In this document: positions 1 to 64,000 of the stretch, one piece after another
How positions within the stretch are numbered: the first letter of the stretch is position 1
Layout of the letters: the number at the start of each line of letters is the position of its first letter
Assembly (NCBI RefSeq): GCF_000183745.1
Contig: NC_014761.1
Coordinates: 1,054,001 to 1,118,000, forward strand
Origin: Oceanithermus profundus DSM 14977
GTDB lineage: Bacteria > Deinococcota > Deinococci > Deinococcales > Marinithermaceae
Reading direction: 5' to 3'
Length of the DNA: 64,000 nt
Notes under the pieces: model-generated
The model's database searches: none
The model's input: only the letters and a program-made list of their open reading frames with translations
What the model was told of the DNA's origin: nothing
Program-made: the position numbers and the translations under genes

Positions 1-233
1 TGAAGGGCATCTTCATCAACATCTTCGGGGGCATCACCCGCGCCGACGAGGTGGCCAAGGGCGTGATCCAGGCCCTGGAGGAAGGCCTCGTCAAGGTTCC
101 GGTGGTCATGCGCGTGGCCGGGACCGCCGAGGAAGAGGCCAAGAAGCTCCTCGAAGGCAAGCCGATCTACCTCTACCCCAACTCGCTCGAGGCGGCGGGG
201 GCGATCGTGACCATGGTGGGAGGCGCGAAGTGA
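1..233 (+). CDS. sucC: Succinate--CoA ligase beta subunit, C-terminal end (partial)
   Basis: Only about the last 76 codons are present; the frame is already open at base 3 and the 5' part lies outside the window. The visible part reads [20 protein letters not shown], which is the typical C-terminal ligase domain of the ADP/GDP-forming beta subunit of succinyl-CoA synthetase. This TCA-cycle enzyme converts succinyl-CoA and NDP to succinate and NTP in the cytoplasm. The stop codon overlaps the GTG start of sucD by four bases, so the two subunits are translationally coupled, as is usual for this heterodimer. Confidence 0.95.
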
Positions 234-1099
234 GCATCCTGATCAACAAGGACACGCGCGTGCTGGTGCAGGGCATCACCGGCCGCGAGGGGCGTTTCCA
301 CGCCGAACAGATGCAGAAGTACGGCACCAAGATCGTCGCCGGCGTGACCCCCGGCAAGGGCGGCCAGGAGGTCCTGGGCGTGCCGGTCTACGACACCGTC
401 AAGGAGGCGGTGGCCCACCACGGCATCGACGCCTCCATCGTCTTCGTGCCGGCCGCGGCCGCCGCCGACGCGGCGCTCGAGGCCGCCCACGCGGGCGTCC
501 CCCTGGTGGTTCTGATCACCGAGGGCATCCCCACCCTCGACATGGTCGCCGCGGTCAAGGAGATCAAGGAACTGGGCGTGCGCCTCATCGGCGGCAACTG
601 CCCGGGCCTCATCTCGGCCGAGGAGTCCAAGCTGGGCATCATGCCGGGCCACGTCTTCAAGAAGGGCCGGGTCGGGCTCATCTCGCGCTCGGGCACCCTC
701 ACCTACGAGGCCGCCGCGGCGCTCAGCGAGGCCGGCCTGGGCACCACCACCACGGTGGGCATCGGCGGCGACCCCATCATCGGCACCACCTTCAAGGACC
801 TGCTGCCCCTCTTCAACGAGGACCCCGAGACCGAGGCCGTGGTGGTCATCGGCGAGATCGGCGGTTCGGACGAGGAGGAGGCCGCGGCCTGGGTCAAGGA
901 GCACATGACCAAGCCGGTCGTCGGCTTCATCGGCGGCCGCAGCGCCCCCAAGGGCAAGCGCATGGGGCACGCGGGCGCCATCATCATGGGCGACGTGGGC
1001 ACCCCCGAGTCCAAGCTCAAGGCCTTCGCCGAAGCGGACATTCCCGTGGCCGACACGATCGACGAGATCGTCGAGCTGGTGAAGCAAAGGCTGGGCTAA
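230..1099 (+). CDS. sucD: Succinate--CoA ligase alpha subunit
   Basis: 289 residues, the normal length of the alpha subunit. The N-terminal CoA-binding Rossmann domain is visible ([11 protein letters not shown]), followed by the ligase domain. The phosphorylated active-site histidine is His247 in [11 protein letters not shown]. The enzyme performs substrate-level phosphorylation in the TCA cycle together with the beta subunit. The start is a GTG overlapping the sucC stop (GTGA). A perfect palindrome follows the gene, so sucCD ends a transcription unit here. Confidence 0.97.
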
Positions 1100-1116
1100 G
1101 GCATCCGCTGCGTACG

Positions 1117-1140
1117 AAAGGGCGGCCGCGGCCGCCCTTT
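1117..1140 (+). terminator. Perfect 24-nt palindrome, sucD terminator
   Basis: AAAGGGCGGCCG followed directly by its exact reverse complement CGGCCGCCCTTT, ending in TTTCCC. It starts 17 bases after the sucD stop. The A and T ends on both strands mean it could also stop transcription coming from the minus-strand gene at 1187. Confidence 0.75.
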
Positions 1141-1186
1141 CCCGTGGTCGGGGTAAGGGCGCTTCGGCCTCGGGTCCCGTGCCTCC

Positions 1187-2308
1187 TCAAGCCCGGTCGG
1201 GGCGGCGTCCGGCGTCGCGGTAGCCCTGCCAAAGCGTGCGGGCGCGGCGGTAGATCCAGGTGAGCGCGAAAAGGGTCTGGGGCAGCACCGTGCTCCAGCC
1301 CGCCACCACCGCCAGAAAAGCGGCGTGAAAGAGCAGGGGCTCGAAGGCGGTTTCACGCGCGCTGGGGCGCTGCAGCAGCCGCCACCACGCGGGCCCCTGC
1401 ACCCGGGCGAGCAGCGCGGCGTAGCTGGCGTAGGCGAGCAACGTCCAGCCGCCCGGCTGCACCAGGCCAAGGGCCACGAGCAGAAGCCCCGCGAAGGCGG
1501 CGACGCGAAAGGCCTCGAGCGCGCCCCTGAAGGCCGCGGCCGTTCCGGTCTCCACCGCGGCCAGCTCCCGGTTCGCCGGGGGAAGGAACCCCGCCCCGCC
1601 GATCCAGACGGCGTCGGGCCAGAAATAGAAGAAGCCTCCGTCTTCGCTCCCTTCCGCAGCGTCCGCAAGACAGGGAAGCGCGCTCGCGGGCACCGGGGCG
1701 GTGCCCCAGACGACGCGCCGCCCCTCGTGTCCCGAAAGGTAGTCCTCGGCCCGGGGCGCAAGGCCGTAGGCCAACCAGTAGTCGGGCACGCCCTGCAGCA
1801 CCAGGTGGAACCAGGGGTCGCATTCCACCGCGCCTGCGGGCGTTTGCAACCGGCACCAGGCGTGGGGCGCGGGTTCGCTGAGCAGCAGGTGGCCGAGCAC
1901 GACCTCTCCGCCCCAGCCGCGTTCGCGCGCCGCCTGCAAGACGCCCAAGGCCAGCGTCAACGCGGCCGCGCCCGGTTCGGCGTCCTCGCCGCCGTCGAGC
2001 CGGTACCCTTCCTCGAGCAAACGCGCGTAGACTTCCTCGATCAGCTCCTGCAGCGGGCGGTGGGCGTCCTCGCTGGGGGGCGCAGGCGTCGCTACCGCGT
2101 CGAGCTCGAAATCGAGCGTCAGTTCCGAGGCCGGCTCCAGCTCGAAGCAGGCGAGGGCGCGCCCCGGCTTGGTCCGGCGCTCCCGAGGCGGACGGGACAA
2201 CCGGGCGTCGTGGATGCGCTGACCCGGCCGGTCCGCGGGCAGCATCAGGTAGAGGCGCGAGGGCCGGTCGGGTGGGGCGGGGTGGCGGTACCGTACGCGA
2301 AAACGCAT
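1187..2308 (-). CDS. Membrane protein with degenerate transglutaminase-like domain
   Basis: 373 residues. The N-terminal ~70 residues look like the beta-rich segment found before transglutaminase-like domains. The middle carries the His/Asp part of a transglutaminase core, PHAWCRLQTPAGAVECDPW (His149, Asp164), but the position where the catalytic cysteine should sit (about residue 114, GAAALTLALGVL) holds alanines. The C-terminal ~100 residues contain about four hydrophobic segments. I infer a membrane-anchored, probably non-catalytic transglutaminase-fold protein; the real function is unknown. A TAGGAT box lies 11 bases before the ATG with a weak GGGAG between. The gene stands alone between the sucCD terminator and the DUF1501 gene. 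Confidence 0.6.
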   Translation of the reverse strand: MRFRVRYRHPAPPDRPSRLYLMLPADRPGQRIHDARLSRPPRERRTKPGRALACFELEPASELTLDFELDAVATPAPPSEDAHRPLQELIEEVYARLLEEGYRLDGGEDAEPGAAALTLALGVLQAARERGWGGEVVLGHLLLSEPAPHAWCRLQTPAGAVECDPWFHLVLQGVPDYWLAYGLAPRAEDYLSGHEGRRVVWGTAPVPASALPCLADAAEGSEDGGFFYFWPDAVWIGGAGFLPPANRELAAVETGTAAAFRGALEAFRVAAFAGLLLVALGLVQPGGWTLLAYASYAALLARVQGPAWWRLLQRPSARETAFEPLLFHAAFLAVVAGWSTVLPQTLFALTWIYRRARTLWQGYRDAGRRPDRA

Positions 2309-2339
2309 GGCTCCCGCCCATCCTACCCCGGTGCGGCGG

Positions 2340-3503
2340 CTAACCCGAGAGGCGCAGGACGGGCTGCGGTTCGGGGAAGAGCTCTTCCGGACGCGCCCCG
2401 ATGAAGGCCGCGGCGCCGGCGTAGACGCTGCGGAAGTCCACCCGGTAGCGCAGGTCGCCCGCGTCGAGGTCGTCGAGGTCGTAGCCGGGGCCCTTGAGGC
2501 CGCCGGCGTTCGGCCCCAGGGCGAACATCAGCCCCGCCTTGCCGTGGTCGGTGCCGCCGGAGGCGTTTTCCTGCACCCGGCGGCCGAACTCGCTGAACCC
2601 CAGGACGAGCACGTCGTCCTCGCGGCCCAGGGCCTTCAGGTCCTGCGCGAAGGCGCCAAGGCCGCTCGCGAGCTGCTCGAGCAGGCCCGGTTGACGGCCC
2701 AGCTGGTCGGCGTGGGTGTCGAAGCCGCCCAAGGCGACGTAGTAGACCCGGGCGCCCAGCCCGCCCGCGATCATGCGCACGACGTCGCGCAGGGCGTCGC
2801 CGAAGGCGCCGCGCGGGTAGGCGGCCTCCGGGCGGTAGCCGCGCAGCGCCTGCACGCGCCGGGTGTCGGCGAGCAGCCGCTCCATGGCGGCGCGGGTGCG
2901 CTCGAGCGGACCCTCCGCAGGGCGCGCCAGCCCCCGCTCGAACCGCTCCAGGGCGGGTTTCGGCAGGCGCAGGCGGAAGGCGTCGAGGCCGCCCACGGCC
3001 ACCCCCTGACGGGACTCGCCGCGCAGGGCGAGCGGTGCGGAGAGGCCGAGGTTGACGGCGCAGAAGGGGTCTTCGGCTTCGTCGAGCCAGGGCCCCAGCC
3101 AGCCTTCCGTACTTCTGCGGCTGGGATCGGCGGTGTGCCAGATGGCCATGGAGACGAAGTGGCTGCGGCTGGGCTGCGGGTAGCCCACCGCGGGGATCAG
3201 CGCGAGGCGCCCCCGTTCCCAGAACGGCATCAGCCCCCGCAAGGACGGGTGCAGTCCCAGCTCGCCGTTCAGGTCGAGCACCTCCTTGGCGGGAACGGCC
3301 AGGTTGGGGCGGGCCTTGCGGTAGCCCGCGTCCCGATAGGGAACGAGCGTGTTCAGGGCGTCGTTGCCCCCTGAAAGCTGCACCACGACCAGGATCTTTT
3401 CGCCCGGGGCCGCGGCCATCGCGGTGCGCGCCAGCAGCGAGGGCGCCGCCCCGCCCACGGCGAGCGTCGTGAGCATGCGCTGTACGAAGTCTCTGCGGTT
3501 CAT
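2340..3503 (-). CDS. DUF1501 family secreted protein (Tat signal)
   Basis: 387 residues. The N-terminus MNRRDFVQRMLTTLAVGG has a twin-arginine motif followed by a hydrophobic stretch, so Tat export is likely. Family marks are VQLSGGNDALNTLVPY near residue 45, RSHFVSM, and a late GTDHGKAGLMFALGPNAGG segment; this is the DUF1501 family, which has an alkaline-phosphatase/sulfatase-like fold. The reaction is not established. It lies nine bases downstream of the DUF1800 gene, its usual genomic partner, and begins after a clear AGGAGG. Confidence 0.88.
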   Translation of the reverse strand: MNRRDFVQRMLTTLAVGGAAPSLLARTAMAAAPGEKILVVVQLSGGNDALNTLVPYRDAGYRKARPNLAVPAKEVLDLNGELGLHPSLRGLMPFWERGRLALIPAVGYPQPSRSHFVSMAIWHTADPSRRSTEGWLGPWLDEAEDPFCAVNLGLSAPLALRGESRQGVAVGGLDAFRLRLPKPALERFERGLARPAEGPLERTRAAMERLLADTRRVQALRGYRPEAAYPRGAFGDALRDVVRMIAGGLGARVYYVALGGFDTHADQLGRQPGLLEQLASGLGAFAQDLKALGREDDVLVLGFSEFGRRVQENASGGTDHGKAGLMFALGPNAGGLKGPGYDLDDLDAGDLRYRVDFRSVYAGAAAFIGARPEELFPEPQPVLRLSG

Positions 3504-3512
3504 GGCTTCCTC

Positions 3513-4673
3513 CTAGAGCATCTGCCCCTGGGGCAGTACGGCGGCGTAGGCGTCCTCCGCGCCGTCCATGAAAACGGAAAGGTCGCTCTCCTCTTCGAGC
3601 ACCGCCGGCAGCAGGTTGAGCCGCACCAGCAGCGCCGCGTCCCCCAGCCAGGCCTCGCCCCGGGGCCAGCCGGCGACGTTGGGCGGCTGGAAGGGGACCT
3701 GCCCCATGCCCACGAGCGCCCGCGCGAGCAGGCGCTCGGGCACCGCCTTGCCGACGTAGAGGAGTCCGATCAGGTACTCGACGGGCGACTTGACGAGGGC
3801 GTTGCGGACCTCGGGGGCGTAGAAGGCCGCGTGGGTGAAGAGCCAGCGCAGCAGGCCGTAGCTGCCCTCCAGTTGCAGCACCTCGGCGCCGCGTTCGACC
3901 AGCTCGGCGGGCGGGTCGGGCGCGAGGTAGAAGCGCAGGAACTTTCCGGCGAGGAAGCGGTAGGTCCGGGGGTGCCGGGCCAGGATCTGCAGCACCTCCT
4001 CCCCGCCCCGGACGGTCTGCCCGAGAAAGGTCTTGGGTTCGTCGTCATGCCAGCGCGCGCGGAACTCGAAGCCGATCGGGCGCCCTTCCGCGCGCGCCTT
4101 GCGGGGCGGCGTGATGGACCAGCCGGTGAAGGCGCGCGCCGCCGCTTGAACGTCCGCTTCGTCGTACTGCCCCTCGCCCAGGGTGAAGAGCTCGAGCAGC
4201 TCCCGCCCCCAGTTTTCGTTGGGGTGTTCCTTGCGGCTGGTGGCGTTGTCGAGGTAGACCAGCATCGCCGGGTCGCGGGCCACGGCCTCGAGCAGCTCGG
4301 GGAAGCGTCCCGGCCCCAGGGTGCGGAAGGTCTGGTTCTGGCGCCAGACCAAGCTGCCCAGCTTGACCTTCCGGAACTCGCTGGTGAAGTGGCCGCTCCA
4401 GAAGAGCACCAGCCGCTCCGCCGCGGGCGTGGGGGTGGTGAGCCAGTGCCGGAGCCAGTGCTTCACCAGCGCCCGGTGCACCTGGCCCCGGTTCGTCTTG
4501 GGGTCGAGCTCGAACGCGGGTTCCGGCGCCGGAGCGGGGGGCTGCAGCAGCCGCTCCACGGCCCCTTCGAGCCCGGCATCGGCGAGCGCTTCGGCCTCCT
4601 CGCGCTTGCCGCGGGCGGCGGCGCGGCGCAGCAGGTGCGCGGCCTCGTACGGCGTAAACGGTCCGGTGTACAT
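3513..4673 (-). CDS. DUF1800 family protein
   Basis: 386 residues. It starts with the family's AAHLLRRAA-type segment and includes RLVLFWSGHFTSEFRKV, NATSRKEHPNENWGRELLELFTLGEGQYDEADVQAAARAFTGW and a late PPNVAGWPRGEAWL, all standard DUF1800 signatures. No convincing signal peptide is seen. DUF1800 and DUF1501 genes are habitually paired, and the pair is thought to act in the cell envelope, but no mechanism is known. The ATG follows AAGGAGGGATCC, a strong ribosome binding site, so this is the first gene of a two-gene operon. Confidence 0.88.
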   Translation of the reverse strand: MYTGPFTPYEAAHLLRRAAARGKREEAEALADAGLEGAVERLLQPPAPAPEPAFELDPKTNRGQVHRALVKHWLRHWLTTPTPAAERLVLFWSGHFTSEFRKVKLGSLVWRQNQTFRTLGPGRFPELLEAVARDPAMLVYLDNATSRKEHPNENWGRELLELFTLGEGQYDEADVQAAARAFTGWSITPPRKARAEGRPIGFEFRARWHDDEPKTFLGQTVRGGEEVLQILARHPRTYRFLAGKFLRFYLAPDPPAELVERGAEVLQLEGSYGLLRWLFTHAAFYAPEVRNALVKSPVEYLIGLLYVGKAVPERLLARALVGMGQVPFQPPNVAGWPRGEAWLGDAALLVRLNLLPAVLEEESDLSVFMDGAEDAYAAVLPQGQML

Positions 4674-4749
4674 GGATCCCTCCTTGCCGCCCAGGTTAAA
4701 GGGGCGCGGGGATCCCGGGGGTGAGCCTCAGGTTAACGCGGGTTCATGC

Positions 4750-7506
4750 TCAGCCGAAGTACTCTTCGATCTGGTCGGCGGTGATCAGGACCTCGCGCGG
4801 CTTCGAGCCCTGGTGGGGGCCGACGATGCCCATCGCCTCGAGCAGGTCCATCAACTTGCCGGCGCGGGCGTGCCCCACCGAGAGCCGCCGCTGCAGGCGG
4901 CTGACCGAGGCCTGCCCCTCCTCGACGACGATCTCGGCGGCGCGCTTCAGGTAGGGGTCGGAAAAGTCGAGCGGCAGCTCGCCCTGCACGGCGTTGGTGT
5001 TCACGCCCAGCGCCAGCGGGCCGTCGAAGTCGGCCCCGTAGGCTTCGGCGAAGGCGTCCTCGAAGTCCTGCGCGCGCAGGTACTCGGTGACCCGGCGGAT
5101 CTCGCGGTCGGAGAGGAAGGGCCCCTGAAGGCGCACGGGCTTGGGCAGGCCCGGCTGGTGGAAGAGCATGTCCCCTTGGCCGATCAGCCGTTCGGCGCCG
5201 GTGCTGTCGAGGATGGTGCGCGAGTCGTGGCTGCTGGAGACGGCGAAGGCGATGCGGGCGGGGACGTTGACCTTGATCAGGCTGGTGAGGATGTCCACGC
5301 TGGGGCGTTGGGTGGCCAGGATCAGGTGCATCCCGGTGGCGCGGGCCATCTGCGCCAGGCGCAGGATGGCCTGTTCCACCTCCTTGGGGCTGGTGATCAT
5401 CAGGTCGGCCAGCTCGTCGATGACGATGACCAGCAGGGGCAGCTCGGGCTCGCCCAGCTCGCGCATCTTGGCGTTGAACTGTTCGAGGTTGCGGGCGCCC
5501 ACCTGGCTCATCATCTTGTACCGCCGCTCCATGTGGGCCACCGCGCCCAGGAGCACCCCGGCGGCGTCGGCGGGGTTGGTGACGACGCCCCGCACCAGGT
5601 GGGGGATGCCGTCGTAGGGCGTCAGCTCGACCATCTTGGGGTCGATCATCAGGAGGCGGAGCTCGCTGGGCAGGTAGCGGTAGAGCAGGCTCATGACCAG
5701 GGTGTTGACGCAGACCGACTTGCCCGACCCGGTCGAACCGGCGATGAGCAGATGGGGCATGACGGCCAGGTCGCGCACCCACATCTCGCCGTCGATGCTC
5801 TTGCCCAGGATGAGCGGCAAGCGGTCCTTGCTGCGCTGGTAGGCGGGGTGGCGCAGCGCCTCGCTGAAGCGGACGAGCTCGCGATCGGCGTTCGGGACCT
5901 CGAGCCCGATCACGTGCTTGCCGGGGATCGGGGCCTCGACGCGCACCGAGCCGACGGCGAGCGCCCGGGCGATGTCGTTGGCGAGGCCGGCGATGCGGCT
6001 GATCTTCTCGCCCGGCGCGGGTTCGACCTCGAAGCGGGTGACGCTGGGCCCTCGGGCCCAGTCCACCACCCGCGCCGCGAGGTTGAAGTGGGAGAGGGTC
6101 TCGTTGATGATCTCGGCGCGCCGGGCCGCTTCCTCCTCCAGCTCCTTGCCTCCGGAACGCCGCGGTTCGGGCGGATCGAGCAGCTCGAAGGCGGGGAGCG
6201 CCGGCGCCCGGCTCGGGGCGACGGGTTTGGGCGAAGGGCGCGCCGGCCCGGGGGGCGCCGGCGGGTCGGCGGCGACGACGGCGGGTTGGGCGGCGGGCGG
6301 GGGCGTGGCTTCGGTCGCCTCGTCCTCCACGCGGGGCGGGGCGGCGACGAGGCCGCCGCTTTTGAGGATCTGCGCCGCGGCCGGGTGGTAGTCCGCCGGG
6401 TTGGCCTCGGCCCAGTCGACCCAGCGGCTCCAGCCTTCGGCGCGGCCCGCCACCTCGTCGAGCGCCTCCCGCAGGTCGCGCCAGCGTTTGGCACGTTCCT
6501 CGCGGCGTCGGTCGACGCGGCTAAGCGCTGCGGGGTCGGCCTCCAGATCGCGCAGGTCTTGCTCGACGGCCGCGGCCAGCTCGGCGTAGCGCTTCTTGAT
6601 CGCCGCCAGCTCCAGCTGCAGGGCGGCGCGCCGTTCGTCGAGTTCGCGCCAGAGCGGCGGCTCGTTCGCGCGCAGCGGGTGGCGCAGGGTTCGCTCCAGC
6701 GCCTCCACCTCGGCGATCCAGTCCGGGGCCTCGGAACGCAGTCGGGTCAGCAGCTCGGCCGCCCGCTGTTCCATGAAGGCGGCGAGCAGTTCGCGGCTGC
6801 GCGCGACCTCGGCGGCTTCCTCGCGGGTGCCGCGGCGGGCCAGGCGCTCGAGGTCGGCCTTGAGCTCCCCCAGCAGCGCGTGGTCCGGATAGCGGTCCAG
6901 CAGGGTGCGCACCTCGTTCAGCAAGGCGCGTGCCTGCAACCGCACCTGGCCCCATTCCTTGCGGCGGGCGCGCTGGTCGCGCCAGGCCGCGTAGAGCCGC
7001 GCCGCGGCGCGCGCCACCCGGCGCAGGCTTCGCGCCAGGCCCGAGAAGGGGGGGCGCCCCGTCCAGAGGTCGATCACCCCCCAGACGGCGAGCGCGAGCA
7101 ACAACAGGCCGGCGTTTCCCAGCTGGGCGTGCAACCAGCGGTAGGCGAGGGCGCCCCAGACCCCCGACAGCTCCGAACCCAGCGCCGCCGCGAACGGCAG
7201 ACCGAGGGCCCCGACCGCGAAGAGGAAGAAGGTGTGCCGCAGCAGCCCCTTGAGGGGGCGCCCCAGGAGGAGGCCAAGCGCCGCCACCGCCAGGGGCAGG
7301 GGGATCAGGTAGGTCAGGTACCCCAGGTGGCGCAGCGCCGCCCGCTTCAGGTCGGAACCGAGGGCGCCGGAGAGCGGGGGCTCGGGGTAGAAGGAGGCGG
7401 CGAGGAAGAAGGAACCGGCGAGGAGCACGAGCGCCAGGGCCTCGAGGTCGCCGCGCTGCAGGCGCGGCTTCTTCGCCGGGGGTTTCTTGGGTTTCTTGCT
7501 CGCCAC
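4750..7506 (-). CDS. ftsK: DNA translocase FtsK/SpoIIIE
   Basis: 918 residues. About four membrane segments occupy residues 20-165. A long charged helical region of about 200 residues follows (roughly 180-395), then a Pro/Ala-rich linker. The RecA-like motor holds Walker A GSTGSGKS near residue 590 and Walker [13 protein letters not shown] near 694. A winged-helix gamma domain closes the protein ([24 protein letters not shown]), which in this family reads KOPS-type polarity sites. FtsK pumps chromosome termini through the division septum. The start is GTG, six bases after TAGAAT, indicating a leaderless mRNA. Confidence 0.95.
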
Positions 7507-7512
7507 CTTCGT

Positions 7513-7518
7513 ATTCTA
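7513..7518 (-). promoter_or_regulatory. -10 box TAGAAT of ftsK (leaderless)
   Basis: TAGAAT on the minus strand, six bases (ACGAAG) before the GTG start of ftsK. No Shine-Dalgarno fits in that space, so transcription probably starts at or next to the start codon. Confidence 0.6.
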
Positions 7519-7532
7519 CCGGTCAAGAATTC

Positions 7533-7555
7533 GCCGGCCCGACGGGCGGGCCGGC
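7533..7555 (-). terminator. Stem-loop terminator after the OmpH-like gene
   Basis: Nine-base perfect stem GCCGGCCCG/CGGGCCGGC with a five-base loop. On the minus strand it is followed by GAATTCTT. It lies 18 bases after the stop of the OmpH-like gene and before the ftsK promoter. Confidence 0.6.
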
Positions 7556-7572
7556 CGAGAGAGGGGGGTGGC

Positions 7573-8067
7573 TTACTGGGCCGAGAGGGCGCGGATGACC
7601 AGATCGGTAACGTCGATGTCGGGGGAGGCGTAGACGACGAGGCCCGACTGCCCCGCGACGTTGGCGCTGAGGATCATGGCGAAGCCGTTCTGGGCGGCCA
7701 CGCGGGCGATCGTGGCGTCGATCTCTTTGGTGATCGGCGCGAGCGCGGCGTTGATCTTGTCCTGCCACTTCTTGGAAGCTTCGGCGTAGACCTTCTGCAG
7801 GTTGTCGAAGTCCTGGCGCTCCTTGGCGGTGGCGCTGCCGTCGCGGATCTTGGGCTCGAGGGCGCGCAGCTGCTCCGCGATGGGCTTCAGCTCGGCGTCC
7901 GCCTGGGTGCGCAGCGCCTTGATCTCGTCGTACTTGGGGTGGGCCTCGATCACCTTCTGCGCGTCGATGTAGCCGACGCGGCTGGGGATCTCCTTGTTCT
8001 GGCTGAGGCCGAGCACTCCGATCATCGCGAAGAGCAACGCAAAGGATACAAGGGCGGTTCGTTTCAT
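7573..8067 (-). CDS. OmpH/Skp-like periplasmic chaperone
   Basis: 164 residues. The N-terminus MKRTALVSFALLFAMIGVLG is a signal peptide or signal anchor. The conserved GYIDAQKVIEAHPKYDE segment and the long charged helix after it are the hallmark of the OmpH/Skp family, trimeric chaperones that hold outer-membrane proteins in the periplasm. This fits a diderm Deinococcota cell. The ATG at 8067 is chosen because TAGACT lies seven bases before it; a longer in-frame extension to 8682 would run antisense to the CBS gene and is rejected. A terminator follows, so it is monocistronic. Confidence 0.85.
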   Translation of the reverse strand: MKRTALVSFALLFAMIGVLGLSQNKEIPSRVGYIDAQKVIEAHPKYDEIKALRTQADAELKPIAEQLRALEPKIRDGSATAKERQDFDNLQKVYAEASKKWQDKINAALAPITKEIDATIARVAAQNGFAMILSANVAGQSGLVVYASPDIDVTDLVIRALSAQ

Positions 8068-8074
8068 CAAGACG

Positions 8075-8080
8075 AGTCTA
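8075..8080 (-). promoter_or_regulatory. -10 box TAGACT of the OmpH-like gene (leaderless)
   Basis: TAGACT on the minus strand, seven bases (CGTCTTG) before the ATG at 8067; no room for a Shine-Dalgarno. Confidence 0.55.
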
Positions 8081-8157
8081 CGCAGGGGCGGTGAACAGGC
8101 CGTGAGAGTGCCGTCTGCATCGTAAAACGTAATAGAATGGTAGGGAAGGAGGAACGC

Positions 8158-8805
8158 ATGCTCGTACGCGACTGGATGACGCCCAACCCCCGTACCGTGA
8201 CCCCCGATACCCCGGTGCTCGACGCCATCAAGCTGCTCAAGGACCAGGGGTACCGGCGCCTGCCCGTGCTCGAGGCCGACCGTCTGGTGGGGATCGTGAC
8301 GGACAAGGACCTCAAGGACGCCATGCCCTCCAAGGCGACGACCCTCTCGGTCTGGGAGCTCAACTACCTGCTCTCCAAGCTCACGGTCTCCGAGGTCATG
8401 GCCAAGCCCGTAATCACGGTGGACGCCGACGAGCCCCTGGAGGAGGCGGCCCTCCTGATGGAGGAGTACAAGGTGGGCGGCCTGCCGGTGCTCAGCGAGG
8501 GCAAGCTGGTGGGGATCATCACGATCACGGACGTGCTCAAGGCCTTCATCGAGGTGATGGGCATGCGCGAAGGGGGGCTCAGGGTCACCCTCGACGTCGA
8601 GGACAAACCCGGCGCGCTCGAGCGGCTCGGGGCAGCGGTCAAGCCCAGCAACATCGTCTCGGTGGCGACCGCGGGCCGGCACGACGGCTACCGCATCGTC
8701 GTCCTGCGCATCACCGGCGAGGGGCTCGACACCGTCGTCGACCGCCTGCGCAACGCCGACGAAAAGGTGCTGGACGTCCGCGAGACCCGCCCCCGCAAGA
8801 TCTGA
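8158..8805 (+). CDS. CBS domain pair plus ACT domain protein (AcuB-like)
   Basis: 215 residues. Two CBS motifs are visible ([20 protein letters not shown] and [21 protein letters not shown]), each followed by a GxLVGIxTxxD strand, and residues ~142-210 form an ACT-like domain ([18 protein letters not shown]). The architecture matches AcuB-like proteins that sense adenine nucleotides or small metabolites; the target is unknown. The ATG at 8158 follows AAGGAGGAACGC, and TAGAAT at 8133-8138 is a plausible -10. A strong terminator follows the gene. Confidence 0.85.
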
Positions 8806-8823
8806 ACGCGTCCGTACAGAACC

Positions 8824-8849
8824 CGCCGCCCCCGGAACCGGGGGCGGCG
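8824..8849 (+). terminator. Perfect 12-bp stem, AA loop, shared terminator
   Basis: CGCCGCCCCCGG and its exact reverse complement, separated by AA. It lies between the convergent CBS gene and the cupin gene and can serve both strands (GTTCGG on plus, GGGTTC on minus). Confidence 0.7.
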
Positions 8850-8862
8850 TTCGGCTTGGGGA

Positions 8863-9243
8863 TCAGCGGATCTCGGGAAAGGGCTGGCCGGGCAGCCAGT
8901 CGACGTCGACCTTGTCCTTGGGGTCGTAAGGCGCCTTGACGAAGATCGCCTTCCAGGGCGTGGCCCCGCGGTTGATCAGGTAGTGCGGGTGCATCGGCGG
9001 GACGTGGCAGAGGTCGCCGGGTCGCAGGATGTGGCGCTCCCCGTTGATGTAGATCTCCACCTCGCCCTCGAGGGTGAAGAAGTTTTCCTCGACCGCCCGG
9101 TGGTAGTGGGTCTGGAAGTCCTCGCCGGGCATGAGGACCACCATGCCGAAGTCGGATCGGGGGCCGCGCAGCAGGTACTTGGGCCCCGAGACCCCGTCGA
9201 AGCGGTAGGCCACCTCGTCTTCGTGAATGATGAACGGCTTCAA
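8863..9243 (-). CDS. Small cupin protein, last gene of the lsr operon
   Basis: 126 residues, one cupin domain. Motif 1 is complete: Gly40, His46, His48, Glu53, Gly60; motif 2 supplies His87 and Asn91 (PPMHPHYLIN), so a 3-His/1-Glu metal site is expected. The start is a TTG 15 bases after the lsrK stop, with AAGGAGG overlapping that stop. The position says it works with the Lsr pathway; lsrF and lsrG, which act on phospho-AI-2 elsewhere, are absent here. Isomerisation or oxidation of a sugar-like substrate is inference only. It could also be a generic sugar-binding or mutarotase-like cupin. Confidence 0.8.
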   Translation of the reverse strand: MKPFIIHEDEVAYRFDGVSGPKYLLRGPRSDFGMVVLMPGEDFQTHYHRAVEENFFTLEGEVEIYINGERHILRPGDLCHVPPMHPHYLINRGATPWKAIFVKAPYDPKDKVDVDWLPGQPFPEIR

Positions 9244-9258
9244 GTGGATCCTGCCTCC

Positions 9259-10815
9259 TTACTCGCCGGGCGCGCGCCACATGGATCGGGTCACGCCCCG
9301 GTCGGCGAGCTCGAGCTGGGCGGGGTAGGCCGCCTTCCAGCGCCGGTAGGCCTCGTCGTAGACCTCCGCCAGCGCCGGGTCGGGTTCGACCTCGCGCTCC
9401 CAGGCCACCCAGGCCCGCGCGCCCTCCTCCAGGTTACGGTGGATCCCCACGCCCACGGCGGCCGCGATCGCCGCGCCGAGGGCGGTGGCCTCCTTCACCA
9501 CCGGGATCTTGAGCGGAATCTGCAGCACGTCGGCGACGATCTGGGGCCACAACCGTCCCTTGGCCGCGCCCCCCGCGAAGACCGCGGAGGCGAGCGGGGC
9601 TCCGGTCAGCGCCGCGATGCGCTCCAGGTTGGCCCGGGTGACCAGCGCGGCGTTCTCCTGAAGCGCCCGGAAGAACGCGCCGCGGTGGGCCTTCTCGGGG
9701 TCGAGCGGAAAGTTGAGGAACGAGGGCGCCGCGTGCCGCCAGTGGCTGTAGTCCATCGCGTCCGAGAGGATGGGGGTGATGCCGTGTGAACCCGGCGGCA
9801 CCGTCGCCGCCAGTTCCTCGAGCAGCGCGTAGGCGTCGCGCCCTTCGCGGGCCGCACGCTCCTTGAGGTCGGGGGCCAGGGCGTCGCGGAACCAGCGCGC
9901 CGCGATGCCGGGAAAGAAGACGATGGCCTCGGCCTGCCACTGGGCGGGGTCGGGGGCGAAGTTGAGGCGCATGCGGCCGCTCGCGTCCGACCTGGGCCCG
10001 TCGAGGTTGACCTCCTGCTGCCAGAAGGAGCCCCCGAGGATCGCGCCCTCGCCGGGCCGCGTCACGCCCAGGCCGACGGTGCCCAGCTGGGCGTCGCCGC
10101 CGCCCATCACGATCGGCGTCCCGACCTCGAGGCCGGTCGCGGCCGCGGCCTCGGGGCTGACCTCCCCGATCACGGTGCCGACTTCGCGAACGGGCGTCTC
10201 CTGGAAGGCCGGTTTGATGCCGAGGCGGTCGAAGAGCTCGGGGTCCCAGCGGCGGGTCGCGAGGTCGAAGAGGCCCGTGGTGCCCCCGTTCGTGGGATCG
10301 AGGGCGATCTCCGCGCCCAGGCGCACCGCGATCCAGTCGCTGAGCATGGCGAGCCGGGCGGCCCGTTCGTAGAGCTCCGGCTCGTGGCGCTCGAGCCAGA
10401 GCAGCCGCGGCGCCGCCCCCAGGGCGAAGGTCTGCCCCGAGCGCAGGTAGGCCCAGCGCTCGAGCTCGGGATCGCGCTCGCGCAGTTCGCGCACCTCCCG
10501 CACCGCCCGCGCGTCCACGTTGGCGCAGGCCCAGAGTTCGCGCCCCTGTTCGTCGTAGAGGACGATGCCCTCACGCATGCTCGTGGTGCTGACGGCCGCC
10601 ACGTTCGCCCCGGGAACCTGCGCCAGCACCTCGCGTACGGCGTCGGCGAGCCGTTCCCAGTTGCGTTCCCGCTCGAAGGTCATCGAGCCGGGGTGGCCGG
10701 GTTCTTCGCGGTGCGTCCACTCCCGTCCGGCGGAGGCCAGCTGGCGGCCTTCCTCGTCGAAGAGCACCGCGCGCCCGCTGCCGGTTCCGGCGTCGAGGGC
10801 TAGAAGATGGCGCAT
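9259..10815 (-). CDS. lsrK: Autoinducer-2 kinase LsrK
   Basis: 518 residues, FGGY carbohydrate kinase family. It matches LsrK specifically: LALDAGTGSGRAVLFD, SMREGIVLYD, WACANVDARAVREV, DPTNGGTTGLFDL, GGGDAQLGTVGLGVTRPG, GGSFWQQEVNLD, HAAPSFLNFPLDPEK, IPVVKEATALGAAIAA and a terminal SMWRAPGE. LsrK phosphorylates imported AI-2 (the linear DPD form) in the cytoplasm, which traps the signal and makes the inducer for LsrR. It sits in the lsr operon after lsrB, separated by a hairpin; GGAGG precedes the ATG. Other FGGY kinases (xylulose, erythritol) are unlikely given the match along the whole length. Confidence 0.92.
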   Translation of the reverse strand: MRHLLALDAGTGSGRAVLFDEEGRQLASAGREWTHREEPGHPGSMTFERERNWERLADAVREVLAQVPGANVAAVSTTSMREGIVLYDEQGRELWACANVDARAVREVRELRERDPELERWAYLRSGQTFALGAAPRLLWLERHEPELYERAARLAMLSDWIAVRLGAEIALDPTNGGTTGLFDLATRRWDPELFDRLGIKPAFQETPVREVGTVIGEVSPEAAAATGLEVGTPIVMGGGDAQLGTVGLGVTRPGEGAILGGSFWQQEVNLDGPRSDASGRMRLNFAPDPAQWQAEAIVFFPGIAARWFRDALAPDLKERAAREGRDAYALLEELAATVPPGSHGITPILSDAMDYSHWRHAAPSFLNFPLDPEKAHRGAFFRALQENAALVTRANLERIAALTGAPLASAVFAGGAAKGRLWPQIVADVLQIPLKIPVVKEATALGAAIAAAVGVGIHRNLEEGARAWVAWEREVEPDPALAEVYDEAYRRWKAAYPAQLELADRGVTRSMWRAPGE

Positions 10816-10831
10816 GCCGCCTCCAGACTAC

Positions 10832-10856
10832 CCCGGCCGGCCACGAGCCGGCCGGG
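10832..10856 (-). other. Intercistronic hairpin between lsrB and lsrK
   Basis: Perfect 10-bp GC-only stem CCCGGCCGGC/GCCGGCCGGG with loop CACGA, in the 49-base gap after the lsrB stop and before the lsrK start. No U-run follows on the minus strand. Such hairpins after binding-protein genes commonly stabilise the upstream mRNA or attenuate transcription; which one applies here is inference. Confidence 0.65.
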
Positions 10857-10864
10857 CACGAGGG

Positions 10865-11899
10865 CTAGAAGTCGTAGTCGTCGATGTTGTCGATGGTGAA
10901 GACGACGCGTTCGGGCAGGAGGATGATTCCGTTGTTGACCTCGCCCTGGTAGTCGTAACCCTGCACCGAGTTGGGCGAGACCTTGACGTGGCCCACGTCG
11001 GGGACGTCGAACTCGTCGCCCACGTGCAGCTGCTTGCCCTGCACGAGCAGGTTGGCCACGTAGATGGCCAGCTTGCCCTGCTTGACCACGTCCCAAAGGC
11101 CGAAGGCCTTGACCGTGCCGCGCTTGACGTAGGGGCGCATCACGTTGGGCGTCGAGAAGCCGGTGATGATCACCTTGCCGGCGATGCCCAGGTTCTCGGC
11201 GGCCTGGGCGGTGCCGGGCAGCGCGTTGGCGTCGGGGCAGATCACCGCGTCCAGGTCGGGGTGCGCCTGGAAGAGCGCGGTGGGGACCTGCACGGCCTTC
11301 TGCGCGTCCTCGTGGCTGAAGACGGTGTCGACGATCTCCCAGTTGGGGTACTGCTCGGCGATCACCTTCTTGGCGACGACGACCCACTGGTTCTGATCGG
11401 TCACGGTCGGGCTCGAATAGTGGAAGGCCACCTTCTTGGGGCTGCCCTTGGGGTCGTCCATCTGGTCGGCGGCCATCTTGACGAGCAGCTCGCCGAGCTG
11501 CTGGGCCGTGCCCTGGCTGATGTAGAAGGTGCGGTAGCGCGGGTTGACGTCGGAGTCCCAGGTCAGGATGATGACGCCCTTCTTCATCGCCCGCTTGAGC
11601 GCTTGGTTCAGCCCGTCGGGGGAGAGCGCGGAGATGGCGATGGCGTCGTAACCCTGGTTGACGAAGTTGTTGATGTATTCGATCTGGCCGGAGACGCTCG
11701 CGGTGCTGGGGCCGTCGTACTTCACCTTGATACCGAGCATGTTGCCCATCGCCACGGCGCCCTTACCCCCCGACTCGAAGAAGCCCACCCCGGTGAGCTT
11801 GGGGATGAAGGCGATCTTGACGTCCTTGGCGAAAGCCGTGCCTGCGAATGCAGCGAGGATCAGTGCTGCCGCGAAAACCAGCGAAAATTTCTTGCGCAT
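10865..11899 (-). CDS. lsrB: Autoinducer-2 binding protein LsrB
   Basis: 344 residues with a signal peptide (residues 1-24, cut after AFA). It follows LsrB closely: [101 protein letters not shown]. The six residues known to contact the AI-2 ligand in the Salmonella structure are all present: Lys34, Asp115, Asp168, Gln169, Pro222, Ala224. It captures AI-2 in the periplasm and hands it to LsrACD. The ATG at 11899 follows AGGAGG; an in-frame extension to 11923 lacks such a site. Confidence 0.95.
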
Positions 11900-11952
11900 G
11901 TTCAACCTCCTGTGCGAAACCAAGACCTGGGGCCGTTAGCTGGGTCAGGCGA

Positions 11953-12993
11953 TCACCTCCCGTCCCTCGAGGAAAGCGCCTTGCGTTTCAGGCGGTACTC
12001 TCCGTAGACGTGCAGCAGCTGCTTGGCCGCCATTGCCAGGATCAGCAGGCTGCCCACCACGACCTGAATCAGGTCGTTGGTCACGCCCAGCGCCAGCAGC
12101 CCTTGGCGGAGGAAACCCAGGATCATCCCCGCCAGCAGCGTGCCCAGGATCGTGCCGCTGCCGCCCAGGATGTCGGCCCCGCCCAGCACCACCGCGGTGA
12201 TGATGGGCAGCAGGGCGTCGCCCCCGAGGTCGGCGCGCGCCGAGGTGAAATACGAGGTCAGCATCACCCCCGCCAGCGCCGCGCCGAATCCGCTGAGCAC
12301 GTAGGCCCAGACGAGCACCCGGCGGATGGGGACGCCGCTGTAGGTGGCGGCCTTGGGGTTCACGCCGATGAGGTAGAGGTAACGGCCGAAGCGGGTCTTG
12401 TGGAGCAGCAGCGAAAGCACGAAGGCGAAGAACAGCACGGCGAGGAACGGGTAGGGCACGATGCCCAGGCTGCCCTCGGTCAGGGCGATGAAGGCGTCGG
12501 GCAGGCCGGTGATGCCTTCGTACTGGTAGGCGGCGAGGCCGGCCGAGCCGTAGGCCTTGAAGCCCAGCTTGTCGAGGAGCGCCGGCATGCCCTGGGCCAA
12601 GCCCGCGAACATGAAAAGGGTGCCGAGGGTGATGACGAGCGGGTTGACGTCGGTACGGGACACGAAGAAGCCGTTGAAGGCGCCGGCGAGTACCCCCACC
12701 AGCAAGGCCACCGCCAGCGCGGCGAAGACGTTCACCCCGGCCACCCAGACGAGGCCCAGGGTGATCGAGGCCAGCCCCATCACCGAGACGCCCGAGATGT
12801 CGATGCCCGCGGTGATGATGACCAGGGTCAGGGGCAGTGCCGCGAAGAGGATGTGGGTGAAGTCGAGGGTCGAGTAGAGCAGGTTCTCGAGGTTGAAGAA
12901 GACGGGGTTGACCAGCCCCAGCACGCCCAGTTCGAGCAGCAGGAGCGCGAAGAGCGCGAACTCCCAGCTGCGCAGGTAGCGCGTCCACTTCAT
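11953..12993 (-). CDS. lsrD: AI-2 ABC transporter permease LsrD
   Basis: 346 residues, multi-span inner-membrane permease of the ribose/AI-2 (BPD_transp_2) family. LsrD-like segments are LENLLYSTLDFTHI, ALPLTLVIITAGIDISGVSVMG, VNPLVITLGTLFMFAG, TSYFTSARADLGGDALLPIITAVVLGGADILGGSG. It pairs with LsrC to form the pore. Its ATG overlaps the lsrC stop (ATGA), so the two permeases are translationally coupled. Assignment of D rather than C rests on these matches and on the E. coli-like gene order A-C-D-B. Confidence 0.9.
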   Translation of the reverse strand: MKWTRYLRSWEFALFALLLLELGVLGLVNPVFFNLENLLYSTLDFTHILFAALPLTLVIITAGIDISGVSVMGLASITLGLVWVAGVNVFAALAVALLVGVLAGAFNGFFVSRTDVNPLVITLGTLFMFAGLAQGMPALLDKLGFKAYGSAGLAAYQYEGITGLPDAFIALTEGSLGIVPYPFLAVLFFAFVLSLLLHKTRFGRYLYLIGVNPKAATYSGVPIRRVLVWAYVLSGFGAALAGVMLTSYFTSARADLGGDALLPIITAVVLGGADILGGSGTILGTLLAGMILGFLRQGLLALGVTNDLIQVVVGSLLILAMAAKQLLHVYGEYRLKRKALSSRDGR

Positions 12994-13973
12994 GCGCCAC
13001 CTCCTGCGTCGCCGCGGATGCGGGCCTGACGCCGTTGCAGCTCGAGCGCGCTCCGAACGCGGTAGTCGACGTAGACGACGACGAGAAGGATGATCCCCGC
13101 GAAGGCGTTGTCCCAGATCCCCGGCACGCCCAGGAAGATCAGCATGCTGTGCACCGCGGTGAGGAAGAGCGCGCCGATCGCGGCCCCGACGGGCGTGCCC
13201 ACGCCGCCCGTGAGGCTGACGCCGCCCAGAACGTTGGCGGCGATGGCCTTGAGCTCGAACCCGTCGGCGGCGTTCATGGAGACGAAGCCGATCTGCGAGG
13301 TGAAGACGACGGCGGCGAAGGCGGCGAAGGTACCCGCCAGGGTGTAGGCGGCGAACTGGGTCCAGCGGACCGGAAGGCCCAGCAGGTAGGCGCCCGTCTC
13401 GTTGTCTCCCACGGCGTAGAAGTAGCGGGCCAGGCGCACCCTGAGGGTGACGAACGCCGTGAGCGCCAGCAGGGCCAGGGTCATCCAGACGAAGAAGGGG
13501 ACGCCCAGGAAGCCCCAGAGGTTGGGTTCCTTGATGCTCTGCGGCAGGTTTTCGATCCAGCTGCCGCCGGTGATGATGCGCATCAGCCCCCGATAGATGC
13601 CGAGGGTGCCCAGGGTCATGATGATGGGGGGCACCCGCAGGAAGGTCACGCCGAAGGCGTTGAGGGCGCCGGCCAGGGTTCCGGCGAGCACGGCCGCAAG
13701 GACGGCGCCGCCCACCGGCCAGCCCAGGTTGAGCGTCGTGCCCAGCACGACCGCCGCCAGCCCCGCGGTGGCGCCGACCGAGACGTCGATGCCGCGGGTG
13801 AGGATGACGAACATCTCGCCCAGGGCGATCAGCACCAGGGTGAGGCTGGCGTTGAAGATCTCGACGATCGAGGCCGCCTTGAAGAAGTTGGGGTTGAACA
13901 GCCCGGTGACGACGACGAGGAGGACGAGCAGCAGGGTGACCAGCGCTTCACGGCTGCGCACGAGATGCTTCAT
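12990..13973 (-). CDS. lsrC: AI-2 ABC transporter permease LsrC
   Basis: 327 residues, about nine or ten hydrophobic segments. LsrC-like features are FVILTRGIDVSVGATAG, TLGTLGIYRGLMRIITGGSWIENLP, YAVGDNETGAYLLGLPV and DGFELKAIAANVLGGVSLTGGVG. The start at 13973 overlaps the lsrA stop by four bases (ATGA), and its stop overlaps the lsrD start. It is half of the AI-2 import pore. Confidence 0.9.
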   Translation of the reverse strand: MKHLVRSREALVTLLLVLLVVVTGLFNPNFFKAASIVEIFNASLTLVLIALGEMFVILTRGIDVSVGATAGLAAVVLGTTLNLGWPVGGAVLAAVLAGTLAGALNAFGVTFLRVPPIIMTLGTLGIYRGLMRIITGGSWIENLPQSIKEPNLWGFLGVPFFVWMTLALLALTAFVTLRVRLARYFYAVGDNETGAYLLGLPVRWTQFAAYTLAGTFAAFAAVVFTSQIGFVSMNAADGFELKAIAANVLGGVSLTGGVGTPVGAAIGALFLTAVHSMLIFLGVPGIWDNAFAGIILLVVVYVDYRVRSALELQRRQARIRGDAGGGA

Positions 13974-15499
13974 GGCCGCCCCTCCGCCATTCCGAACGAG
14001 GCCGCGGTGACGCGCTCCAGGGTGAGGGCCCCGCCCTCGAGGTGCTCGACGACGCGGCCGCGGTGCATCACCAGCACCCGGTCGCTCAGCTCCACCACCT
14101 CCTCCAGCTCGGAGGAGATCAGCAGCACCCCGACCCCGGCGCCGGTCAGCGAGCGGATCAGCCGGTAGACGTCCTGGCGGGCGGAGGCGTCGATGCCGCG
14201 CGTGGGTTCGTCGAGGATGACGACCCTGGGCTCGGCCGCGAGCGCCCCTGCAAGCACGACCTTTTGCTGGTTGCCCCCCGAGAGCGTTCCCGCGGGCTGC
14301 CACATGCTGCTCAGCTTGATGTTCAGGGAGCGCACGAAGCCGTCGGCCACCTCGGCCTCCCTGCGGGTGTCGAGGAAGAGCCGGCCGAGGCGGCCGAGGA
14401 TGCCGGCGGTCATCGTGTAGACGCTGGGAAGTTCGAGGAAGATGCCGTGGGCGTGGCGGTCTTCGGGAACATAGACGAGGCCCTGCTCGCGGCAGAGCGC
14501 CGGCGAGCGGCGGGTGAGGGGGCGGCCGTGCACGAGCACCTCGCCGCGCGCGTGCGGGTCGATGCCCACGATCGCTTCGCACAGTTCGGTGCGGCCCGAC
14601 CCCACCAGCCCAGCGAGGCCCAGGACCTCGCCCGGATAGACCTCCAGGTTCACGTCCGCGAAGGCCTCGCTGCTCAGCCCCCGCACCGCGAGCAGGGGGC
14701 GGTCCCCCTCGCGGCGGGCTCGCTTTTCGCGCCCCGCCGGCTTGGCGCCGGTCGTCGCCGATCCGGGAGGCACCATGGCCTCGATGAGGTCGTGGGGGGT
14801 CAGGCGTTCGCGCCGGTCGCTGAGGACCATGCGGCCGTCGCGCAGCACACTGATGCGGTCGGCCACCTCCATCACCTCGCCCAGGCGGTGGGAGATGAAG
14901 ACGATGCCGATGCCGCGGCCGGCCAGGGTGCGCATCCGCTGGAACAGGCTCTCGGCCTCCCTGAAGGTCAGGGCCGAGGTGGGCTCGTCGAAGATCAGCA
15001 GCCGCGCGCGCCGCAAGAGCCCCCGGAGAATCTCCAGCAGCTGCTGCTGGGCGATGCTCAGAAAGGCGCCCTGCTCGTCCAGGTTCACCTCGAAGCCCAG
15101 CTCCTCGATCAGCGGCGCCACCTTGTCCGCGAGCTCCGCGGGTGGGAGCCCCAGCCCGATTCCCAGGTTTTCCAGGACGGAGAGGTGCGGGAAGACGTGG
15201 GGTTCCTGCGGCACCATGTAGATGCCGTGTTCGTGCGCGGCTCGGGGCGAGTCCAGGCGCACCGGACGTCCTTCCAGCTCGAGCCGGCCGGCGTCGAGGG
15301 GGTAGGCCCCCGAGATGATCTTCATCGTGGTGGACTTGCCGGAGCCGTTTCCACCCAAAAGCGCGTGGATCTCGCCGTGGGCCACCGCGAAGTCGATTCC
15401 CCGCAGCACGGGCACGCCGGCAAACACCTTCCAGGCGCCCTGGAGGCGCAGCAGCGGCGGCGCGTCGGCCGGGGCTGCGGAGGCGCGGGCCGCGCTCAC
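13970..15499 (-). CDS. lsrA: AI-2 ABC transporter ATP-binding protein LsrA
   Basis: 509 residues with two ABC cassettes. The first has Walker A GGNGSGKS, signature LSIAQQQ and Walker B LLIFDEPTSAL; the second has a degenerate Walker A GLVGSGRTE, a full LSGGNQQK signature and VVILDEPTRGID. This asymmetry is normal for LsrA/RbsA-type ATPases. I start it at the GTG at 15499, preceded by CCGGAGGAAAC; the longer frame to 15619 begins inside the promoter-operator and is rejected. It is the first gene of lsrACDBK-cupin and powers AI-2 uptake. Confidence 0.9.
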   Translation of the reverse strand: MSAARASAAPADAPPLLRLQGAWKVFAGVPVLRGIDFAVAHGEIHALLGGNGSGKSTTMKIISGAYPLDAGRLELEGRPVRLDSPRAAHEHGIYMVPQEPHVFPHLSVLENLGIGLGLPPAELADKVAPLIEELGFEVNLDEQGAFLSIAQQQLLEILRGLLRRARLLIFDEPTSALTFREAESLFQRMRTLAGRGIGIVFISHRLGEVMEVADRISVLRDGRMVLSDRRERLTPHDLIEAMVPPGSATTGAKPAGREKRARREGDRPLLAVRGLSSEAFADVNLEVYPGEVLGLAGLVGSGRTELCEAIVGIDPHARGEVLVHGRPLTRRSPALCREQGLVYVPEDRHAHGIFLELPSVYTMTAGILGRLGRLFLDTRREAEVADGFVRSLNIKLSSMWQPAGTLSGGNQQKVVLAGALAAEPRVVILDEPTRGIDASARQDVYRLIRSLTGAGVGVLLISSELEEVVELSDRVLVMHRGRVVEHLEGGALTLERVTAASFGMAEGRP

Positions 15500-15611
15500 C
15501 GTTTCCTCCGGAGGGGACGGGTCGGTCTGGATGCGTCTACGTTCAACACCATGGCGTAGGGGCCTCCCGGGCGTCTGCGCTGAAATCACATATGACAGCG
15601 CGTTGTAACTT

Positions 15612-15621
15612 ATGTGCACAT
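15612..15621. promoter_or_regulatory. Palindromic operator candidate at the lsrA promoter
   Basis: Perfect 10-base palindrome ATGTGCACAT, touching the -10 box of the lsrA promoter and covering its likely start point. The 10-mer TATGTGCACA (15611-15620) occurs again at 15734-15743 in front of lsrR. A further imperfect palindrome with CATATG core lies at 15587-15598. Binding by the divergent SorC/LsrR regulator is inferred. Confidence 0.6.
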
Positions 15622-15649
15622 CCTAAGTCGCGCCGCGAGAGCGTGTCAA
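15620..15649 (-). promoter_or_regulatory. lsrACDBK promoter
   Basis: On the minus strand a perfect -35 TTGACA (15649-15644), an 18-base spacer and -10 TAGGAT (15625-15620). The transcript would start near 15613, inside the palindromic operator, and carry a leader of about 110 bases before lsrA. Confidence 0.65.
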
Positions 15650-15718
15650 GGGCCAGGCAACCCGGGAAAAGGCGCGCGCCATCGAACGACTGCTTGTGGG
15701 GGCGCTTCTTCGGTGTGT

Positions 15719-15743
15719 TAGAGTAATGTCACGTATGTGCACA
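15719..15743 (+). promoter_or_regulatory. lsrR promoter and operator candidate
   Basis: TAGAGT at 15719-15724 is a fair -10; the upstream TTGTGG at 15694 is a weak -35 with a 19-base spacer. TATGTGCACA at 15734-15743 sits just after the expected start point and repeats the site at the lsrA promoter, so autorepression is likely. Confidence 0.5.
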
Positions 15744-15766
15744 CGGGGAGAGGGAGGGCATCGTCG

Positions 15767-16756
15767 ATGAATGAGGCCGAACGCGGAGCCGTCCGGGGCC
15801 GCCCGCGCGAAGACCGCCTCGCCTACCTGGCGCGCGTGGCTTCGCTTTACTACGAGGAGCAGAAGACGCAGCAGGAGATCGCCGCGTTGCTGGGCATCTC
15901 GCGCTCGGGGGTTTCGCGCCTGATCACCGAGGCCCGAGAGCGCGGGGTGGTGGAGATCATCGTGCACCACCCCTTGCAGACCTCTCCCGACCTGGCCGCG
16001 GAGCTGCAGCGGCGCTACGGCCTGAAAGACGTGCGGGTCCTGGCCGGCCGGGAGGAGGCCTACGAGCGCACCCTCAAGCGCCTGGGCGAGCTGGCGGCCC
16101 GCTACTTCGAGGACCTGCTCCACGACGGCATGACGATCGGGATCTCCTGGGGCGGGGCGCTGTACGAGATGATCCGTGCGATCCGCCCGCGCGTGCACGA
16201 GAACGTCGAGGTCGTCCAGCTCATCGGGGCGACGGGTGCCGAGGCCACGCCGACGAGCGGTCCCATCCTGGCGCAGCTGCTGGCCGAACGCCTCGGTTGC
16301 CGCAGCTACCAGCTGCACGCGCCGCTGATCGTGGACGGCGCGGCGGCGCGCCAGGCTCTCCTGGGCGAGCGCCACATCCGCGAGACGCTGGAGCGGGCCC
16401 GCAGGTCCGACATCGCCCTGGTGGGCATCGGCACCACCCGGTCCGGCTATTACAGCCTGGTGCGCGCCGGCTACCTCACCGAGGCCGAGGCCGCGGAGAT
16501 CCGCAAGAGCGGAGCGGTCGGCGACGTTTGCGCGCAGCACTACGGCTTCGACGGCCGCTGGCTCGACATCGAGCTGAACCGCCGGGTCATCGGCATCGAC
16601 CACGACGCCCTGCGCCGCATCGACACGGTGATCGGCGTGGCCGGGGGCGCGGTCAAGGCCCAGGCGATCCACGGGGCGCTGCGGGGACGCTACGTGAACG
16701 TGCTGATCACCGACGAGGCCGCGGCGCGCCGCCTGCTGGAGATGGAGGCGCCCTAG
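15767..16756 (+). CDS. lsrR: SorC/LsrR family transcriptional regulator
   Basis: 329 residues. The N-terminal HTH reads LYYEEQKTQQEIAALLGISRSGVSRLITEA, and the C-terminal sugar-binding domain has ALVGIGTTRSG, KSGAVGDVCAQHYG and VAGGAVKAQAIHGALRGRYVNVLITDE, the SorC-family phosphosugar fold. LsrR in enterobacteria represses lsr genes until phospho-AI-2 binds. The sequence alone says SorC family; the LsrR role comes from its divergent placement next to lsrACDBK. The ATG at 15767 follows GGGAGAGGGAGG; an upstream in-frame ATG at 15737 lies inside the operator. Confidence 0.82.
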   Translation: MNEAERGAVRGRPREDRLAYLARVASLYYEEQKTQQEIAALLGISRSGVSRLITEARERGVVEIIVHHPLQTSPDLAAELQRRYGLKDVRVLAGREEAYERTLKRLGELAARYFEDLLHDGMTIGISWGGALYEMIRAIRPRVHENVEVVQLIGATGAEATPTSGPILAQLLAERLGCRSYQLHAPLIVDGAAARQALLGERHIRETLERARRSDIALVGIGTTRSGYYSLVRAGYLTEAEAAEIRKSGAVGDVCAQHYGFDGRWLDIELNRRVIGIDHDALRRIDTVIGVAGGAVKAQAIHGALRGRYVNVLITDEAAARRLLEMEAP

Positions 16757-17745
16757 GGGGCGTCGTCGAAAACGGCTTCGATGCCTTCGAGCACGAGGAG
16801 TTCGCCCGAGTCGAGCCGGTAGCGCACGACGCGGCCGCGCACCTCGCCGTCGGGGCCCTTGCTGACCACGGGATCGCCGTACAGGTAGGCGTACCCCTCG
16901 GATTCGACCACGTAGGCGGCGTCCGCGCGGGTGGTGCGCTCCTCCTGCACCAGGACCACCTCCCCTTGCAGGGTGAGGGTGTCCTCGTCGAGGTCGTAGA
17001 CGAGGGCCTGCGACGAGCCGCTCAGCGGTTTTTCCCCGGCGCGCTGGAGCCGGATGGGGCCGGTCACCCGCGCCTTCCCGGTCGCGTTGTCGTAGTCGAG
17101 GCGGCGCCCCCAGGCGCGGCTCTTTCCTTGCACCACCTCGACGGCCTGGTCGCCGTCCGAGAAGTTCACCTCGAAGCGGTCGGCGTCGGCGAGGTAGCGG
17201 ACCTCGCCGTCGCCGAGCACGACCCGCTCCCGCACGCCCTTGACGCGTTCGACCTGGGCGATGTGGCCGTAGGCTTCGGTGTCCTCGCCGAAGCGGACCC
17301 GGGTGCGGTAGGGCGCGGGGTCGTAGATCAGGAAGCGTTGCAGGGCGTGATGGGCGGGCTCCGCCTCGGGGTGGGGGCGCAGCTCCAGCAGGTAAGCCCG
17401 ACCGCCGCCGTCGTCGAGGTCGGGGTTGTAGACGGCCCAGACGAAGTCCCCGGTTTGCAGCGCCGGGTCCAGGCGCGTGCGCGCGTCGAACCAGAGCGCC
17501 ACGCCCTGCACCCGCGCCCGGCGGGCGTCGGGGTCGAGCGCCTCGAGGAAGCCCGTCTGCACGTCCAGGTACTCGATGACGAAGACGTCGCTGACGTCGT
17601 CGGGGCTGGTTTTCACCGCAACGATGGGTTTCCCCTCGCGCTCGAGCTCCACCGTGGGGCAGTTGACGCAGGCCTCGTCCGGCTGCTGCGCCCCCGCCCA
17701 GAGCGCGAGCGCGAGGGCGAGGACGGCCGCGGCTCTATTCCCCAA
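16753..17745 (-). CDS. LptA/OstA-like secreted protein (second copy)
   Basis: 330 residues. Residues 1-20 form a signal peptide (AAAVLALALALWAGAQQ). The C-terminal half has the repeating beta-strand pattern of the OstA/LptA fold (RRLDYDNATGKARVTGPIRLQ, LTLQGEVVLVQEERTTRADAAYVV); the N-terminal half is an extra, unrecognised beta-rich segment. The start is an uncommon TTG that overlaps the end of the upstream LptA-like gene by 11 bases, with AGGAG ten bases before it. It is the third gene of an LptC-LptA-LptA-like operon. Its end overlaps the lsrR end by four bases, convergently. Confidence 0.65.
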   Translation of the reverse strand: MGNRAAAVLALALALWAGAQQPDEACVNCPTVELEREGKPIVAVKTSPDDVSDVFVIEYLDVQTGFLEALDPDARRARVQGVALWFDARTRLDPALQTGDFVWAVYNPDLDDGGGRAYLLELRPHPEAEPAHHALQRFLIYDPAPYRTRVRFGEDTEAYGHIAQVERVKGVRERVVLGDGEVRYLADADRFEVNFSDGDQAVEVVQGKSRAWGRRLDYDNATGKARVTGPIRLQRAGEKPLSGSSQALVYDLDEDTLTLQGEVVLVQEERTTRADAAYVVESEGYAYLYGDPVVSKGPDGEVRGRVVRYRLDSGELLVLEGIEAVFDDAP

Positions 17746-18634
17746 CCTTCTTGAACTCCTCGGCGGGCAGGGTGAAGGGTTTGCGGTAGACCTGCACCCG
17801 GTGCTTGTTGACGTTGTGCAGCAGCGTGCCGCCCGAGGTCTTGAACCCCTCGGCCGCGTTGACGCTGCGCGCGGGGTTGCCGATGACGATGGCCTCGCCG
17901 GTCTCGTCGTCGTAGTAGAGGGCGTCGCCGGTCGTGGTGATCTCGCCGTCGACCAGCTTCACCCCGCCGGTGGCGATCAGCTTCTTGCTGCGCGTGAGGC
18001 TGCGCACCTCGGGTGCGTTGATGACGAGCTCGCCGTCCTTGCGCTCGCGCACCAGCTTGACCGTGCCCTGGTCCATGGTGAAGACGGCGAGACCGCGTTC
18101 CTCTTCGTAGTAGACGCGGTCGGCCCACCCCTTCTGGTTTCCGCTCGCCAGGACCACCCCGCCCGACGAGGTCGAGATGTCGGTGTCAACGTCGAAGCTC
18201 ATCTCCTGGGCGCGCACCTCCACGGGGTCTTCGCCTTCCTTGGCGGGCTCCTGGTGCATCTCGGCGGGCCCCGCCAGCACCCCCAGGCCGGTGGCCTCGG
18301 AGTAGACGAGCCGCGGGCCTTTGGCGGTGAGGCGGCCGCGCGTTACCGTGACGCCGCCCTCGAAGGTCGCGGTGCGCTCGCCCTCGGCGGCCTGCATGCT
18401 CTTGCCTTCGGGGGCCTCGAGCACCGCCTTGCTCGCCAGGATCTGCAGGTCGCCGACGGTGCCCACGATGCCGTCGGGCCGGTTGCTCTCGTAGATCCAG
18501 GGGCCGTTGCGCAGGTTGCCGCTGCGGCGGCCGTCCTCGTAGCTGATCTTGATGATGCGGCTGTTCGCGGCCGCCAGCGCCAGTGCGCCGATCAGCAGGA
18601 ACCACAGGATTCGGGTCACGCGCGAGCTACTCAT
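17735..18634 (-). CDS. LptA/OstA-like periplasmic protein
   Basis: 299 residues with one N-terminal hydrophobic segment (ILWFLLIGALALAAANS). The rest is a series of short beta strands typical of OstA/LptA: ERTATFEGGVTVTRGRLTAKGPRLVYSEA, GDALYYDDETGEAIVIGNPARSV. In proteobacteria LptA bridges the periplasm and carries lipopolysaccharide. At 299 residues it is longer than E. coli LptA (185), enough for about two such modules. The ATG at 18634 is chosen because AAGGAG lies ten bases before it; it overlaps the upstream LptC-like gene by eight bases. Confidence 0.75.
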   Translation of the reverse strand: MSSSRVTRILWFLLIGALALAAANSRIIKISYEDGRRSGNLRNGPWIYESNRPDGIVGTVGDLQILASKAVLEAPEGKSMQAAEGERTATFEGGVTVTRGRLTAKGPRLVYSEATGLGVLAGPAEMHQEPAKEGEDPVEVRAQEMSFDVDTDISTSSGGVVLASGNQKGWADRVYYEEERGLAVFTMDQGTVKLVRERKDGELVINAPEVRSLTRSKKLIATGGVKLVDGEITTTGDALYYDDETGEAIVIGNPARSVNAAEGFKTSGGTLLHNVNKHRVQVYRKPFTLPAEEFKKVGE

Positions 18635-19184
18635 TGGGGGCACACTCCTTGACGTTGTCCATTTCGACGATGTCCTCTCCGTTTTCCCACGATGCCTCTT
18701 CCAGTTTAAAGTCCGAACGGAACCGCTCGCCGCGCACCGAGATCCCGGGGCCGGTGAGCGTGAAGGTGGGGGCGTAGAAGCCGCGGTCCTGGCGGATGCG
18801 CACCGGGGGTTCGCCCTCGCCGCCCAGCTTGATCTCGTAGCACTCGCGGGGGATGCGGATGACCGCGTAGGGCAGGGTGAGGTCGTCGTTGCGGTCGATG
18901 GTGACCTCGGGGGCGTCGAGGGTGAGGTCCAATTCGCCGTCGACGTAGCGCGCCCCCTCGCGCAGGCCGGTGGCCACCGAGGTCCTCTTGGCGGGGCTGT
19001 TCTCGATGCGCGCGGCGTAGAAGACCCATTCGGCCTTCGGATCCGAGCGCGGATAGAGCCGCAGCTTCACGCCGGTGAGTTCGACGCCGCGATCCCGCGG
19101 CGGCGGGCTGCTGACCGGAAGGTTCGCGAAGTAGTACGAGGCCGCGGCGATGCCCAGCAGCAGCAGCACGGCGTAACGGGTCAC
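18627..19184 (-). CDS. LptC-like membrane-anchored protein
   Basis: 185 residues. One N-terminal membrane anchor (YAVLLLLGIAAASYYFANLP) followed by a beta-strand-rich periplasmic domain (GVELTGVKLRLYPRSDPKAEWVFYAARIE, GERFRSDFKLEEASWENG), matching the LptC/YrbK family. In LPS-making bacteria LptC passes substrate from LptBFG to LptA. It opens a three-gene unit with two LptA-like genes. The start is a GTG six bases after TAGGCT, i.e. leaderless. The cargo in a Deinococcota cell is unknown. Confidence 0.75.
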   Translation of the reverse strand: MTRYAVLLLLGIAAASYYFANLPVSSPPPRDRGVELTGVKLRLYPRSDPKAEWVFYAARIENSPAKRTSVATGLREGARYVDGELDLTLDAPEVTIDRNDDLTLPYAVIRIPRECYEIKLGGEGEPPVRIRQDRGFYAPTFTLTGPGISVRGERFRSDFKLEEASWENGEDIVEMDNVKECAPNE

Positions 19185-19190
19185 GGTTCC

Positions 19191-19196
19191 AGCCTA
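19191..19196 (-). promoter_or_regulatory. -10 box TAGGCT of the lptC-like operon (leaderless)
   Basis: TAGGCT on the minus strand, six bases (GGAACC) before the GTG start at 19184. Confidence 0.55.
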
Positions 19197-19244
19197 CGGG
19201 CGGGCCTACTGAAAAGCGTGAAGCGACGCCCAAACCCGGGTGGG

Positions 19245-19250
19245 TATAGT
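19245..19250 (+). promoter_or_regulatory. -10 box TATAGT before the 19258 gene (leaderless)
   Basis: TATAGT followed by seven bases (AGGGGCG) and the ATG at 19258. It is one of the best -10 matches in the window. Confidence 0.6.
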
Positions 19251-19257
19251 AGGGGCG

Positions 19258-19623
19258 ATGGCGGAGGACTGCGACGAACGCAGCATCATCGCACGCTACT
19301 TCCCGGGGACGCCGCCCGAGCTCTGGCCCGCGGGGGAGGTGCTCTATTACCGCGACGAGGAGGGGCGGATCGTCATCCGGGAGCACCCGCTGGAGCTGCG
19401 CTTCGAGGTGCTCGAGAAGGTCCCCAGCGGGAAGCCCGTCCTCTGCGACGCCTGCCGCCGGCAGATCGCCCGGCACGCCGCGGTCTTCGCCCGGGCGGAA
19501 CTGCCCGCGGGGGAGGGGCGGCACTACCTCTACCGCAGCTTCTGCGCCGACACCCAGGCCTGCGCCGAGCGCGCGGAGCCCCGGTATTTGAGGGAAATCC
19601 TGGCGCGCGTTATACTGCACTGA
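19258..19623 (+). CDS. Small unknown protein with a probable zinc site
   Basis: 121 residues, no signal peptide, no family recognised. Four cysteines are placed as a possible metal site: Cys63 and Cys66 (LCDACRRQ) and Cys96 and Cys102 (RSFCADTQACAE), with His73 between. This resembles a treble-clef or rubredoxin-like knuckle pair, but I cannot name the family. The ATG at 19258 is set by the leaderless promoter. It lies 55 bases upstream of gfh1 on the same strand and the two may be co-transcribed. Confidence 0.6.
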   Translation: MAEDCDERSIIARYFPGTPPELWPAGEVLYYRDEEGRIVIREHPLELRFEVLEKVPSGKPVLCDACRRQIARHAAVFARAELPAGEGRHYLYRSFCADTQACAERAEPRYLREILARVILH

Positions 19624-19678
19624 CCGACCCAGGGGCCCCCTGGGTCGTTCGCAGGCGGTCGCGCCCGAAGGAGGCAGC

Positions 19679-20149
19679 ATGGCACGCGAGGTAAAACTGA
19701 CCAAAGCAGGTTACGAGCGACTGCAGCTGGAACTGGCCGAAGAGAAGAAGCGCCTGGAGGAGGCCACCCGCATCCTTCAGGAGCAGATGGAGAGCTTCGA
19801 GGACTACGAAGATTCGGGGCTCGAGGAGGCCAAGCGCGAAAAGGCGCAGATCGAAGCCCGCGTCGACGCGCTCGAGGACATCCTGCACCGCGCGGTCATC
19901 ATCGAGAGCGCCGAGGGCGACAAGGTCACCCTGGGTTCGGTCGTCGTCGTTCAGGACGAAAAGACCGGCGAGAGCCTGACCCTCCAGATCGTGGCCCCGG
20001 CCGAGGCGACGGTGCTCGAGGAACCCATGCGCGTCTCCGACGAGTCGCCCCTGGGCAAGGCGCTGCTGGGGCGCAAGGAGGGCGACAAGGTTCGGGTCGA
20101 CACGCCCTCGGGCAAGCGGCGTTACCGCATCCTTTCCGTGGGTGCCTAA
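19679..20149 (+). CDS. gfh1: Transcription factor Gfh1 (GreA/GreB family)
   Basis: 156 residues, GreA-type architecture: an N-terminal coiled coil that enters the RNA polymerase secondary channel, then an FKBP-like domain. The coiled-coil tip reads [15 protein letters not shown], with acidic residues 41, 42, 44 and 45. Thermus Gfh1 has the same cluster (DDYDDSGLE), whereas GreA has GDLxENAEY. Gfh1 inhibits RNA polymerase rather than stimulating transcript cleavage. The ATG follows GAAGGAGGCAGC. lysS begins two bases after its stop codon, so the two genes form an operon. Confidence 0.85.
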
Positions 20150-20151
20150 CG

Positions 20152-21648
20152 ATGCGGCCGCCCCCCGACCAGCTCAAGCAACGCCTCGCCAATCTGGAAG
20201 CCTTGGTCGAGGCCGGGTTCGAACCCTTCCCGTACCGCTACGAGAAGACCCACGACGCGGCGCAGATCCTCGAGGCCCACGCCGGCGCCGCACCCGAGCA
20301 GGCCTGGCCCGAGGAGCGCGTCCGCGTCGCCGGCCGCCTGGTCAGCCTGCGGCGGATGGGGAAGGTGACCTTCGCCCACCTGCTCGACGAGAGCGGCCGC
20401 ATCCAGCTTTACCTGAGCCGCGACGCCACCGAGCAGTACCGCCTGCTCAAGAAGCTCGACATCGGCGACATCGTCGGCGCCGAGGGCACCGTCTTCACCA
20501 CCAAGACCGGCGAGGTCACCGTCGCCGTCGAGCGGTGGCAGCCCCTCGTAAAGGCGCTGCGCCCGCTGCCCGACAAGTGGCACGGCATCAAGGACAAGGA
20601 GGTGCGCTACCGCCAGCGCTACCTCGACCTGATCGTCAACCCCGAGGTGCGCGACGTCTTCCGCACCCGCGCCCGGGTAGTCCGGCACATCCGCCGCTTC
20701 CTCGAGGAGCGCGGCTTCCTCGAGGTGGAGACGCCGGTCATCCTGCCCACGGCCGGGGGCACCGAGGCGCGGCCCTTCAAGACCTTTCACAACGCGCTCG
20801 CCCACGAGTTCGAGCTGCGCATCTCGCTCGAACTCCCCCTCAAGAAGCTGCTCGTCGGCGGCTTCGAGAAGGTCTTCGAACTGGGCCGGGTCTTCCGTAA
20901 CGAGGGCATCGACGCCCAGCACAACCCCGAGTTCACGATGCTCGAGGCCTACTGGGCCTACGCCGACTACCAAGACATGGCGGAAATGACCGAGGCCATG
21001 CTTTCGAGCCTGGTGCAGGAGCTGACGGGCGGCTACACCCTCGCGTACCAAGGCCGGACGATCGACTTCACGCCTCCCTTCCGCCGACTCTCCTTCGTGG
21101 AGGTGCTGCGCGAGAAGGCGGGGCTCGACTTCGACCCCCTCGACCTCGACCGCCTGCGCATCTGGGCCGACGCCAAGCACCCCGAGCTGATCGAGGTGCC
21201 CAGCTACAAGCTCCTCGACAAGCTCTTCGAGCTCTACGTCGAGGAGGAGCTGCACGACCCCACCTTCGTCTTCGACTTCCCCGCGGTGATCAGCCCGCTG
21301 GCCAAGAAGCACCGCGAGCGGGAGGGCCTGACCGAGCGCTGGGACCTCTTCGTCGCGGGGATGGAGCTGGCGCCGGCCTATTCCGAGCTCAACGACCCGC
21401 TGGACCAGCGCGAGCGCTTCGAGGAGCAGGCGCGCCGCCGCGAAGGGGGCGACGAGGAGGCCCACCGCGTCGACGAGGACTTCCTCACCGCCCTCGAGCA
21501 CGGCATGCCCCCGGCGGGCGGCATGGGGCTGGGCATCGACCGCCTGACGATGATCCTCGCCGACCAGCCCTCGATCCGCGACGTCATCCTCTTCCCGCTG
21601 CTGCGCCCGCGGGCGCCGGAGGGCGAGGGCGAAGCGCCGGAAAACTGA
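20152..21648 (+). CDS. lysS: Lysine--tRNA ligase (class II)
   Basis: 498 residues, usual length. The anticodon-binding OB domain ([32 protein letters not shown]) is followed by the class II catalytic core: motif 1 FLEVETPVI, motif 2 [23 protein letters not shown], motif 3 [13 protein letters not shown]. It charges tRNA-Lys in the cytoplasm. The ATG lies two bases after the gfh1 stop, so it depends on the same transcript. Confidence 0.97.
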
Positions 21649-21720
21649 GCCGCGCCGCCACCGGCCGGGGGGACATACGCCAGACGCACGCCCGCTAAGC
21701 TGGCGGTGAAGGAGGTGGAC

Positions 21721-21969
21721 GTGCTCAAGCCCCAGGTGGAGATCGAACACTTCAGGGTTCGCGTGCGCGGACCCCGCGAAACGGTGGAGCGCATCGCCGA
21801 CCGCCTCATGTCGGCCGACTACCCCTACAGCACCGACGGCAGCCTCATGGGCGCGAAGTACGCCGAATTCATCGTCACCTTCGACGGCATCACCGAAGCG
21901 CAGTGGTTCGCCGGCGTCGCCAGCGACGAGCTCCTGGGCGAGGCGCTGGCCGAACCCGACGTCGAGTAG
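21721..21969 (+). CDS. Small unknown cytoplasmic protein
   Basis: 82 residues, mixed alpha/beta, no cysteine, no membrane segment. It has a conserved look (VEIEHFRVRVRGPRETVERIADRLMSADYPY) but I do not recognise the family. The GTG at 21721 is preceded by AAGGAGGTGGAC, an excellent ribosome binding site; TAAGCT at 21696-21701 is a possible -10. It ends just before the convergent sdaA stop with no gap. Confidence 0.6.
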   Translation: MLKPQVEIEHFRVRVRGPRETVERIADRLMSADYPYSTDGSLMGAKYAEFIVTFDGITEAQWFAGVASDELLGEALAEPDVE

Positions 21970-22836
21970 CTAGCTCGGGTCGTCCGACTCGCCGAGCGCC
22001 TGCTGGGCGAGTTTCTTTCCCGTGGGGGTCTGGGCCAGGCCGCCCTCGCCCGTCTCCTTCAGCTCCGGCGGCAGCAGCCGGCCGATGCTGGCCATGGCTA
22101 GGACGACCTCGTCGGCGGGGATGGGGCTTTCGATGCCGGTCAGCGCCTGCTGGGCGGCGCTGACCGCGTGCACCGCGTAGAAGCCGTTGCGCATCACGCA
22201 GGGCACTTCCACGAACCCGCCCACCGGGTCGCAGACGAGGCCCAGGGTGTTTTGCAGGGCCAGCCCCGCGGCGTGCACCGCCTGGGCGGCCGTGCCCTCG
22301 AGCAGCTCGACCACCGCGGCGGCGGCCATGGCAGCGCTCGAGCCGATCTCGGCCTGGCAGCCGCCGCTGGCCCCGGCGATGAAGATGGTGCGGCTGATGA
22401 TCTGGCCCACCCCCGCGGCCAGCACCACGGGCATCAAGAGCCGTTCCTCGGGGATCCCCAGGTGGTCGGCGACGCCGAAGAGCGCCCCGGGCAGGGTGCC
22501 GGCGCTGCCGGCGGTGGGGGCGGCGACGATGCGGCCCATGCGGGCGTTCTCCTCATTGACGGCCATGGCGTAGGCCTGCACGCGCTTGAGCAAGGGGGCC
22601 TGCAGGGGATCGTCCGCCTCCCAGAGGGTCTGGGCGTTCCAGCCCACCATCCCGGCGACGCTCGGCGCCTTGGTGGCGAGCCCCTTCGTGATCGAGGCGC
22701 GCATGACCGAAAGCCGCTCGCGCAGCGGGGCGAGCACTTCTTCCTCGCTGCGGCCCGAGGCGGCCACCTCGTCTTCCAGCACGCAGCGCGAGGGCGCGTG
22801 GGGGCATCGGGCGAGTTCGCGCAGGGTCTTGGGCAT
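21970..22836 (-). CDS. sdaA: L-serine dehydratase, alpha subunit type
   Basis: 288 residues. SDH alpha motifs are clear: [55 protein letters not shown]. The three cysteines in these motifs are those that bind the oxygen-sensitive 4Fe-4S cluster. The enzyme deaminates serine to pyruvate. The beta domain/subunit is not nearby. The ATG is eight bases after the hemY stop, making this the last gene of the heme operon, an unusual partner. Confidence 0.9.
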
Positions 22837-22844
22837 GGCGCGGA

Positions 22845-24230
22845 TCAGGGTTCCCGGGCGAGGTGATCGAGGGTGCGGGCGGCGGCGTCGCGGCCGTCGC
22901 GCACCACTTCCGGCAGCCCGACGCCGCGGTAGGCGGCGCCGATGAGCTCGAGCCCGGGCCAGCGGCTGCGGGCCGCTTCGATGCGGCGCACCCGGTCCAG
23001 GTGCCCCACGGTGTACTGGGGCATCCCGGCCTTCCAGCGGTAGGTCCAGACGGCTTCGTGGTCGGGGATGGGGCCGAGGATGCGTTCCAGGTCGCTGCGG
23101 GCCGCGTCGACGAGCCCCTTCTCGTCGAGCTCGGCCCCCGCTCCCGAGAAATAGGCGCGCACGAGCAGCTTGCCGTCCGGGGCCCGTCCGGCCCACTTGC
23201 GGCTGAGCCAGGTAAAGCCGCGGGCCCGGGTGCCTTCGCCGGCGGCGACGAGGATCCCGTGCCCCACGACCTCGGGGAAGCGGCCGCGGTCGAAGGCCAG
23301 GGTGACCGTGGCGGTGTCCCCGTAGGGGATCTCCCGCAGCGGCGCGGCCAGCTCGGCGTCCAGCGGCTCGAGCAGCTCCCCCGCCACGCGGGCCGGGACG
23401 GCCAGGACGAGGGCGTCGAAACCCTCGGTGCCCCAGGGTCCGAAGAGCTGCCAACGACCCTCGCCGTATTCGAGGCGTTCCACGGGGGCGCCCAAGCGCC
23501 AGTCCACCCGGTCGGCGGCGCGGGTCAGCGCCTCGACGACCCGGCCCAGCCCTCCTTGCAGGGAGGCGAAGAGGCTCCCGCCCTCGCGGCTGCCCCGGCG
23601 CCGCCGCATGGCGCGCAGGGAGCCAAGGATGAGCGAGCGGCTGCGGGCCTCAAGCTCCTTGAGCATGGGGAAGGCGGCGAGGGTCGAGAGCTCGTAGGGG
23701 TCGCCGCCGTAGATGCCTCCGGTCAGCGGGGCCGCCAGGTTCTCCCAGACCTCGCGCCCGAGCCTGCGTTGCACGAAGGCGCCGAAGGGCTCGTCGCCTT
23801 CGGGGCCGCGCGGCAGGAAGAGGTCGAGCGCCGCGCGCAGCTTACCCGCCGGCGAGAGCAGCGGCGTGCGCACGAGCGGGCCGAGGCGCGAGGGGATGAC
23901 GACGTTCAGGCCTTCGGGCAGCGGGTAGCCGCGGCCGCCCTTGAAGATCAGGGCGGCGGGCTTGGCGGGGGTGGTGCCCACCACCTCGCCCTCGAGCCCC
24001 AGCTCGCGCACCAGGTCGAGGAACCAGGGCTTGTAGCGGACCACCGCGTCGGGGCCGCCCTCGAGCCGGTAAGGGCCGGACTGCACCGAACGGACCTTGC
24101 CCCCCAGCCGCCGGTCCGACTCGAAGAGCACGACCTGCAGGGGCCGGCCGGCCGCTTCCGCGGCGCGTTGCAGGTAGTAGGCCGCCGCCAGCCCGGCCAT
24201 GCCGCCGCCGACCACCGCCGCTTTCTTCAC
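22845..24230 (-). CDS. hemY: Protoporphyrinogen/coproporphyrinogen oxidase (FAD, HemY type)
   Basis: 461 residues. An FAD-binding [13 protein letters not shown] motif lies at residues 8-20 and a C-terminal FAD segment ([24 protein letters not shown]) closes the protein. It oxidises protoporphyrinogen IX, or coproporphyrinogen III if the organism uses the coproporphyrin-dependent route (CgoX); sequence reading alone does not decide this. Its start overlaps the hemH stop by four bases (ATGA), in the operon hemE-hemH-hemY. Confidence 0.92.
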
Positions 24231-25192
24231 GGCGCGCCCTCGTACCAGGCCCGTTCGACCAGGTCGGCCAGCACGGCGACGTAATCGTCCGCGTCGTTAA
24301 GGCTTTCCGCGCGCACCAGGTGCACCCCGAGCTCGGCCGCCGTCTGACGGGCCTCGAAGTCGAGGTCGTAAAAGACCTCGAGGTGATCGGCCGGGAACCC
24401 CACGGCCGCCACGACGGCCTCCCGCAGCCCCGCGGCCGCGTCCTCGCGCAGCGCGTCGTTGATGTCGGGGCCGAGCCAGTCCTCGTCGGTGCGGCCCGCC
24501 GACTGCCAGGCCACCCGCCAGCGGGGCAGCCCGAGCCGCTGCGCGACCGCCTGCGCCGTGGCCTCGACCTGATCGGGGTAGACGCCGCCGTCGGCCTCGA
24601 CGGAACGGAGGGGGATGGAGTGGGCCGTGAAGTAGACGACGGCGCGCTCCGGATCGCGGATCCGCCACAGGGCGCGGTTGACGCGCTCGGCCACGGCGGC
24701 CACGTACCCCGGGTGGGCGTAGTACTCCTGAACGAAGCGGACCGTGAAGGGCTCGCCCAGCTCGTCCAGGGCCAGATCCACGCGCTCGCGGTACTCGGCG
24801 ATGGAGCGCAGCGAGTAGTGGGGGGCGGCGACGACCGCGACCGCCCGGTCCACGCCTTCCTCGGCCATCTGGCGTACGGCCCCGGCGATGTAGGGGGCGT
24901 TGTGCTTGGCCCCGACGTAGACGCGCGCGTCGTCCCGGGGGTCGCGCGGCTCGGGGGCGGTGGCGAGCCCCCGGGTAAAGCGCGGCAGGCGGCGGTTCAG
25001 CTCGCCCTCGAGCTTGCGGGCGAGGGAGAAGGTGATCTCGTTGAGCGGGCTCTTGCCGATCAGGCGGTAGCGCTCGCGCAGCTCCTCGAGCAGCGCGGGC
25101 GGAGGGGCGTGGCCGTGGCGGATGTCGGTGTAGTAGTCGGCGAGCTCCCCCTCGTCGTAAGGGGTTCCGTAGTACATCAGCAGGACGTTCAT
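24227..25192 (-). CDS. hemH: Ferrochelatase
   Basis: 321 residues. It opens with NVLLMYYGTPYDEGELADYYTDIRHG and has FTAHSIPLRSVEADGGVYPDQV, the family's FSAHxxP signature with the catalytic histidine, and WQSAGRTDEDWLGPDI. It inserts ferrous iron into protoporphyrin IX or, in the alternative route, coproporphyrin III (CpfC). It overlaps both neighbours by four bases, so hemE, hemH and hemY are translationally coupled. Confidence 0.95.
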   Translation of the reverse strand: MNVLLMYYGTPYDEGELADYYTDIRHGHAPPPALLEELRERYRLIGKSPLNEITFSLARKLEGELNRRLPRFTRGLATAPEPRDPRDDARVYVGAKHNAPYIAGAVRQMAEEGVDRAVAVVAAPHYSLRSIAEYRERVDLALDELGEPFTVRFVQEYYAHPGYVAAVAERVNRALWRIRDPERAVVYFTAHSIPLRSVEADGGVYPDQVEATAQAVAQRLGLPRWRVAWQSAGRTDEDWLGPDINDALREDAAAGLREAVVAAVGFPADHLEVFYDLDFEARQTAAELGVHLVRAESLNDADDYVAVLADLVERAWYEGAP

Positions 25193-26214
25193 GCGCGCAC
25201 CTCGCTCAGGGAGTGGACGAGCTCCACCGCCCTGCGCACCGCGTCCGGCGGCGTGCCCGGGAGGATGCCGTGGCCCAGGTTGAAGATGTGCCCCGGGCGG
25301 CCGGCGTTCGCCGAGAGGACGGCTTCGACGCCGCGGGCGAGGACCGGTTCGGGGGCGAAGAGGAGGGTGGGGTCGAGGTTCCCCTGCACCGGGCGGGCGC
25401 CCAAGCGGTCGCGCGCCCAGTCCAGCGGGGTGGTGGTGTCCACGCCGATGACGTCCCCCCCGGCCTCGGCCATGGGGCTGAGGAGGTGCATCGTCTGGGT
25501 GCCGAAGTGAACGACGGGGACGCCCAGGGGCTTCAGGGCCTCGAAGAGCCGCCGCATGTGCGGGGCGACGTAGCGCTCGTAGTCGTGCCGCGTCAGGCGG
25601 CCCACCCAGCTGTCGAAGACCTGGAGTGCGTCCGCTCCGGCCCGGGCCTGGGCGCTCAGGTACTCGACCATCGCGTTCGTGAGCGTGCGCATCAGCAGGT
25701 CCCAGGCCTCCTCTTCGGCGTACATGAAGCCCTTGACCTTGACGAAGTTCTTGCTGGGCCCCCCCTCGATCAGGTAGCTCGCGAGGGTGAACGGCGCTCC
25801 GGCGAAGCCGATCAGGGGCACCTCGAGCTCGGCCTTGAGGATGCGAATGGCCTCGAGCACGAAGGGGGTGTGGGCCTCGGCCGAGAAGAGGTGGATGCGG
25901 CGCACGTCCTCGGGGGTGTCGATGGGATTGTGGATCACGGGCCCCTTGCCCTCGACGATGTCGAGGTCGAAGCCCATGCCGTAGAGGGGGGTGGTGATGT
26001 CGGCGAAGAGGATGGCCGCGTCGAACCCGAACTGCTGCACCGGTAGCCGCGTCACCTCGGCGGTGACCTCCGGGTGGCGCACGATCTCGGGCAGGGTGTA
26101 ACGTTCACGGATCTTGCGGTATTCCGGTTGGTAACGACCGGCCTGGCGCATGAACCAGACCGGGGTGTAGGGCGTGGGCTCGCCCCTGGCGGCGCGGAGA
26201 AAGACGTCGTTCAC
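25189..26214 (-). CDS. hemE: Uroporphyrinogen decarboxylase
   Basis: 341 residues. The signatures PVWFMRQAGRYQPEYR near the N-terminus and GFAGAPFTLASYLIEGG are both intact. It converts uroporphyrinogen III to coproporphyrinogen III in the cytoplasm. It is the first gene of hemE-hemH-hemY-sdaA. The start is a GTG seven bases after TACAAT, so the operon mRNA is probably leaderless. Confidence 0.97.
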   Translation of the reverse strand: MNDVFLRAARGEPTPYTPVWFMRQAGRYQPEYRKIRERYTLPEIVRHPEVTAEVTRLPVQQFGFDAAILFADITTPLYGMGFDLDIVEGKGPVIHNPIDTPEDVRRIHLFSAEAHTPFVLEAIRILKAELEVPLIGFAGAPFTLASYLIEGGPSKNFVKVKGFMYAEEEAWDLLMRTLTNAMVEYLSAQARAGADALQVFDSWVGRLTRHDYERYVAPHMRRLFEALKPLGVPVVHFGTQTMHLLSPMAEAGGDVIGVDTTTPLDWARDRLGARPVQGNLDPTLLFAPEPVLARGVEAVLSANAGRPGHIFNLGHGILPGTPPDAVRRAVELVHSLSEVRA

Positions 26215-26221
26215 GTACGTG

Positions 26222-26227
26222 ATTGTA
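26222..26227 (-). promoter_or_regulatory. -10 box TACAAT of the hem operon (leaderless)
   Basis: TACAAT on the minus strand, seven bases before the GTG start of hemE at 26214. The divergent aroE start lies 80 bases away. Confidence 0.6.
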
Positions 26228-26294
26228 ACGCGCTTTCATGGGAAGCGGGCGAGACCGGTTGGTATTTTTCGCCGCGTCCTGACACAATGAAAAG

Positions 26295-27089
26295 GTGCAG
26301 CTCGGACTGATCGGCGACCCCGTCCACCATTCGAGGAGCCCCGCGATGATGAACGCCGCGCTGGCGGCCGCCGGGCTGTCCGGCCGTTACCGCCTCCTGC
26401 CCACGCCCGCGGAGGCCCTGGCCGCCCGGCTGGCCGAGGTGCGCGCCGAATTCGCGGGGGTGAACGTGACCGTGCCGCACAAGCGCCGGGTCCTCCCCCT
26501 TCTCGACGAGCTCGATCCCGTCGCGGCGGCGATCGGTGCGGTGAACACGATCGTCAACCGCGAAGGCCGGCTCGTGGGCCACAACACCGACGCCGACGGC
26601 TTTTACTGGGCCCTGGAGCGCGACGGGCTCTGCCCCGGAGAGGCGCTCGTGCTGGGCGCGGGCGGGGCGGCCCGCGCCGTCGTCCACGCCCTGGTGACGA
26701 GGGGCTGGCTCGTGGGGGTGTACAACCGCACCCTCGCGCGCGCCCAAGGCCTGGTCGAGGAGGTCGGCGGCTGGTTGGTAGTCCCGCAGAAGCTGGAAAA
26801 GGCGGTGCGCCGCACCCCGCTGCTCGTCAACGCCACCTCCGTCGGCCTCGATGATCCGGAAGCCTCGCCGCTGCCTCCGGGCGTCCTGCCCGAGTCGGGG
26901 GGCGTCGTCGACCTGGTCTACCGGCCGTTGGAAACCCGTTTGCTGCGGGAGGCGCGGGCGGCCGGGCTGGCCACCCAGGACGGGCTGGCGATGCTTCTGG
27001 GTCAGGGGGTGCGCGCCTTCGAGCTCTGGACCGGGCGGCCGGCCCCGGTCGCCGTCATGGAGCGGGCGCTGCGGGAGGAGGGACGGTGA
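26295..27089 (+). CDS. aroE: Shikimate dehydrogenase
   Basis: 264 residues. The N-terminal substrate domain reads LIGDPVHHSRSPAMMNAAL and VNVTVPHKRRVLPLLDEL with the catalytic lysine; the NADP domain has LVLGAGGAARAVVHAL and VYNRTLARA. It reduces 3-dehydroshikimate in aromatic amino acid synthesis. The start is GTG; CACAAT six bases upstream (26283-26288) is a weak leaderless -10. It leads a tightly spaced string of genes through to polA. Confidence 0.95.
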   Translation: MQLGLIGDPVHHSRSPAMMNAALAAAGLSGRYRLLPTPAEALAARLAEVRAEFAGVNVTVPHKRRVLPLLDELDPVAAAIGAVNTIVNREGRLVGHNTDADGFYWALERDGLCPGEALVLGAGGAARAVVHALVTRGWLVGVYNRTLARAQGLVEEVGGWLVVPQKLEKAVRRTPLLVNATSVGLDDPEASPLPPGVLPESGGVVDLVYRPLETRLLREARAAGLATQDGLAMLLGQGVRAFELWTGRPAPVAVMERALREEGR

Positions 27090-27625
27090 TGGAGCTGCTG
27101 CTCTCGGCGCTGCTGGTCTTCGCCCTAAGGCTGCTCGACGTGCCGCTCTCGACGGTGCGCATGCTCTACATGGTGCGCGGGCAACGGGGGGTGGCCGCGG
27201 CCCTGGCCTTCTTCGAGGCGCTGATCTGGCTGGTCGCGATCACCCGGGTCTTCGCCCACCTCACCTCGCCGGTGCAGTACCTGGGCTGGGCGCTCGGTTT
27301 CGCCGTCGGCACCGCGCTGGGCATGGGCGTCGAGGGCTGGCTGGCCCCGGGGTACGTTACCTTGCGCATCATCACCCGAGGCTCGGCGCGGACGCTCGTC
27401 GACCGTCTGCGGGGCGCCGGCTACGGGGTGACCGAGGTCGAGGGCCGCGGGCTCGAGGGTCCGGTCGCCGTGCTCTACGTGGTGGTGCAGCGGCGCAGCG
27501 TGCGCCCGCTGCTGCGGCTCGTCGAGGCCCACGACCCCAAGGCCTTCATCACCCTCGAGCAGACCCAGCGCGCCCGCGGCGGGCACGTCCGCGAGCGGCC
27601 GCTCTGGGGCGGGGTGCGCAAGTGA
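27089..27625 (+). CDS. DUF2179/DUF5698 family membrane protein (UPF0316)
   Basis: 178 residues. About three N-terminal hydrophobic segments (LLLSALLVFALRLLDVPLSTVRMLYM, FFEALIWLVAITRVFAHL, YLGWALGFAVGTALGMGVEGWL) precede a soluble C-terminal domain (VTLRIITRGSARTLVDRLRGAGYGVTEVEG). This order matches the UPF0316/DUF2179 family; its function is unknown. The ATG at 27089 shares a base with the aroE stop (TGATG); a GTG one codon earlier is also possible. Confidence 0.8.
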   Translation: MELLLSALLVFALRLLDVPLSTVRMLYMVRGQRGVAAALAFFEALIWLVAITRVFAHLTSPVQYLGWALGFAVGTALGMGVEGWLAPGYVTLRIITRGSARTLVDRLRGAGYGVTEVEGRGLEGPVAVLYVVVQRRSVRPLLRLVEAHDPKAFITLEQTQRARGGHVRERPLWGGVRK

Positions 27626-28220
27626 ACCCGGACCGGCCGCTGCGCACCCTGGCGGAGCCCGCGGGCTACGAGGAGGAGATCAAGAAGAGCCGCTTCGTCT
27701 GCGCCGCCGCGCGCGCCGACGACCCCGAGGAGGCCCGGCTCTTCCTGGAGTCGGTGAAGGACCCCGCCGCGACCCACAACTGCTGGGCCTACAAGATCGG
27801 CTCCGCCTACCGCTTCGCCGACGACGGCGAACCGGGGGGCACCGCGGGGCAGCCCATCCTGCGGGCCATCGAGGGCCACGGCCTCGACCACGTCGTGGTG
27901 GTGGTGACCCGTTACTTCGGCGGCGTCAAGCTGGGGGCGGGCGGGTTGGCGCGCGCCTACGGCGGCGTCGCCGCCGAGTGCCTGCGGAGGGCGCGGATCC
28001 TCGAGATCCAGCCCAAGCGCCGCCTCCAGGTTGCGATCCCCTACGCCCTGAGCGCCAAGCTCTACCCGATCCTCGTCGCCGCCGGCGCCCGGCGGCTGGG
28101 GGAGGCCTACGCGAGCGATCACCTGGTCTGGGAGGTGGAGGTTGACGCCGCCCGGGTCGGTGAGCTGGAAACCGCGCTGCGCGACGCCAGCAAAGGCAGC
28201 GTGCGCGTGCAGCCGTTAGA

Positions 28221-28224
<4 letters not shown>
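27622..28224 (+). CDS. YigZ/IMPACT family protein
   Basis: 200 residues. The UPF0029 core is unmistakable: EIKKSRFVCAAARADDPEEA, ATHNCWAYKIG, DDGEPGGTAGQPIL, VVVVVTRYFGGVKLGAGGLARAYGG. A DUF1949-like C-terminal ferredoxin fold follows. The family's biochemical role is not firmly known; the eukaryotic relative IMPACT acts on translation control. The GTG at 27622 overlaps the previous stop by four bases, and its own stop overlaps the polA start. Confidence 0.9.
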
Positions 28225-30740
<2,516 letters not shown>

Positions 30741-30748
30741 CCCGGCGG

Positions 30749-30754
30749 TATACT
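30749..30754 (+). promoter_or_regulatory. -10 box TATACT of glmM (leaderless)
   Basis: TATACT followed by eight bases and the glmM ATG at 30763; it lies in the 22-base gap after polA. Confidence 0.6.
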
Positions 30755-30762
30755 GGCCCGGT

Positions 30763-32067
30763 ATGAAGCGACGCTACTTCGGGACCGACGGCATCCGCGG
30801 CGAGGCGGGGCGCGAGCCCCTGACCCCCGAGTTCGTGCTGCGCCTGGGTCAGGCCGCGGGCCGCTACCTGCGCCAGCAGGCCGAGCGCCCGGTGGTGCTG
30901 ATCGGCAAGGACACCCGCGAGTCGGGCGACCTGCTCGAGGCGGCGCTGGCCGCAGGTCTGCTCAGCCAGGGCGTGGCCGTCGAGCACCTGGGCATCCTGC
31001 CGACCCCCGGCGTGGCCTTCCTGACCGCGGAGCTGGGGGCCGACGCCAGCGTGGTCATCTCGGCGAGCCACAACCCCTATCAGGACAACGGCATCAAGTT
31101 CTTCGGCCCCGGCGGGACCAAGCTCTCCGACGAAGCCGAGGCGGCGATCGAGGAGCTGCTGGGGGCCGACCTGGGAACGACCCGCATCGCCACGGTGCGC
31201 AACCACCAGGAGGCCGAGCGCATCTACATGGACCGGCTCGCGCGCATCGGACCCCGGCTCGACGGCCTGCGCGTGGCCATGGACACCGCCAACGGCGCCA
31301 CCTACCGGGTGGCCCCGCGGGTCTTCCAGCGGCTGGGCGCCGAGGTCTTCGCCGTCTTCACGACGCCTGACGGGCGCAACATCAACAAGGGCTGCGGCTC
31401 GACCCATCCCGAGACGCTGGCGCGGATCGTGCGCGAGGGCGGGTTCGACCTGGGCGTCGCCTTCGACGGCGACGGCGACCGGGTGGTGTTGATCGACCAC
31501 GAGGGCCGCGTGGCGAGCGGCGACCACCTGCTCTTCATCAACGCCGTGGTGCGCGAGGAGCCCCTGGTCGTGGGCACGATCATGAGCAACCTGGGGCTCG
31601 AGCGCGCCCTACGGGAGCGGGGCGTCGCCTTCGAGCGCACCCCCGTGGGCGACCGCTACGTCTACGAGGCGCTGCTGCGGCGGGGGGGACGGCTCGGAGG
31701 CGAGCAGAGCGGGCACGTCCTCTTCCTCGACCACCTGCCCACCGGCGACGGCATCCAGACCGCATTGCTCACCCTCGCCGCGGTCCAGGAGTCCGGGCGG
31801 CCGTTCGAGGCCTGGGTGGACGCGCTGCCCATGTACCCGCAGACCCTGGTCAACGTTCCCGTCGAGGACAAGCGGCGCGTCATGGAGCACCCCGAGCTTC
31901 CGGACTGGATCGCCCGCGCGGAGGCGATGCTGGGCGGCGGGCGGATCAACGTGCGCCCCTCCGGCACCGAGCCGCTCGTGCGCATCATGGCCGAGGGCCC
32001 CGAGGAGCGTGCGGTGCACGAAGCCGCGGCCTGGCTGAAAGCGCGCATCGAGGCCGCGGTAGAATGA
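30763..32067 (+). CDS. glmM: Phosphoglucosamine mutase
   Basis: 434 residues. Opens with RRYFGTDGIRGEAGREPLTPE; the phosphorylated serine is Ser102 in VISASHNPYQDNGIKFF, and the metal loop is AFDGDGDRVVLID. The late RPSGTEPLVRIM binds the sugar phosphate. It makes glucosamine-1-phosphate for peptidoglycan precursors. It has its own leaderless promoter and probably carries rbfA and the thioesterase downstream. Confidence 0.96.
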   Translation: MKRRYFGTDGIRGEAGREPLTPEFVLRLGQAAGRYLRQQAERPVVLIGKDTRESGDLLEAALAAGLLSQGVAVEHLGILPTPGVAFLTAELGADASVVISASHNPYQDNGIKFFGPGGTKLSDEAEAAIEELLGADLGTTRIATVRNHQEAERIYMDRLARIGPRLDGLRVAMDTANGATYRVAPRVFQRLGAEVFAVFTTPDGRNINKGCGSTHPETLARIVREGGFDLGVAFDGDGDRVVLIDHEGRVASGDHLLFINAVVREEPLVVGTIMSNLGLERALRERGVAFERTPVGDRYVYEALLRRGGRLGGEQSGHVLFLDHLPTGDGIQTALLTLAAVQESGRPFEAWVDALPMYPQTLVNVPVEDKRRVMEHPELPDWIARAEAMLGGGRINVRPSGTEPLVRIMAEGPEERAVHEAAAWLKARIEAAVE

Positions 32068-32097
32068 AAAACGCGGCAGGGCCGCGTGGGGGAGACG

Positions 32098-32391
32098 ATG
32101 AGCCACAAGACCCTGAGCCGCCTGGAGCTCCACGTGGCGCGGGCGCTCAGCGCGATCATCCACGACATGAAGGACCCCCGACTGCCCATCGTGGTGACGG
32201 TGGAGCGGGTGCGCCTCAGCCCCGACCTCTCGCAGGCGCGGGTGCTGGTGAGCGCGCTCGAGCGCTCCCAGGAGACGGCCGAGCTGCTCAACCACGCGCA
32301 CCGCTACCTGCAGGAGGAGCTCGCGCACGCGATGGAGCTGCGCCGCATCCCCCGCCTGCGCTTCTTCGCCGAGCCGCGGGAGGTGCTCTAG
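32098..32391 (+). CDS. rbfA: Ribosome-binding factor A
   Basis: 97 residues with the RbfA KH-like fold: LSRLELHVARALSAIIHDMKDPRL, VTVERVRLSPDLSQARVLVSAL and a NHAHRYLQEELAHAMELRRIPRLRFF ending. It helps 16S rRNA maturation on the 30S subunit. The ATG at 32098 follows GGGGGAGACG; an in-frame GTG twelve bases earlier is less likely. Confidence 0.93.
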   Translation: MSHKTLSRLELHVARALSAIIHDMKDPRLPIVVTVERVRLSPDLSQARVLVSALERSQETAELLNHAHRYLQEELAHAMELRRIPRLRFFAEPREVL

Positions 32392-32392
32392 G

Positions 32393-32806
32393 GTGTCCGC
32401 CTTGAGCCGTTTTCCGGTTCGCTACGCCGAGACCGACCAGATGGGGGTGGTCCACCACGCCGCCTACGTGCCCTGGCTCGAACAGGGGCGGGTCGACTGG
32501 CTGGCCGCGCAGGGCGTCTCCTACGCGGAGCTGGAGCGCTCGGGCGTCTTCTTCCCGGTGGTGGGGCTCGAGCTCGCCTACCGCAGGGCCCTGCGCTTCG
32601 GCGATACGGTTCAGGTCGAGACCCGGCTCACCGGGCTCGCCAGCCGCAGGCTCGTCTTCGTCTACCGAGTCTTTCGCGAAGGCGATGCGGAGCCGGCGGC
32701 GACCGGCCGGAGCGTGCACGTCCCGCAGGACGCCGCGGGCCGCATCCGCCGCCTCCCCGAAGCCCTCTTCGAACGGCTGAAGGCGGCCGCCGAACGCGAA
32801 ACTTGA
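32393..32806 (+). CDS. Acyl-CoA thioesterase, 4HBT/YbgC type
   Basis: 137 residues, hot-dog fold. RYAETDQMGVVHHAAYVPWLEQGRVDWL contains the family's D-x-MGVVHHAxY active-site motif with the catalytic Asp. It hydrolyses acyl-CoA or a related thioester; the exact substrate is unknown. The GTG start comes two bases after the rbfA stop, with GGAGG inside the end of rbfA. Confidence 0.88.
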   Translation: MSALSRFPVRYAETDQMGVVHHAAYVPWLEQGRVDWLAAQGVSYAELERSGVFFPVVGLELAYRRALRFGDTVQVETRLTGLASRRLVFVYRVFREGDAEPAATGRSVHVPQDAAGRIRRLPEALFERLKAAAERET

Positions 32807-32812
32807 GTGTGC

Positions 32813-32836
32813 TATACTAAAGGTGCGCTCCGCACC
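32813..32836 (+). promoter_or_regulatory. Extended -10 promoter and 5'-terminal hairpin before the patA-like gene
   Basis: TGCTATACT is an extended -10 (TATACT 32813-32818). The transcript would start near 32825, within a six-base stem GGTGCG-CTC-CGCACC (32822-32836), placed just before the Shine-Dalgarno GAAGGAGC. A hairpin at or near the 5' end may protect the mRNA. Confidence 0.55.
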
Positions 32837-32852
32837 GAAGGAGCTTTTCTGC

Positions 32853-34088
32853 ATGAACGCCTTCGAACTCTACGAACGACACGTCAACCCCGGTCTCGCC
32901 GGCCTGCTGCGCTTCACCGGCCTCGACGTGGTCGAGGACCACGCCGAAGGCATGTACGTCTGGGACACCCAGGGCAAGCGCTACCTCGACTTCCTGGGCC
33001 TTTACGGCACCCTCAACCTGGGGCACCGCCACCCCCGGGTCGTGGAGGCCGTGAAGCGGCAGCTCGACCGCATGCCCATGTCGGTGCGGGTGATGATCTC
33101 GGAACCGACGGCGCGGCTGGCCGCCCGGCTGGCCGAGATCACCCCCGGCGACCTCTCCATGACCTTCTTCGGCAACTCGGGCGCGGAGGCCGTGGAGGCC
33201 GCGTTCAAGCTGGCGCGCATGCACACCGGCAAGCCCGAGATCGTCACGACCGAGAAGGGCTTCCACGGCAAGACGATGGGCGCGCTCTCGCTGACCCCCA
33301 AACCCGAGTACCAGGAGCCGGTGGCGCCGCTGGTCCCCGGCGTAAAGGTCGTCCCCTTCGGCGACGCGGACGCCGTGGCCGCGGCCATCGGCCCCGATAC
33401 CGCCGCCGTGATCGTCGAGCCCATCCAGGGCGAGGGCGGCATCAACCTGCCCCCGGAGGGTTACCTGCGCGAGCTGCGCCGCATCACCGCCGAACGCGGG
33501 GTGCTGTTGATCTTCGACGAGGTGCAGACCGGGATGGGCCGCACCGGCAGGCTCTGGGCGAGCGAGTGGGAGGGGGTCGCCCCCGACCTGCTCACCAGCG
33601 CCAAGGCGCTGGGGGGCGGGGTGATGCCGATCGGCGCCGTCGTCGGCCGCGCCGAGCTGTTCGAACCCTTCCTCGAGAACCCGCTCGTGCACTCGTCCAC
33701 CTTCGGCGGCAACCCGCTCGCCGCGGCCGCGGCGCTCGCGGCCATCGAGGTGACCCTCGAGGAGGACCTGCCCGCCCGGGCGCTCGCGATGGGCGAGCGG
33801 TTGATGCAGGGCCTGCGCGAGCTGGCCGCGCGTTTCCCCGAGTTGATCGCCGAGGTGCGGGGCAAGGGGCTGCTCGTCGGCCTCGAGTTCACCGACGCCG
33901 ACATCGGCGCGATCGCCATCAGCGAGCTGGCCGCCCGCGGCGTGCTCACCGCCTTCGGGCTCAACAACCCCAAGGTGGTGCGGCTGGAACCGCCGCTGAT
34001 CGTCGAGGAAGTCCACATCCAGGAGGCCCTCGAGGCCCTGGAGCAAAGCCTCAAGGCCACGCTGGAGATGCTCTCCGGCGTGCTCTGA
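32853..34088 (+). CDS. Class III aminotransferase, putrescine aminotransferase-like
   Basis: 411 residues. Pyridoxal-phosphate class III fold: FFGNSGAEAVEAAFKLARMHTGK, GFHGKTMGALSLT, IVEPIQGEGGINLPPEGYL, FDEVQTGMGRTGRLWA, and the PLP lysine in SAKALGGGVMPIGA. The RHVNPG start and HSSTFGGNPLAAAAALAAIEV resemble E. coli YgjG/PatA, so putrescine or another omega-amine donor is likely. Acetylornithine or GABA use cannot be excluded. The ATG at 32853 has GAAGGAGC upstream. Confidence 0.8.
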   Translation: MNAFELYERHVNPGLAGLLRFTGLDVVEDHAEGMYVWDTQGKRYLDFLGLYGTLNLGHRHPRVVEAVKRQLDRMPMSVRVMISEPTARLAARLAEITPGDLSMTFFGNSGAEAVEAAFKLARMHTGKPEIVTTEKGFHGKTMGALSLTPKPEYQEPVAPLVPGVKVVPFGDADAVAAAIGPDTAAVIVEPIQGEGGINLPPEGYLRELRRITAERGVLLIFDEVQTGMGRTGRLWASEWEGVAPDLLTSAKALGGGVMPIGAVVGRAELFEPFLENPLVHSSTFGGNPLAAAAALAAIEVTLEEDLPARALAMGERLMQGLRELAARFPELIAEVRGKGLLVGLEFTDADIGAIAISELAARGVLTAFGLNNPKVVRLEPPLIVEEVHIQEALEALEQSLKATLEMLSGVL

Positions 34089-34110
34089 AAACCAACGTCT
34101 AGGAGGACGT

Positions 34111-34127
34111 GCGGAGCCGCGCTCCGC
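34111..34127 (+). promoter_or_regulatory. Leader hairpin before rnr
   Basis: Seven-base stem GCGGAGC-CGC-GCTCCGC placed nine bases before the rnr ATG. The only strong Shine-Dalgarno-like sequence (TAGGAGG, 34100-34106) lies upstream of the hairpin; folding would bring it near the start codon. The functional meaning is inference. Confidence 0.45.
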
Positions 34128-34136
34128 TAGTGAAGC

Positions 34137-36464
34137 ATGACCAAAGAACAAGTCTACGAGTACATCAAAGCCAACCCCAAGAAGCCCTTCCACCTGCGCG
34201 AGGTGGCCCGGGGCCTGGGCCTGTCCAAGGACAAGGCCAAGAACGCCCTTGAGGAGCTGGTCGCCGAGGGCAAGCTGATCCGCACCCGGCGCAAGACCTA
34301 CGGCCTGCCCGAGAAGATGAACCTGGTCGTGGGCAAGCTCCAGATCCATACGGGCGGCTTCGGTTTCGTCCTCGTCGAGGAAGGCGAGGACCTCTTCATC
34401 CCGCCGGGCAAGCTCGGCGGCGCCTGGCCGATGGACAAGGTGGTGGCGCGCATCCTGCCCACCCGCCCCGGAGGCAAGACCTCGGGCGAGGTGATCCGCA
34501 TCCTCGAGCGCGCCAAGCAGAAGCTCGTGGGGACGCTCGAGTTCGCGCGCGGCTACGCCATCTTGCGCCCCGACGACAAACGCTACCCCGAGCGCCTGCT
34601 CCTCAGCCCCGAGGGGCTCGAGGACCTGCGCGAGGGCGCCCGCATCGCCGTTAGGGTGCACTACCCCGAAGACACCGGCGAAAAGGAGCCCTTCGGGGTG
34701 CTGCACGAGTACCTGGGCCAGGGCGAGACCCCTGAGACCGAGACCCGCGCGGTCATCCAGAACTTCGACCTGCGGGAGACCTTCCCGCCCGAAGTCCTGG
34801 CCGAGGCCGAGCGCATCCCCCGCAAGATTCCCGCGCAGACGCTGAGGGCGCGTGAGGATTTTCGCCAGTTGCCCGTCTTTACCATTGACGGCGCCGACGC
34901 CAAGGACTTCGACGACGCCGTCCACCTCGAGCGCCTGGAAGGCGGCGGCTGGCGCGTCGGCATCCACATCGCCGACGTGGCCCACTACGTGCGCGAGGGC
35001 AGCGCCCTCGACCGCGAGGCCTACGAGCGTGCGACCAGCGTCTACCTGCCCGGTCGGGTGCTGCCGATGCTGCCCGAGAAGATCTCGAACGGGGTCTGCT
35101 CGCTGGTGCCCGGCGAGGACCGCCTGACGATGTCCGTCGTGGCCGACCTGGACGAGAAAGGCCGGGTGCGGGACTACCGCATCGTCCAGGGAGTGATTCG
35201 TTCCAAAGCGCGCCTTACCTACGGCCAGGTCGAGGAGCTGCTCTCCGGCGGGCGGCTGCCCGAGGCGGCCCGCTTCCTCGAGGACGACGTGCGCGAGCTC
35301 TACCGCCTGACCCGCCACCTCAAGGCCGAACGCCTGGCCGCGGGGGCGCTCGACTTCGACACCCGCGAGGTCAAGGTCGACTTCGACGAGGGCGGCAACC
35401 TGCACCTGATTCCCATCCGCGAGGGCGAGGCGCGCAGCCTGATCGAGGAGCTGATGCTGCTGGCGAACCGCACGGTGGCCCGCCACCTCGACGAGCGCGG
35501 CATCCCCACCCTTTACCGGGTGCACGAGGATCCGGTCGCCGACCGCTACAAGACCCTGGTCGAGGCGCTCAGCCGCATGGGCTACCACCTGCCCGCCGCC
35601 GATCCCGACCCCGCCGCCATGCAGCGGGTGCTCGAGGCCGCGCGCGGCAAACCCGAGGGGCCGGCCGTCTCCATGCTGGTGCTGCGCAGCATGAGCCTCG
35701 CCCGCTACGCCCACGAGAACCTGGGCCACTTCGGCCTCGCCTTCGAGGACTACCTGCACTTCACCAGCCCCATCCGCCGTTACCCCGACCTGGTGGTGCA
35801 CCGGGTGCTCAAGGAGCTGATCAAGGGCAAGGGCCGGATCGGGCCCAAGAAGAAGGCCGCCTGGGCCGAGCGGTTCCCCCGCGTGGCCGAGCACGCCTCC
35901 GAACGGGAACGCGCCGCCGAGAAGGCGGAGCGCGACCTGACCAAGTACTTCCAGGTGAAGTGGGCCGAGGCCCAGGTCGGCAAGACGTTCTCGGGGATCG
36001 TCAGCGGGGTGACCAACTTCGGCCTCTTCGTCGCCATCGAGAACGGCGTCGAGGGCCTGCTTCCGCTCAGCGACCTGAGCGACGACTACTACGAGTTCGT
36101 GCCCGAAGGGCTCGAGCTCGTCGGCCGCAGCACCGGTAAGCGCTGGCGCCTGGGGGACGCCATCAAGGTGCGCATCGAGCGCGCCACCCCCGCGCTCAGG
36201 CAGATCGATCTCGCGATCGAGGAGGAGAAGATGTCCACAAGCGAGAAGAAACCCACGAAGAAAAAGGCCCGCAGCCCGCGCCCTGCGGAAGGCAAGAAGA
36301 GCGGAAAGGCGCCACGGGTGCTGGCGGGTCCGCCCCAGGAAAAGGCGCGCAACGACCGCCCGCCCCGGCTCACCGCCCAGAAGGTCTACTTCGGCGAGTG
36401 GATCGGCGAGGCCGAGGGCGAGGAAAAGCCGCGTTCCAAGACCCGCGGCCGCCGCAAGAAATAG
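34137..36464 (+). CDS. rnr: Ribonuclease R
   Basis: 775 residues. An N-terminal winged helix (EYIKANPKKPFHLREVARGLGLSKDKAKNALEELV), cold-shock domains, the RNB catalytic core with DGADAKDFDDAVHLERL holding the metal-binding aspartates, an S1 domain (GKTFSGIVSGVTNFGLFVAI) and a basic low-complexity tail from about residue 700. It is a processive 3'-5' exoribonuclease that degrades structured RNA. No Shine-Dalgarno sits directly before the ATG; a hairpin does. Confidence 0.95.
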   Translation: MTKEQVYEYIKANPKKPFHLREVARGLGLSKDKAKNALEELVAEGKLIRTRRKTYGLPEKMNLVVGKLQIHTGGFGFVLVEEGEDLFIPPGKLGGAWPMDKVVARILPTRPGGKTSGEVIRILERAKQKLVGTLEFARGYAILRPDDKRYPERLLLSPEGLEDLREGARIAVRVHYPEDTGEKEPFGVLHEYLGQGETPETETRAVIQNFDLRETFPPEVLAEAERIPRKIPAQTLRAREDFRQLPVFTIDGADAKDFDDAVHLERLEGGGWRVGIHIADVAHYVREGSALDREAYERATSVYLPGRVLPMLPEKISNGVCSLVPGEDRLTMSVVADLDEKGRVRDYRIVQGVIRSKARLTYGQVEELLSGGRLPEAARFLEDDVRELYRLTRHLKAERLAAGALDFDTREVKVDFDEGGNLHLIPIREGEARSLIEELMLLANRTVARHLDERGIPTLYRVHEDPVADRYKTLVEALSRMGYHLPAADPDPAAMQRVLEAARGKPEGPAVSMLVLRSMSLARYAHENLGHFGLAFEDYLHFTSPIRRYPDLVVHRVLKELIKGKGRIGPKKKAAWAERFPRVAEHASERERAAEKAERDLTKYFQVKWAEAQVGKTFSGIVSGVTNFGLFVAIENGVEGLLPLSDLSDDYYEFVPEGLELVGRSTGKRWRLGDAIKVRIERATPALRQIDLAIEEEKMSTSEKKPTKKKARSPRPAEGKKSGKAPRVLAGPPQEKARNDRPPRLTAQKVYFGEWIGEAEGEEKPRSKTRGRRKK

Positions 36465-36527
36465 CGTAACCGTGGCGCTTGTCCTAGCCTCCACATCTTC
36501 CGGGGGTGTAGGGTAAGTGAGGTATCC

Positions 36528-36546
36528 CCCAGGAACCTTTCCTGGG
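36528..36546 (+). promoter_or_regulatory. Leader hairpin before the oxidoreductase operon
   Basis: Perfect eight-base stem CCCAGGAA-CCT-TTCCTGGG directly before the Shine-Dalgarno AAAGGAGGGC of the gene at 36559. TAGGGT at 36509-36514 is a possible -10, which would put the hairpin close to the 5' end of the mRNA. Confidence 0.5.
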
Positions 36547-36558
36547 AAAGGAGGGCAC

Positions 36559-38505
36559 ATGGAAAACGTCAAGTACCCGGGAATTCCGACCACCGGCGAC
36601 GGCTCCGAAGCCGCCGTGTGGGTCGAGACGCACGTGTCCCAGGCCGCCGTCACCTATCCGATCACGCCGTCCACCAACATGGGGTACGGCTACCAGGTCG
36701 CGGTGGCCAACGGACGCACCAACCTATGGGGCGAGGAACTGATGTTCCTCGAGCCCGAATCCGAGCACTCCGCGGGCTCCGCGGCCGAAGGCTTCGCCCT
36801 CGCGGGCGGTCGCGTGACCTCTTTCACCGCCTCCCAGGGGCTGGTGCTGCAAAAAGAGGTGCTGCACGTGATCTCGGGCAAGCGCCTGCCGGCGGTCTTC
36901 CACATCGGCGCGCGCGCCCTCACCAGCCAGGCGCTGAACATCCACGCGGGGCACGACGACGTCTACGCGGTGGCCGACACCGGCTGGGGCACGCTCTTCG
37001 CCGCCAACGCCCAGGAGGTGGCCGACCTGGCGCTGATCGCCCGCCGCGCCGCCGAAGACAGCCACACCCCCTTCATGGTCGTCCAGGACGGCTTTCTCAA
37101 CACCCATACGGTCGAGAACTTCAACCTGCCCGAGCCTGAACTGATGAAGCAGTTCGTGGGCGACCCCAAGGAGAAGCTGCACAACTACTTCGACCCGAAC
37201 AACCCGGTGCTCACGGGCGCGGTCGAGAACCAGGACGCCTACATGAAGGGGCGCATCGCCCAGCGCGCCTTCTACGTGCAGGTCCTTCCCGCGCTCGAAA
37301 ACGCCTTCCGTGAGTTCGAGGCCCTGACCGGCCGCCACTACGACTTCGTGGTGCCCTACCGCCTCGAAGACGCCGAGTACGCCATCGTCGGCATGGGCAC
37401 GATGATGATGACCGCCCAGGCCGTCGTCGACGCCTTGCGGGAGCAGGGCATGAAGGTGGGCCTCCTCAAGGTCACCTCCTTCCGCCCCTTCCCGGGGGCG
37501 CGGGTCGTTGAGCTGTTGCAGCACCTCAAGGGCTTCGCGGTGCTCGAGCGCACGGACGAGCCGCTCGCCGCGGCCAACCCCCTTACCCGCGAGATCAAGA
37601 CCGCCTTCGCCGACGCCTGGGACGGTTACCCCGGCTTCCCCAAGATCGACCGTCTGCCCAAGATCTACTCGGGCGCCGCCGGCCTCGGGGGCCGCGACAT
37701 CCGCCCGGTCGACCTCAAGACCGTTTTCGAGCACCTGGCCGCCGAGGATCCGCGGCGCTTCTTCGTGCTCAACATCAAGCACCCGCTCGCGCTCGAGGCC
37801 AAAGGGGTCTTCGACGTCACCGCCAAGGGCACCTTCCGCATGCGCGGCTACTCGGTGGGCGGCTTCGGCTCGGTGACGACGAACAAGGTCATCGCCTCCA
37901 CCACGGCCGACCTCTTCGGTCTCTACGTGCAGGCCTTCCCCAAGTACGGCTCCGAGAAGAAGGGCCTGCCGACGAACTACTACCTCACCGTCGCCGAAGA
38001 GCCCGTGCGCGTGCGCAGCGAGCTGCGCGACGTCGAGATGATCGCCATCAACGACCCCAACGCGCTGCACTACACCAATCCCTTCTCCGGGCTGGCCAAG
38101 GGCGGCGTCGTCTGGCTGCAGTCCTCCGAGACCGACCCGCGCGACGTCTGGGCGCAGGTGCCGGCCTGGGCGCGCAAGGTGATCCGCGAGAACGGCTACC
38201 GCCTCTTCGCGATCGACACGGTCTCGATCGCGCGCGACGTTTCCTCGCGCCCCGACCTGGTGATGCGCATGCAGGGGATCGTGCTGCTCGGCGTCTACCT
38301 GCGGGTCGCCCCCTTCGTGGAGCGCCTCAGCCTCAGCGAGGACCAGCTCTGGGAGCGGGTCGAGAAGATCATCCGCAAGTACTTCGGCAAGCGGGGTGAA
38401 CAGGTCGTCAAGGACAACATGACCGCGATCCAGCGCGGCTACCGCGAGATCATCGAGGTGCCCGCCGAGGTGATCGCCACCGAGCCCGAGGAGGTGGGGG
38501 CATGA
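36559..38505 (+). CDS. 2-oxoacid (pyruvate):ferredoxin oxidoreductase, fused alpha-gamma chain
   Basis: 648 residues. It corresponds to the first half of single-chain NifJ: domain I with YPITPSTNMG and the substrate arginine region HIGARALTSQALNIHAGHDD, the C-terminal alpha domain (VGMGTMMMTAQAVVDAL, SFRPFPG, ERTDEP), then a gamma domain (MRGYSVGGFGSVTTNKVIA ... AINDPNALHYTNPF). The iron-sulfur and TPP domains are on the next gene, whose start overlaps this stop (ATGA). The enzyme links pyruvate oxidation to acetyl-CoA with ferredoxin reduction. Pyruvate as substrate is likely but inferred. AAAGGAGG sets the start. Confidence 0.85.
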   Translation: MENVKYPGIPTTGDGSEAAVWVETHVSQAAVTYPITPSTNMGYGYQVAVANGRTNLWGEELMFLEPESEHSAGSAAEGFALAGGRVTSFTASQGLVLQKEVLHVISGKRLPAVFHIGARALTSQALNIHAGHDDVYAVADTGWGTLFAANAQEVADLALIARRAAEDSHTPFMVVQDGFLNTHTVENFNLPEPELMKQFVGDPKEKLHNYFDPNNPVLTGAVENQDAYMKGRIAQRAFYVQVLPALENAFREFEALTGRHYDFVVPYRLEDAEYAIVGMGTMMMTAQAVVDALREQGMKVGLLKVTSFRPFPGARVVELLQHLKGFAVLERTDEPLAAANPLTREIKTAFADAWDGYPGFPKIDRLPKIYSGAAGLGGRDIRPVDLKTVFEHLAAEDPRRFFVLNIKHPLALEAKGVFDVTAKGTFRMRGYSVGGFGSVTTNKVIASTTADLFGLYVQAFPKYGSEKKGLPTNYYLTVAEEPVRVRSELRDVEMIAINDPNALHYTNPFSGLAKGGVVWLQSSETDPRDVWAQVPAWARKVIRENGYRLFAIDTVSIARDVSSRPDLVMRMQGIVLLGVYLRVAPFVERLSLSEDQLWERVEKIIRKYFGKRGEQVVKDNMTAIQRGYREIIEVPAEVIATEPEEVGA

Positions 38506-40139
38506 AGGACAAGAAGATCGTGATGGGCGAGCTCGAGCTCGAACTGGAGCTGCTGCCCGAGCCCGAGCCGCTGGACATCCCCAAGTTCAACCAAGAGTTC
38601 CGGGCCGTCGTCGAGGCCTACAACGAGGGGAGCGCCGACCTCGAGATGCCCGCCGACGAGCTGCTGGCGCGCTCCCACATCGCTCCGGGGACGGGCTCCT
38701 ACCGCGACTTTTCCTACATCGCGCCCGACATCCCCCACTACATCGCCTCCAACTGCACCGCCTGCATGGAGTGCGTGACCGAGTGCCCCGACACCGCCAT
38801 CCTGGCCAAGGTGCTCCCCGAGAACCTCGTCGAAGAGGAGCTGGCCAAGATCGAGGACCCCGAGACCCGGGAACGCATGCGCGCCCACTTCGCGAAGACC
38901 AAGAAGTTCTACGACCTGCCGCAGAAGAAGGGCAAGGAGGCGGGCCTCTTCTCGATCTTCGTCGACCCCACCAAGTGCAAGGGTTGCGCCGAGTGCGTGG
39001 CCGTCTGCGACGACGACGCCCTCGAGATGGTGCGCAAGGAAGGGGAGATGGTCCCCCACTACAAGGAGGAGTTCGACTTCTTCAAGAGCCTGCCCGACAC
39101 CCCGATGGAGTACATCAACGAGCGCACCCCCATCGACCTGATGCTGACCGACAAGACCCACCTCTACGTCGGCGGCGCGGGCAGCTGCGCGGGGTGCGGC
39201 GAGGCCACGGCGCTGCGCATGCTCGCGGCGGCCAACGCCTTCGCCTACGACGACCAGTGGGGCATCGTCGCGGCCACCGGCTGCAACACCGTCTACAGCT
39301 CGACCTACCCCTACAACCCCTTCCTGGTGCCCTGGACCAACTCGCTCTTCGAGAACGCCGCCACCGACGCCATGGGCATCCGCATGCGCTGGGACCAGAT
39401 GGGCTGGCAGGACAAGAAGCTCTGGGTCGTCGGCGGCGACGGCGCGATGTTCGACATCGGCTTCCAGGCCCTCAGCCGCATGCTCTCCTCGGGGATGAAC
39501 ATCAACGTGATCATCCTCGACACCCAGGTCTATTCCAACACCGGCGGCCAGGCCTCGACGAGCACCTACATGGGCCAGGAGACCAAGATGTCCGCCTTCG
39601 GCAAGAAGCTGAAGGGGAAGACCGAGCACCGCAAGGAGATCGCCGAGATCCTGATGATGCACCCCGACGTCTTCGTGGCGCAGACGACGGCGGCCCACTT
39701 CAACCACTTCTACAAGGCGGTCTTCGCGGCCAACGAGTACGAGGGGCCCTCGGTGCTCATCGTCTACACCACCTGCCAGCCGGAGCACGGCGTGGCCGAC
39801 GACGCCTCCGCGCGTCAGGCGCGCCTGGCCGTGGACAGCCGCACCTTCCCGGTCTTTGTCCACGACCCCCGCAAGGGCCAACGCCTGAGCGAGCGCCTCG
39901 ACCTGCGCATGAACCCGGCGATCTACGACGACTGGTACACCGACCCCAAGACGGGCAAGCCGCTCACCTTTATCGACTTCGCCCGCACCGAACAGCGCTT
40001 CGCCAAGCACTTCGACAAGGACGGCAACCCCAGCGAGGTGCTGCTCGCGGTCCAGGAAGAGCGCCTCAAGAACTGGCGCCGCCTGCAGGAGCTCGCGGGC
40101 ATCCTCGACAAGAAGAAGCAGAAGGCCGCGGGCGACTAG
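38502..40139 (+). CDS. 2-oxoacid (pyruvate):ferredoxin oxidoreductase, fused delta-beta chain
   Basis: 545 residues. An acidic N-terminal stretch (GELELELELLPEPEPLDIPK) leads into two 4Fe-4S ferredoxin motifs, CTACMECVTECP near residue 85 and CKGCAECVAVCD near 160. The TPP domain has SCAGCGEATALRM, ATGCNTVYSSTYPYNPF, GGDGAMFDIGFQALSR and SNTGGQAS; the cysteines of SCAGC, TGC and TTCQPEHG match the buried proximal cluster of PFOR. Together with the upstream gene it gives all the domains of NifJ in the same order. A strong terminator follows. Confidence 0.87.
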   Translation: MKDKKIVMGELELELELLPEPEPLDIPKFNQEFRAVVEAYNEGSADLEMPADELLARSHIAPGTGSYRDFSYIAPDIPHYIASNCTACMECVTECPDTAILAKVLPENLVEEELAKIEDPETRERMRAHFAKTKKFYDLPQKKGKEAGLFSIFVDPTKCKGCAECVAVCDDDALEMVRKEGEMVPHYKEEFDFFKSLPDTPMEYINERTPIDLMLTDKTHLYVGGAGSCAGCGEATALRMLAAANAFAYDDQWGIVAATGCNTVYSSTYPYNPFLVPWTNSLFENAATDAMGIRMRWDQMGWQDKKLWVVGGDGAMFDIGFQALSRMLSSGMNINVIILDTQVYSNTGGQASTSTYMGQETKMSAFGKKLKGKTEHRKEIAEILMMHPDVFVAQTTAAHFNHFYKAVFAANEYEGPSVLIVYTTCQPEHGVADDASARQARLAVDSRTFPVFVHDPRKGQRLSERLDLRMNPAIYDDWYTDPKTGKPLTFIDFARTEQRFAKHFDKDGNPSEVLLAVQEERLKNWRRLQELAGILDKKKQKAAGD

Positions 40140-40154
40140 CCGGCGCCGAACGAG

Positions 40155-40187
40155 CGCCGCGGGGCTCCGGTCCCGCGGCGGTTTTTT
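40155..40187 (+). terminator. Intrinsic terminator after the oxidoreductase operon
   Basis: Nine-base stem CGCCGCGGG/CCCGCGGCG with an eight-base loop, followed by GTTTTTTG. It is the clearest classical terminator in the window. Confidence 0.85.
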
Positions 40188-40194
40188 GCCGGGA

Positions 40195-41061
40195 TCAGCC
40201 GAGCCGGGCCCCGAGGGGCTTCAGCATCTCCTTTAGCAGCTCCACCCGTCCCAGCGGGTAGAGGTGGGCGCCGTCCATGCCCGCGGCGTGGAGGGCGCGC
40301 AGCACGTCCTGCGCCGCGCGCATGCCCGCCGCCCGGCCCTCCCGCTCCAGGTCGGCCACCAGCGCCTCGGGCACGCGCGTCCAGCGGGCGACGTTGCGGG
40401 CCATCTTCACCGAGCGCAGCGGCAGCACCCCCCAGAGGATGGGAACGGGGCTCTTTCCCCCCAGGGCGTCGAGGAAGGCCGCGGCGGTCTCGGGGCAGAA
40501 GACCGGCTGGGACTGAGCGAAACGGGCCCCCGCCTCGACCTTGGCCCAGAACTTCTCGGCTTCCGCCGCCAGGTCCGCCGCCCCCGGGTTGACGGCCACC
40601 CCCGCGGTCAGGTCGGGGGCGCCTTCGAGGCTCCCGCCGCTGAGGTTCTCGCCGCGGTTGAGGCGCGCGATCGTCTCGACGAGGCCGACCGCCCCGAATT
40701 CGTAGACGGGCCGGGCCCTCGGGTGGTCCCCGCGCTCCGGCGGGTCGCCCCCCAGCACCAGGACGTTCTTCACCCCCAGCGCCCAGGCCCCCAGCAGGTC
40801 GGCTTGCAGCGCGATGACGTTGCGGTCGCGCGCCGTCAGGTGGGGGATCACCTCGACGCCCGTGTGGTGCTGGATCAGGTGGGCCAACATGATGCTGTTC
40901 ATGCGCAGGTTGGCCATGGGCGCGTCGGAAACGTTGACGGCGTCCACGTAGCCGCGCAGGATCAGGGCCTGTTTGAGGGTGGGGGCGGGGTCGGCGCCGC
41001 GGGGCGGGTCCACCTCGGCGGTGAGCACGAAACCGTGGCCAAGTTTGTCGGTCAGGCGCAT
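40195..41061 (-). CDS. metF: Methylenetetrahydrofolate reductase
   Basis: 288 residues, FAD-binding TIM barrel. Family marks: GFVLTAEVDPPRGADP, VNVSDAPMANLRMNSIMLAHL, IPHLTARDRNVIALQADLLGAWALGVKNVLVLGGDPP and SQPVFCPETAAAF. It reduces methylene-THF to methyl-THF for methionine synthesis. The ATG at 41061 follows GGAAGGAGCCCCG. A SAM-I riboswitch lies immediately upstream, which fits feedback control of methyl supply by S-adenosylmethionine. Confidence 0.93.
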   Translation of the reverse strand: MRLTDKLGHGFVLTAEVDPPRGADPAPTLKQALILRGYVDAVNVSDAPMANLRMNSIMLAHLIQHHTGVEVIPHLTARDRNVIALQADLLGAWALGVKNVLVLGGDPPERGDHPRARPVYEFGAVGLVETIARLNRGENLSGGSLEGAPDLTAGVAVNPGAADLAAEAEKFWAKVEAGARFAQSQPVFCPETAAAFLDALGGKSPVPILWGVLPLRSVKMARNVARWTRVPEALVADLEREGRAAGMRAAQDVLRALHAAGMDGAHLYPLGRVELLKEMLKPLGARLG

Positions 41062-41073
41062 CGGGGCTCCTTC

Positions 41074-41107
41074 CTCCTCACCGGAGGAGGGAGGCGGCTC
41101 CCTCCTC
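41074..41107 (-). promoter_or_regulatory. Translational expression platform of the metF riboswitch
   Basis: Two exclusive hairpins can form. The anti-sequestor is a perfect ten-base stem GAGGAGGGAG-CCGC-CTCCCTCCTC (41107-41084) whose first strand includes the 3' half of riboswitch P1. The sequestor CTCCTC-CGGT-GAGGAG (41089-41074), extendable after one mismatch into the Shine-Dalgarno, uses the same C/T-rich strand. With SAM, P1 forms and the sequestor hides the ribosome site; without SAM the anti-sequestor frees it. Confidence 0.7.
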
Positions 41108-41203
41108 ATCGTTCCCCTGGGGGGCTGGCATTGGCACCTTGCGGGGTTCCCGCCGGTTGCCGCGGCGTCGTCGGGCCAGTTCCCTCGGCCGCTCGGGATG
41201 AGG
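41104..41203 (-). ncRNA. SAM-I (S-box) riboswitch controlling metF
   Basis: On the minus strand the aptamer runs from P1 CCTCATC to GATGAGG. Conserved S-box elements appear in order: GAGCGGCCGAGGGA, ACTGGCCCGACGA, GCCGCGGCAACC, AAGGTGCCAATGCCAGC and the closing GATGAGG. The GGCAACC and AAGGTGCCAA parts are the diagnostic SAM-binding core. It lies between a good promoter and metF. Confidence 0.93.
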
Positions 41204-41230
41204 AGCGTACGCGCTGGCGTACTGGGTGGA

Positions 41231-41259
41231 AGTATACCTATGCAGTCAGGGCTTGTAAA
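41231..41259 (-). promoter_or_regulatory. metF/riboswitch promoter
   Basis: On the minus strand -35 TTTACA (41259-41254), a 17-base spacer and -10 TATACT (41236-41231). Transcription would begin about 20 bases before the riboswitch P1 stem. The -35 lies at the end of dtd. Confidence 0.75.
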
Positions 41260-41260
41260 G

Positions 41261-41725
41261 CTAGGCGCGGCGGCTGCGCTTGCGGTCCTCGCTGTCGAGC
41301 CAGATCGTGACCGGGCCGTCGTTGACGAGGGCCACCCGCATGTGGGCGCCGAACTCGCCGGTCTCGACGTGCACCCCCTGGCGCAGCAGGGCCTCGACGA
41401 AGCGCTCGTACCAGCGCCGGCCTTCGTCGGGGTCGGCGGCACCGGTGAAGGAGGGCCGGTTGCCCTTTCGGGTGTCGGCGTAGAGGGTGAACTGGCTGAC
41501 GACCAGCGCCTCGCCCCCGGTGTCGAGAAGGCTCCGGTTCATCTTGCCCGCTTCGTCGGGGAAGATGCGCAGGTTCACGACCTTGCGCACCAGGTAGTCG
41601 AGGTCTTCGGCGGTGTCGCGGCGGCCGGCCGCGAACAAGACCAGGAGGCCGCCGGCGATTTCTCCGACGACCTCGTCCGCTACGGTCACCCTGGCTTCGG
41701 AAACGCGTTGGATCAAGGCCCGCAT
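41261..41725 (-). CDS. dtd: D-aminoacyl-tRNA deacylase
   Basis: 154 residues. It begins [15 protein letters not shown] and has both active-site motifs, [18 protein letters not shown] and [11 protein letters not shown]. It removes D-amino acids (and glycine from tRNA-Ala) to protect translation. The ATG at 41725 lies six bases after TAGAAT, so the mRNA is probably leaderless. Confidence 0.95.
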
Positions 41726-41731
41726 GGGGGC

Positions 41732-41737
41732 ATTCTA
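41732..41737 (-). promoter_or_regulatory. -10 box TAGAAT of dtd (leaderless)
   Basis: TAGAAT on the minus strand with six bases (GCCCCC) before the dtd ATG; no Shine-Dalgarno present. Confidence 0.6.
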
Positions 41738-41745
41738 CGCCGGCG

Positions 41746-42588
41746 CTAGAGGCTGTAGGCGTAGTAGCCGTAGATGCCGGGGCCGGTGTGCGAGGCGATC
41801 ACCGCGCCGATCTCGGAGGTGTAGACCTCCTCGATTCCGCCGCCGAGGGAGCGGATTTCCTCGCGCAGGGCGTGCACGGCCTCCTCGGCGCCGGTGTAGA
41901 GGTAGAAGACGCGCACCTTTTCCCGCCCCTGGGCCCACTCGCGAAACGTCTTGACCATCTCCTTCAGCGCCCGTTTTTCGCCGCGGGCGCGGCCCGCGGC
42001 GTCGACGACGCCGTCCCGAACCGTGAGGATGGGCTTGATGTTGAGCAGGTTGCCCAGGAAGGCCTGGGCGCCGCCGATGCGGCCGTTCTTGCGCAGGTAG
42101 TCCAGGGTGGCCACCACGAAGCGGACGATGTGGTCGTCGCGGATGCGCTCCAGCTCGCGCACGACCTCTTCGAGTTCCGTACCCTCGCTGAGCAGTTCGT
42201 GCGCCCGCAGCACCATCATGCCGATGCCCGCCGAGGCGGCCTGCGAGTCGAAAACCTGCACCCGGCCGCCGTACTTCTCCGCGGCGATGCTGGCCGACTG
42301 GAAGGTGCCCGAGAGCTTGGAGGAGATGTGAATGGAGAGGACCCGGTCGGCGTGCTCGAGCGCCTCGGCGTAGGCCACCTCGAAGTCCTGCGGCGAGGGC
42401 TGGCTGGTCGTGGGCAGGTCGGCGCCCGCGGCCACCCCTTTGAACAGGTCCGCGGGGGTGATCTCCTCCCAGTCCTTGAAGGTCTTTCCTTGAAAGTGGA
42501 CGTACAGCGGCACGACGCGCACGCCGATGCGCGCCCGTAGTTCAGGGGGGATGTCGCTGGTGGAGTCGGTGACCAAGGCTACGTTCAT
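41746..42588 (-). CDS. DegV family fatty-acid-binding protein
   Basis: 280 residues. DegV signatures: NVALVTDSTSDIPPELR, VPLYVHFQGKTFKDWEEIT, LPTTSQPSPQDF, LSIHISSKLSGTFQSA, FDSQAASAGIGMMVLRA, LDYLRKNGRIGGAQAFLGNLLNIKPIL. In Firmicutes these proteins (FakB) present fatty acids to the FakA kinase; no fakA is visible here. GGGAGGAAGAC precedes the ATG at 42588. Its stop lies 20 bases before the dtd start. Confidence 0.9.
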   Translation of the reverse strand: MNVALVTDSTSDIPPELRARIGVRVVPLYVHFQGKTFKDWEEITPADLFKGVAAGADLPTTSQPSPQDFEVAYAEALEHADRVLSIHISSKLSGTFQSASIAAEKYGGRVQVFDSQAASAGIGMMVLRAHELLSEGTELEEVVRELERIRDDHIVRFVVATLDYLRKNGRIGGAQAFLGNLLNIKPILTVRDGVVDAAGRARGEKRALKEMVKTFREWAQGREKVRVFYLYTGAEEAVHALREEIRSLGGGIEEVYTSEIGAVIASHTGPGIYGYYAYSL

Positions 42589-42688
42589 GTCTTCCTCCCG
42601 TAAGGCTCTGGCTTGCGCTCTCAAAGCAGCATACCGACCGCCCGGGGGCGAACGTTGAACCGGGTACAAGGCGGTGCGGCGGGCGCGG

Positions 42689-42717
42689 TTGAAGTAAATA
42701 TGCACCGGTGTTAGGCT
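42689..42717 (+). promoter_or_regulatory. serA promoter
   Basis: -35 TTGAAG (42689-42694), 17-base spacer, -10 TAGGCT (42712-42717). The serA ATG is ten bases downstream, so the leader is very short or absent. Confidence 0.6.
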
Positions 42718-42727
42718 TTGATGCATC

Positions 42728-44290
42728 ATGTGGCGCGTGCTCGTGACCGACGAAATGCACCTGGGTGACCACGATCACCCCGACCTGCAGCTCGACTACC
42801 GTCCGGGAATGCCGCGCGAGGAGATCCTGGCCGGCATCGCCGAATACGACGCCTTGATCACCCGCAGCCGCACGCAGGTGGACCGCGAGCTGCTGGAGCG
42901 GGCGGAGCGGCTCAAGGTGATCGGGCGCGGGGGCGTGGGCGTGGACAACATCGACCTGGACGCCGCTTCCAGACGCGGCATCCTGGTGATCAACGTGCCG
43001 GAGGCCAACACCCGCAGCGCCGCCGAGCTGGCCTTCGGGCTCATGCTCTCCGCCGCCCGCCTGGTGGCGCTCTCCGACCGGGAGCTGCGCGAAGGGCGCT
43101 GGAACCGCAAACACCTGGGTCGGGAGCTGATGAACAAGCGCCTGGGCATCGTGGGGTTGGGGCGCATCGGGGGGCAGGTGGCCCAGTTCGCCCGCGCCTT
43201 CGGCATGGAGGTCTGGGCCTACGACCCCTACATCTCCAGCAAACGCGCCGAGACCCTCGGGGTGCGCCTCGTGGACCGCCTGGAGACGCTGCTGCCCGAG
43301 GTGCAGTTCCTGACCGTGCACACGCCGCTGAACGAGGAGACCCGGGACCTGATCGGCCGCCGCGAGCTGTACCTGCTGCCCCGGGGCGCGGTCGTCGTCA
43401 ACGCCGCCCGCGGCGGCATCGTCAACGAGCCTGCGCTGCACGACCTGCTGGAGGAAGGGCACCTCTTCGCGGTCGGACTCGACGTCTTCGCGGTCGAGCC
43501 CCCCGACCCCGACCACCCTCTGCTGCACCACCCGCGGGTGGTGCACACCGCCCACCTGGGCGCCAACACCGAGGAGGCGCAGGCGCGTGTGGGCCACGGG
43601 ATCGTCGAGCGCGTCTACGAAGCGCTCTCGGGGAACTACGCCTACGCGATCAACGCGGGGTTCGACCCGGAGGCCTTCCAGGCGCTCAAGGGCTGGATGC
43701 CCCTGGCCGAAGCGCTGGGCCGGCTGCTGGCGCAGATCACCCGGGGCCGCGCGCAGACGCTGGAGGTCGCGGTGCTGGGGGGGTTCGAATGCGAGCCCGA
43801 GCCCGTCTTCGCCGCGGTGGCCAAGGGGGTGCTCGAGCCGGTCATCGACGAGCCCGTCAACTACGTCTCCTCCCGGCCGCGCCTCGAAGAGCGCGGCGTG
43901 CGCCTGGTCAGCCGCCGCGACCCCGACGCCCGGGGTTACGCTCAGGCCATCGAGGTGCGGCTGGTGACGGACCAGGAGGAGCGCCGCGCCCTGGGCACGG
44001 TCCTCGCCGGCCGCCCGCGGCTGGTGCGCATCGACGACTACGCGCTGGAGATCGAGCCGACCGGTGCGGTCCTCGTCTGCATCAACCGCGACCAGCCGGG
44101 CGTCGTCGGACGGGTGGGCACGCTGCTGGGCGAGGCCGGGGTCAACATCGCGGGGCTGCAGCTCGGGCGGGACCAGCCCGGCGGCCGCGCCCTCTTCGTG
44201 CTCGCCGTCGATCAGCCGCCGCCCGACGAGGTCCTCGAAGAACTCCGGAACCTCGAGCTCCTGGAGCGGGTGGACGCCGCATGGCTGTGA
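42728..44290 (+). CDS. serA: D-3-phosphoglycerate dehydrogenase (long form with ACT domain)
   Basis: 520 residues. NAD-binding GIVGLGRIGGQVAQFARAFGMEV, catalytic arginine and glutamate in the VNAARGGIVNEPALHDLLEEG region, and HTAHLGANTEEAQ with the catalytic histidine. An intervening ASB-like domain and a C-terminal ACT domain (AVLVCINRDQPGVVGRVGTLLGEAGVNIAGLQLGR) give serine feedback control in this subtype. It starts serine synthesis from 3-phosphoglycerate. The next gene starts inside its last four codons. Confidence 0.96.
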   Translation: MWRVLVTDEMHLGDHDHPDLQLDYRPGMPREEILAGIAEYDALITRSRTQVDRELLERAERLKVIGRGGVGVDNIDLDAASRRGILVINVPEANTRSAAELAFGLMLSAARLVALSDRELREGRWNRKHLGRELMNKRLGIVGLGRIGGQVAQFARAFGMEVWAYDPYISSKRAETLGVRLVDRLETLLPEVQFLTVHTPLNEETRDLIGRRELYLLPRGAVVVNAARGGIVNEPALHDLLEEGHLFAVGLDVFAVEPPDPDHPLLHHPRVVHTAHLGANTEEAQARVGHGIVERVYEALSGNYAYAINAGFDPEAFQALKGWMPLAEALGRLLAQITRGRAQTLEVAVLGGFECEPEPVFAAVAKGVLEPVIDEPVNYVSSRPRLEERGVRLVSRRDPDARGYAQAIEVRLVTDQEERRALGTVLAGRPRLVRIDDYALEIEPTGAVLVCINRDQPGVVGRVGTLLGEAGVNIAGLQLGRDQPGGRALFVLAVDQPPPDEVLEELRNLELLERVDAAWL

Positions 44291-45360
44291 CCCGCCCTCG
44301 GCTGCTGACCCCGGGGCCCGTCAACCTTCACCCCGCGGCCTTGCAGGCCTTGACGCGGCCGCAGCTGCACCACCGCAGCCCCGAGGCCGCCGCTCTGGTC
44401 CGGGGGCTGCGGGCGCGGCTGGCGGCGCTGCTGGCGAGCCGCGGGGAGGCGGTCCTCCTGGGGGGCAGCGGCACGGCCGCCATGGAGGCGGTGGTGCGGG
44501 CCCTTTTCCGTCCCGCCGCGCGCGTCTGGGTCCCGGTCGCGGGTAAGTTCGCCGAACGCTGGGTGGAGATCGCGCGCGCCGCCGGGCTCGAACCGCAGGT
44601 CACCGAGCACCCCTGGGGCGCGGCCGTGGGCCCCGACGACCTGCCCCCGGGCCGGATCGACGGCGCCCTGCTTACCCATTCGGAGACCTCGACGGGCGTG
44701 CTGCACCCGGTGCGTTCGCTGGCCGCGGCGGTGCGCGCGCGGGCGCCCGAAGCCCTCGTCGTCGTCGACGCCGTCACCTCCTTCCTGGTCGCCGAGCTCG
44801 AGCTCGAGTCCTGGGGGCTGGACGCGGCCGTCAGCGGCAGCCAGAAGGGCGCGATGTCGCCTCCCGGCCTCGCCTTCGCATGGCTCGCGCCGCGCGCGTT
44901 GGAGCGGCTGCGCCCGTCGGGCTACTACCTCGACCTCAGCCGCGAGCTCGCCGCCCAGCGGCAGGGCCAGACGGCGTTCACGCCCCCGATCCAGATCGTC
45001 GAGGCCGTTCACGACGTCCTCGAGGCCGCCTGGCCGCAGGGCCGCGACGACCTGGCGCGCCACTGGGCGGTGAAGGCCGAGGCCACCGCCCGTTTCTACG
45101 CGCGCGGCGCGGAACTGGGCCTGCGTCCGGTTCCTTCCCGCGAAGAGGCGCGCAGCCCCGCCACCGCCGCCTTCTACCTGCCCCGAGGATGGACCTCGGA
45201 GGCGCTTTCCGCGGCGTTCGCGGAGCGCGGCTGGCGGGTTGCGGGGGGTCAGGGGCCCCTGAAGGGGCGCATCTTTCGGGTGTCGGCGATGGGCTACTTC
45301 ACCCGCGCCGAGCTGGAGCGGGCCTACAACGACTTCACCGCGGTGCTGCGTCGTTCCTGA
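44281..45360 (+). CDS. Class V aminotransferase (alanine-glyoxylate/serine type)
   Basis: 359 residues. LLTPGPVNLHPAALQALTRPQLHHRSPE is typical of the AGXT/serine-glyoxylate group; VVVDAVTSFLVAEL and the PLP lysine in VSGSQKGAMSPPGLAF are clear. The ATG overlaps serA by ten bases. This coupling suggests it supplies the phosphoserine aminotransferase step in place of a standard serC, or a linked serine/glyoxylate reaction; the sequence alone cannot choose. Its end overlaps the convergent gene by 26 bases. Confidence 0.85.
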   Translation: MAVTRPRLLTPGPVNLHPAALQALTRPQLHHRSPEAAALVRGLRARLAALLASRGEAVLLGGSGTAAMEAVVRALFRPAARVWVPVAGKFAERWVEIARAAGLEPQVTEHPWGAAVGPDDLPPGRIDGALLTHSETSTGVLHPVRSLAAAVRARAPEALVVVDAVTSFLVAELELESWGLDAAVSGSQKGAMSPPGLAFAWLAPRALERLRPSGYYLDLSRELAAQRQGQTAFTPPIQIVEAVHDVLEAAWPQGRDDLARHWAVKAEATARFYARGAELGLRPVPSREEARSPATAAFYLPRGWTSEALSAAFAERGWRVAGGQGPLKGRIFRVSAMGYFTRAELERAYNDFTAVLRRS

Positions 45361-45937
45361 GCGCCTCATCCAGGACGCGGTCGGCCTCGTCGGGGTCGTA
45401 GACCGCGCGCGCGCCCCCGATCAGGCGCGGACGCGAGTAGCCGCCGCTGAGCGGGGCGCGGCCGAGGCGCAGGTCGCCCAGCGGCACCGGAACCGCCACG
45501 GGCCGCAGGTGCATGCCGATCAGGACCCCGCCGATGTCGAGTCCGTAGCGCGCGGAAGCGGCCAGATCGGCGACCACGACGGGGTCGGGCAGCAGCCTGC
45601 GGTAGACCGCGGCCAGCGAACCGCCCGCCTTGGGAACGGGGACGACGTTCACCGGCTCGAGCCCCAGCGCCTGCGCCCTGCCCGCCGGCAGAACCAGGCT
45701 GCGGTTGACGTGTTCGCAGCCCTGCACCGCCAGCACCACGCCCCGTGGGGCCAGCTCAGGCATCAGCGCCTCCAGAAGCTCAAGGGCCAGCGACGGGTCT
45801 CCGGCCTTGCCGTAGCGTTCGCCCCGCACCGCGCTCGTCGAACCGCCCAGCACCATGAGGTCGCCCGGTTCGGGCGGCGCCGCCGCGAAGATGCGCCGGA
45901 CGGCTTCGAGGAGGGGGGCGGCGAGGTCGGAAGGCAT
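45335..45937 (-). CDS. DUF436/YwlG family protein (UPF0340)
   Basis: 200 residues. MVLGGSTSAVRGERYGKAGDPSLALELLEAL, LAVQGCEHVNRSLVLP, VPVPKAGGSLAAVYRRL and GLDIGGVLIGMHLRPVAVPVP are signatures of the DUF436 (TIGR01440) family, whose function is unknown. The ATG at 45937 lies one base after the aroH stop; AGTGC-type sequence gives no clear ribosome site, so coupling to aroH is likely. Confidence 0.85.
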   Translation of the reverse strand: MPSDLAAPLLEAVRRIFAAAPPEPGDLMVLGGSTSAVRGERYGKAGDPSLALELLEALMPELAPRGVVLAVQGCEHVNRSLVLPAGRAQALGLEPVNVVPVPKAGGSLAAVYRRLLPDPVVVADLAASARYGLDIGGVLIGMHLRPVAVPVPLGDLRLGRAPLSGGYSRPRLIGGARAVYDPDEADRVLDEALRNDAAPR

Positions 45938-45938
45938 G

Positions 45939-46307
45939 TCAGAAAGCACTGTCCAGGTCGGGGCGCAAGCGCTGGGCCTCGCCCAGGTAGACGTGGCGGA
46001 TGGCCTCGGGGGGCGCGTCGGTGTTCCAGAGCGCCAGGATCCGGATCACCCGGGGCAGCGATCCGGGCACGGGCACCTCGCGCGCCGACAGCAGCGGGAC
46101 GCGGTTCATGCCCAGCTGCCGCGCCGCCTCGGCGGGGAAGGCGGAGATCAGGTCCTCGGTGACGGTGAAGATCAGCGCCGCGAGCTCCGCCGGGTCGCGG
46201 ATGCCGTTGCGCTCCAGGATGGCCTCGAGCAACTTCCGCGTCGCCGCGTGGATCTCCTCGGGGGTGTCCTGCTCGACGGTGATGGCGCCGCGAATGCCCC
46301 GTACCAT
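45939..46307 (-). CDS. aroH: Chorismate mutase, AroH type
   Basis: 122 residues, the trimeric AroH fold: MVRGIRGAITVEQDTPEEIHAATRKLLEAIL, FTVTEDLISAFPAEAARQLGMNRVPLLSAREVPVPGSLPRVIRILALWNTD. It closely follows the Thermus thermophilus enzyme as I recall it. It turns chorismate into prephenate for Phe/Tyr. The ATG at 46307 begins the protein exactly where other AroH proteins start and lies seven bases after TAGAAT. Confidence 0.95.
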   Translation of the reverse strand: MVRGIRGAITVEQDTPEEIHAATRKLLEAILERNGIRDPAELAALIFTVTEDLISAFPAEAARQLGMNRVPLLSAREVPVPGSLPRVIRILALWNTDAPPEAIRHVYLGEAQRLRPDLDSAF

Positions 46308-46314
46308 GTGGGCC

Positions 46315-46320
46315 ATTCTA
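46315..46320 (-). promoter_or_regulatory. -10 box TAGAAT of aroH (leaderless)
   Basis: TAGAAT on the minus strand, seven bases (GGCCCAC) before the aroH ATG. It overlaps the stop codon region of the upstream ClC gene. Confidence 0.6.
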
Positions 46321-47709
46321 ACCGCCGCGGCGCGGGAGCAACAGCCGGTCGTCGGCTTCGAGGACGAGTTCGGGGTCGGCGGCCAGCTCCCGGCCGTCGC
46401 GCACGAGGCCGCGGATCTCGAAGGTGAGCTCGCCGACCCGCAGGCCGGCGAAGGGCGCGGCGGCCACGGTTTCCTCGGCCAGGTTCTGCTCGGGGAAGAC
46501 CTGCACCGGGGTGAGCACGTAGGCCACGAAGATGGCTGGCAGCGCCAGGGGCAGCACCGCGTAGCCGCCGAATTCGCTGACGAGCAGGAGGGCGGCGAAG
46601 GGCGTGCGCACCACCCCGGCGAGCAGCGCCCCCATCCCCACCAGCGCGGCCGCCTGGGCGTCGGGGGCGTAGGCCGGCAAGGCCCGCGCCAGGGCCACCG
46701 CGTAGAGGCCCCCGAGCGCGAGGGCGGGGCCGATCAGCGCCCCGTACCCCCCCAGGCCGTAGACGAGACCCAGGAGCAGGGTGCGCACCGCCGCCAGCAG
46801 CACCAGGAAGGCCACTGGCAGGATGGGGGTGCTCCCGAGCTCCACCCAGACGAGGCCGTCGCCCAGGGTCTGCGGCAGCAACGCCGCCACCGCGGCCACG
46901 ATCAGCCCCAGCAGGGCGTGGCGCGGCATGAACGACAGGCCCGCCGAGGCCCGCCGCACCGCCCGCACCGAGTGCACGAGCAGCGTCCCCACCGCGGCCA
47001 TCAGTGCGCCCAGCAGCAGTGCGAAGCCGAGGTGGTACCAGCGGGGCGGCAGCGGTTGCAAGGAAAGCAGCGGTTCGTAGCCCCAGAAGGCGCCGTAGAC
47101 GGTAAACCCCGCCAGGGCCCCGATCAGGGCGGGGCCCAGCGAAGCAATGGCGAGGACGAGGCCGGGAAAGAAGATCTCGACGGCCAGCAGCGCCCCGCCC
47201 ACGGGGGCGTGGAAGGCGGCGGCGAACCCGGCCGCGAGGCCGGCGAAGGGCAGGTGGCGGGCGAGGTTCGCGGGCAGGAAGCGGCGCCCCAGGGCGTCGC
47301 CCATCCAATCGCCCAGGACGGCCATGGGCCCTTCGCGGCCCATCGGCGAGCCCGCCCCCAGCTCGACCAGACTGCCCAGGGCGTAGCGCAGCTTCTCGCG
47401 CAGCGTGGCCCGGGTGGTCTGGTGGTATGCGGCGATGATCTTGGCCAGGCCGCGGTTGTGCCCCAGCAGCGAGGCGCCCGCGAAGACGAGCGGGAGCAGC
47501 AGCAACAGGACCCAGGGGTGGGGGTTGCGAAAGGTGTGCAGCAGCCCGTTTTCCCCCGAGTAGCCCGGGGGCAGGTAGCCCACGAGGTACCCGAGCACGT
47601 ACTCCTGCACCTGGTAGAGGAGCCAGGTGAAGGAGGCGGCGACCAGCCCCACCAGCAGGCCCAGACCGGCGCTGTAAGCGATGAGGGTAAGGACGTGCCG
47701 CCGATCCAT
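46318..47709 (-). CDS. ClC family chloride channel/antiporter with TrkA-C-like tail
   Basis: 463 residues, about ten or more membrane segments. The GSPMGREGPMAVLGDWMG segment keeps the gating glutamate of the GREGP motif. The first filter element, usually GSGIPE, is replaced by GHNRGLAKIIAAYH, and the GGIFAP element by GGYGALIGPALALGG. The last ~60 residues form a TrkA-C/RCK-C-like domain (AGLRVGELTFEIRGLVRDGRELAADPELVLEADDRLLL). Anion transport in the inner membrane is likely; channel versus proton exchange is undecided. The ATG at 47709 lies seven bases after TAGAAT and shares a base with the upstream stop (TAATG). Confidence 0.85.
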   Translation of the reverse strand: MDRRHVLTLIAYSAGLGLLVGLVAASFTWLLYQVQEYVLGYLVGYLPPGYSGENGLLHTFRNPHPWVLLLLLPLVFAGASLLGHNRGLAKIIAAYHQTTRATLREKLRYALGSLVELGAGSPMGREGPMAVLGDWMGDALGRRFLPANLARHLPFAGLAAGFAAAFHAPVGGALLAVEIFFPGLVLAIASLGPALIGALAGFTVYGAFWGYEPLLSLQPLPPRWYHLGFALLLGALMAAVGTLLVHSVRAVRRASAGLSFMPRHALLGLIVAAVAALLPQTLGDGLVWVELGSTPILPVAFLVLLAAVRTLLLGLVYGLGGYGALIGPALALGGLYAVALARALPAYAPDAQAAALVGMGALLAGVVRTPFAALLLVSEFGGYAVLPLALPAIFVAYVLTPVQVFPEQNLAEETVAAAPFAGLRVGELTFEIRGLVRDGRELAADPELVLEADDRLLLPRRGG

Positions 47710-48815
47710 TACCAAAATTCTACTTGTTCGAGTTCCATCCCGGGCTGCAGCACGGCAGGCGCCAGCCCCAGGGCGGCGCGCCCGCCGGCCGCCGCCCAGG
47801 CGAGCGTGCGCTCCGGAGGTTGCCCGCGGCGCTCGAGCAGCGCGACCTCGTCGCGCACGTCCAGCGAGGGGGCGCTGGCCCGGGAGTCGGTGCCCAGCGC
47901 CAGCGGCACCCCGTGCTGCAGGTACAGATCAAAGGGCGGCAGCCCCGCCTCGAGGCCCAGGTTCGAACGGGGGCAGCTGACCACGACCGCGCCGGATTCG
48001 GCCAGCAACCGCACGTCGGCCTCGTCGACCTGGACGCCGTGGACCAGCGTGGGCCGGGCCTCCAGCACCCCCAGCTCGGCCAGGTAGGCGATGGGGGAGA
48101 GGCCCGTCGGGTGCAGGTCGAGCGGCCAGCCCTGCGCGCGAAAGAACGCCGCCAGATCGCCTTCGCGGCGCAGGAAGTAGTCGCGCTCGCCCGGGCTTTC
48201 GGCGGCGTGGATCTGCAGCGGGACTTCGAATTCGCGCGCGAGCGCGACCACCCCGCGCATCAGCCCGGGGGTGAGCGAGTAGGGGGCGTGCGGGGAAAGG
48301 CCCACGCGCGGCCCGCCCGGGCGCTCGCGCCGTTTCCAGCGCTCGAGCCGCTCGCGGGTGGCCCTCAGGATCTCGGCTTCCCGCTCCGGCGGCACCAGCC
48401 CCAGCACCTCCCAGTAGACGACGCCGGCGGCGGGGGCTTCTGCGAGCCACCAGTCCACCACCTCTTCGCGGGCGGCGATGTCGCCGACGAGCCGCTGGGG
48501 GGCCTGTGCGGCGGCCCGGGCCGCGGCCTCGCGCCCGCGGCGTTCGGCGCGGCCGATGACGTAGCGCACGAAGTCGGGAAAGGGGCCGGTGAAGGTGGGG
48601 CCGAGGCCCAGGTCGAGGTGGGTGTGCGCGTTGGCGAGCGGCGGGCCCAGGTAGCGCCCCTTCACCCGCGTGGGGGCCGCGGGGAAACGCTCCCGCAGCT
48701 CGTCGAGGCGGCCGGTCGCGAGCACCCGCCGGCCGTCGGTGACGAGGCCGGCGTCCGCGCGCACGGCGCCGTCCAGCCACACCCAGGACGCGGTCCAGAT
48801 CTCCAGTTCGGGCAT
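47709..48815 (-). CDS. Amidohydrolase, probable aminodeoxyfutalosine deaminase
   Basis: 368 residues. Metal-binding NAHTHLDLG, then GLSPHAPYSLT, IHAAESPGERDYF, LVHGVQVDEADVRLLAESGAVVVSCPRSN and the catalytic aspartate in LALGTDSRASAPSLDVRDE: the Ade/TRZ-type deaminase pattern. It begins two bases after the mqnC stop. In organisms with the futalosine menaquinone route a deaminase of this superfamily (MqnX) converts aminodeoxyfutalosine to futalosine, so this role is inferred from context. Confidence 0.8.
   Translation of the reverse strand: MPELEIWTASWVWLDGAVRADAGLVTDGRRVLATGRLDELRERFPAAPTRVKGRYLGPPLANAHTHLDLGLGPTFTGPFPDFVRYVIGRAERRGREAAARAAAQAPQRLVGDIAAREEVVDWWLAEAPAAGVVYWEVLGLVPPEREAEILRATRERLERWKRRERPGGPRVGLSPHAPYSLTPGLMRGVVALAREFEVPLQIHAAESPGERDYFLRREGDLAAFFRAQGWPLDLHPTGLSPIAYLAELGVLEARPTLVHGVQVDEADVRLLAESGAVVVSCPRSNLGLEAGLPPFDLYLQHGVPLALGTDSRASAPSLDVRDEVALLERRGQPPERTLAWAAAGGRAALGLAPAVLQPGMELEQVEFW
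47717..47722 (-). promoter_or_regulatory. -10 box TAGAAT of the ClC gene (leaderless)
   Basis: TAGAAT on the minus strand followed by TTTGGTA and the ATG at 47709. It lies inside the end of the amidohydrolase gene, giving the ClC gene its own promoter. Confidence 0.55.
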
Positions 48816-48817
48816 GG

Positions 48818-49933
48818 TCAGCCGACCGGCGAGGCGAGGAGCGCGTCCACGTCGGGTTCAGCGACGATCTCGTAGAAGACGTTGCGCTCGGCGGGGCGGA
48901 AGCCGGCCTCGACGATCTGGCGCACGATCTCCCGCACCGTGGCCGAGCGGCGCACGTTGCCGGAGGCGGCGGAGACCACGTTCTCCTCGAGCATGGTGCT
49001 GCCGAAATCGTTGGCCCCGTAGTAGAGCGCGGTCTGGGCCACCTTGAAGCCCATCGTCGGCCAGCTCGCCTGATGTCCGGCGATGTTGTCGAGGGCGATG
49101 CGGGCGACGGCCAGGGTCTGCAGGTACTCGTGGGCCGTGGCCCCGGGGAGCCGGCCGGCCAGGCGGGTGTTCTCGAGCTGCATCGTCCAGAGCGCGAAGC
49201 CCGAGAAGCCGTTGCCGTACTGCGCGAGCGCCCGGTCCTGCAGCTCGCGCAGGACGAGCAGGTGCTCCACCCGCTCCTCGGGCCCCTCGCCCATGCCGAT
49301 GACCATGCTGGCGAGCGAGTACATCCCCAGCGCCAGGACCTCTTCGACGATCCGCACCCAGTCGGCGGTGGGGATGCGCGCGGGCGCGGCGGCGTGGCGG
49401 ATGCGGTCGACCAGGATCTCCGCCCCCGCGCCGGGGACGCCGTCGAGGCCCGCGGCCTTGAGGCGCGACAGCACCTCGCGCGCGGGCATCCCGGTGAGCC
49501 GCTCGAGCCCCAGGATCTCCTCGGGACTGAAGGCGTCGATGCGAACGTCCGGATGCCGCTCCTTCAGGTAGCGCAGCAGCCCCTCGTACCACTCGAGCGG
49601 CAGGTCGGGGTTGACCCCGCCCTGCATGAGGATGCGCTTCCCGCCCACGGCTTCGAGCTCGGCCACCTTCCGGCCGACCTCCTCGTAGCTGAGGGTGTAG
49701 GCGTCGGGCTGGCGGCGGGTGCGGTAGAAGGCGCAGTAGCCGCAGCCGACGGTGCAGACGTTGGAGTAGTTGATGTTGCGGTCGATCAGGTAGGTGACGT
49801 GGTCGGGGTGGGCGCGCTCGAGCCTGAGCGCGTGGGCCACCGCGGCCACCTCGGCGAGCGGCCGGCGGTAGAGCTCGACGAGCTCCTCGCGCTCCAACCG
49901 TTCGCCCCGCGCCGCGCGGTCCAGGACGTCCAT
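48818..49933 (-). CDS. mqnC: Cyclic dehypoxanthine futalosine synthase
   Basis: 371 residues, radical SAM enzyme. The 4Fe-4S cluster ligands are Cys60, Cys64 and Cys67 (NVCTVGCGYCAFYR). Family marks: VTYLIDRNINYSNVC, RILMQGGVNPDLPLEWYEGLLRYLKERHP and EENVVSAASG near the end. It closes the ring of dehypoxanthine futalosine in menaquinone synthesis. The ATG lies six bases after TAGCAT. The divergent adenosine-specific kinase starts 37 bases away. Confidence 0.93.
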   Translation of the reverse strand: MDVLDRAARGERLEREELVELYRRPLAEVAAVAHALRLERAHPDHVTYLIDRNINYSNVCTVGCGYCAFYRTRRQPDAYTLSYEEVGRKVAELEAVGGKRILMQGGVNPDLPLEWYEGLLRYLKERHPDVRIDAFSPEEILGLERLTGMPAREVLSRLKAAGLDGVPGAGAEILVDRIRHAAAPARIPTADWVRIVEEVLALGMYSLASMVIGMGEGPEERVEHLLVLRELQDRALAQYGNGFSGFALWTMQLENTRLAGRLPGATAHEYLQTLAVARIALDNIAGHQASWPTMGFKVAQTALYYGANDFGSTMLEENVVSAASGNVRRSATVREIVRQIVEAGFRPAERNVFYEIVAEPDVDALLASPVG

Positions 49934-49939
49934 GCCGCC

Positions 49940-49945
49940 ATGCTA
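49940..49945 (-). promoter_or_regulatory. -10 box TAGCAT of mqnC (leaderless)
   Basis: TAGCAT on the minus strand, six bases before the mqnC ATG at 49933. Confidence 0.5.
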
Positions 49946-49958
49946 CCACCCGCCGGCC

Positions 49959-49964
49959 TACAAT
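49959..49964 (+). promoter_or_regulatory. -10 box TACAAT of the adenosine-specific kinase (leaderless)
   Basis: TACAAT followed by six bases (AAAGTC) and the ATG at 49971; opposite orientation to the mqnC promoter in the same 37-base gap. Confidence 0.55.
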
Positions 49965-49970
49965 AAAGTC

Positions 49971-50459
49971 ATGGAACTCAGGAAGGTGCCCATCGAAAAA
50001 CCGGAGACGGCCAACGTGATCCTGGGCCACGCCCACTTCATCAAGACGGTCGAGGACCTGCACGAGGCGCTGGTGCAGTCGGTGCCGGGGATCCGCTTCG
50101 GCCTCGCCTTCAACGAGGCGAGCCAGGAGCGGCTGGTGCGCAAGAGCGGCACCGACGACGCGCTCGTGGAGCTGGCGGTGAAGAACGCCCTGGCCGTGGG
50201 CGCGGGCCACTTCTTCATCGTGGTGCTGGGCGAGGGCGTCTTCCCGATCAACGTGATGCACGCGCTGCGCACCGTGCCGGAGGTGGTGAACCTCTACGCG
50301 GCCACGGCCAACCCCCTGGCCGTGCTGGTGGCCGAAGAGGGCGACCAGCGCGCGGTCCTGGGCGTCTTCGACGGCCAGACGCCGCTGGGGGTGGAGGACG
50401 AGGCGGCGACCGAGCACCGCAAGGGGTTCCTGCGCGCGATCGGCTACAAGCTCGGTTAG
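49971..50459 (+). CDS. Adenosine-specific kinase family protein (PF04008)
   Basis: 162 residues. MELRKVPIEKPETANVILGHAHFIKTVEDLHEALVQSVPGIRFGLAFNEASQ and FFIVVLGEGVFPINVMHALRTVPEVVNLYAATANPLAVLV match the small family called adenosine-specific kinase in archaea and thermophiles. The true reaction is poorly established. The ATG at 49971 is set by the leaderless promoter; an in-frame extension to 49932 would run into mqnC. Confidence 0.88.
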   Translation: MELRKVPIEKPETANVILGHAHFIKTVEDLHEALVQSVPGIRFGLAFNEASQERLVRKSGTDDALVELAVKNALAVGAGHFFIVVLGEGVFPINVMHALRTVPEVVNLYAATANPLAVLVAEEGDQRAVLGVFDGQTPLGVEDEAATEHRKGFLRAIGYKLG

Positions 50460-50465
50460 CCGTGC

Positions 50466-50471
50466 TAGGCT
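50466..50471 (+). promoter_or_regulatory. -10 box TAGGCT of the peroxiredoxin gene (leaderless)
   Basis: TAGGCT followed by seven bases and the ATG at 50479, in the 19-base gap after the previous stop. Confidence 0.5.
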
Positions 50472-50478
50472 TGGGCTC

Positions 50479-50961
50479 ATGATCAGCGAAGGGACCAAAG
50501 CCCCCGACTTCGCCCTGCCCGACCAGGAGGGCCGGACCCACCGGCTTTCCGACTACGCCGGGCGCTGGGTGGTGCTCTACTTCTACCCCAAGGACAACAC
50601 CCCCGGCTGCAGCCAGGAGGCGCGCGACTTCAATGCTTTGCAGGGCCGCTTCGTGGCGCTGGGGGCGGCGGTGCTGGGCGTCTCCAAGGACCCGGTGGAG
50701 AGCCACCGCCGATTCGCCGCGAAGCTGGGCCTGCGCTTTCCGCTGCTGGCCGACCCCGAGACCGAGGTGATCCACGCCTACGGCGCCTGGGGCAAGAAGA
50801 AGCTCTACGGCAAGGAGTACGAGGGTACGATCCGCTCGACCGTGCTCGTCGATCCGGAGGGGCGCGTCGCCCGCGTCTGGCCCAAGGTGCGGGTGAAGGG
50901 GCACGCCGAGGCGGTGCTGGCCGAGCTCGAGCGCCTGCAGGAGGACCGCCGTGGATCTTGA
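50479..50961 (+). CDS. bcp: Thioredoxin-dependent peroxiredoxin, Bcp/PrxQ type, one cysteine
   Basis: 160 residues. GTKAPDFALPDQEGR and YFYPKDNTPGCSQEARDF place the peroxidatic cysteine at Cys44. The usual resolving cysteine five residues later is an arginine and there is no other cysteine, so this is a 1-Cys member needing an external thiol. It reduces hydroperoxides in the cytoplasm. The rpiA start overlaps its end by 11 bases. Confidence 0.92.
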   Translation: MISEGTKAPDFALPDQEGRTHRLSDYAGRWVVLYFYPKDNTPGCSQEARDFNALQGRFVALGAAVLGVSKDPVESHRRFAAKLGLRFPLLADPETEVIHAYGAWGKKKLYGKEYEGTIRSTVLVDPEGRVARVWPKVRVKGHAEAVLAELERLQEDRRGS

Positions 50962-51634
50962 GGACCTGAAGCGACGCGCCGCCGAGGCCGCCGTGGGTTA
51001 CGTCCACTCGGGCATGCGCCTGGGTCTCGGCACCGGCACGACCACCCGCTGGGCGGTGGAGCGGATCGGGGCCTTGCTGGCCGCGGGCGAGCTCGCGGAC
51101 GTGGTGGGCGTGCCCACTTCGCGCGCCACCGAGGCGCTGATGCGCCGGGTCGGGATTCCCGTCGTCGAGCTCGACGAGCGCGGCGTCGACCTGGCCATCG
51201 ACGGCGCCGACGAGATCGCGCCGGACCTGACCCTGGTCAAGGGGCACGGTGGGGCGCTCTTGCGTGAAAAGATCGTCGAAGCGGCGGCCGGCCGCTTCAT
51301 CGTGATCGCCGACCACACCAAGCGGGTGCACGTCATCGGCGAGAAGAAGGCCGTCCCCATCGAGATCGCCCGCTTCGGCTGGCGGCGCACGGTGAGCCTC
51401 ATCGAGGCGTTGGGGGCCCGCTGCACGGTGCGCCTCGACGGCAACCACGAGCCGGCCTTGAGCGACAACGGCAACCTGCTGGTCGACGCCCACTTCGGTC
51501 CCGTGGGGGACCCGCGGGGCCTCGAACAGCAGCTGCTCGCCCTTCCGGGCGTCTTCGAGGTGGGGCTGTTCGTCGGACTGGCCGATCTGGCCATCGTCGC
51601 CGGACCCGACGGAAAACTGGAGGAACTCTCGTGA
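50951..51634 (+). CDS. rpiA: Ribose-5-phosphate isomerase A
   Basis: 227 residues. LGLGTGTTTRWAVERIG, the DLAIDGADEI motif, VKGHGGALLREKIV and the late LSDNGNLLVDAHF are the RpiA active-site segments. It interconverts ribose-5-P and ribulose-5-P. The GTG start lies within the last codons of bcp, and its stop overlaps the next small gene by four bases. Confidence 0.96.
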   Translation: MDLEDLKRRAAEAAVGYVHSGMRLGLGTGTTTRWAVERIGALLAAGELADVVGVPTSRATEALMRRVGIPVVELDERGVDLAIDGADEIAPDLTLVKGHGGALLREKIVEAAAGRFIVIADHTKRVHVIGEKKAVPIEIARFGWRRTVSLIEALGARCTVRLDGNHEPALSDNGNLLVDAHFGPVGDPRGLEQQLLALPGVFEVGLFVGLADLAIVAGPDGKLEELS

Positions 51635-51900
51635 GGCACGTCTTCACACCCTGGAAATCGCGCAGCGACCTCCCCGAGCCGCTCCAGGCCGCGGTGCGGG
51701 GCTGGGCCCACGAACACGAGGTGGGGGAGGTCGCCCTCGAGCCCATGGGCGAGCTGTTCGCCGTGCGGCTCAACATGAGCGCCGATCCGGTACCCGGAAT
51801 CTACGTGCCCGCTGCGGCGCTGGCGGATCCGGAGGCGCTCCTGGAAATGCTGGACGCGGCGCTCGAGGTTTACTATGCTGAACTTAACTTAAACCAGTAG
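51631..51900 (+). CDS. Small unknown protein, tandem paralog A
   Basis: 89 residues, acidic, no membrane segment or cysteine. It aligns along most of its length with the next gene: EVGEVALEPMGELFAVRLN and PVPGIYVPAAALADPEALLEMLDAALEVYYAEL. I know no function. The GTG start overlaps the rpiA stop by four bases. Confidence 0.7.
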   Translation: MRHVFTPWKSRSDLPEPLQAAVRGWAHEHEVGEVALEPMGELFAVRLNMSADPVPGIYVPAAALADPEALLEMLDAALEVYYAELNLNQ

Positions 51901-51920
51901 CTTCGCAAAGGAGGTGCCCC

Positions 51921-52202
51921 ATGGCAGCACGTGGAGACTGGCTGGAGTACACGCGCGAACGCGCCCCCGAGGGCGTTCCCCAGGACGTCTACGACGTGGT
52001 CCGCCGCTGGCTGGAGACCCACGAGGTCGCCGAGGTGGACCTGGAGCCGATGAACGGCTACTACGCCATCCACATCAACGGCGCGCCGGAGCCCGTTCCC
52101 GGCGTCTTCCTGCCCAAGACGCTGGAGCACGACCCCCAGGCCGTACGCGACCTGCTGGACGCCGCCTTCGCCGTCTACGAACAAGAGATCGCCGCCCACT
52201 AG
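51921..52202 (+). CDS. Small unknown protein, tandem paralog B
   Basis: 93 residues. EVAEVDLEPMNGYYAIHING, PVPGVFLPKTLEHDPQAVRDLLDAAFAVYEQEI parallels the preceding gene, so the two arose by duplication. AAAGGAGG lies eight bases before the ATG. Conservation of the LEPM and PVPG cores suggests a shared fold; function unknown. Confidence 0.72.
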   Translation: MAARGDWLEYTRERAPEGVPQDVYDVVRRWLETHEVAEVDLEPMNGYYAIHINGAPEPVPGVFLPKTLEHDPQAVRDLLDAAFAVYEQEIAAH

Positions 52203-52211
52203 GAGGCCCCC

Positions 52212-52540
52212 GTGCCCACCGTCAACTTCTACTGCAAGAAGACCTGCAAGTCCTGCCAGAAGGCCCAGCGCTGGCTCGACGAGCGCGGCGTCGACTACCG
52301 CTTCATTGACTACACCAAGCAGCTTCCGCCCCGGGAGGTCATCGAGGCCGCCCTGCGCGAACGGGGCGCCGGGGCCCTGCGCAAACGCCACCGAAGATTC
52401 AAGGAGCTGAAGGACGCCGGACCCGAAGTCTGGTTGCGTGAGGTCGAAGCCGACCCCAACCTGCTCGGCCGCCCGATCCTCGTCTGGCCCGACGGCCGCT
52501 GGGTGATGGGTTTCGGCCCCGATTGGGAGGACCTCTTCGC

Positions 52541-52544
<4 letters not shown>
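52212..52544 (+). CDS. ArsC/Spx family thioredoxin-fold protein
   Basis: 110 residues. VNFYCKKTCKSCQKAQRWLDERGVDYRFIDYTKQLP carries the ArsC-family CxxC (Cys12, Cys15) plus an extra Cys8; NLLGRPILVWPDGRWVMGF has the cis-proline strand. It may be an arsenate reductase or an Spx/YffB-type thiol protein; the classical arsenate-binding arginines cannot be judged here. The GTG start follows TAGGAGG. Its stop overlaps the ABC gene start. Confidence 0.82.
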
Positions 52545-53274
<730 letters not shown>

Positions 53275-53278
<4 letters not shown>

Positions 53279-54441
53279 AGGCGTGGTACTACGTCGCCCT
53301 CAAGGAGATCGTCAGCACCTGGCGCGACAAACGAACCATCCGCAACGTCCTCGTGCTTCCGGTGCTGCTCATGCCGCTGTTCATGTACGGCCCGGCCTTC
53401 CTCATGAGCGACATCGAGTCCCGCACCCAGGCCACGGTGCAGAAGGTCGGGGTGCGCGACCTGCCGCCAGAGGTTCTCGAGCTCTTCGCCCCGGCGAACC
53501 TCGAGCCGATCCCGGTCGACGACCCCAAGGCCGCCGTCGAGGCCGAGCGGGTGGACGCCGCGATCGTCTGGCGCGACGGCCGTTTCGTCATCTACGCCAT
53601 GGAGGGGGCCAAGCCCGTCAAGGCCGGGCTGGTCGTCGCCAAGGTGCGGCGGGTGCTCGACCGCTACAAGGACGCGCTGGTCGCGGAACGCCTGCGCGCG
53701 GTCGGCCTCGATCCCGGGGTGCTGGAGCCGTTCGAGGTCGAGGTGAGCGACGTGTCGCCGCCCGAGGCGCAGGGCGCCGGCGTGCTCGGGGGGATGATCC
53801 CCTACTTCCTGATGCTGTTCATCATGATGGGGGCCATGGCCGTCGTCATCGACGCCACGGCCGGGGAGAAGGAAAAGGGAACGCTCGAGGCGTTGCTCGC
53901 CGCGCCCGTGGCCCACCTGGAGCTCGCCACGGGCAAGATGTTCGCGGGCCTCGTCTTCGCCGTGGTCACCTCGATAAGCGGCCTCGCGGGCCTGCTGCTC
54001 GGCGGGGCGCTCTTCCGCAGCCTGGCGCAGGGCGAGACCTTCGAGGCCATGAGCGGAAGTTTTTCGCTCTCCTTCGAGGCCACCCTGCTCCTCTTCGTGA
54101 CCGCGGTGCTCTACGCCGCCTTCATCACCGCGCTGCTCGTCGCCGTCGGCATGTACGCCCGCAGCTACAAGGAGGCCCAGACCTACGTCAGCCCGCTCTA
54201 CATGGTGCTGATCGTGCCGCTGCTCGTCCTCATGTTCGCCTCCGACTTCCTCAGCCAGAACCTCTGGCTCTACGCCCTGCCGGTCTTCAACGTCTACCTG
54301 GCGATCGATCAGATCATCAAGGCCCAGATCGGCTCGGCGGCGCTGCTCGTTACCTGGCTCAGCAGCCTGATCTACGTGGCCGCGGCCACCTACTGGGCTT
54401 CGCGCAACTTCTCCGACGAGGGCGTGCTGTTTCGCAACTGA
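53275..54441 (+). CDS. ABC-2 type permease, NatB-like
   Basis: 388 residues. One N-terminal membrane segment (IRNVLVLPVLLMPLFMYGPAFLM), a soluble loop of about 130 residues, then five or so membrane segments starting at IPYFLMLFIMMGAMAVVID. The EKEKGTLEALLAAPV stretch is the standard ABC-2 coupling motif. It forms the membrane part of the exporter with the preceding ATPase. The substrate is unknown. A very strong hairpin follows. Confidence 0.87.
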
Positions 54442-54450
54442 CCCCTACCG

Positions 54451-54486
54451 CCCCTCCAGGGCATCGGGTACGATGCCCTGGAGGGG
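54451..54486 (+). terminator. Perfect 16-bp hairpin between the ABC operon and metG
   Basis: CCCCTCCAGGGCATCG, loop GGTA, then the exact reverse complement. It begins nine bases after the permease stop and ends ten bases before the metG GTG. No U-run follows, so it may be a factor-assisted terminator or an element in the metG leader. Confidence 0.65.
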
Positions 54487-54490
54487 GTAG

Positions 54491-57517
<3,027 letters not shown>

Positions 57518-58813
57518 ACCACCATTCTACGAAACGCACCGCTTCTTCACGCCGCTGCACCGTGCCCAGCCACTGAGCTTCGCGCAGGGCCTGGAGCGCC
57601 CGGCCCACCACGGGGCCCGGTTCGAGGCCCAGCAGGGCCATGACCTCTTCGCCGCCGAGCAGGGGTTCGGGCTCGCCCGCGCGCACGGCCTCGCGGGCCT
57701 CCTGCAGCGCTTCGTAAAGGGGCCGCAGCCGCGCCTCCACGTTGCCGGATCGCGGGCCGCGCGTCGCCGCACGGTCGGCGATCTGCAGCATGACGAGGTC
57801 GGGCAGCAGGTCCCGGTGGCGCAACAGCCAACGGCGCCGGGCGCGCGGCGGGGACGGAGGGACCTGCATGTGGCGCGCGACGAGCCGCCGGACCGCGGCG
57901 ACGACCGCCCGGCCGTAGCGCAGGCGCCGCAGAAGCGTCGCCGCCAGGGCGGCGCCGTCCTCGTCGTGGTGGAAGAAGCGGTAGTAGCCGCGTTCCGGAT
58001 CCCAACGGCGCACCAGCGGTTTGGCGACGTCGTGGAGCAGCGCGGCCCAGCGCAGCTCGCGACCGGCTCCGGGAAACCGCCGGAGCAGCTGATGGAGGGC
58101 CTCCAGCTCGTGGCGGAGGACGTCCAGGTGGTGATAGCCCCGTTGCTCGACCCCCGCGCCCGAGGTCCACTCGGGCAGGTAGGCGTCGGCCAGCCCCCAG
58201 CGCCAGAGCAGGTGAAAGCCCCAGGCGGCCCGAGGGTGCATCAGGATCCGGTCCAGCTCGTCGCGGGTGCGTTCCCAGGCGGGCCGGCGCCCGAAACGCT
58301 GCCGCTGCGCGAGCGCCCGGATCCAGCCGAGGGTACGGGCTTCGGGGCGCAGGGCGTGGGTCACCGCGAGGCGGGCCCCGCGAAGGGGGCGGAGGGGATC
58401 GGATTCCAGCACGGCGGGCGACGGCGTTCGCAGAATCCGTCGCTCCAGGTCGTGGCGCGCGGTTGCAGGGGCCAGGACGGCCCCGCGGCGGTTCGCGGCC
58501 AGGGCGTCGACGGTGTAGTCGCGCCGCAGCAGGTCTTCCTCGAGGCGCTGCGGGGCGGGGGTGAAGTCGTAGCTCCGCCCGCCCGCCCGCACCCGCCAGT
58601 GGCCGCGCCGGGCGTCCAGGCAGAAGACTGCGCCGCCGCTGGCGGCGGCGCAGGCCCGCGCGGCCGCCGCGGGATCCGCGGCGGTGAAGTCGAAGTCGCG
58701 CGGCTCGAGCCCCCACCAGAGGTCGCGCACCGCCCCACCCACGAGCCATCCGCCCTCGGGCCAGCAGGGCAGCTCGGGCAGGCGCACGCGACCGATCACC
58801 CGGACCACGAGGG

Positions 58814-58822
58814 TAGTATAGT
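58814..58822. promoter_or_regulatory. Overlapping divergent -10 boxes of the CCA-type gene and coaE
   Basis: The nine bases TAGTATAGT read TATACT on the minus strand (58820-58815), six bases before the GTG at 58808, and TAGTAT on the plus strand (58814-58819), six bases before the GTG at 58826. Only 17 bases separate the two start codons, so both mRNAs must be leaderless or nearly so. Confidence 0.6.
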
Positions 58823-58825
58823 CCC

Positions 58826-59422
58826 GTGAAGGTCGTCGGCCTCACCGGCAACATCGGCAGCGGCAAGACCACGGTCGCGCACGAGCTCGAGCGGCTGGGG
58901 GCCGAGGTGATCTACGCCGACGAGCTCGCCCGCGAGGCGCGCGCGGCGCTGGCTCCGGAGATCTGCCGCGCCTTCCCCGACGCGTGCGCCGAAGGGCGCC
59001 CCGACGACCGCAGGCTGGCGCAGAAGGTCTTCGCGGACCCGGCCGCCCGCCGGCGGCTCGAGGCCATGATCCATCCGTGGGTGAGGCGGGCCGTCCTGCA
59101 GCGGCTCGAGCGGCTGGCGCAGCGCGAAACCCCGCCCGCGCTGGTCGTGCTCGAGCTGCCGCTGCTCTTCGAAACCGGCTGGAACCCCGCGCCCGACGGC
59201 GTTCTCGTCGTCGCCGCCCCGGACGAGCTGCGGGCGCGGCGCGTGGCCGAGCGGTCGGGGCTGTCGCTCGAAGAGTTTCGCGCCCGCGACGCCGCGCAAC
59301 TTCCCCAGGCGGAGAAGGTGCGCCGGGCCGACTGGGTGATCGTCAACGACGGCGACCTCGACGCGCTGCGTGCGCAGGTGCGGCGCTGGTACGCGGAGGT
59401 GGTGCGTGAAGGTTCGGCATGA
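58826..59422 (+). CDS. coaE: Dephospho-CoA kinase
   Basis: 198 residues. P-loop GLTGNIGSGKTTVAHELE at the N-terminus, YADELAREARAAL, IHPWVRRAV and LELPLLFETGWN are CoaE signatures. It performs the last step of coenzyme A synthesis. The GTG start is fixed by the leaderless promoter. The following gene begins 17 bases before its stop. Confidence 0.95.
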   Translation: MKVVGLTGNIGSGKTTVAHELERLGAEVIYADELAREARAALAPEICRAFPDACAEGRPDDRRLAQKVFADPAARRRLEAMIHPWVRRAVLQRLERLAQRETPPALVVLELPLLFETGWNPAPDGVLVVAAPDELRARRVAERSGLSLEEFRARDAAQLPQAEKVRRADWVIVNDGDLDALRAQVRRWYAEVVREGSA

Positions 59423-60218
59423 TGCGTTGGGGGTCTTGGAGCTTCCCGACGATCCTCGGCGGATCGTCAGCCTGGCCCCGAACGTTACCGAGGCGTTGTT
59501 CGCCCTTGGCGCCGGGGAGCGGCTGGTGGGGAGGAGCGCCTTCTGCTGGCGCCCGGACGCCGCGGCCCGTCTTCCCGTCGTATCCAGCTATACGAAAATA
59601 CGCTGGGAACTGCTTCACGAGCTTCGTCCCGACCTCGTCTTCACCACGACGGCGGTGCAAGGGGAGACTACGCGGGCGCTTCACGAACGCGGTTACCCCG
59701 TCTGGCCGCTGCCCCTGCCCAACAGCCCCTGGGGAATCCTCGAAAACCTGGCGACCCTGGGCGCGTTCCTCGGACTTGCGGAGGCCGCCGCCGAGCTCGC
59801 CGGCGCCCTGGCGGCACGCTACGGGGCGCTGGCCGGGAGGCTGCGCGGGTTGCGGGTCTACTTGGAGTACGACCTCGGTGGCCCGATCACGATCGGCCGC
59901 GCCGCGTTCATGAGCGCCGCGTTGGCCCACCTGGGGGCGGTCAACGTCTTCGGCGACCGCCCCGAGGCCTACTTCGAGCCCGAGATCGGCGCCGTGCTGG
60001 AGCGCGCCCCCGACCTCCTCGTCTTCGAACCCAAACGCATCCAGAACCGCGAGGCCCAGCTGCGGGCGGTGGAGCAGAAGCTGGAGGCCCGCGGCTGGCG
60101 CGGCCGGCCCTGGGTCGCGACCCGCGGCGACGAACTGGCGCACTTCGGGCCGGGGTTCTTCGGCTACCTGGAAACCTGGGCGGAGGCGATGGTCAAAGCG
60201 GTCGAAGAGCCCGCCTAG
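59406..60218 (+). CDS. BtuF/FecB-fold metal-chelate binding protein without signal peptide
   Basis: 270 residues, PF01497-type periplasmic-binding fold: [76 protein letters not shown]. Members bind cobalamin, heme or siderophores. Here the protein starts directly with the fold ([19 protein letters not shown]) and has no signal peptide, and no permease gene is adjacent, so it may act in the cytoplasm. The GTG at 59406 overlaps coaE by 17 bases. Confidence 0.78.
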
Positions 60219-60230
60219 GCGGGCTCGGTC

Positions 60231-60320
<90 letters not shown>

Positions 60321-60332
60321 ATGCCGACCTCA

Positions 60333-60361
60333 AGCGTAACAAACCCCGATGGGAGCGTCAA
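60333..60361 (-). promoter_or_regulatory. tRNA-Ser promoter
   Basis: On the minus strand -35 TTGACG (60361-60356), 17-base spacer, -10 TACGCT (60338-60333), 12 bases before the mature tRNA 5' end. Confidence 0.7.
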
Positions 60362-60367
60362 GCATGC

Positions 60368-60373
60368 TAGACT
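60368..60373 (+). promoter_or_regulatory. -10 box TAGACT of proC (leaderless)
   Basis: TAGACT followed by seven bases (TGGGGGC) and the ATG at 60381; divergent from the tRNA-Ser promoter. Confidence 0.55.
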
Positions 60374-60380
60374 TGGGGGC

Positions 60381-61166
60381 ATGAAGTTGGTCTTCGTCGG
60401 CCTGGGCAAGATGGGCCGCAGCATCCTCGAAGGAGTCCTCGCCGCCGAATTTCTCAGCCCCGAGCAGATCGGGGTCATCGACCGGGGGCCGGAGCGCACC
60501 CGCGAACTCGCCGCCCTCTACGGCATCGCGCCGCTCGAGAACGGCGACCTGGCCAGCGCCGAACGCGTGCTGATCGCGGTGCAGCCCAAGCAGTTCCCCG
60601 AGATCGCCGAGCGCATCGCGCACCCCCAGGTGGGCTACCTGAGCATCATGGCGGGGGTTTCCACTGCGGTGCTGGCCCGCCGCCTCGGCACCCGCCGCGT
60701 CGTGCGGGCCATGCCCAACCTGGCCGCCACCATCCGCAAGAGCACCACCGCGCTGACCGCGCCCAAGGAGGCCCAGGAGGTCGGGGACCTGGAGTTCGCG
60801 GTCCGCCTTTTCAAGACCGTGGGCGACGCCTACACCCTCCCCGAAAGGCTTTTCGACGCCTTCACCGGCATGGCCGCTTCCGCGCCCGCCTACCTGGCCA
60901 TCGTCGCCGAGGCGCTCGCCGACGGCGGGGTCAAGATGGGCATCCCCCGCGGCGAGGCGCTCTCCTTCGCCGCGGACGTGCTGGTGGCCACCGGCGAGCT
61001 GATGCGCCTCAAGCACCCCGCGGTCATCAAAGACGAGGTGGCCAGCCCCGGAGGCACCACGATCCACGGCGTGGCGGCCCTGGAAGAGGGGCGGGTGCGG
61101 CACGCCCTCGTTCGCGCGGTCGAGGCCGCGACGCGCCGCGGGCACGAACTCGGGGAGGAAGAATGA
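60381..61166 (+). CDS. proC: Pyrroline-5-carboxylate reductase
   Basis: 261 residues. NADPH-binding [50 protein letters not shown], and the C-terminal proline signature [34 protein letters not shown]. It makes proline in the cytoplasm. The ATG at 60381 aligns with the family start. Its end overlaps the next gene by four bases. Confidence 0.95.
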
Positions 61167-61723
61167 CGCGCGCCGCCGTACTCGGGCTGCTCCTCTCCCT
61201 CGCTTCCGCCTTCGCCGCGGCGCCCAACTACTACCCGCACAAGGTCGGCATGCGCTGGCTCTACACCTCGGGGGAGACCCAGGAGCTCAGCGAGACCCGC
61301 CAGGTCTCCGGCCAGGAGGTCTGGGTGCTCACCCACAGCTACGGCGGCGCGGTGCGCTACACCGACTTCCTCCGCTACGGCGAGGACGGGGTCTGGCTCC
61401 TGGGGGTTGACTTTGGCGCGGGCGTGCAGGCCTACGACCCCGCCATCCAGCTCTACCCGCCGGCCCCGCTGCGCGTCGGGCTCGCCTGGAGCAGCCGGGT
61501 GACCTTCCGCGGCTCGACCCTCGTCGTGGTCAACAAGGTGCTGCGGATCGAAGGGGTCGAGGTGCCCGCGGGCCGCTACAACGCCTTCGTCATCCGTTCG
61601 TCGATGACCGCCGAGGGCGGGGGGGCGAACGTCGTCGACATGTACTTCGTTCCGGGAATCGGCATCGTGCGCTACGCCACCCAGGACGGCGGGCAGATCG
61701 ACCTGCAGGACTTCAAGCCTTAG
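61163..61723 (+). CDS. Secreted protein of unknown function
   Basis: 186 residues. A signal peptide ([20 protein letters not shown]) precedes a beta-rich domain starting YYPHKVGMRWLYTSGETQEL and ending in VDMYFVPGIGIVRYATQDGGQIDLQDF. That YYPLxxGxxWxY ... WYxxGvGxVk pattern is common among extracytoplasmic proteins of unknown role. It is coupled to proC by a four-base overlap (ATGA) and ends convergently with the glycosyltransferase gene (11-base overlap). Confidence 0.72.
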   Translation: MTRAAVLGLLLSLASAFAAAPNYYPHKVGMRWLYTSGETQELSETRQVSGQEVWVLTHSYGGAVRYTDFLRYGEDGVWLLGVDFGAGVQAYDPAIQLYPPAPLRVGLAWSSRVTFRGSTLVVVNKVLRIEGVEVPAGRYNAFVIRSSMTAEGGGANVVDMYFVPGIGIVRYATQDGGQIDLQDFKP

Positions 61724-62351
61724 GGCGCAGGGCGTAGCGGAGGATCTGCAGGTACATCCGCAGCCGGTGCGCCAGCCCGGCAAGCAGGCCGCGCTTCTCC
61801 TCCTTGAGCCTCTGCCCGACGCCCTCGAGGGGGACGTAGCGCACGCGCCACCCCCGGCTGCGGGCGTAGCGGGTCAGCTTCAGCTCCACGTCGTAACGGG
61901 CCTGCGCGAGGCCGGGGAGTTCGCGCAAGCGGTCGCGCGCCAGGGCGCGCTGGCCGGAGAGCTGGGGGGTGATGCGGTTGCCGATGTCGCTCAGCCAGCG
62001 CCCCCCGCGAAAGACGCCCACGGTCATGTCGGCCTCGCCCTCGAGCAGCGGGTCGAGGAGAACGCGCAGGTGCTCGGGCTTGAGCCCCGTCAGGTCGGCG
62101 TCCAGGAGGATGACGTAGGGGCTGACGACCTCGGCCAGCCCCGCGGCGTAGGCGCCGCCCTTGCCGCGGTTGACCGGCAGGCGCACCACCCGGGCCCCCG
62201 CGGCGGCCGCCCGCTCGGCGGTGCGGTCGCTGGAGCCGTCGTCCACCACGACGACCGGGAAGCCCGCGGGCTTGACCGCCTCGACGACCTGCGCGATCGT
62301 CGCCTCCTCGTTGTAGGCGGGGATCAACACGGTCGCCAGCGGTTCGGACAC
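61713..62351 (-). CDS. Family 2 glycosyltransferase
   Basis: 212 residues, GT-A fold: TVLIPAYNEEATIAQVVEAV, VVVVDDGSSDRTAERA, PVNRGKGGAYAAGL and the DAD motif in VILLDADLTGLKPEHLRVLL. No C-terminal membrane segment is obvious. It likely moves a sugar from a nucleotide or polyprenyl donor; the product is unknown. The GTG start comes two bases after the rseP stop. Confidence 0.88.
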   Translation of the reverse strand: MSEPLATVLIPAYNEEATIAQVVEAVKPAGFPVVVVDDGSSDRTAERAAAAGARVVRLPVNRGKGGAYAAGLAEVVSPYVILLDADLTGLKPEHLRVLLDPLLEGEADMTVGVFRGGRWLSDIGNRITPQLSGQRALARDRLRELPGLAQARYDVELKLTRYARSRGWRVRYVPLEGVGQRLKEEKRGLLAGLAHRLRMYLQILRYALRPKA

Positions 62352-62353
62352 GG

Positions 62354-63403
62354 CTAACTCCCGAAGAGGCGTTGCACGTCCTGGAAGGTGACGAGCACCA
62401 TGAGCAGGATCAGGAAGACGAAGCCGATGAAGTTGATCAGCGCCTCGTGCTCGGGCCGGATGCGCCCGCCCGAGACGGCGTTGAGGAAGACGAGCAGCAG
62501 CCGCCCGCCGTCGAGGCCGGGGATCGGCAGCAGGTTGAAGACCGCGAGGGAAAGGTTGATCAGCGCCGCGAGCTGCACCACGGCCATGAGGCCGGCCTTG
62601 GCGGCCTCTCCGGCGAGGTTGACGATGCCGACCGGACCCACGAGCTCGTTGCTGGGGCTGCCGACGAGCAGCCCCGCGAGGCCGCGGGTGAAGCTGCGCA
62701 GCATCTCCGGGAGGAAGCGCAGCGAGGTGTCCACTGCGGTCACGAAGGCGCGTACGAAGCCGGGGCGCTCGTAGACCACCTCGGGACCGTACCGCACCCC
62801 CAGCTTGTCGCGCGTGCCGTCCCAGACGAAGCGGATCTCGATTGTCTTCCCTTGCCGTTCGACGGTCAGGGTGTGGGGGCCGGTGCGGCTCTTGACCTCG
62901 TTCAGGTCGGTGTAGTGCTGCAGCGGCCGACCGTCGATGGCGACGATCAGGTCGCCCGGCCGCAACCCGATCTCCTGGGCGAGGCTGCCTTCGACGACCG
63001 AGATCACCTGGGCGTGGGTTTCCACGGGCTTGGGGATGCCCTGGGCGGTGTACACCCAGGCCATCAGGAACCAGGCGAGCAGGAGGTTCATGATCACGCC
63101 GCCCACCAGGATCAGCACCTTGCCCGGCAGGGCCAGGCCCGCGAATCCGTGACGAGGCGGGATGGGCTTCCCCTCCGGGGTGAAGTCGGGGGCCATGCCC
63201 TCGATCTCGGCGTAACCGCCCAGCGGGATCAGCGAGAGCCGCCACTCGGTGCCGGCCCAGCGCATCCGCAGCAGCGGCGGGCCGAAGCCGATGGAAAACG
63301 CCGGGACGCGGACACCCTGGAGACGGGCGGCCAGGTAGTGCCCCAGCTCGTGGATGAAGATCGAAACCCCAAGGATGAGGATCAGAACGACGGCCGTGTT
63401 CAA
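62354..63403 (-). CDS. rseP: RseP/site-2 type zinc metalloprotease
   Basis: 349 residues. Membrane helix with HELGH (His18, Glu19, His22) at the N-terminus, [12 protein letters not shown], a single PDZ domain (~130-200, [19 protein letters not shown]), and [11 protein letters not shown] with the third zinc ligand near residue 300. It cuts membrane proteins such as anti-sigma factors and leftover signal peptides. It lies directly after dxr with a four-base overlap, as in many bacteria. Confidence 0.95.
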
Positions 63404-64000
63404 AGCTGCTCCTCCGCCTCTGCGCGCGCCCAGGCGTCGGCCGCGTAGAGGTTCTCCCAGGTTAACGGGTCGGGCGGGGTTTTGCCTAGAACGGACTCGA
63501 CGACCCGGGCGATGCCGGTGAAGCCGAGCCGGCCCGAGAGAAAGGCCTCGACCGCGACCTCGTTGGCGGCGTTGAGCACGGTGGGGGCCAGCCCCCCCTG
63601 AGCGCCGGCGCGGTAGGCCAGTTCGAGGGCGGGGAAGCGCTGCAGGTCCGGGGGTTCGAAGTCGAGCCGCGGCGGCAACGGCTCCGCGGCCCGGGGGGTG
63701 GGGGCGCGTTCGGGGTAGGTGAGGGCGTACTGGATCGCGAGGCGCATGTCGGTGGGCCCCAGGACCGCCTTGATCTGGCCGTCGACGAAGCGCACCAGCG
63801 AGTGCACGTACGACTGGGGGTGGACGACGACCTTGATGCGTTCCAGCTCCGTTCCGAAGAGGGCGTGCGCCTCGAGCACCTCGAGCCCCTTGTTCATCAG
63901 GGTGGCCGAGTCGATGGTGACCTTGGGGCCCATCGACCAGCGCGGATGGCGGAGCGCCTCCTCGGGGGTGACGCCGCTCAGGTCCTCCGGTCCTTCGCGG
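63400..64000 (-). CDS. dxr: 1-deoxy-D-xylulose 5-phosphate reductoisomerase, C-terminal part (partial)
   Basis: About 199 codons are present and the frame runs off the window end. [63 protein letters not shown] and [22 protein letters not shown] are diagnostic. The enzyme starts the methylerythritol phosphate branch of isoprenoid synthesis. The rseP start overlaps its stop. Confidence 0.96.

What the first reader, a model, noticed from the sequence alone, without database searches (positions are those of the whole stretch)
8863..16756. Complete core Lsr autoinducer-2 system in a Thermaceae-like chromosome
lsrA, lsrC, lsrD, lsrB and lsrK follow each other on the minus strand with four-base overlaps between A, C and D, and a divergent SorC/LsrR-family regulator faces them. 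Gene order A-C-D-B matches enterobacteria, and LsrB and LsrK match along their whole length. The Lsr system is best known from enteric bacteria and some other groups. A working AI-2 sponge in a thermophilic Deinococcota would be unexpected and could mean horizontal acquisition or eavesdropping on neighbours.
Basis: partly seen in the sequence, partly recalled or inferred. Interest (0 to 1): 0.8.

Follow-up and report, generated by a model that had tools for sequence, protein, structure and literature searches.

The report
Vent bacterium's autoinducer-2 uptake operon
A heat-loving bacterium carries genes that very probably take up and phosphorylate the common bacterial signal autoinducer-2, with a small cupin protein where the usual processing enzyme LsrG is missing; the uptake part was already in print, and what the cupin does is open.

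Summary
LsrB and LsrK pass NCBIfam cut-offs; LsrA, C and D match Lsr models best but miss the cut-offs. All six AI-2 contact residues of LsrB are kept. luxS lies beside an MTA/SAH nucleosidase gene, so the organism probably makes AI-2. "Complete" is too strong: LsrG was not found, the regulator misses the LsrR cut-off, and LsrF lies about 0.7 Mb away in a methylthioribose-type cluster. Trees put LsrK with Anaerolineae and LsrB with Anaerolineae and Rhodobacterales, not enterics. Of 77 LsrB loci with lsrK in view, 33 have only the cupin, 34 only LsrG, 10 both, none neither; on the trees these are few changes. Best reading: a usual Lsr uptake-and-kinase system in which a cupin probably handles phospho-AI-2 before LsrF. 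LsrB and LuxS of this species (2018) and an lsrK-adjacent "sugar phosphate isomerase" (2012) are in print, so it is a new member of a known kind. Open and testable: does the cupin replace LsrG?

The parts
8863..9243 (-). cupin, 126 aa (TTG start), last gene of the operon; proposed to process phospho-AI-2
   Evidence: Cupin_2 68 bits; invariant H46, H48, E53, H87 in 44 of 44 aligned members; model mean pLDDT 95.2; downstream of lsrK on the same strand in 43 of 43 loci that have both
9259..10815 (-). lsrK, autoinducer-2 kinase, 518 aa
   Evidence: NCBIfam NF008187 740 bits, cut-off 528; closest solved chain is autoinducer-2 kinase 5ya0, E 4.6e-172
10865..11899 (-). lsrB, AI-2 binding protein with a signal-peptide-like start (ORF open to 11923; start at 11899 inferred)
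   Evidence: NCBIfam NF011937 551 bits, cut-off 384; six of six AI-2 contact residues kept
11953..12993 (-). lsrD, importer permease
   Evidence: best NCBIfam match LsrD, 282 bits, cut-off 500
12990..13973 (-). lsrC, importer permease (start inferred from the 4-base overlap)
   Evidence: best NCBIfam match LsrC, 290 bits, cut-off 388
13970..15499 (-). lsrA, importer ATPase (ORF open to 15619; start inferred, as several relatives have 495-508 aa)
   Evidence: best NCBIfam match LsrA, 549 bits, cut-off 586
15612..15621 (.). candidate operator on the lsrA side, palindrome ATGTGCACAT
   Evidence: perfect palindrome; same palindrome in the two nearest genomes L021 and L022; function inferred
15736..15743 (.). 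candidate operator on the regulator side, TGTGCACA
   Evidence: same core 124 bases on; also in L021 and L022, not in L023-L026; function inferred
15767..16756 (+). divergent SorC-family regulator in the lsrR position (ORF from GTG 15737)
   Evidence: PF04198 247 bits; DeoR 256 and LsrR 167 bits, both below cut-off

Best explanation
This is an Lsr-type AI-2 uptake operon. LsrB captures AI-2 outside the cytoplasmic membrane, LsrA/C/D import it, LsrK phosphorylates and so traps it, and the SorC-family regulator presumably lets go of the divergent promoters when it binds phospho-AI-2. The organism probably makes AI-2 itself (luxS with an MTA/SAH nucleosidase) and takes it back. Enteric systems clear phospho-AI-2 with the isomerase LsrG and the thiolase LsrF. 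Here LsrG was not found; the lsrK-linked cupin probably does the step between LsrK and LsrF (isomerisation or ring opening), and an unlinked LsrF yields DHAP and a two-carbon product (products recalled). Shown: genes, order, key residues, luxS, no LsrG match at E up to 0.001. Inferred: substrate, induction, cupin activity (about 0.5 for 'acts on phospho-AI-2 or its direct derivative'), use of the distant LsrF.
For: LsrB and LsrK above curated cut-offs. LsrB residues K42, D123, D176, Q177, P230, A232 match K35, D116, D166, Q167, P220, A222, the six named in PMC3386761 as shared by functional receptors. Solved relatives: five chains named LsrB or unspecific sugar-binding proteins at 421-459 bits and LsrB 6dsp at 301, rhamnose-binding chains at most 148. 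LsrK and LsrB in the same 9 of 111 Deinococcota genomes. luxS with the nucleosidase gene beside it. LsrF over cut-off at C2:358999, with 8 of 8 checked active-site residues including the Schiff-base lysine (residues from PMC2728841 passages). LsrG over cut-off in 0 of 111 and without a match in the own genome. Cupin downstream of lsrK in 43 of 43 loci with both, and between K and F in 14 of 16 Bacillota loci and in L072. All 11 Deinococcota cupin hits lie after lsrK (8) or beside an LsrF relative (3). Fold nearest to small cupins, among them archaeal phosphomannose isomerases, DddK and KdgF.
Against: No binding or uptake was measured. LsrB is 61% identical to E. coli LsrB (206 of 340), just under the 63% (to S. 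Typhimurium LsrB) that PMC3386761 reports for the tested functional group. LsrA/C/D and the regulator miss their NCBIfam cut-offs. Ten of 77 loci have cupin and LsrG together, which strict replacement does not predict. The cupin/LsrG pattern rests on 3 cupin changes and 1-2 LsrG changes on the trees, so no sign test can be significant. Five of 13 cupin-only genomes searched whole have weak LsrG-like matches (42-82 bits, cut-off 135). LsrF sits in another pathway's cluster.
Confidence: 0.75

Rival explanations
1. The uptake part works as said, but the cupin is not an LsrG substitute: it opens or interconverts ring forms of AI-2 or phospho-AI-2 (as KdgF does for uronates, recalled) or acts on a side product, and phospho-AI-2 isomerises by another enzyme.
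For: Ten of 77 loci keep both cupin and LsrG. KdgF structures are among the nearest folds, Z 14.5 and 14.0, tied with other cupins. Weak LsrG-like matches in 5 of 13 cupin-only genomes.
Against: No LsrG match at E up to 0.001 in the window's own genome. None of the 77 loci lacks both.
Confidence: 0.35
2. The operon is a pentose or deoxysugar importer and kinase that no longer handles AI-2, with the downstream DHAP-forming pathway as its real purpose.
For: LsrF lies with MtnA, MtnK and a CUT2 importer, next to the lsr operon in two genomes. NF008187 also matches kinases in five loci without LsrB, so the kinase model alone is not diagnostic.
Against: All six AI-2 contact residues kept, while rhamnose-type relatives are reported to change D166 and A222. 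LsrB model far above RhaS (551 to 235 bits). The MtnA/MtnK cluster has its own importer.
Confidence: 0.12
3. The cupin is a structural or regulatory partner of LsrK rather than an enzyme.
For: Adjacency to lsrK, 43 of 43 loci that have both.
Against: Metal-ligand-like pattern H46, H48, E53, H87 invariant in 44 of 44; three Deinococcota genomes have the cupin beside LsrF and were not hit by the LsrK search.
Confidence: 0.08

Closest known systems
Lsr system of Escherichia coli / Salmonella (lsrACDBFG + lsrRK)
   Same: A-C-D-B order and overlaps, LsrB contact residues, LsrK, divergent SorC-family regulator
   Different: lsrK follows lsrB; cupin in place of lsrF-lsrG; LsrF unlinked; LsrG not found; regulator below the LsrR cut-off; 31-61% protein identity to E. 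coli
Lsr operons of Anaerolineae (Chloroflexota), e.g. L067, L068, L070, L071
   Same: A-C-D-B-K-cupin, no LsrG in view; SorC regulator where in view; in the same clade in LsrK and LsrB trees
   Different: 6 of 9 Chloroflexota cupin loci show LsrF in view near the operon
Bacillota lsr loci with cupin after lsrK (L088-L104 except L097) and the 'mannose-6-phosphate isomerase' next to lsrK described in PMC3420918
   Same: cupin directly after lsrK; PMC3420918 already suggests a phospho-AI-2 processing role
   Different: that paper names B. cereus group, Spirochaeta smaragdinae and S. enterica; it has no mention of Deinococcota or Oceanithermus, and its section 13 does not set the gene against the absence of LsrG
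DHAP shunt / 5-deoxyribose salvage (MtnK, MtnA, class II aldolase DrdA; PMC6079011, passages)
   Same: MtnA and MtnK beside the LsrF relative
   Different: an LsrF-type class I enzyme plus an Rpe-like epimerase and an alcohol dehydrogenase instead of DrdA

Membership tests
Lsr AI-2 uptake system | LsrB above the curated LsrB cut-off | tested here: met
   551 bits, cut-off 384
[quoted passage not shown]
   6 of 6, list from PMC3386761
Lsr AI-2 uptake system | over 63% identity to S. Typhimurium LsrB (criterion quoted in PMC3386761) | tested here: inconclusive
   61% to E. coli LsrB; identity to the Salmonella protein itself was not computed
Lsr AI-2 uptake system | LsrK above the curated cut-off, encoded with LsrB | tested here: met
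   740 bits, cut-off 528; same operon
Lsr AI-2 uptake system | dedicated LsrA/C/D importer encoded with LsrB | tested here: met
   gene order and overlaps; Lsr model is the best match for each
NCBIfam equivalogs LsrA, LsrC, LsrD | score over the curated cut-off | tested here: not met
   549/586, 290/388, 282/500 bits
LsrR (NF011947) | score over the curated cut-off | tested here: not met
   167 bits, cut-off 486; DeoR model 256, cut-off 420: filed only as a SorC-family regulator
Enteric-type complete lsr operon | LsrG present | tested here: not met
   no match in the own genome at E up to 0.001; 0 of 111 Deinococcota over cut-off, 1 weak match in G072
Enteric-type complete lsr operon | LsrF present | tested here: met
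   over cut-off but unlinked, C2:358999-359781; 352 bits, cut-off 297
Lsr AI-2 uptake system | binding, import and phosphorylation of AI-2 | not testable with these tools
   needs purified proteins and AI-2 depletion assays
LsrG-equivalent phospho-AI-2 isomerase (the cupin) | converts phospho-DPD to the 2,4-dione | not testable with these tools
   only linkage, metal-ligand pattern and fold are known
Phosphomannose isomerase / ureidoglycine aminohydrolase cupins | score over a curated NCBIfam cut-off | tested here: not met
   best 27.8 bits, cut-off 200

The most novel reading that the evidence does not exclude
A whole branch of Lsr systems (Deinococcota, Chloroflexota, Spirochaetota, Bacillota) uses a metal cupin as a non-orthologous phospho-AI-2 isomerase in place of LsrG, and in the Oceanithermus group the last enzyme, LsrF, is shared with methylthioribose/5-deoxyribose salvage, so that AI-2 uptake there is chiefly salvage of carbon from S-adenosylmethionine by-products, ending in DHAP.
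Probability: 0.3. Interest if true: 0.6.

Novelty: new member of a known kind. Interest (0 to 1): 0.38.

Why it matters
If AI-2 import works in this thermophile, AI-2 removal is shown far from the enteric model and at high temperature (growth temperature and lability of AI-2 recalled, not from a call). The larger point is the cupin: it follows lsrK in all 33 lsrB-lsrK loci outside Pseudomonadota that were in view, I found no paper that tested its function, and a single in vitro experiment would show whether it is the missing enzyme of phospho-AI-2 turnover. The placement of LsrF with MtnA/MtnK makes the question 'signal or salvaged carbon?' directly testable.

Tried and rejected
Rhamnose- or ribose-binding identity of LsrB: rejected on model scores, solved relatives and contact residues. 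Eavesdropping without own AI-2: made unlikely, luxS present. Enteric donor: not supported by trees. Recent island by composition: not seen; the lsr stretch has 69.3% GC against 70.4 +/- 1.3% for 7.9-kb windows of the 64-kb window, and third-position GC of 92-95% like the three neighbouring genes measured. Cupin/LsrG exclusion as a statistical proof: rejected, too few changes on the trees. LsrK model as a marker of AI-2 kinases: rejected, since five loci without LsrB reach 589-645 bits. An operator shared by all seven Deinococcota regions compared: not found; the ATGTGCACAT palindrome is in the window, L021 and L022 only, and two related 9-mers in 5 of 7 regions. Papers on a cupin in the lsr operon: searches. 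One search gave PMC8876208 (table label 'Cupin domain protein in autoinducer 2 (AI-2)-related operon', one passage seen); PMC3420918, listed in 17, 79 and 84, has the gene under another name (passages; section 13 read whole). LsrF with methylthioribose: one search lists 4 papers, by their titles not on this subject, none opened. The long list of cupins in the fold search says fold, not function. The cupin search in 278 Bacillota genomes is a weak specificity test, since few of them can be expected to have lsr genes (2 of 398).
Full report
WHAT IS THERE. The window is G000:C2:1054001-1118000 of a 2,439,291-base genome in two contigs; C2 has 2,303,940 bases. From recall, these sizes fit Oceanithermus profundus DSM 14977, and the 61% LsrB identity to E. 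coli agrees with the 62% that PMC6022435 gives for that species (passages seen); no call names the genome. On the minus strand lie lsrA, lsrC, lsrD, lsrB, lsrK and a cupin gene, with a divergent regulator. A/C and C/D overlap by four bases; the gaps D-B, B-K and K-cupin are about 53, 49 and 15 bases (with the inferred lsrB start). The cupin ends at 8863, the first base of the finding, but was not named in it.

IDENTITY OF THE PARTS. LsrB (551 bits, cut-off 384) and LsrK (740, cut-off 528) pass NCBIfam's equivalog cut-offs over nearly their whole length; LsrA (549/586), LsrC (290/388) and LsrD (282/500) have the Lsr model as best match but miss the cut-off; the regulator is a SorC-family protein whose best model is DeoR (256/420), then LsrR (167/486). 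The nearest solved chains are named LsrB or, unspecifically, sugar-binding or sugar transport protein (4pz0, 1tjy), at 421-459 bits, then LsrB 6dsp at 301; rhamnose-binding chains reach 148. The nearest solved kinase is autoinducer-2 kinase 5ya0. Identity to E. coli K-12 (sequences): B 61, K 51, D 45, A 43, C 41, R 31%. All six AI-2 contact residues are present; PMC3386761 (passages seen) reports that receptors with all six and over 63% identity to S. Typhimurium LsrB were functional, and that the group below 36% with changes at D166 and A222 is likely for rhamnose. This protein has the residues and sits just under the identity line (measured against E. coli, not Salmonella).

THE REST OF THE PATHWAY IN THE GENOME. 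luxS is at C2:1972520-1972957 (172 bits, over cut-off) and an MTA/SAH nucleosidase gene over cut-off at C2:1971814-1972389; the two matches are about 130 bases apart on the same strand. [quoted passage not shown] profundus in its table and results, while its discussion says Pfs is present; the gene is there. LsrF over cut-off lies at C2:358999-359781, about 0.7 Mb from the operon, with 8 of 8 checked residues kept, including the lysine equivalent to Lys203 and Asp57 (PMC2728841 passages). LsrG gives no match at E up to 0.001 in this genome and is over cut-off in 0 of 111 Deinococcota genomes. In the family searches the control genome called Escherichia coli did not reach the cut-off, so that control seems to lack the lsr genes; K-12 LsrF and LsrG themselves score 560 and 192 bits.

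DISTRIBUTION AND HISTORY. LsrB (E up to 1e-60) and LsrK (E up to 1e-90) are found in the same 9 of 111 Deinococcota genomes (5 of the 85 that are at least 90% complete and little contaminated): 8 in the window's family (two genera) and one, G073, in another family. A scan of the species-genome collection found 281 LsrB relatives and kept the best 80. In the LsrK tree (quick, 79 rows) the Deinococcota rows form one clade (97*) inside an 18-row clade (99*) with Chloroflexota, a Spirochaetaceae row and L076, next to Bacillota; E. coli is far away. In the LsrB tree (quick, 65 rows after thinning) the 8 Deinococcota rows are one clade (100*) inside a 31-row clade (99*) of Chloroflexota, L076 and Rhodobacterales/Hyphomicrobiales rows. 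So the operon is not of enteric origin in these trees; which way it moved is not shown. Composition shows no recent island.

THE CUPIN. The cupin has a Cupin_2 domain and no NCBIfam assignment near cut-off. Forty-four aligned members keep H46, H48, E53 and H87, the usual metal-ligand pattern (ligand roles recalled). The predicted fold (mean pLDDT 95.2, pTM 0.86) is closest to small single-domain cupins, among them archaeal phosphomannose isomerases, DddK and KdgF (Z about 14-15.5). In the maps, tallied, 77 of the 80 loci have lsrK in view: 33 with cupin only, 34 with LsrG only, 10 with both, none with neither. The other three: L064 (contig ends in lsrK), L126 (lsrK out of view, LsrG present), L119 (LsrB alone). 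Cupin and lsrK are on one strand and adjacent in 43 of 43, by gaps estimated at -11 to 140 bases on the assumption of a 126-residue cupin. In the 11 of 111 Deinococcota genomes with this cupin (E up to 1e-10), 8 have it after lsrK and 3 (G076, G079, G087) have it beside an LsrF relative (for 10 of the 11; the window itself for G000); the ninth lsr genome, G020, has its contig end inside lsrK and no cupin hit. In 278 Bacillota genomes it was found only in the lsr-bearing centre genome, at E up to 1e-15.

LIMITS OF THE CUPIN ARGUMENT. The 33 cupin-only loci are Deinococcota, Chloroflexota, Spirochaetota, L076 and Bacillota rows; the LsrG-only loci are all Pseudomonadota; both occur together in nine loci of the Pleomorphomonas/Ancalomicrobiaceae clade and in Edwardsiella hoshinae. 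That is three cupin changes and one or two LsrG changes on the trees, so the pattern has no statistical force as independent swaps. In 13 genomes of cupin-only loci searched whole, LsrG is over cut-off in none, but 5 have weaker matches of 42-82 bits; an in-operon LsrG of Pleomorphomonas scores 131, also under the 135 cut-off. Picking loci by LsrK instead gave 15 further loci: 10 Pseudomonadota with LsrB, all with LsrG and without cupin (one, L173, on a contig of the same length as L109's and probably the same), and 5 without LsrB and without either by these models; one of the latter, L164, has a different cupin-like ORF after the kinase (seen by eye).

PRIOR KNOWLEDGE. PMC3420918 (section 13 read whole) describes a gene annotated 'mannose-6-phosphate isomerase' adjacent to lsrK in B. 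cereus group, Spirochaeta smaragdinae and S. enterica, in the LsrR regulon of Salmonella, and suggests a phospho-AI-2 processing role; that it is the same cupin is my inference from position and annotation. A RASTtk/PATRIC annotation carries the label 'Cupin domain protein in autoinducer 2 (AI-2)-related operon' (PMC8876208, one passage). So the link cupin-lsrK is known; I did not see its relation to the absence of LsrG in what I read of the papers found by searches (most of those papers seen as listings only). LsrB in Deinococcota is listed in PMC12268683 (passages).

HOW IT PROBABLY WORKS. AI-2 made through LuxS leaves the cell, returns through LsrB-LsrACD, is trapped by LsrK, and phospho-AI-2 both induces the operon and is cleared. 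In enterics LsrG isomerises it and LsrF does the last step (PMC12263705 passages, citing work not held). The change between the two diones is a keto-hydroxyl shift, a reaction type that metal cupins are known for (recalled), and the order K-cupin-F in 14 of 16 Bacillota loci matches the reaction order. This is inference; ring opening is a real alternative.

THE LsrF NEIGHBOURHOOD. In 10 of 10 fetched genomes (nine of the window's family and G073) the LsrF relative lies in a cluster with MtnK, an Rpe-like epimerase and, where the contig or fetched stretch shows them, MtnA, an alcohol dehydrogenase and a CUT2 importer; MtnA and MtnK of the window's genome pass their cut-offs. In G018 and G021 this cluster lies just beyond the lsr operon on the same strand, with about 1 kb between the cupin and its binding-protein gene. 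The LsrF of this cluster groups with the lsr-linked LsrF of the Anaerolineae L068 and L070 (100*), but on a long branch about which the tree program warns. This fits either one enzyme serving both pathways or recruitment from one to the other.

VERDICT. A true, probably working Lsr uptake-and-kinase operon with a different processing end; mostly known in kind. The worthwhile open question is the cupin.

Noticed in passing
L046 (G000:C2:350000-368000), 7913-16481 minus strand: CUT2 importer, MtnA, MtnK, Rpe-like epimerase, LsrF-type class I aldolase and Zn-alcohol dehydrogenase in one cluster: looks like a methylthioribose/5-deoxyribose DHAP shunt with LsrF in place of the class II aldolase DrdA.
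   Followed up: partly
L055, L056, L057 (G076, G079, G087): LsrR-like regulator (best NCBIfam model LsrR in L055 and L056, below cut-off), LsrF relative and cupin together, in genomes that the LsrK search did not hit; in L056 dihydroxyacetone-kinase-like subunits and a transketolase-like half lie nearby, all below cut-off.
   Followed up: partly
L073-L075, L077, L078, L080-L085, L087, L108: Rhodobacterales/Hyphomicrobiales operons look hybrid: LsrB groups with Chloroflexota and Deinococcota but LsrK with other Pseudomonadota, and LsrG is present without cupin.
   Followed up: no
L160-L162: Chloroflexota kinases over the NF008187 cut-off without LsrB in view, beside a 2-hydroxyacid dehydrogenase-like and a cyclase-like ORF (named by eye): the AI-2 kinase model seems to catch another pathway too.
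   Followed up: partly
L164:1391-5372: Bacillota kinase with two permease-like ORFs and a different cupin-like ORF directly after the kinase (by eye).
   Followed up: no
L001 and L141 (G000:C2:1971814-1972957): luxS and an MTA/SAH nucleosidase gene side by side, where PMC6022435's table lists no Pfs for O. profundus.
   Followed up: yes
8137-8805 +: CBS-domain-like protein convergent with the lsr operon (read by eye).
   Followed up: no

Follow-up and report, generated by a model that had tools for sequence, protein, structure and literature searches.

A cupin encoded directly after lsrK in Oceanithermus profundus as a candidate phospho-AI-2 isomerase

Described lsr loci and their cupin

LsrG and LsrF have been described from enteric bacteria as the route by which phospho-AI-2 is removed, in which LsrG moves the keto group of phospho-AI-2 and LsrF then cleaves the product. 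Already known, from Quan & Bentley (2012; PMC3420918), are the association of lsrK with a gene annotated as a 'mannose-6-phosphate isomerase', which was reported in the B. cereus group, S. smaragdinae, and S. enterica, the assignment of the Salmonella homologue to the LsrR regulon, and a possible role of its product on AI-2-P. In addition, STM4071 was listed among the co-changing AI-2 genes, and its expression shifts with that of the lsr genes (PMC4804515). No tested function of STM4071, or of any lsr cupin, was found in the openly accessible literature.

Here we describe a cupin gene in a 64,000-nucleotide stretch (the window) of the O. profundus DSM 14977 chromosome. Its product resembles the STM4071 type (Quan & Bentley, 2012) in homology (46% identity to the Salmonella lsr-locus copy, 110 aa, E = 7e-35), in its place after lsrK, and in its four metal ligands. 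In contrast, the STM4071 type closes lsrRK, whereas the O. profundus cupin closes the transporter operon, and the STM4071-type enteric loci also carry LsrG, LsrF, and an epimerase, whereas O. profundus and its relatives lack LsrG. New here are the wider spread of the cupin, the pattern in which LsrF is kept and LsrG is lost, the cupin–LsrF pairs, and an lsrF homologue found in the O. profundus genome.

In the Salmonella record and the two E. coli records inspected, the cupin accompanies LsrG, LsrF, and an LsrE-type epimerase, and matches to it were found in 125 E. coli genomes out of 5,426 complete ones. This co-presence in Salmonella-type loci indicates that the cupin is not a strict substitute everywhere, and a one-for-one exchange of LsrG and the cupin in all lineages was rejected. 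Loss of LsrG is reported to raise lsr transcription in enterics, including Salmonella (PMC2728841), suggesting that LsrG and the cupin are not fully redundant there. Both the co-presence and the LsrG phenotype favor an accessory AI-2 enzyme, which would catalyze another step (interconversion of cyclic and open AI-2 or phospho-AI-2, or conversion of a side product) and leave the LsrG step unfilled, spontaneous, or to another enzyme. The L. paracasei locus, where RbsD, a pyranase, immediately follows the cupin, points the same way. We nevertheless consider this reading rather unlikely, owing to the distribution of LsrG and LsrF described below. The two inspected E. coli loci (L180 and L181, 1-9345) comprised the epimerase, lsrG, lsrF, lsrBDCA, lsrR, lsrK, and the cupin, with IS and intron remnants alongside.

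The O. profundus lsr operon and its last gene

The operon runs leftwards from 15.6 kb in the order lsrA, lsrC, lsrD, lsrB, lsrK, and cupin, its final gene, with the regulator divergent (Table 1).

Table 1. Features of the O. profundus lsr region in window coordinates, and the LsrF homologue in genome coordinates
Feature	Position	Strand	Basis or remark
G+C-rich hairpin between convergent cupin and CBS-domain genes	8822..8856	.	region folds at -31 kcal/mol
Cupin gene	8863..9243	-	126 aa, TTG start; metal ligands H46, H48, E53, H87
Shine-Dalgarno AAGGAGG	9254..9260	-	overlaps lsrK stop TAA (9259-9261)
lsrK, autoinducer-2 kinase, 518 aa	9259..10815	-	NCBIfam NF008187 740 bits, cut-off 528; 52% identical to E. 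coli LsrK
lsrB, AI-2 binding protein	10865..11923	-	NCBIfam 551 bits, cut-off 384; 60% identical to E. coli LsrB
lsrD-like permease	11953..12993	-	top NCBIfam match LsrD, 281 bits, under cut-off 500
lsrC-like permease	12990..13967	-	top NCBIfam match LsrC, 291 bits, under cut-off 388
lsrA-like ATPase (longest ORF)	13970..15619	-	top NCBIfam match LsrA, 549 bits, under cut-off 586
Candidate operator TATGTGCACA, copy 1, lsrR-lsrA gap	15611..15620	.	motif scan
Candidate operator TATGTGCACA, copy 2, lsrR-lsrA gap	15734..15743	.	motif scan
SorC/LsrR-like regulator, divergent	15737..16756	+	Pfam Sugar-bind 247 bits; LsrR 167, DeoR 256 bits, both under cut-off
LsrF homologue, only O. profundus copy	G000:C2:358999-359781		NCBIfam 352 bits, cut-off 297; 49% identical

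The lsrK/cupin junction reads GAGTAAGGAGGCAGGATCCACTTG. The cupin orthologues begin at the identical codon position (mostly ATG, also GTG or TTG), which indicates that the start call is correct. The ORF, the junction, and the orthologue starts thus agree with the 126-residue product, TTG start, and Shine-Dalgarno on the lsrK stop given in the first-pass annotation. For the lsrA-like ATPase, similarity starts only near residue 50 in most relatives, and the true start may lie inside the longest ORF.

The paired TATGTGCACA sites are candidate LsrR operators: three matches with at most one mismatch were found in the window versus 0.37 expected. The motif is kept in the nearest relative (L002) and was not found in the more distant relatives checked. 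The hairpin beyond the cupin gene is a possible operon end, though without a T run, and the terminator scan made no call, including at the hairpin. In some Chloroflexota and MAG lsr loci, two LsrR-like genes were seen (L011 202-2474, L012 1620-10364, L014 3-2569).

The matches of LsrA, LsrC, LsrD, and LsrR fall under their NCBIfam cut-offs, which would fit an operon for the uptake of a pentose-like sugar instead of AI-2, with the cupin as a mannose-6-phosphate-like isomerase for that sugar. Annotated Thermococcus phosphomannose isomerases among the closest folds, and the transketolase, DhaK, and RuBisCO-like genes that adjoin the LsrK-less cupin–LsrF clusters, are also consistent with such an operon. 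However, LsrK and LsrB score above their equivalog cut-offs, luxS is present elsewhere in the O. profundus chromosome, and LsrB keeps all six positions matching Salmonella K35, D116, D166, Q167, P220, and A222, which we take to be the AI-2-contacting residues. Uptake of another sugar is therefore very improbable. LuxS and LsrB had already been recorded for O. profundus in a published survey (PMC6022435).

The cupin matched Cupin_2 (PF07883) at 68 bits, versus a gathering cut-off of 27.2. In an alignment of 27 homologues from several phyla, the four ligands, in the pattern HxH(x)3-4E ... H, were invariant, as were R14, G20, P21, Y23, G27, P28, Y88, and N91, and K22 and E52 were nearly invariant. 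The profile match and the invariant ligands bear out the full 3-His/1-Glu metal site claimed earlier, as a prediction from sequence, and R14, K22, and Y23 could accommodate a phosphorylated substrate. The AlphaFold model is a single beta-barrel (pLDDT 86.5), and the nearest structures in a fold search were Cupin_2 proteins of small size, among them one from Thermus with no assigned role. The Thermococcus 'phosphomannose isomerases' 7zvm and 7zvy were among the top fold matches; like archaeal cupin PGI, they are small metal-site barrels resembling the cupin, at about 25% identity. PF01050, the mannose-6-phosphate isomerase family, scored 24.3 bits (cut-off 23.6), far under the Cupin_2 score, and NCBIfam GMP_PMI scored 26 bits versus a cut-off of 373. 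In the fold search, the cupin fell within a large set of Cupin_2 proteins, a result that does not discriminate function, and the modelled fold does not by itself fix the reaction.

The best PDB sequence matches of the cupin were quercetin dioxygenase domains. Sites with three His and one Glu support O2 chemistry in other cupins, and Dke1 cleaves acetylacetone. The sequence matches, the metal site, and the microaerophilic host (PMC3111992) are consistent with an oxygenase that would cleave phospho-AI-2 or its 2,4-dione isomer and so end the signal in a truly different way. However, a homologue adjacent to lsrK has been reported in Spirochaeta smaragdinae, which is a strict anaerobe, and LsrF, which an oxygenase would make superfluous, is almost always kept; an oxygenase role is accordingly highly unlikely. 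Of the earlier proposal of an alternative phospho-AI-2 isomerase or oxygenase, the isomerase half stands as a good candidate, whereas the anaerobic homologue weakens the other half. The small, one-domain cupin, in what appears to be an autoregulated operon, might also be a non-catalytic protein that binds and buffers phospho-AI-2 and thereby tunes LsrR. It carries no DNA-binding or partner domain, its invariant metal site suggests catalysis, and it occurs with lsrF where lsrK is absent, all of which make a buffering role quite improbable.

LsrK, LsrG, and LsrF across genomes

Relatives of the cupin were sought in 84,980 genomes, one per GTDB species, and 16 were obtained, from Thermaceae, Anaerolineae and other Chloroflexota, Spirochaetaceae, and one 'Syntrophus' MAG. 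The cupin lies directly 3' of lsrK in 16/16 of these, as in the window. Plasmid records extend the cupin to Deinococcus psychrotolerans, Lacticaseibacillus paracasei, and Salmonella, so that the lsrK–cupin pair is kept in Deinococcota, Chloroflexota, Spirochaetota, Lacticaseibacillus, Salmonella, and some E. coli. Among 345 Spirochaetota genomes, a strong match (>160 bits) was seen in 11 of the 16 with LsrK and in none of the 329 others (Fisher 2e-17). Among 111 Deinococcota genomes, the cupin was seen in 8/9 with LsrK versus 3/102 others (Fisher 3e-9); in the ninth LsrK genome, lsrK is truncated at a contig end, and in the three LsrK-less genomes the cupin copy is more distant. Cupin and LsrK distances are correlated across 27 loci (r = 0.92, p = 0.0001), suggesting that the pair mostly travelled together. 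On the D. psychrotolerans plasmid (L087 7698-11381), lsrK and the cupin are accompanied by an MFS transporter gene, and the Lsr ABC transporter is absent from the stretch seen.

E. coli LsrG had no match in the O. profundus genome or in eight relatives, and the LsrG profile (NF007791, ABM fold) did not match the cupin protein. In the 29 LsrK genomes, which comprise Deinococcota, Chloroflexota, Spirochaetota, and one MAG, LsrG was above its cut-off in 0/29, in a profile search that had no positive-control genome and whose sensitivity is given by a 42% identical match in the spirochaete G116. This LsrG relative, at 81 bits, lies away from lsr. In the named control genomes, the LsrG profile was likewise never above its cut-off. 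An ABM-family protein occupies the position after lsrK in Ensifer, Rhizobium, Thalassospira, and Alloyangia, and the three compared were 41-54% identical to E. coli LsrG. These results suggest that the slot alternates between the cupin and LsrG, which are unrelated in fold and sequence and for which the same step is predicted, a metal requirement being predicted for the cupin. At the alphaproteobacterial loci inspected (L090-L093), the LsrG relative directly follows lsrK, and a class II aldolase stands in the place of lsrF.

LsrF, a P-HPD thiolase and homologue of TIM-barrel class I aldolases, was above its cut-off in 27/29 of the same genomes. In Chloroflexota and Spirochaetota, lsrF usually sits within the lsr locus, next to lsrR, lsrB, or lsrK, including in members that have the cupin and no LsrG. 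The O. profundus homologue lies 0.7 Mb from the lsr operon, together with mtnA, mtnK, an Rpe-like epimerase, and a zinc alcohol dehydrogenase, and all active-site residues checked are conserved (K203, D57, H58, D251, and R254). Because this homologue exists, the cupin does not replace LsrF; such a replacement was rejected for O. profundus and for the other LsrK genomes with an LsrF homologue. The first-pass annotation had stated that neither lsrF nor lsrG is present and that the cupin replaces both, which holds for both genes within the operon and for LsrG throughout the genome, but not for LsrF. The lsrK–cupin adjacency that it suggested seeking in genomes without lsrFG was seen in many genomes without lsrG, whereas most of the LsrK genomes retain LsrF. 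This combination of lost LsrG and kept LsrF also argues against the accessory enzyme, as do the LsrK-less cupin–LsrF pairs, which suit a step coupled to LsrF better than one before the kinase.

The distant LsrF homologue may serve the AI-2 pathway, methylthioribose salvage, or both; in the LsrF tree, it clusters with mtn-linked and lsr-linked proteins alike. In two relatives (G018 and G021), the two operons share a strand, lsr-cupin first and mtn-lsrF second, separated by a regulator gene and sugar transporter genes. As to co-regulated copies of lsrF and lsrG elsewhere in the genome, lsrF was found and lsrG was not, and a motif scan of the mtn-lsrF region did not find TATGTGCACA, which is kept only in the nearest relative checked; control of the distant lsrF through the lsr operator was therefore rejected. 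The operon of mtnA, mtnK, and the rpe-like, lsrF-like, and zinc alcohol dehydrogenase genes (L057 7913-12529; G000:C2 about 357.9-362.5 kb) looks like a methylthioribose salvage route, similar to the DHAP shunt, that would use an LsrF-type class I aldolase.

A predicted step between kinase and thiolase

Cupin phosphosugar isomerases use a bound metal for isomerizations of the enediol type. The LsrG step is of this type, and the cupin is therefore proposed for it. LsrK would make phospho-AI-2 (P-DPD), on which the cupin, as a cytoplasmic, metal-dependent isomerase of the phosphosugar type, would act, moving the carbonyl group so that the 2,4-dione (P-HPD) forms, that is, performing the step of LsrG with an unrelated fold. 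LsrF, the predicted next enzyme, would then cleave P-HPD; it co-occurs with the cupin or is adjacent to it in nearly all cupin genomes. LsrF, and not the cupin, would finish the signal, and the earlier description of the cupin as a different end to the signal overstates the case: the route would, if anything, be the same, with one enzyme exchanged.

We judge the chance that the cupin isomerizes phospho-AI-2 ahead of LsrF to be about even. The cupin and its metal site are conserved, the gene is linked to both lsrK and lsrF, and LsrG is absent; the reaction and substrate are proposed on the basis of these observations. Counted in favor were the lsrK linkage, the co-occurrence statistics, the loss of LsrG with LsrF kept, the cupin–LsrF pairs, the alphaproteobacterial slot, the correlated distances, R14, K22, and Y23, and the shared expression and LsrR regulon of the Salmonella homologue; counted against were the enteric loci with LsrG, LsrF, and the cupin, the D. 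psychrotolerans pair, the distant lsrF, the uninformative fold, and the lack of a positive-control genome in the LsrG search. More tentatively, and at somewhat less than an even chance, the family, so far noted only as an lsrK neighbour, may constitute a second, unrelated phospho-AI-2 isomerase that replaces LsrG in Deinococcota, Chloroflexota, and Spirochaetota and that, in genomes without LsrK, works alongside LsrF on related diketo-phosphates.

If the isomerase assignment is true, unrelated enzymes clearly fill one slot in a signalling pathway, and the uncharacterized cupin of the Salmonella lsr locus gains a testable function. If the first step falls to the cupin in many lineages, surveys that equate the absence of lsrG with the absence of AI-2 processing err.

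In genomic terms, the cupin is placed between the kinase and the thiolase. In the three LsrK-less Deinococcota genomes, a related cupin gene lies directly 5' of that of an LsrF homologue, with an LsrR-like gene, and these clusters perhaps represent a related diketo-sugar-phosphate pathway. They adjoin split transketolase, RuBisCO-like, or DhaK-type kinase genes (L156 1165-6084, L157 4-8941, L158 450-2926), and the RuBisCO-like protein is nearest to MtnW, under the cut-off. In several Chloroflexota loci (L082-L086), LsrK-like kinases scoring 620-645 bits adjoin a 2-hydroxyacid dehydrogenase-like gene with no cupin; a VOC-like gene was seen in several of these loci, and lsrF and an rpe-like gene in two. 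Although above the LsrK cut-off, these kinases possibly act on a different substrate.
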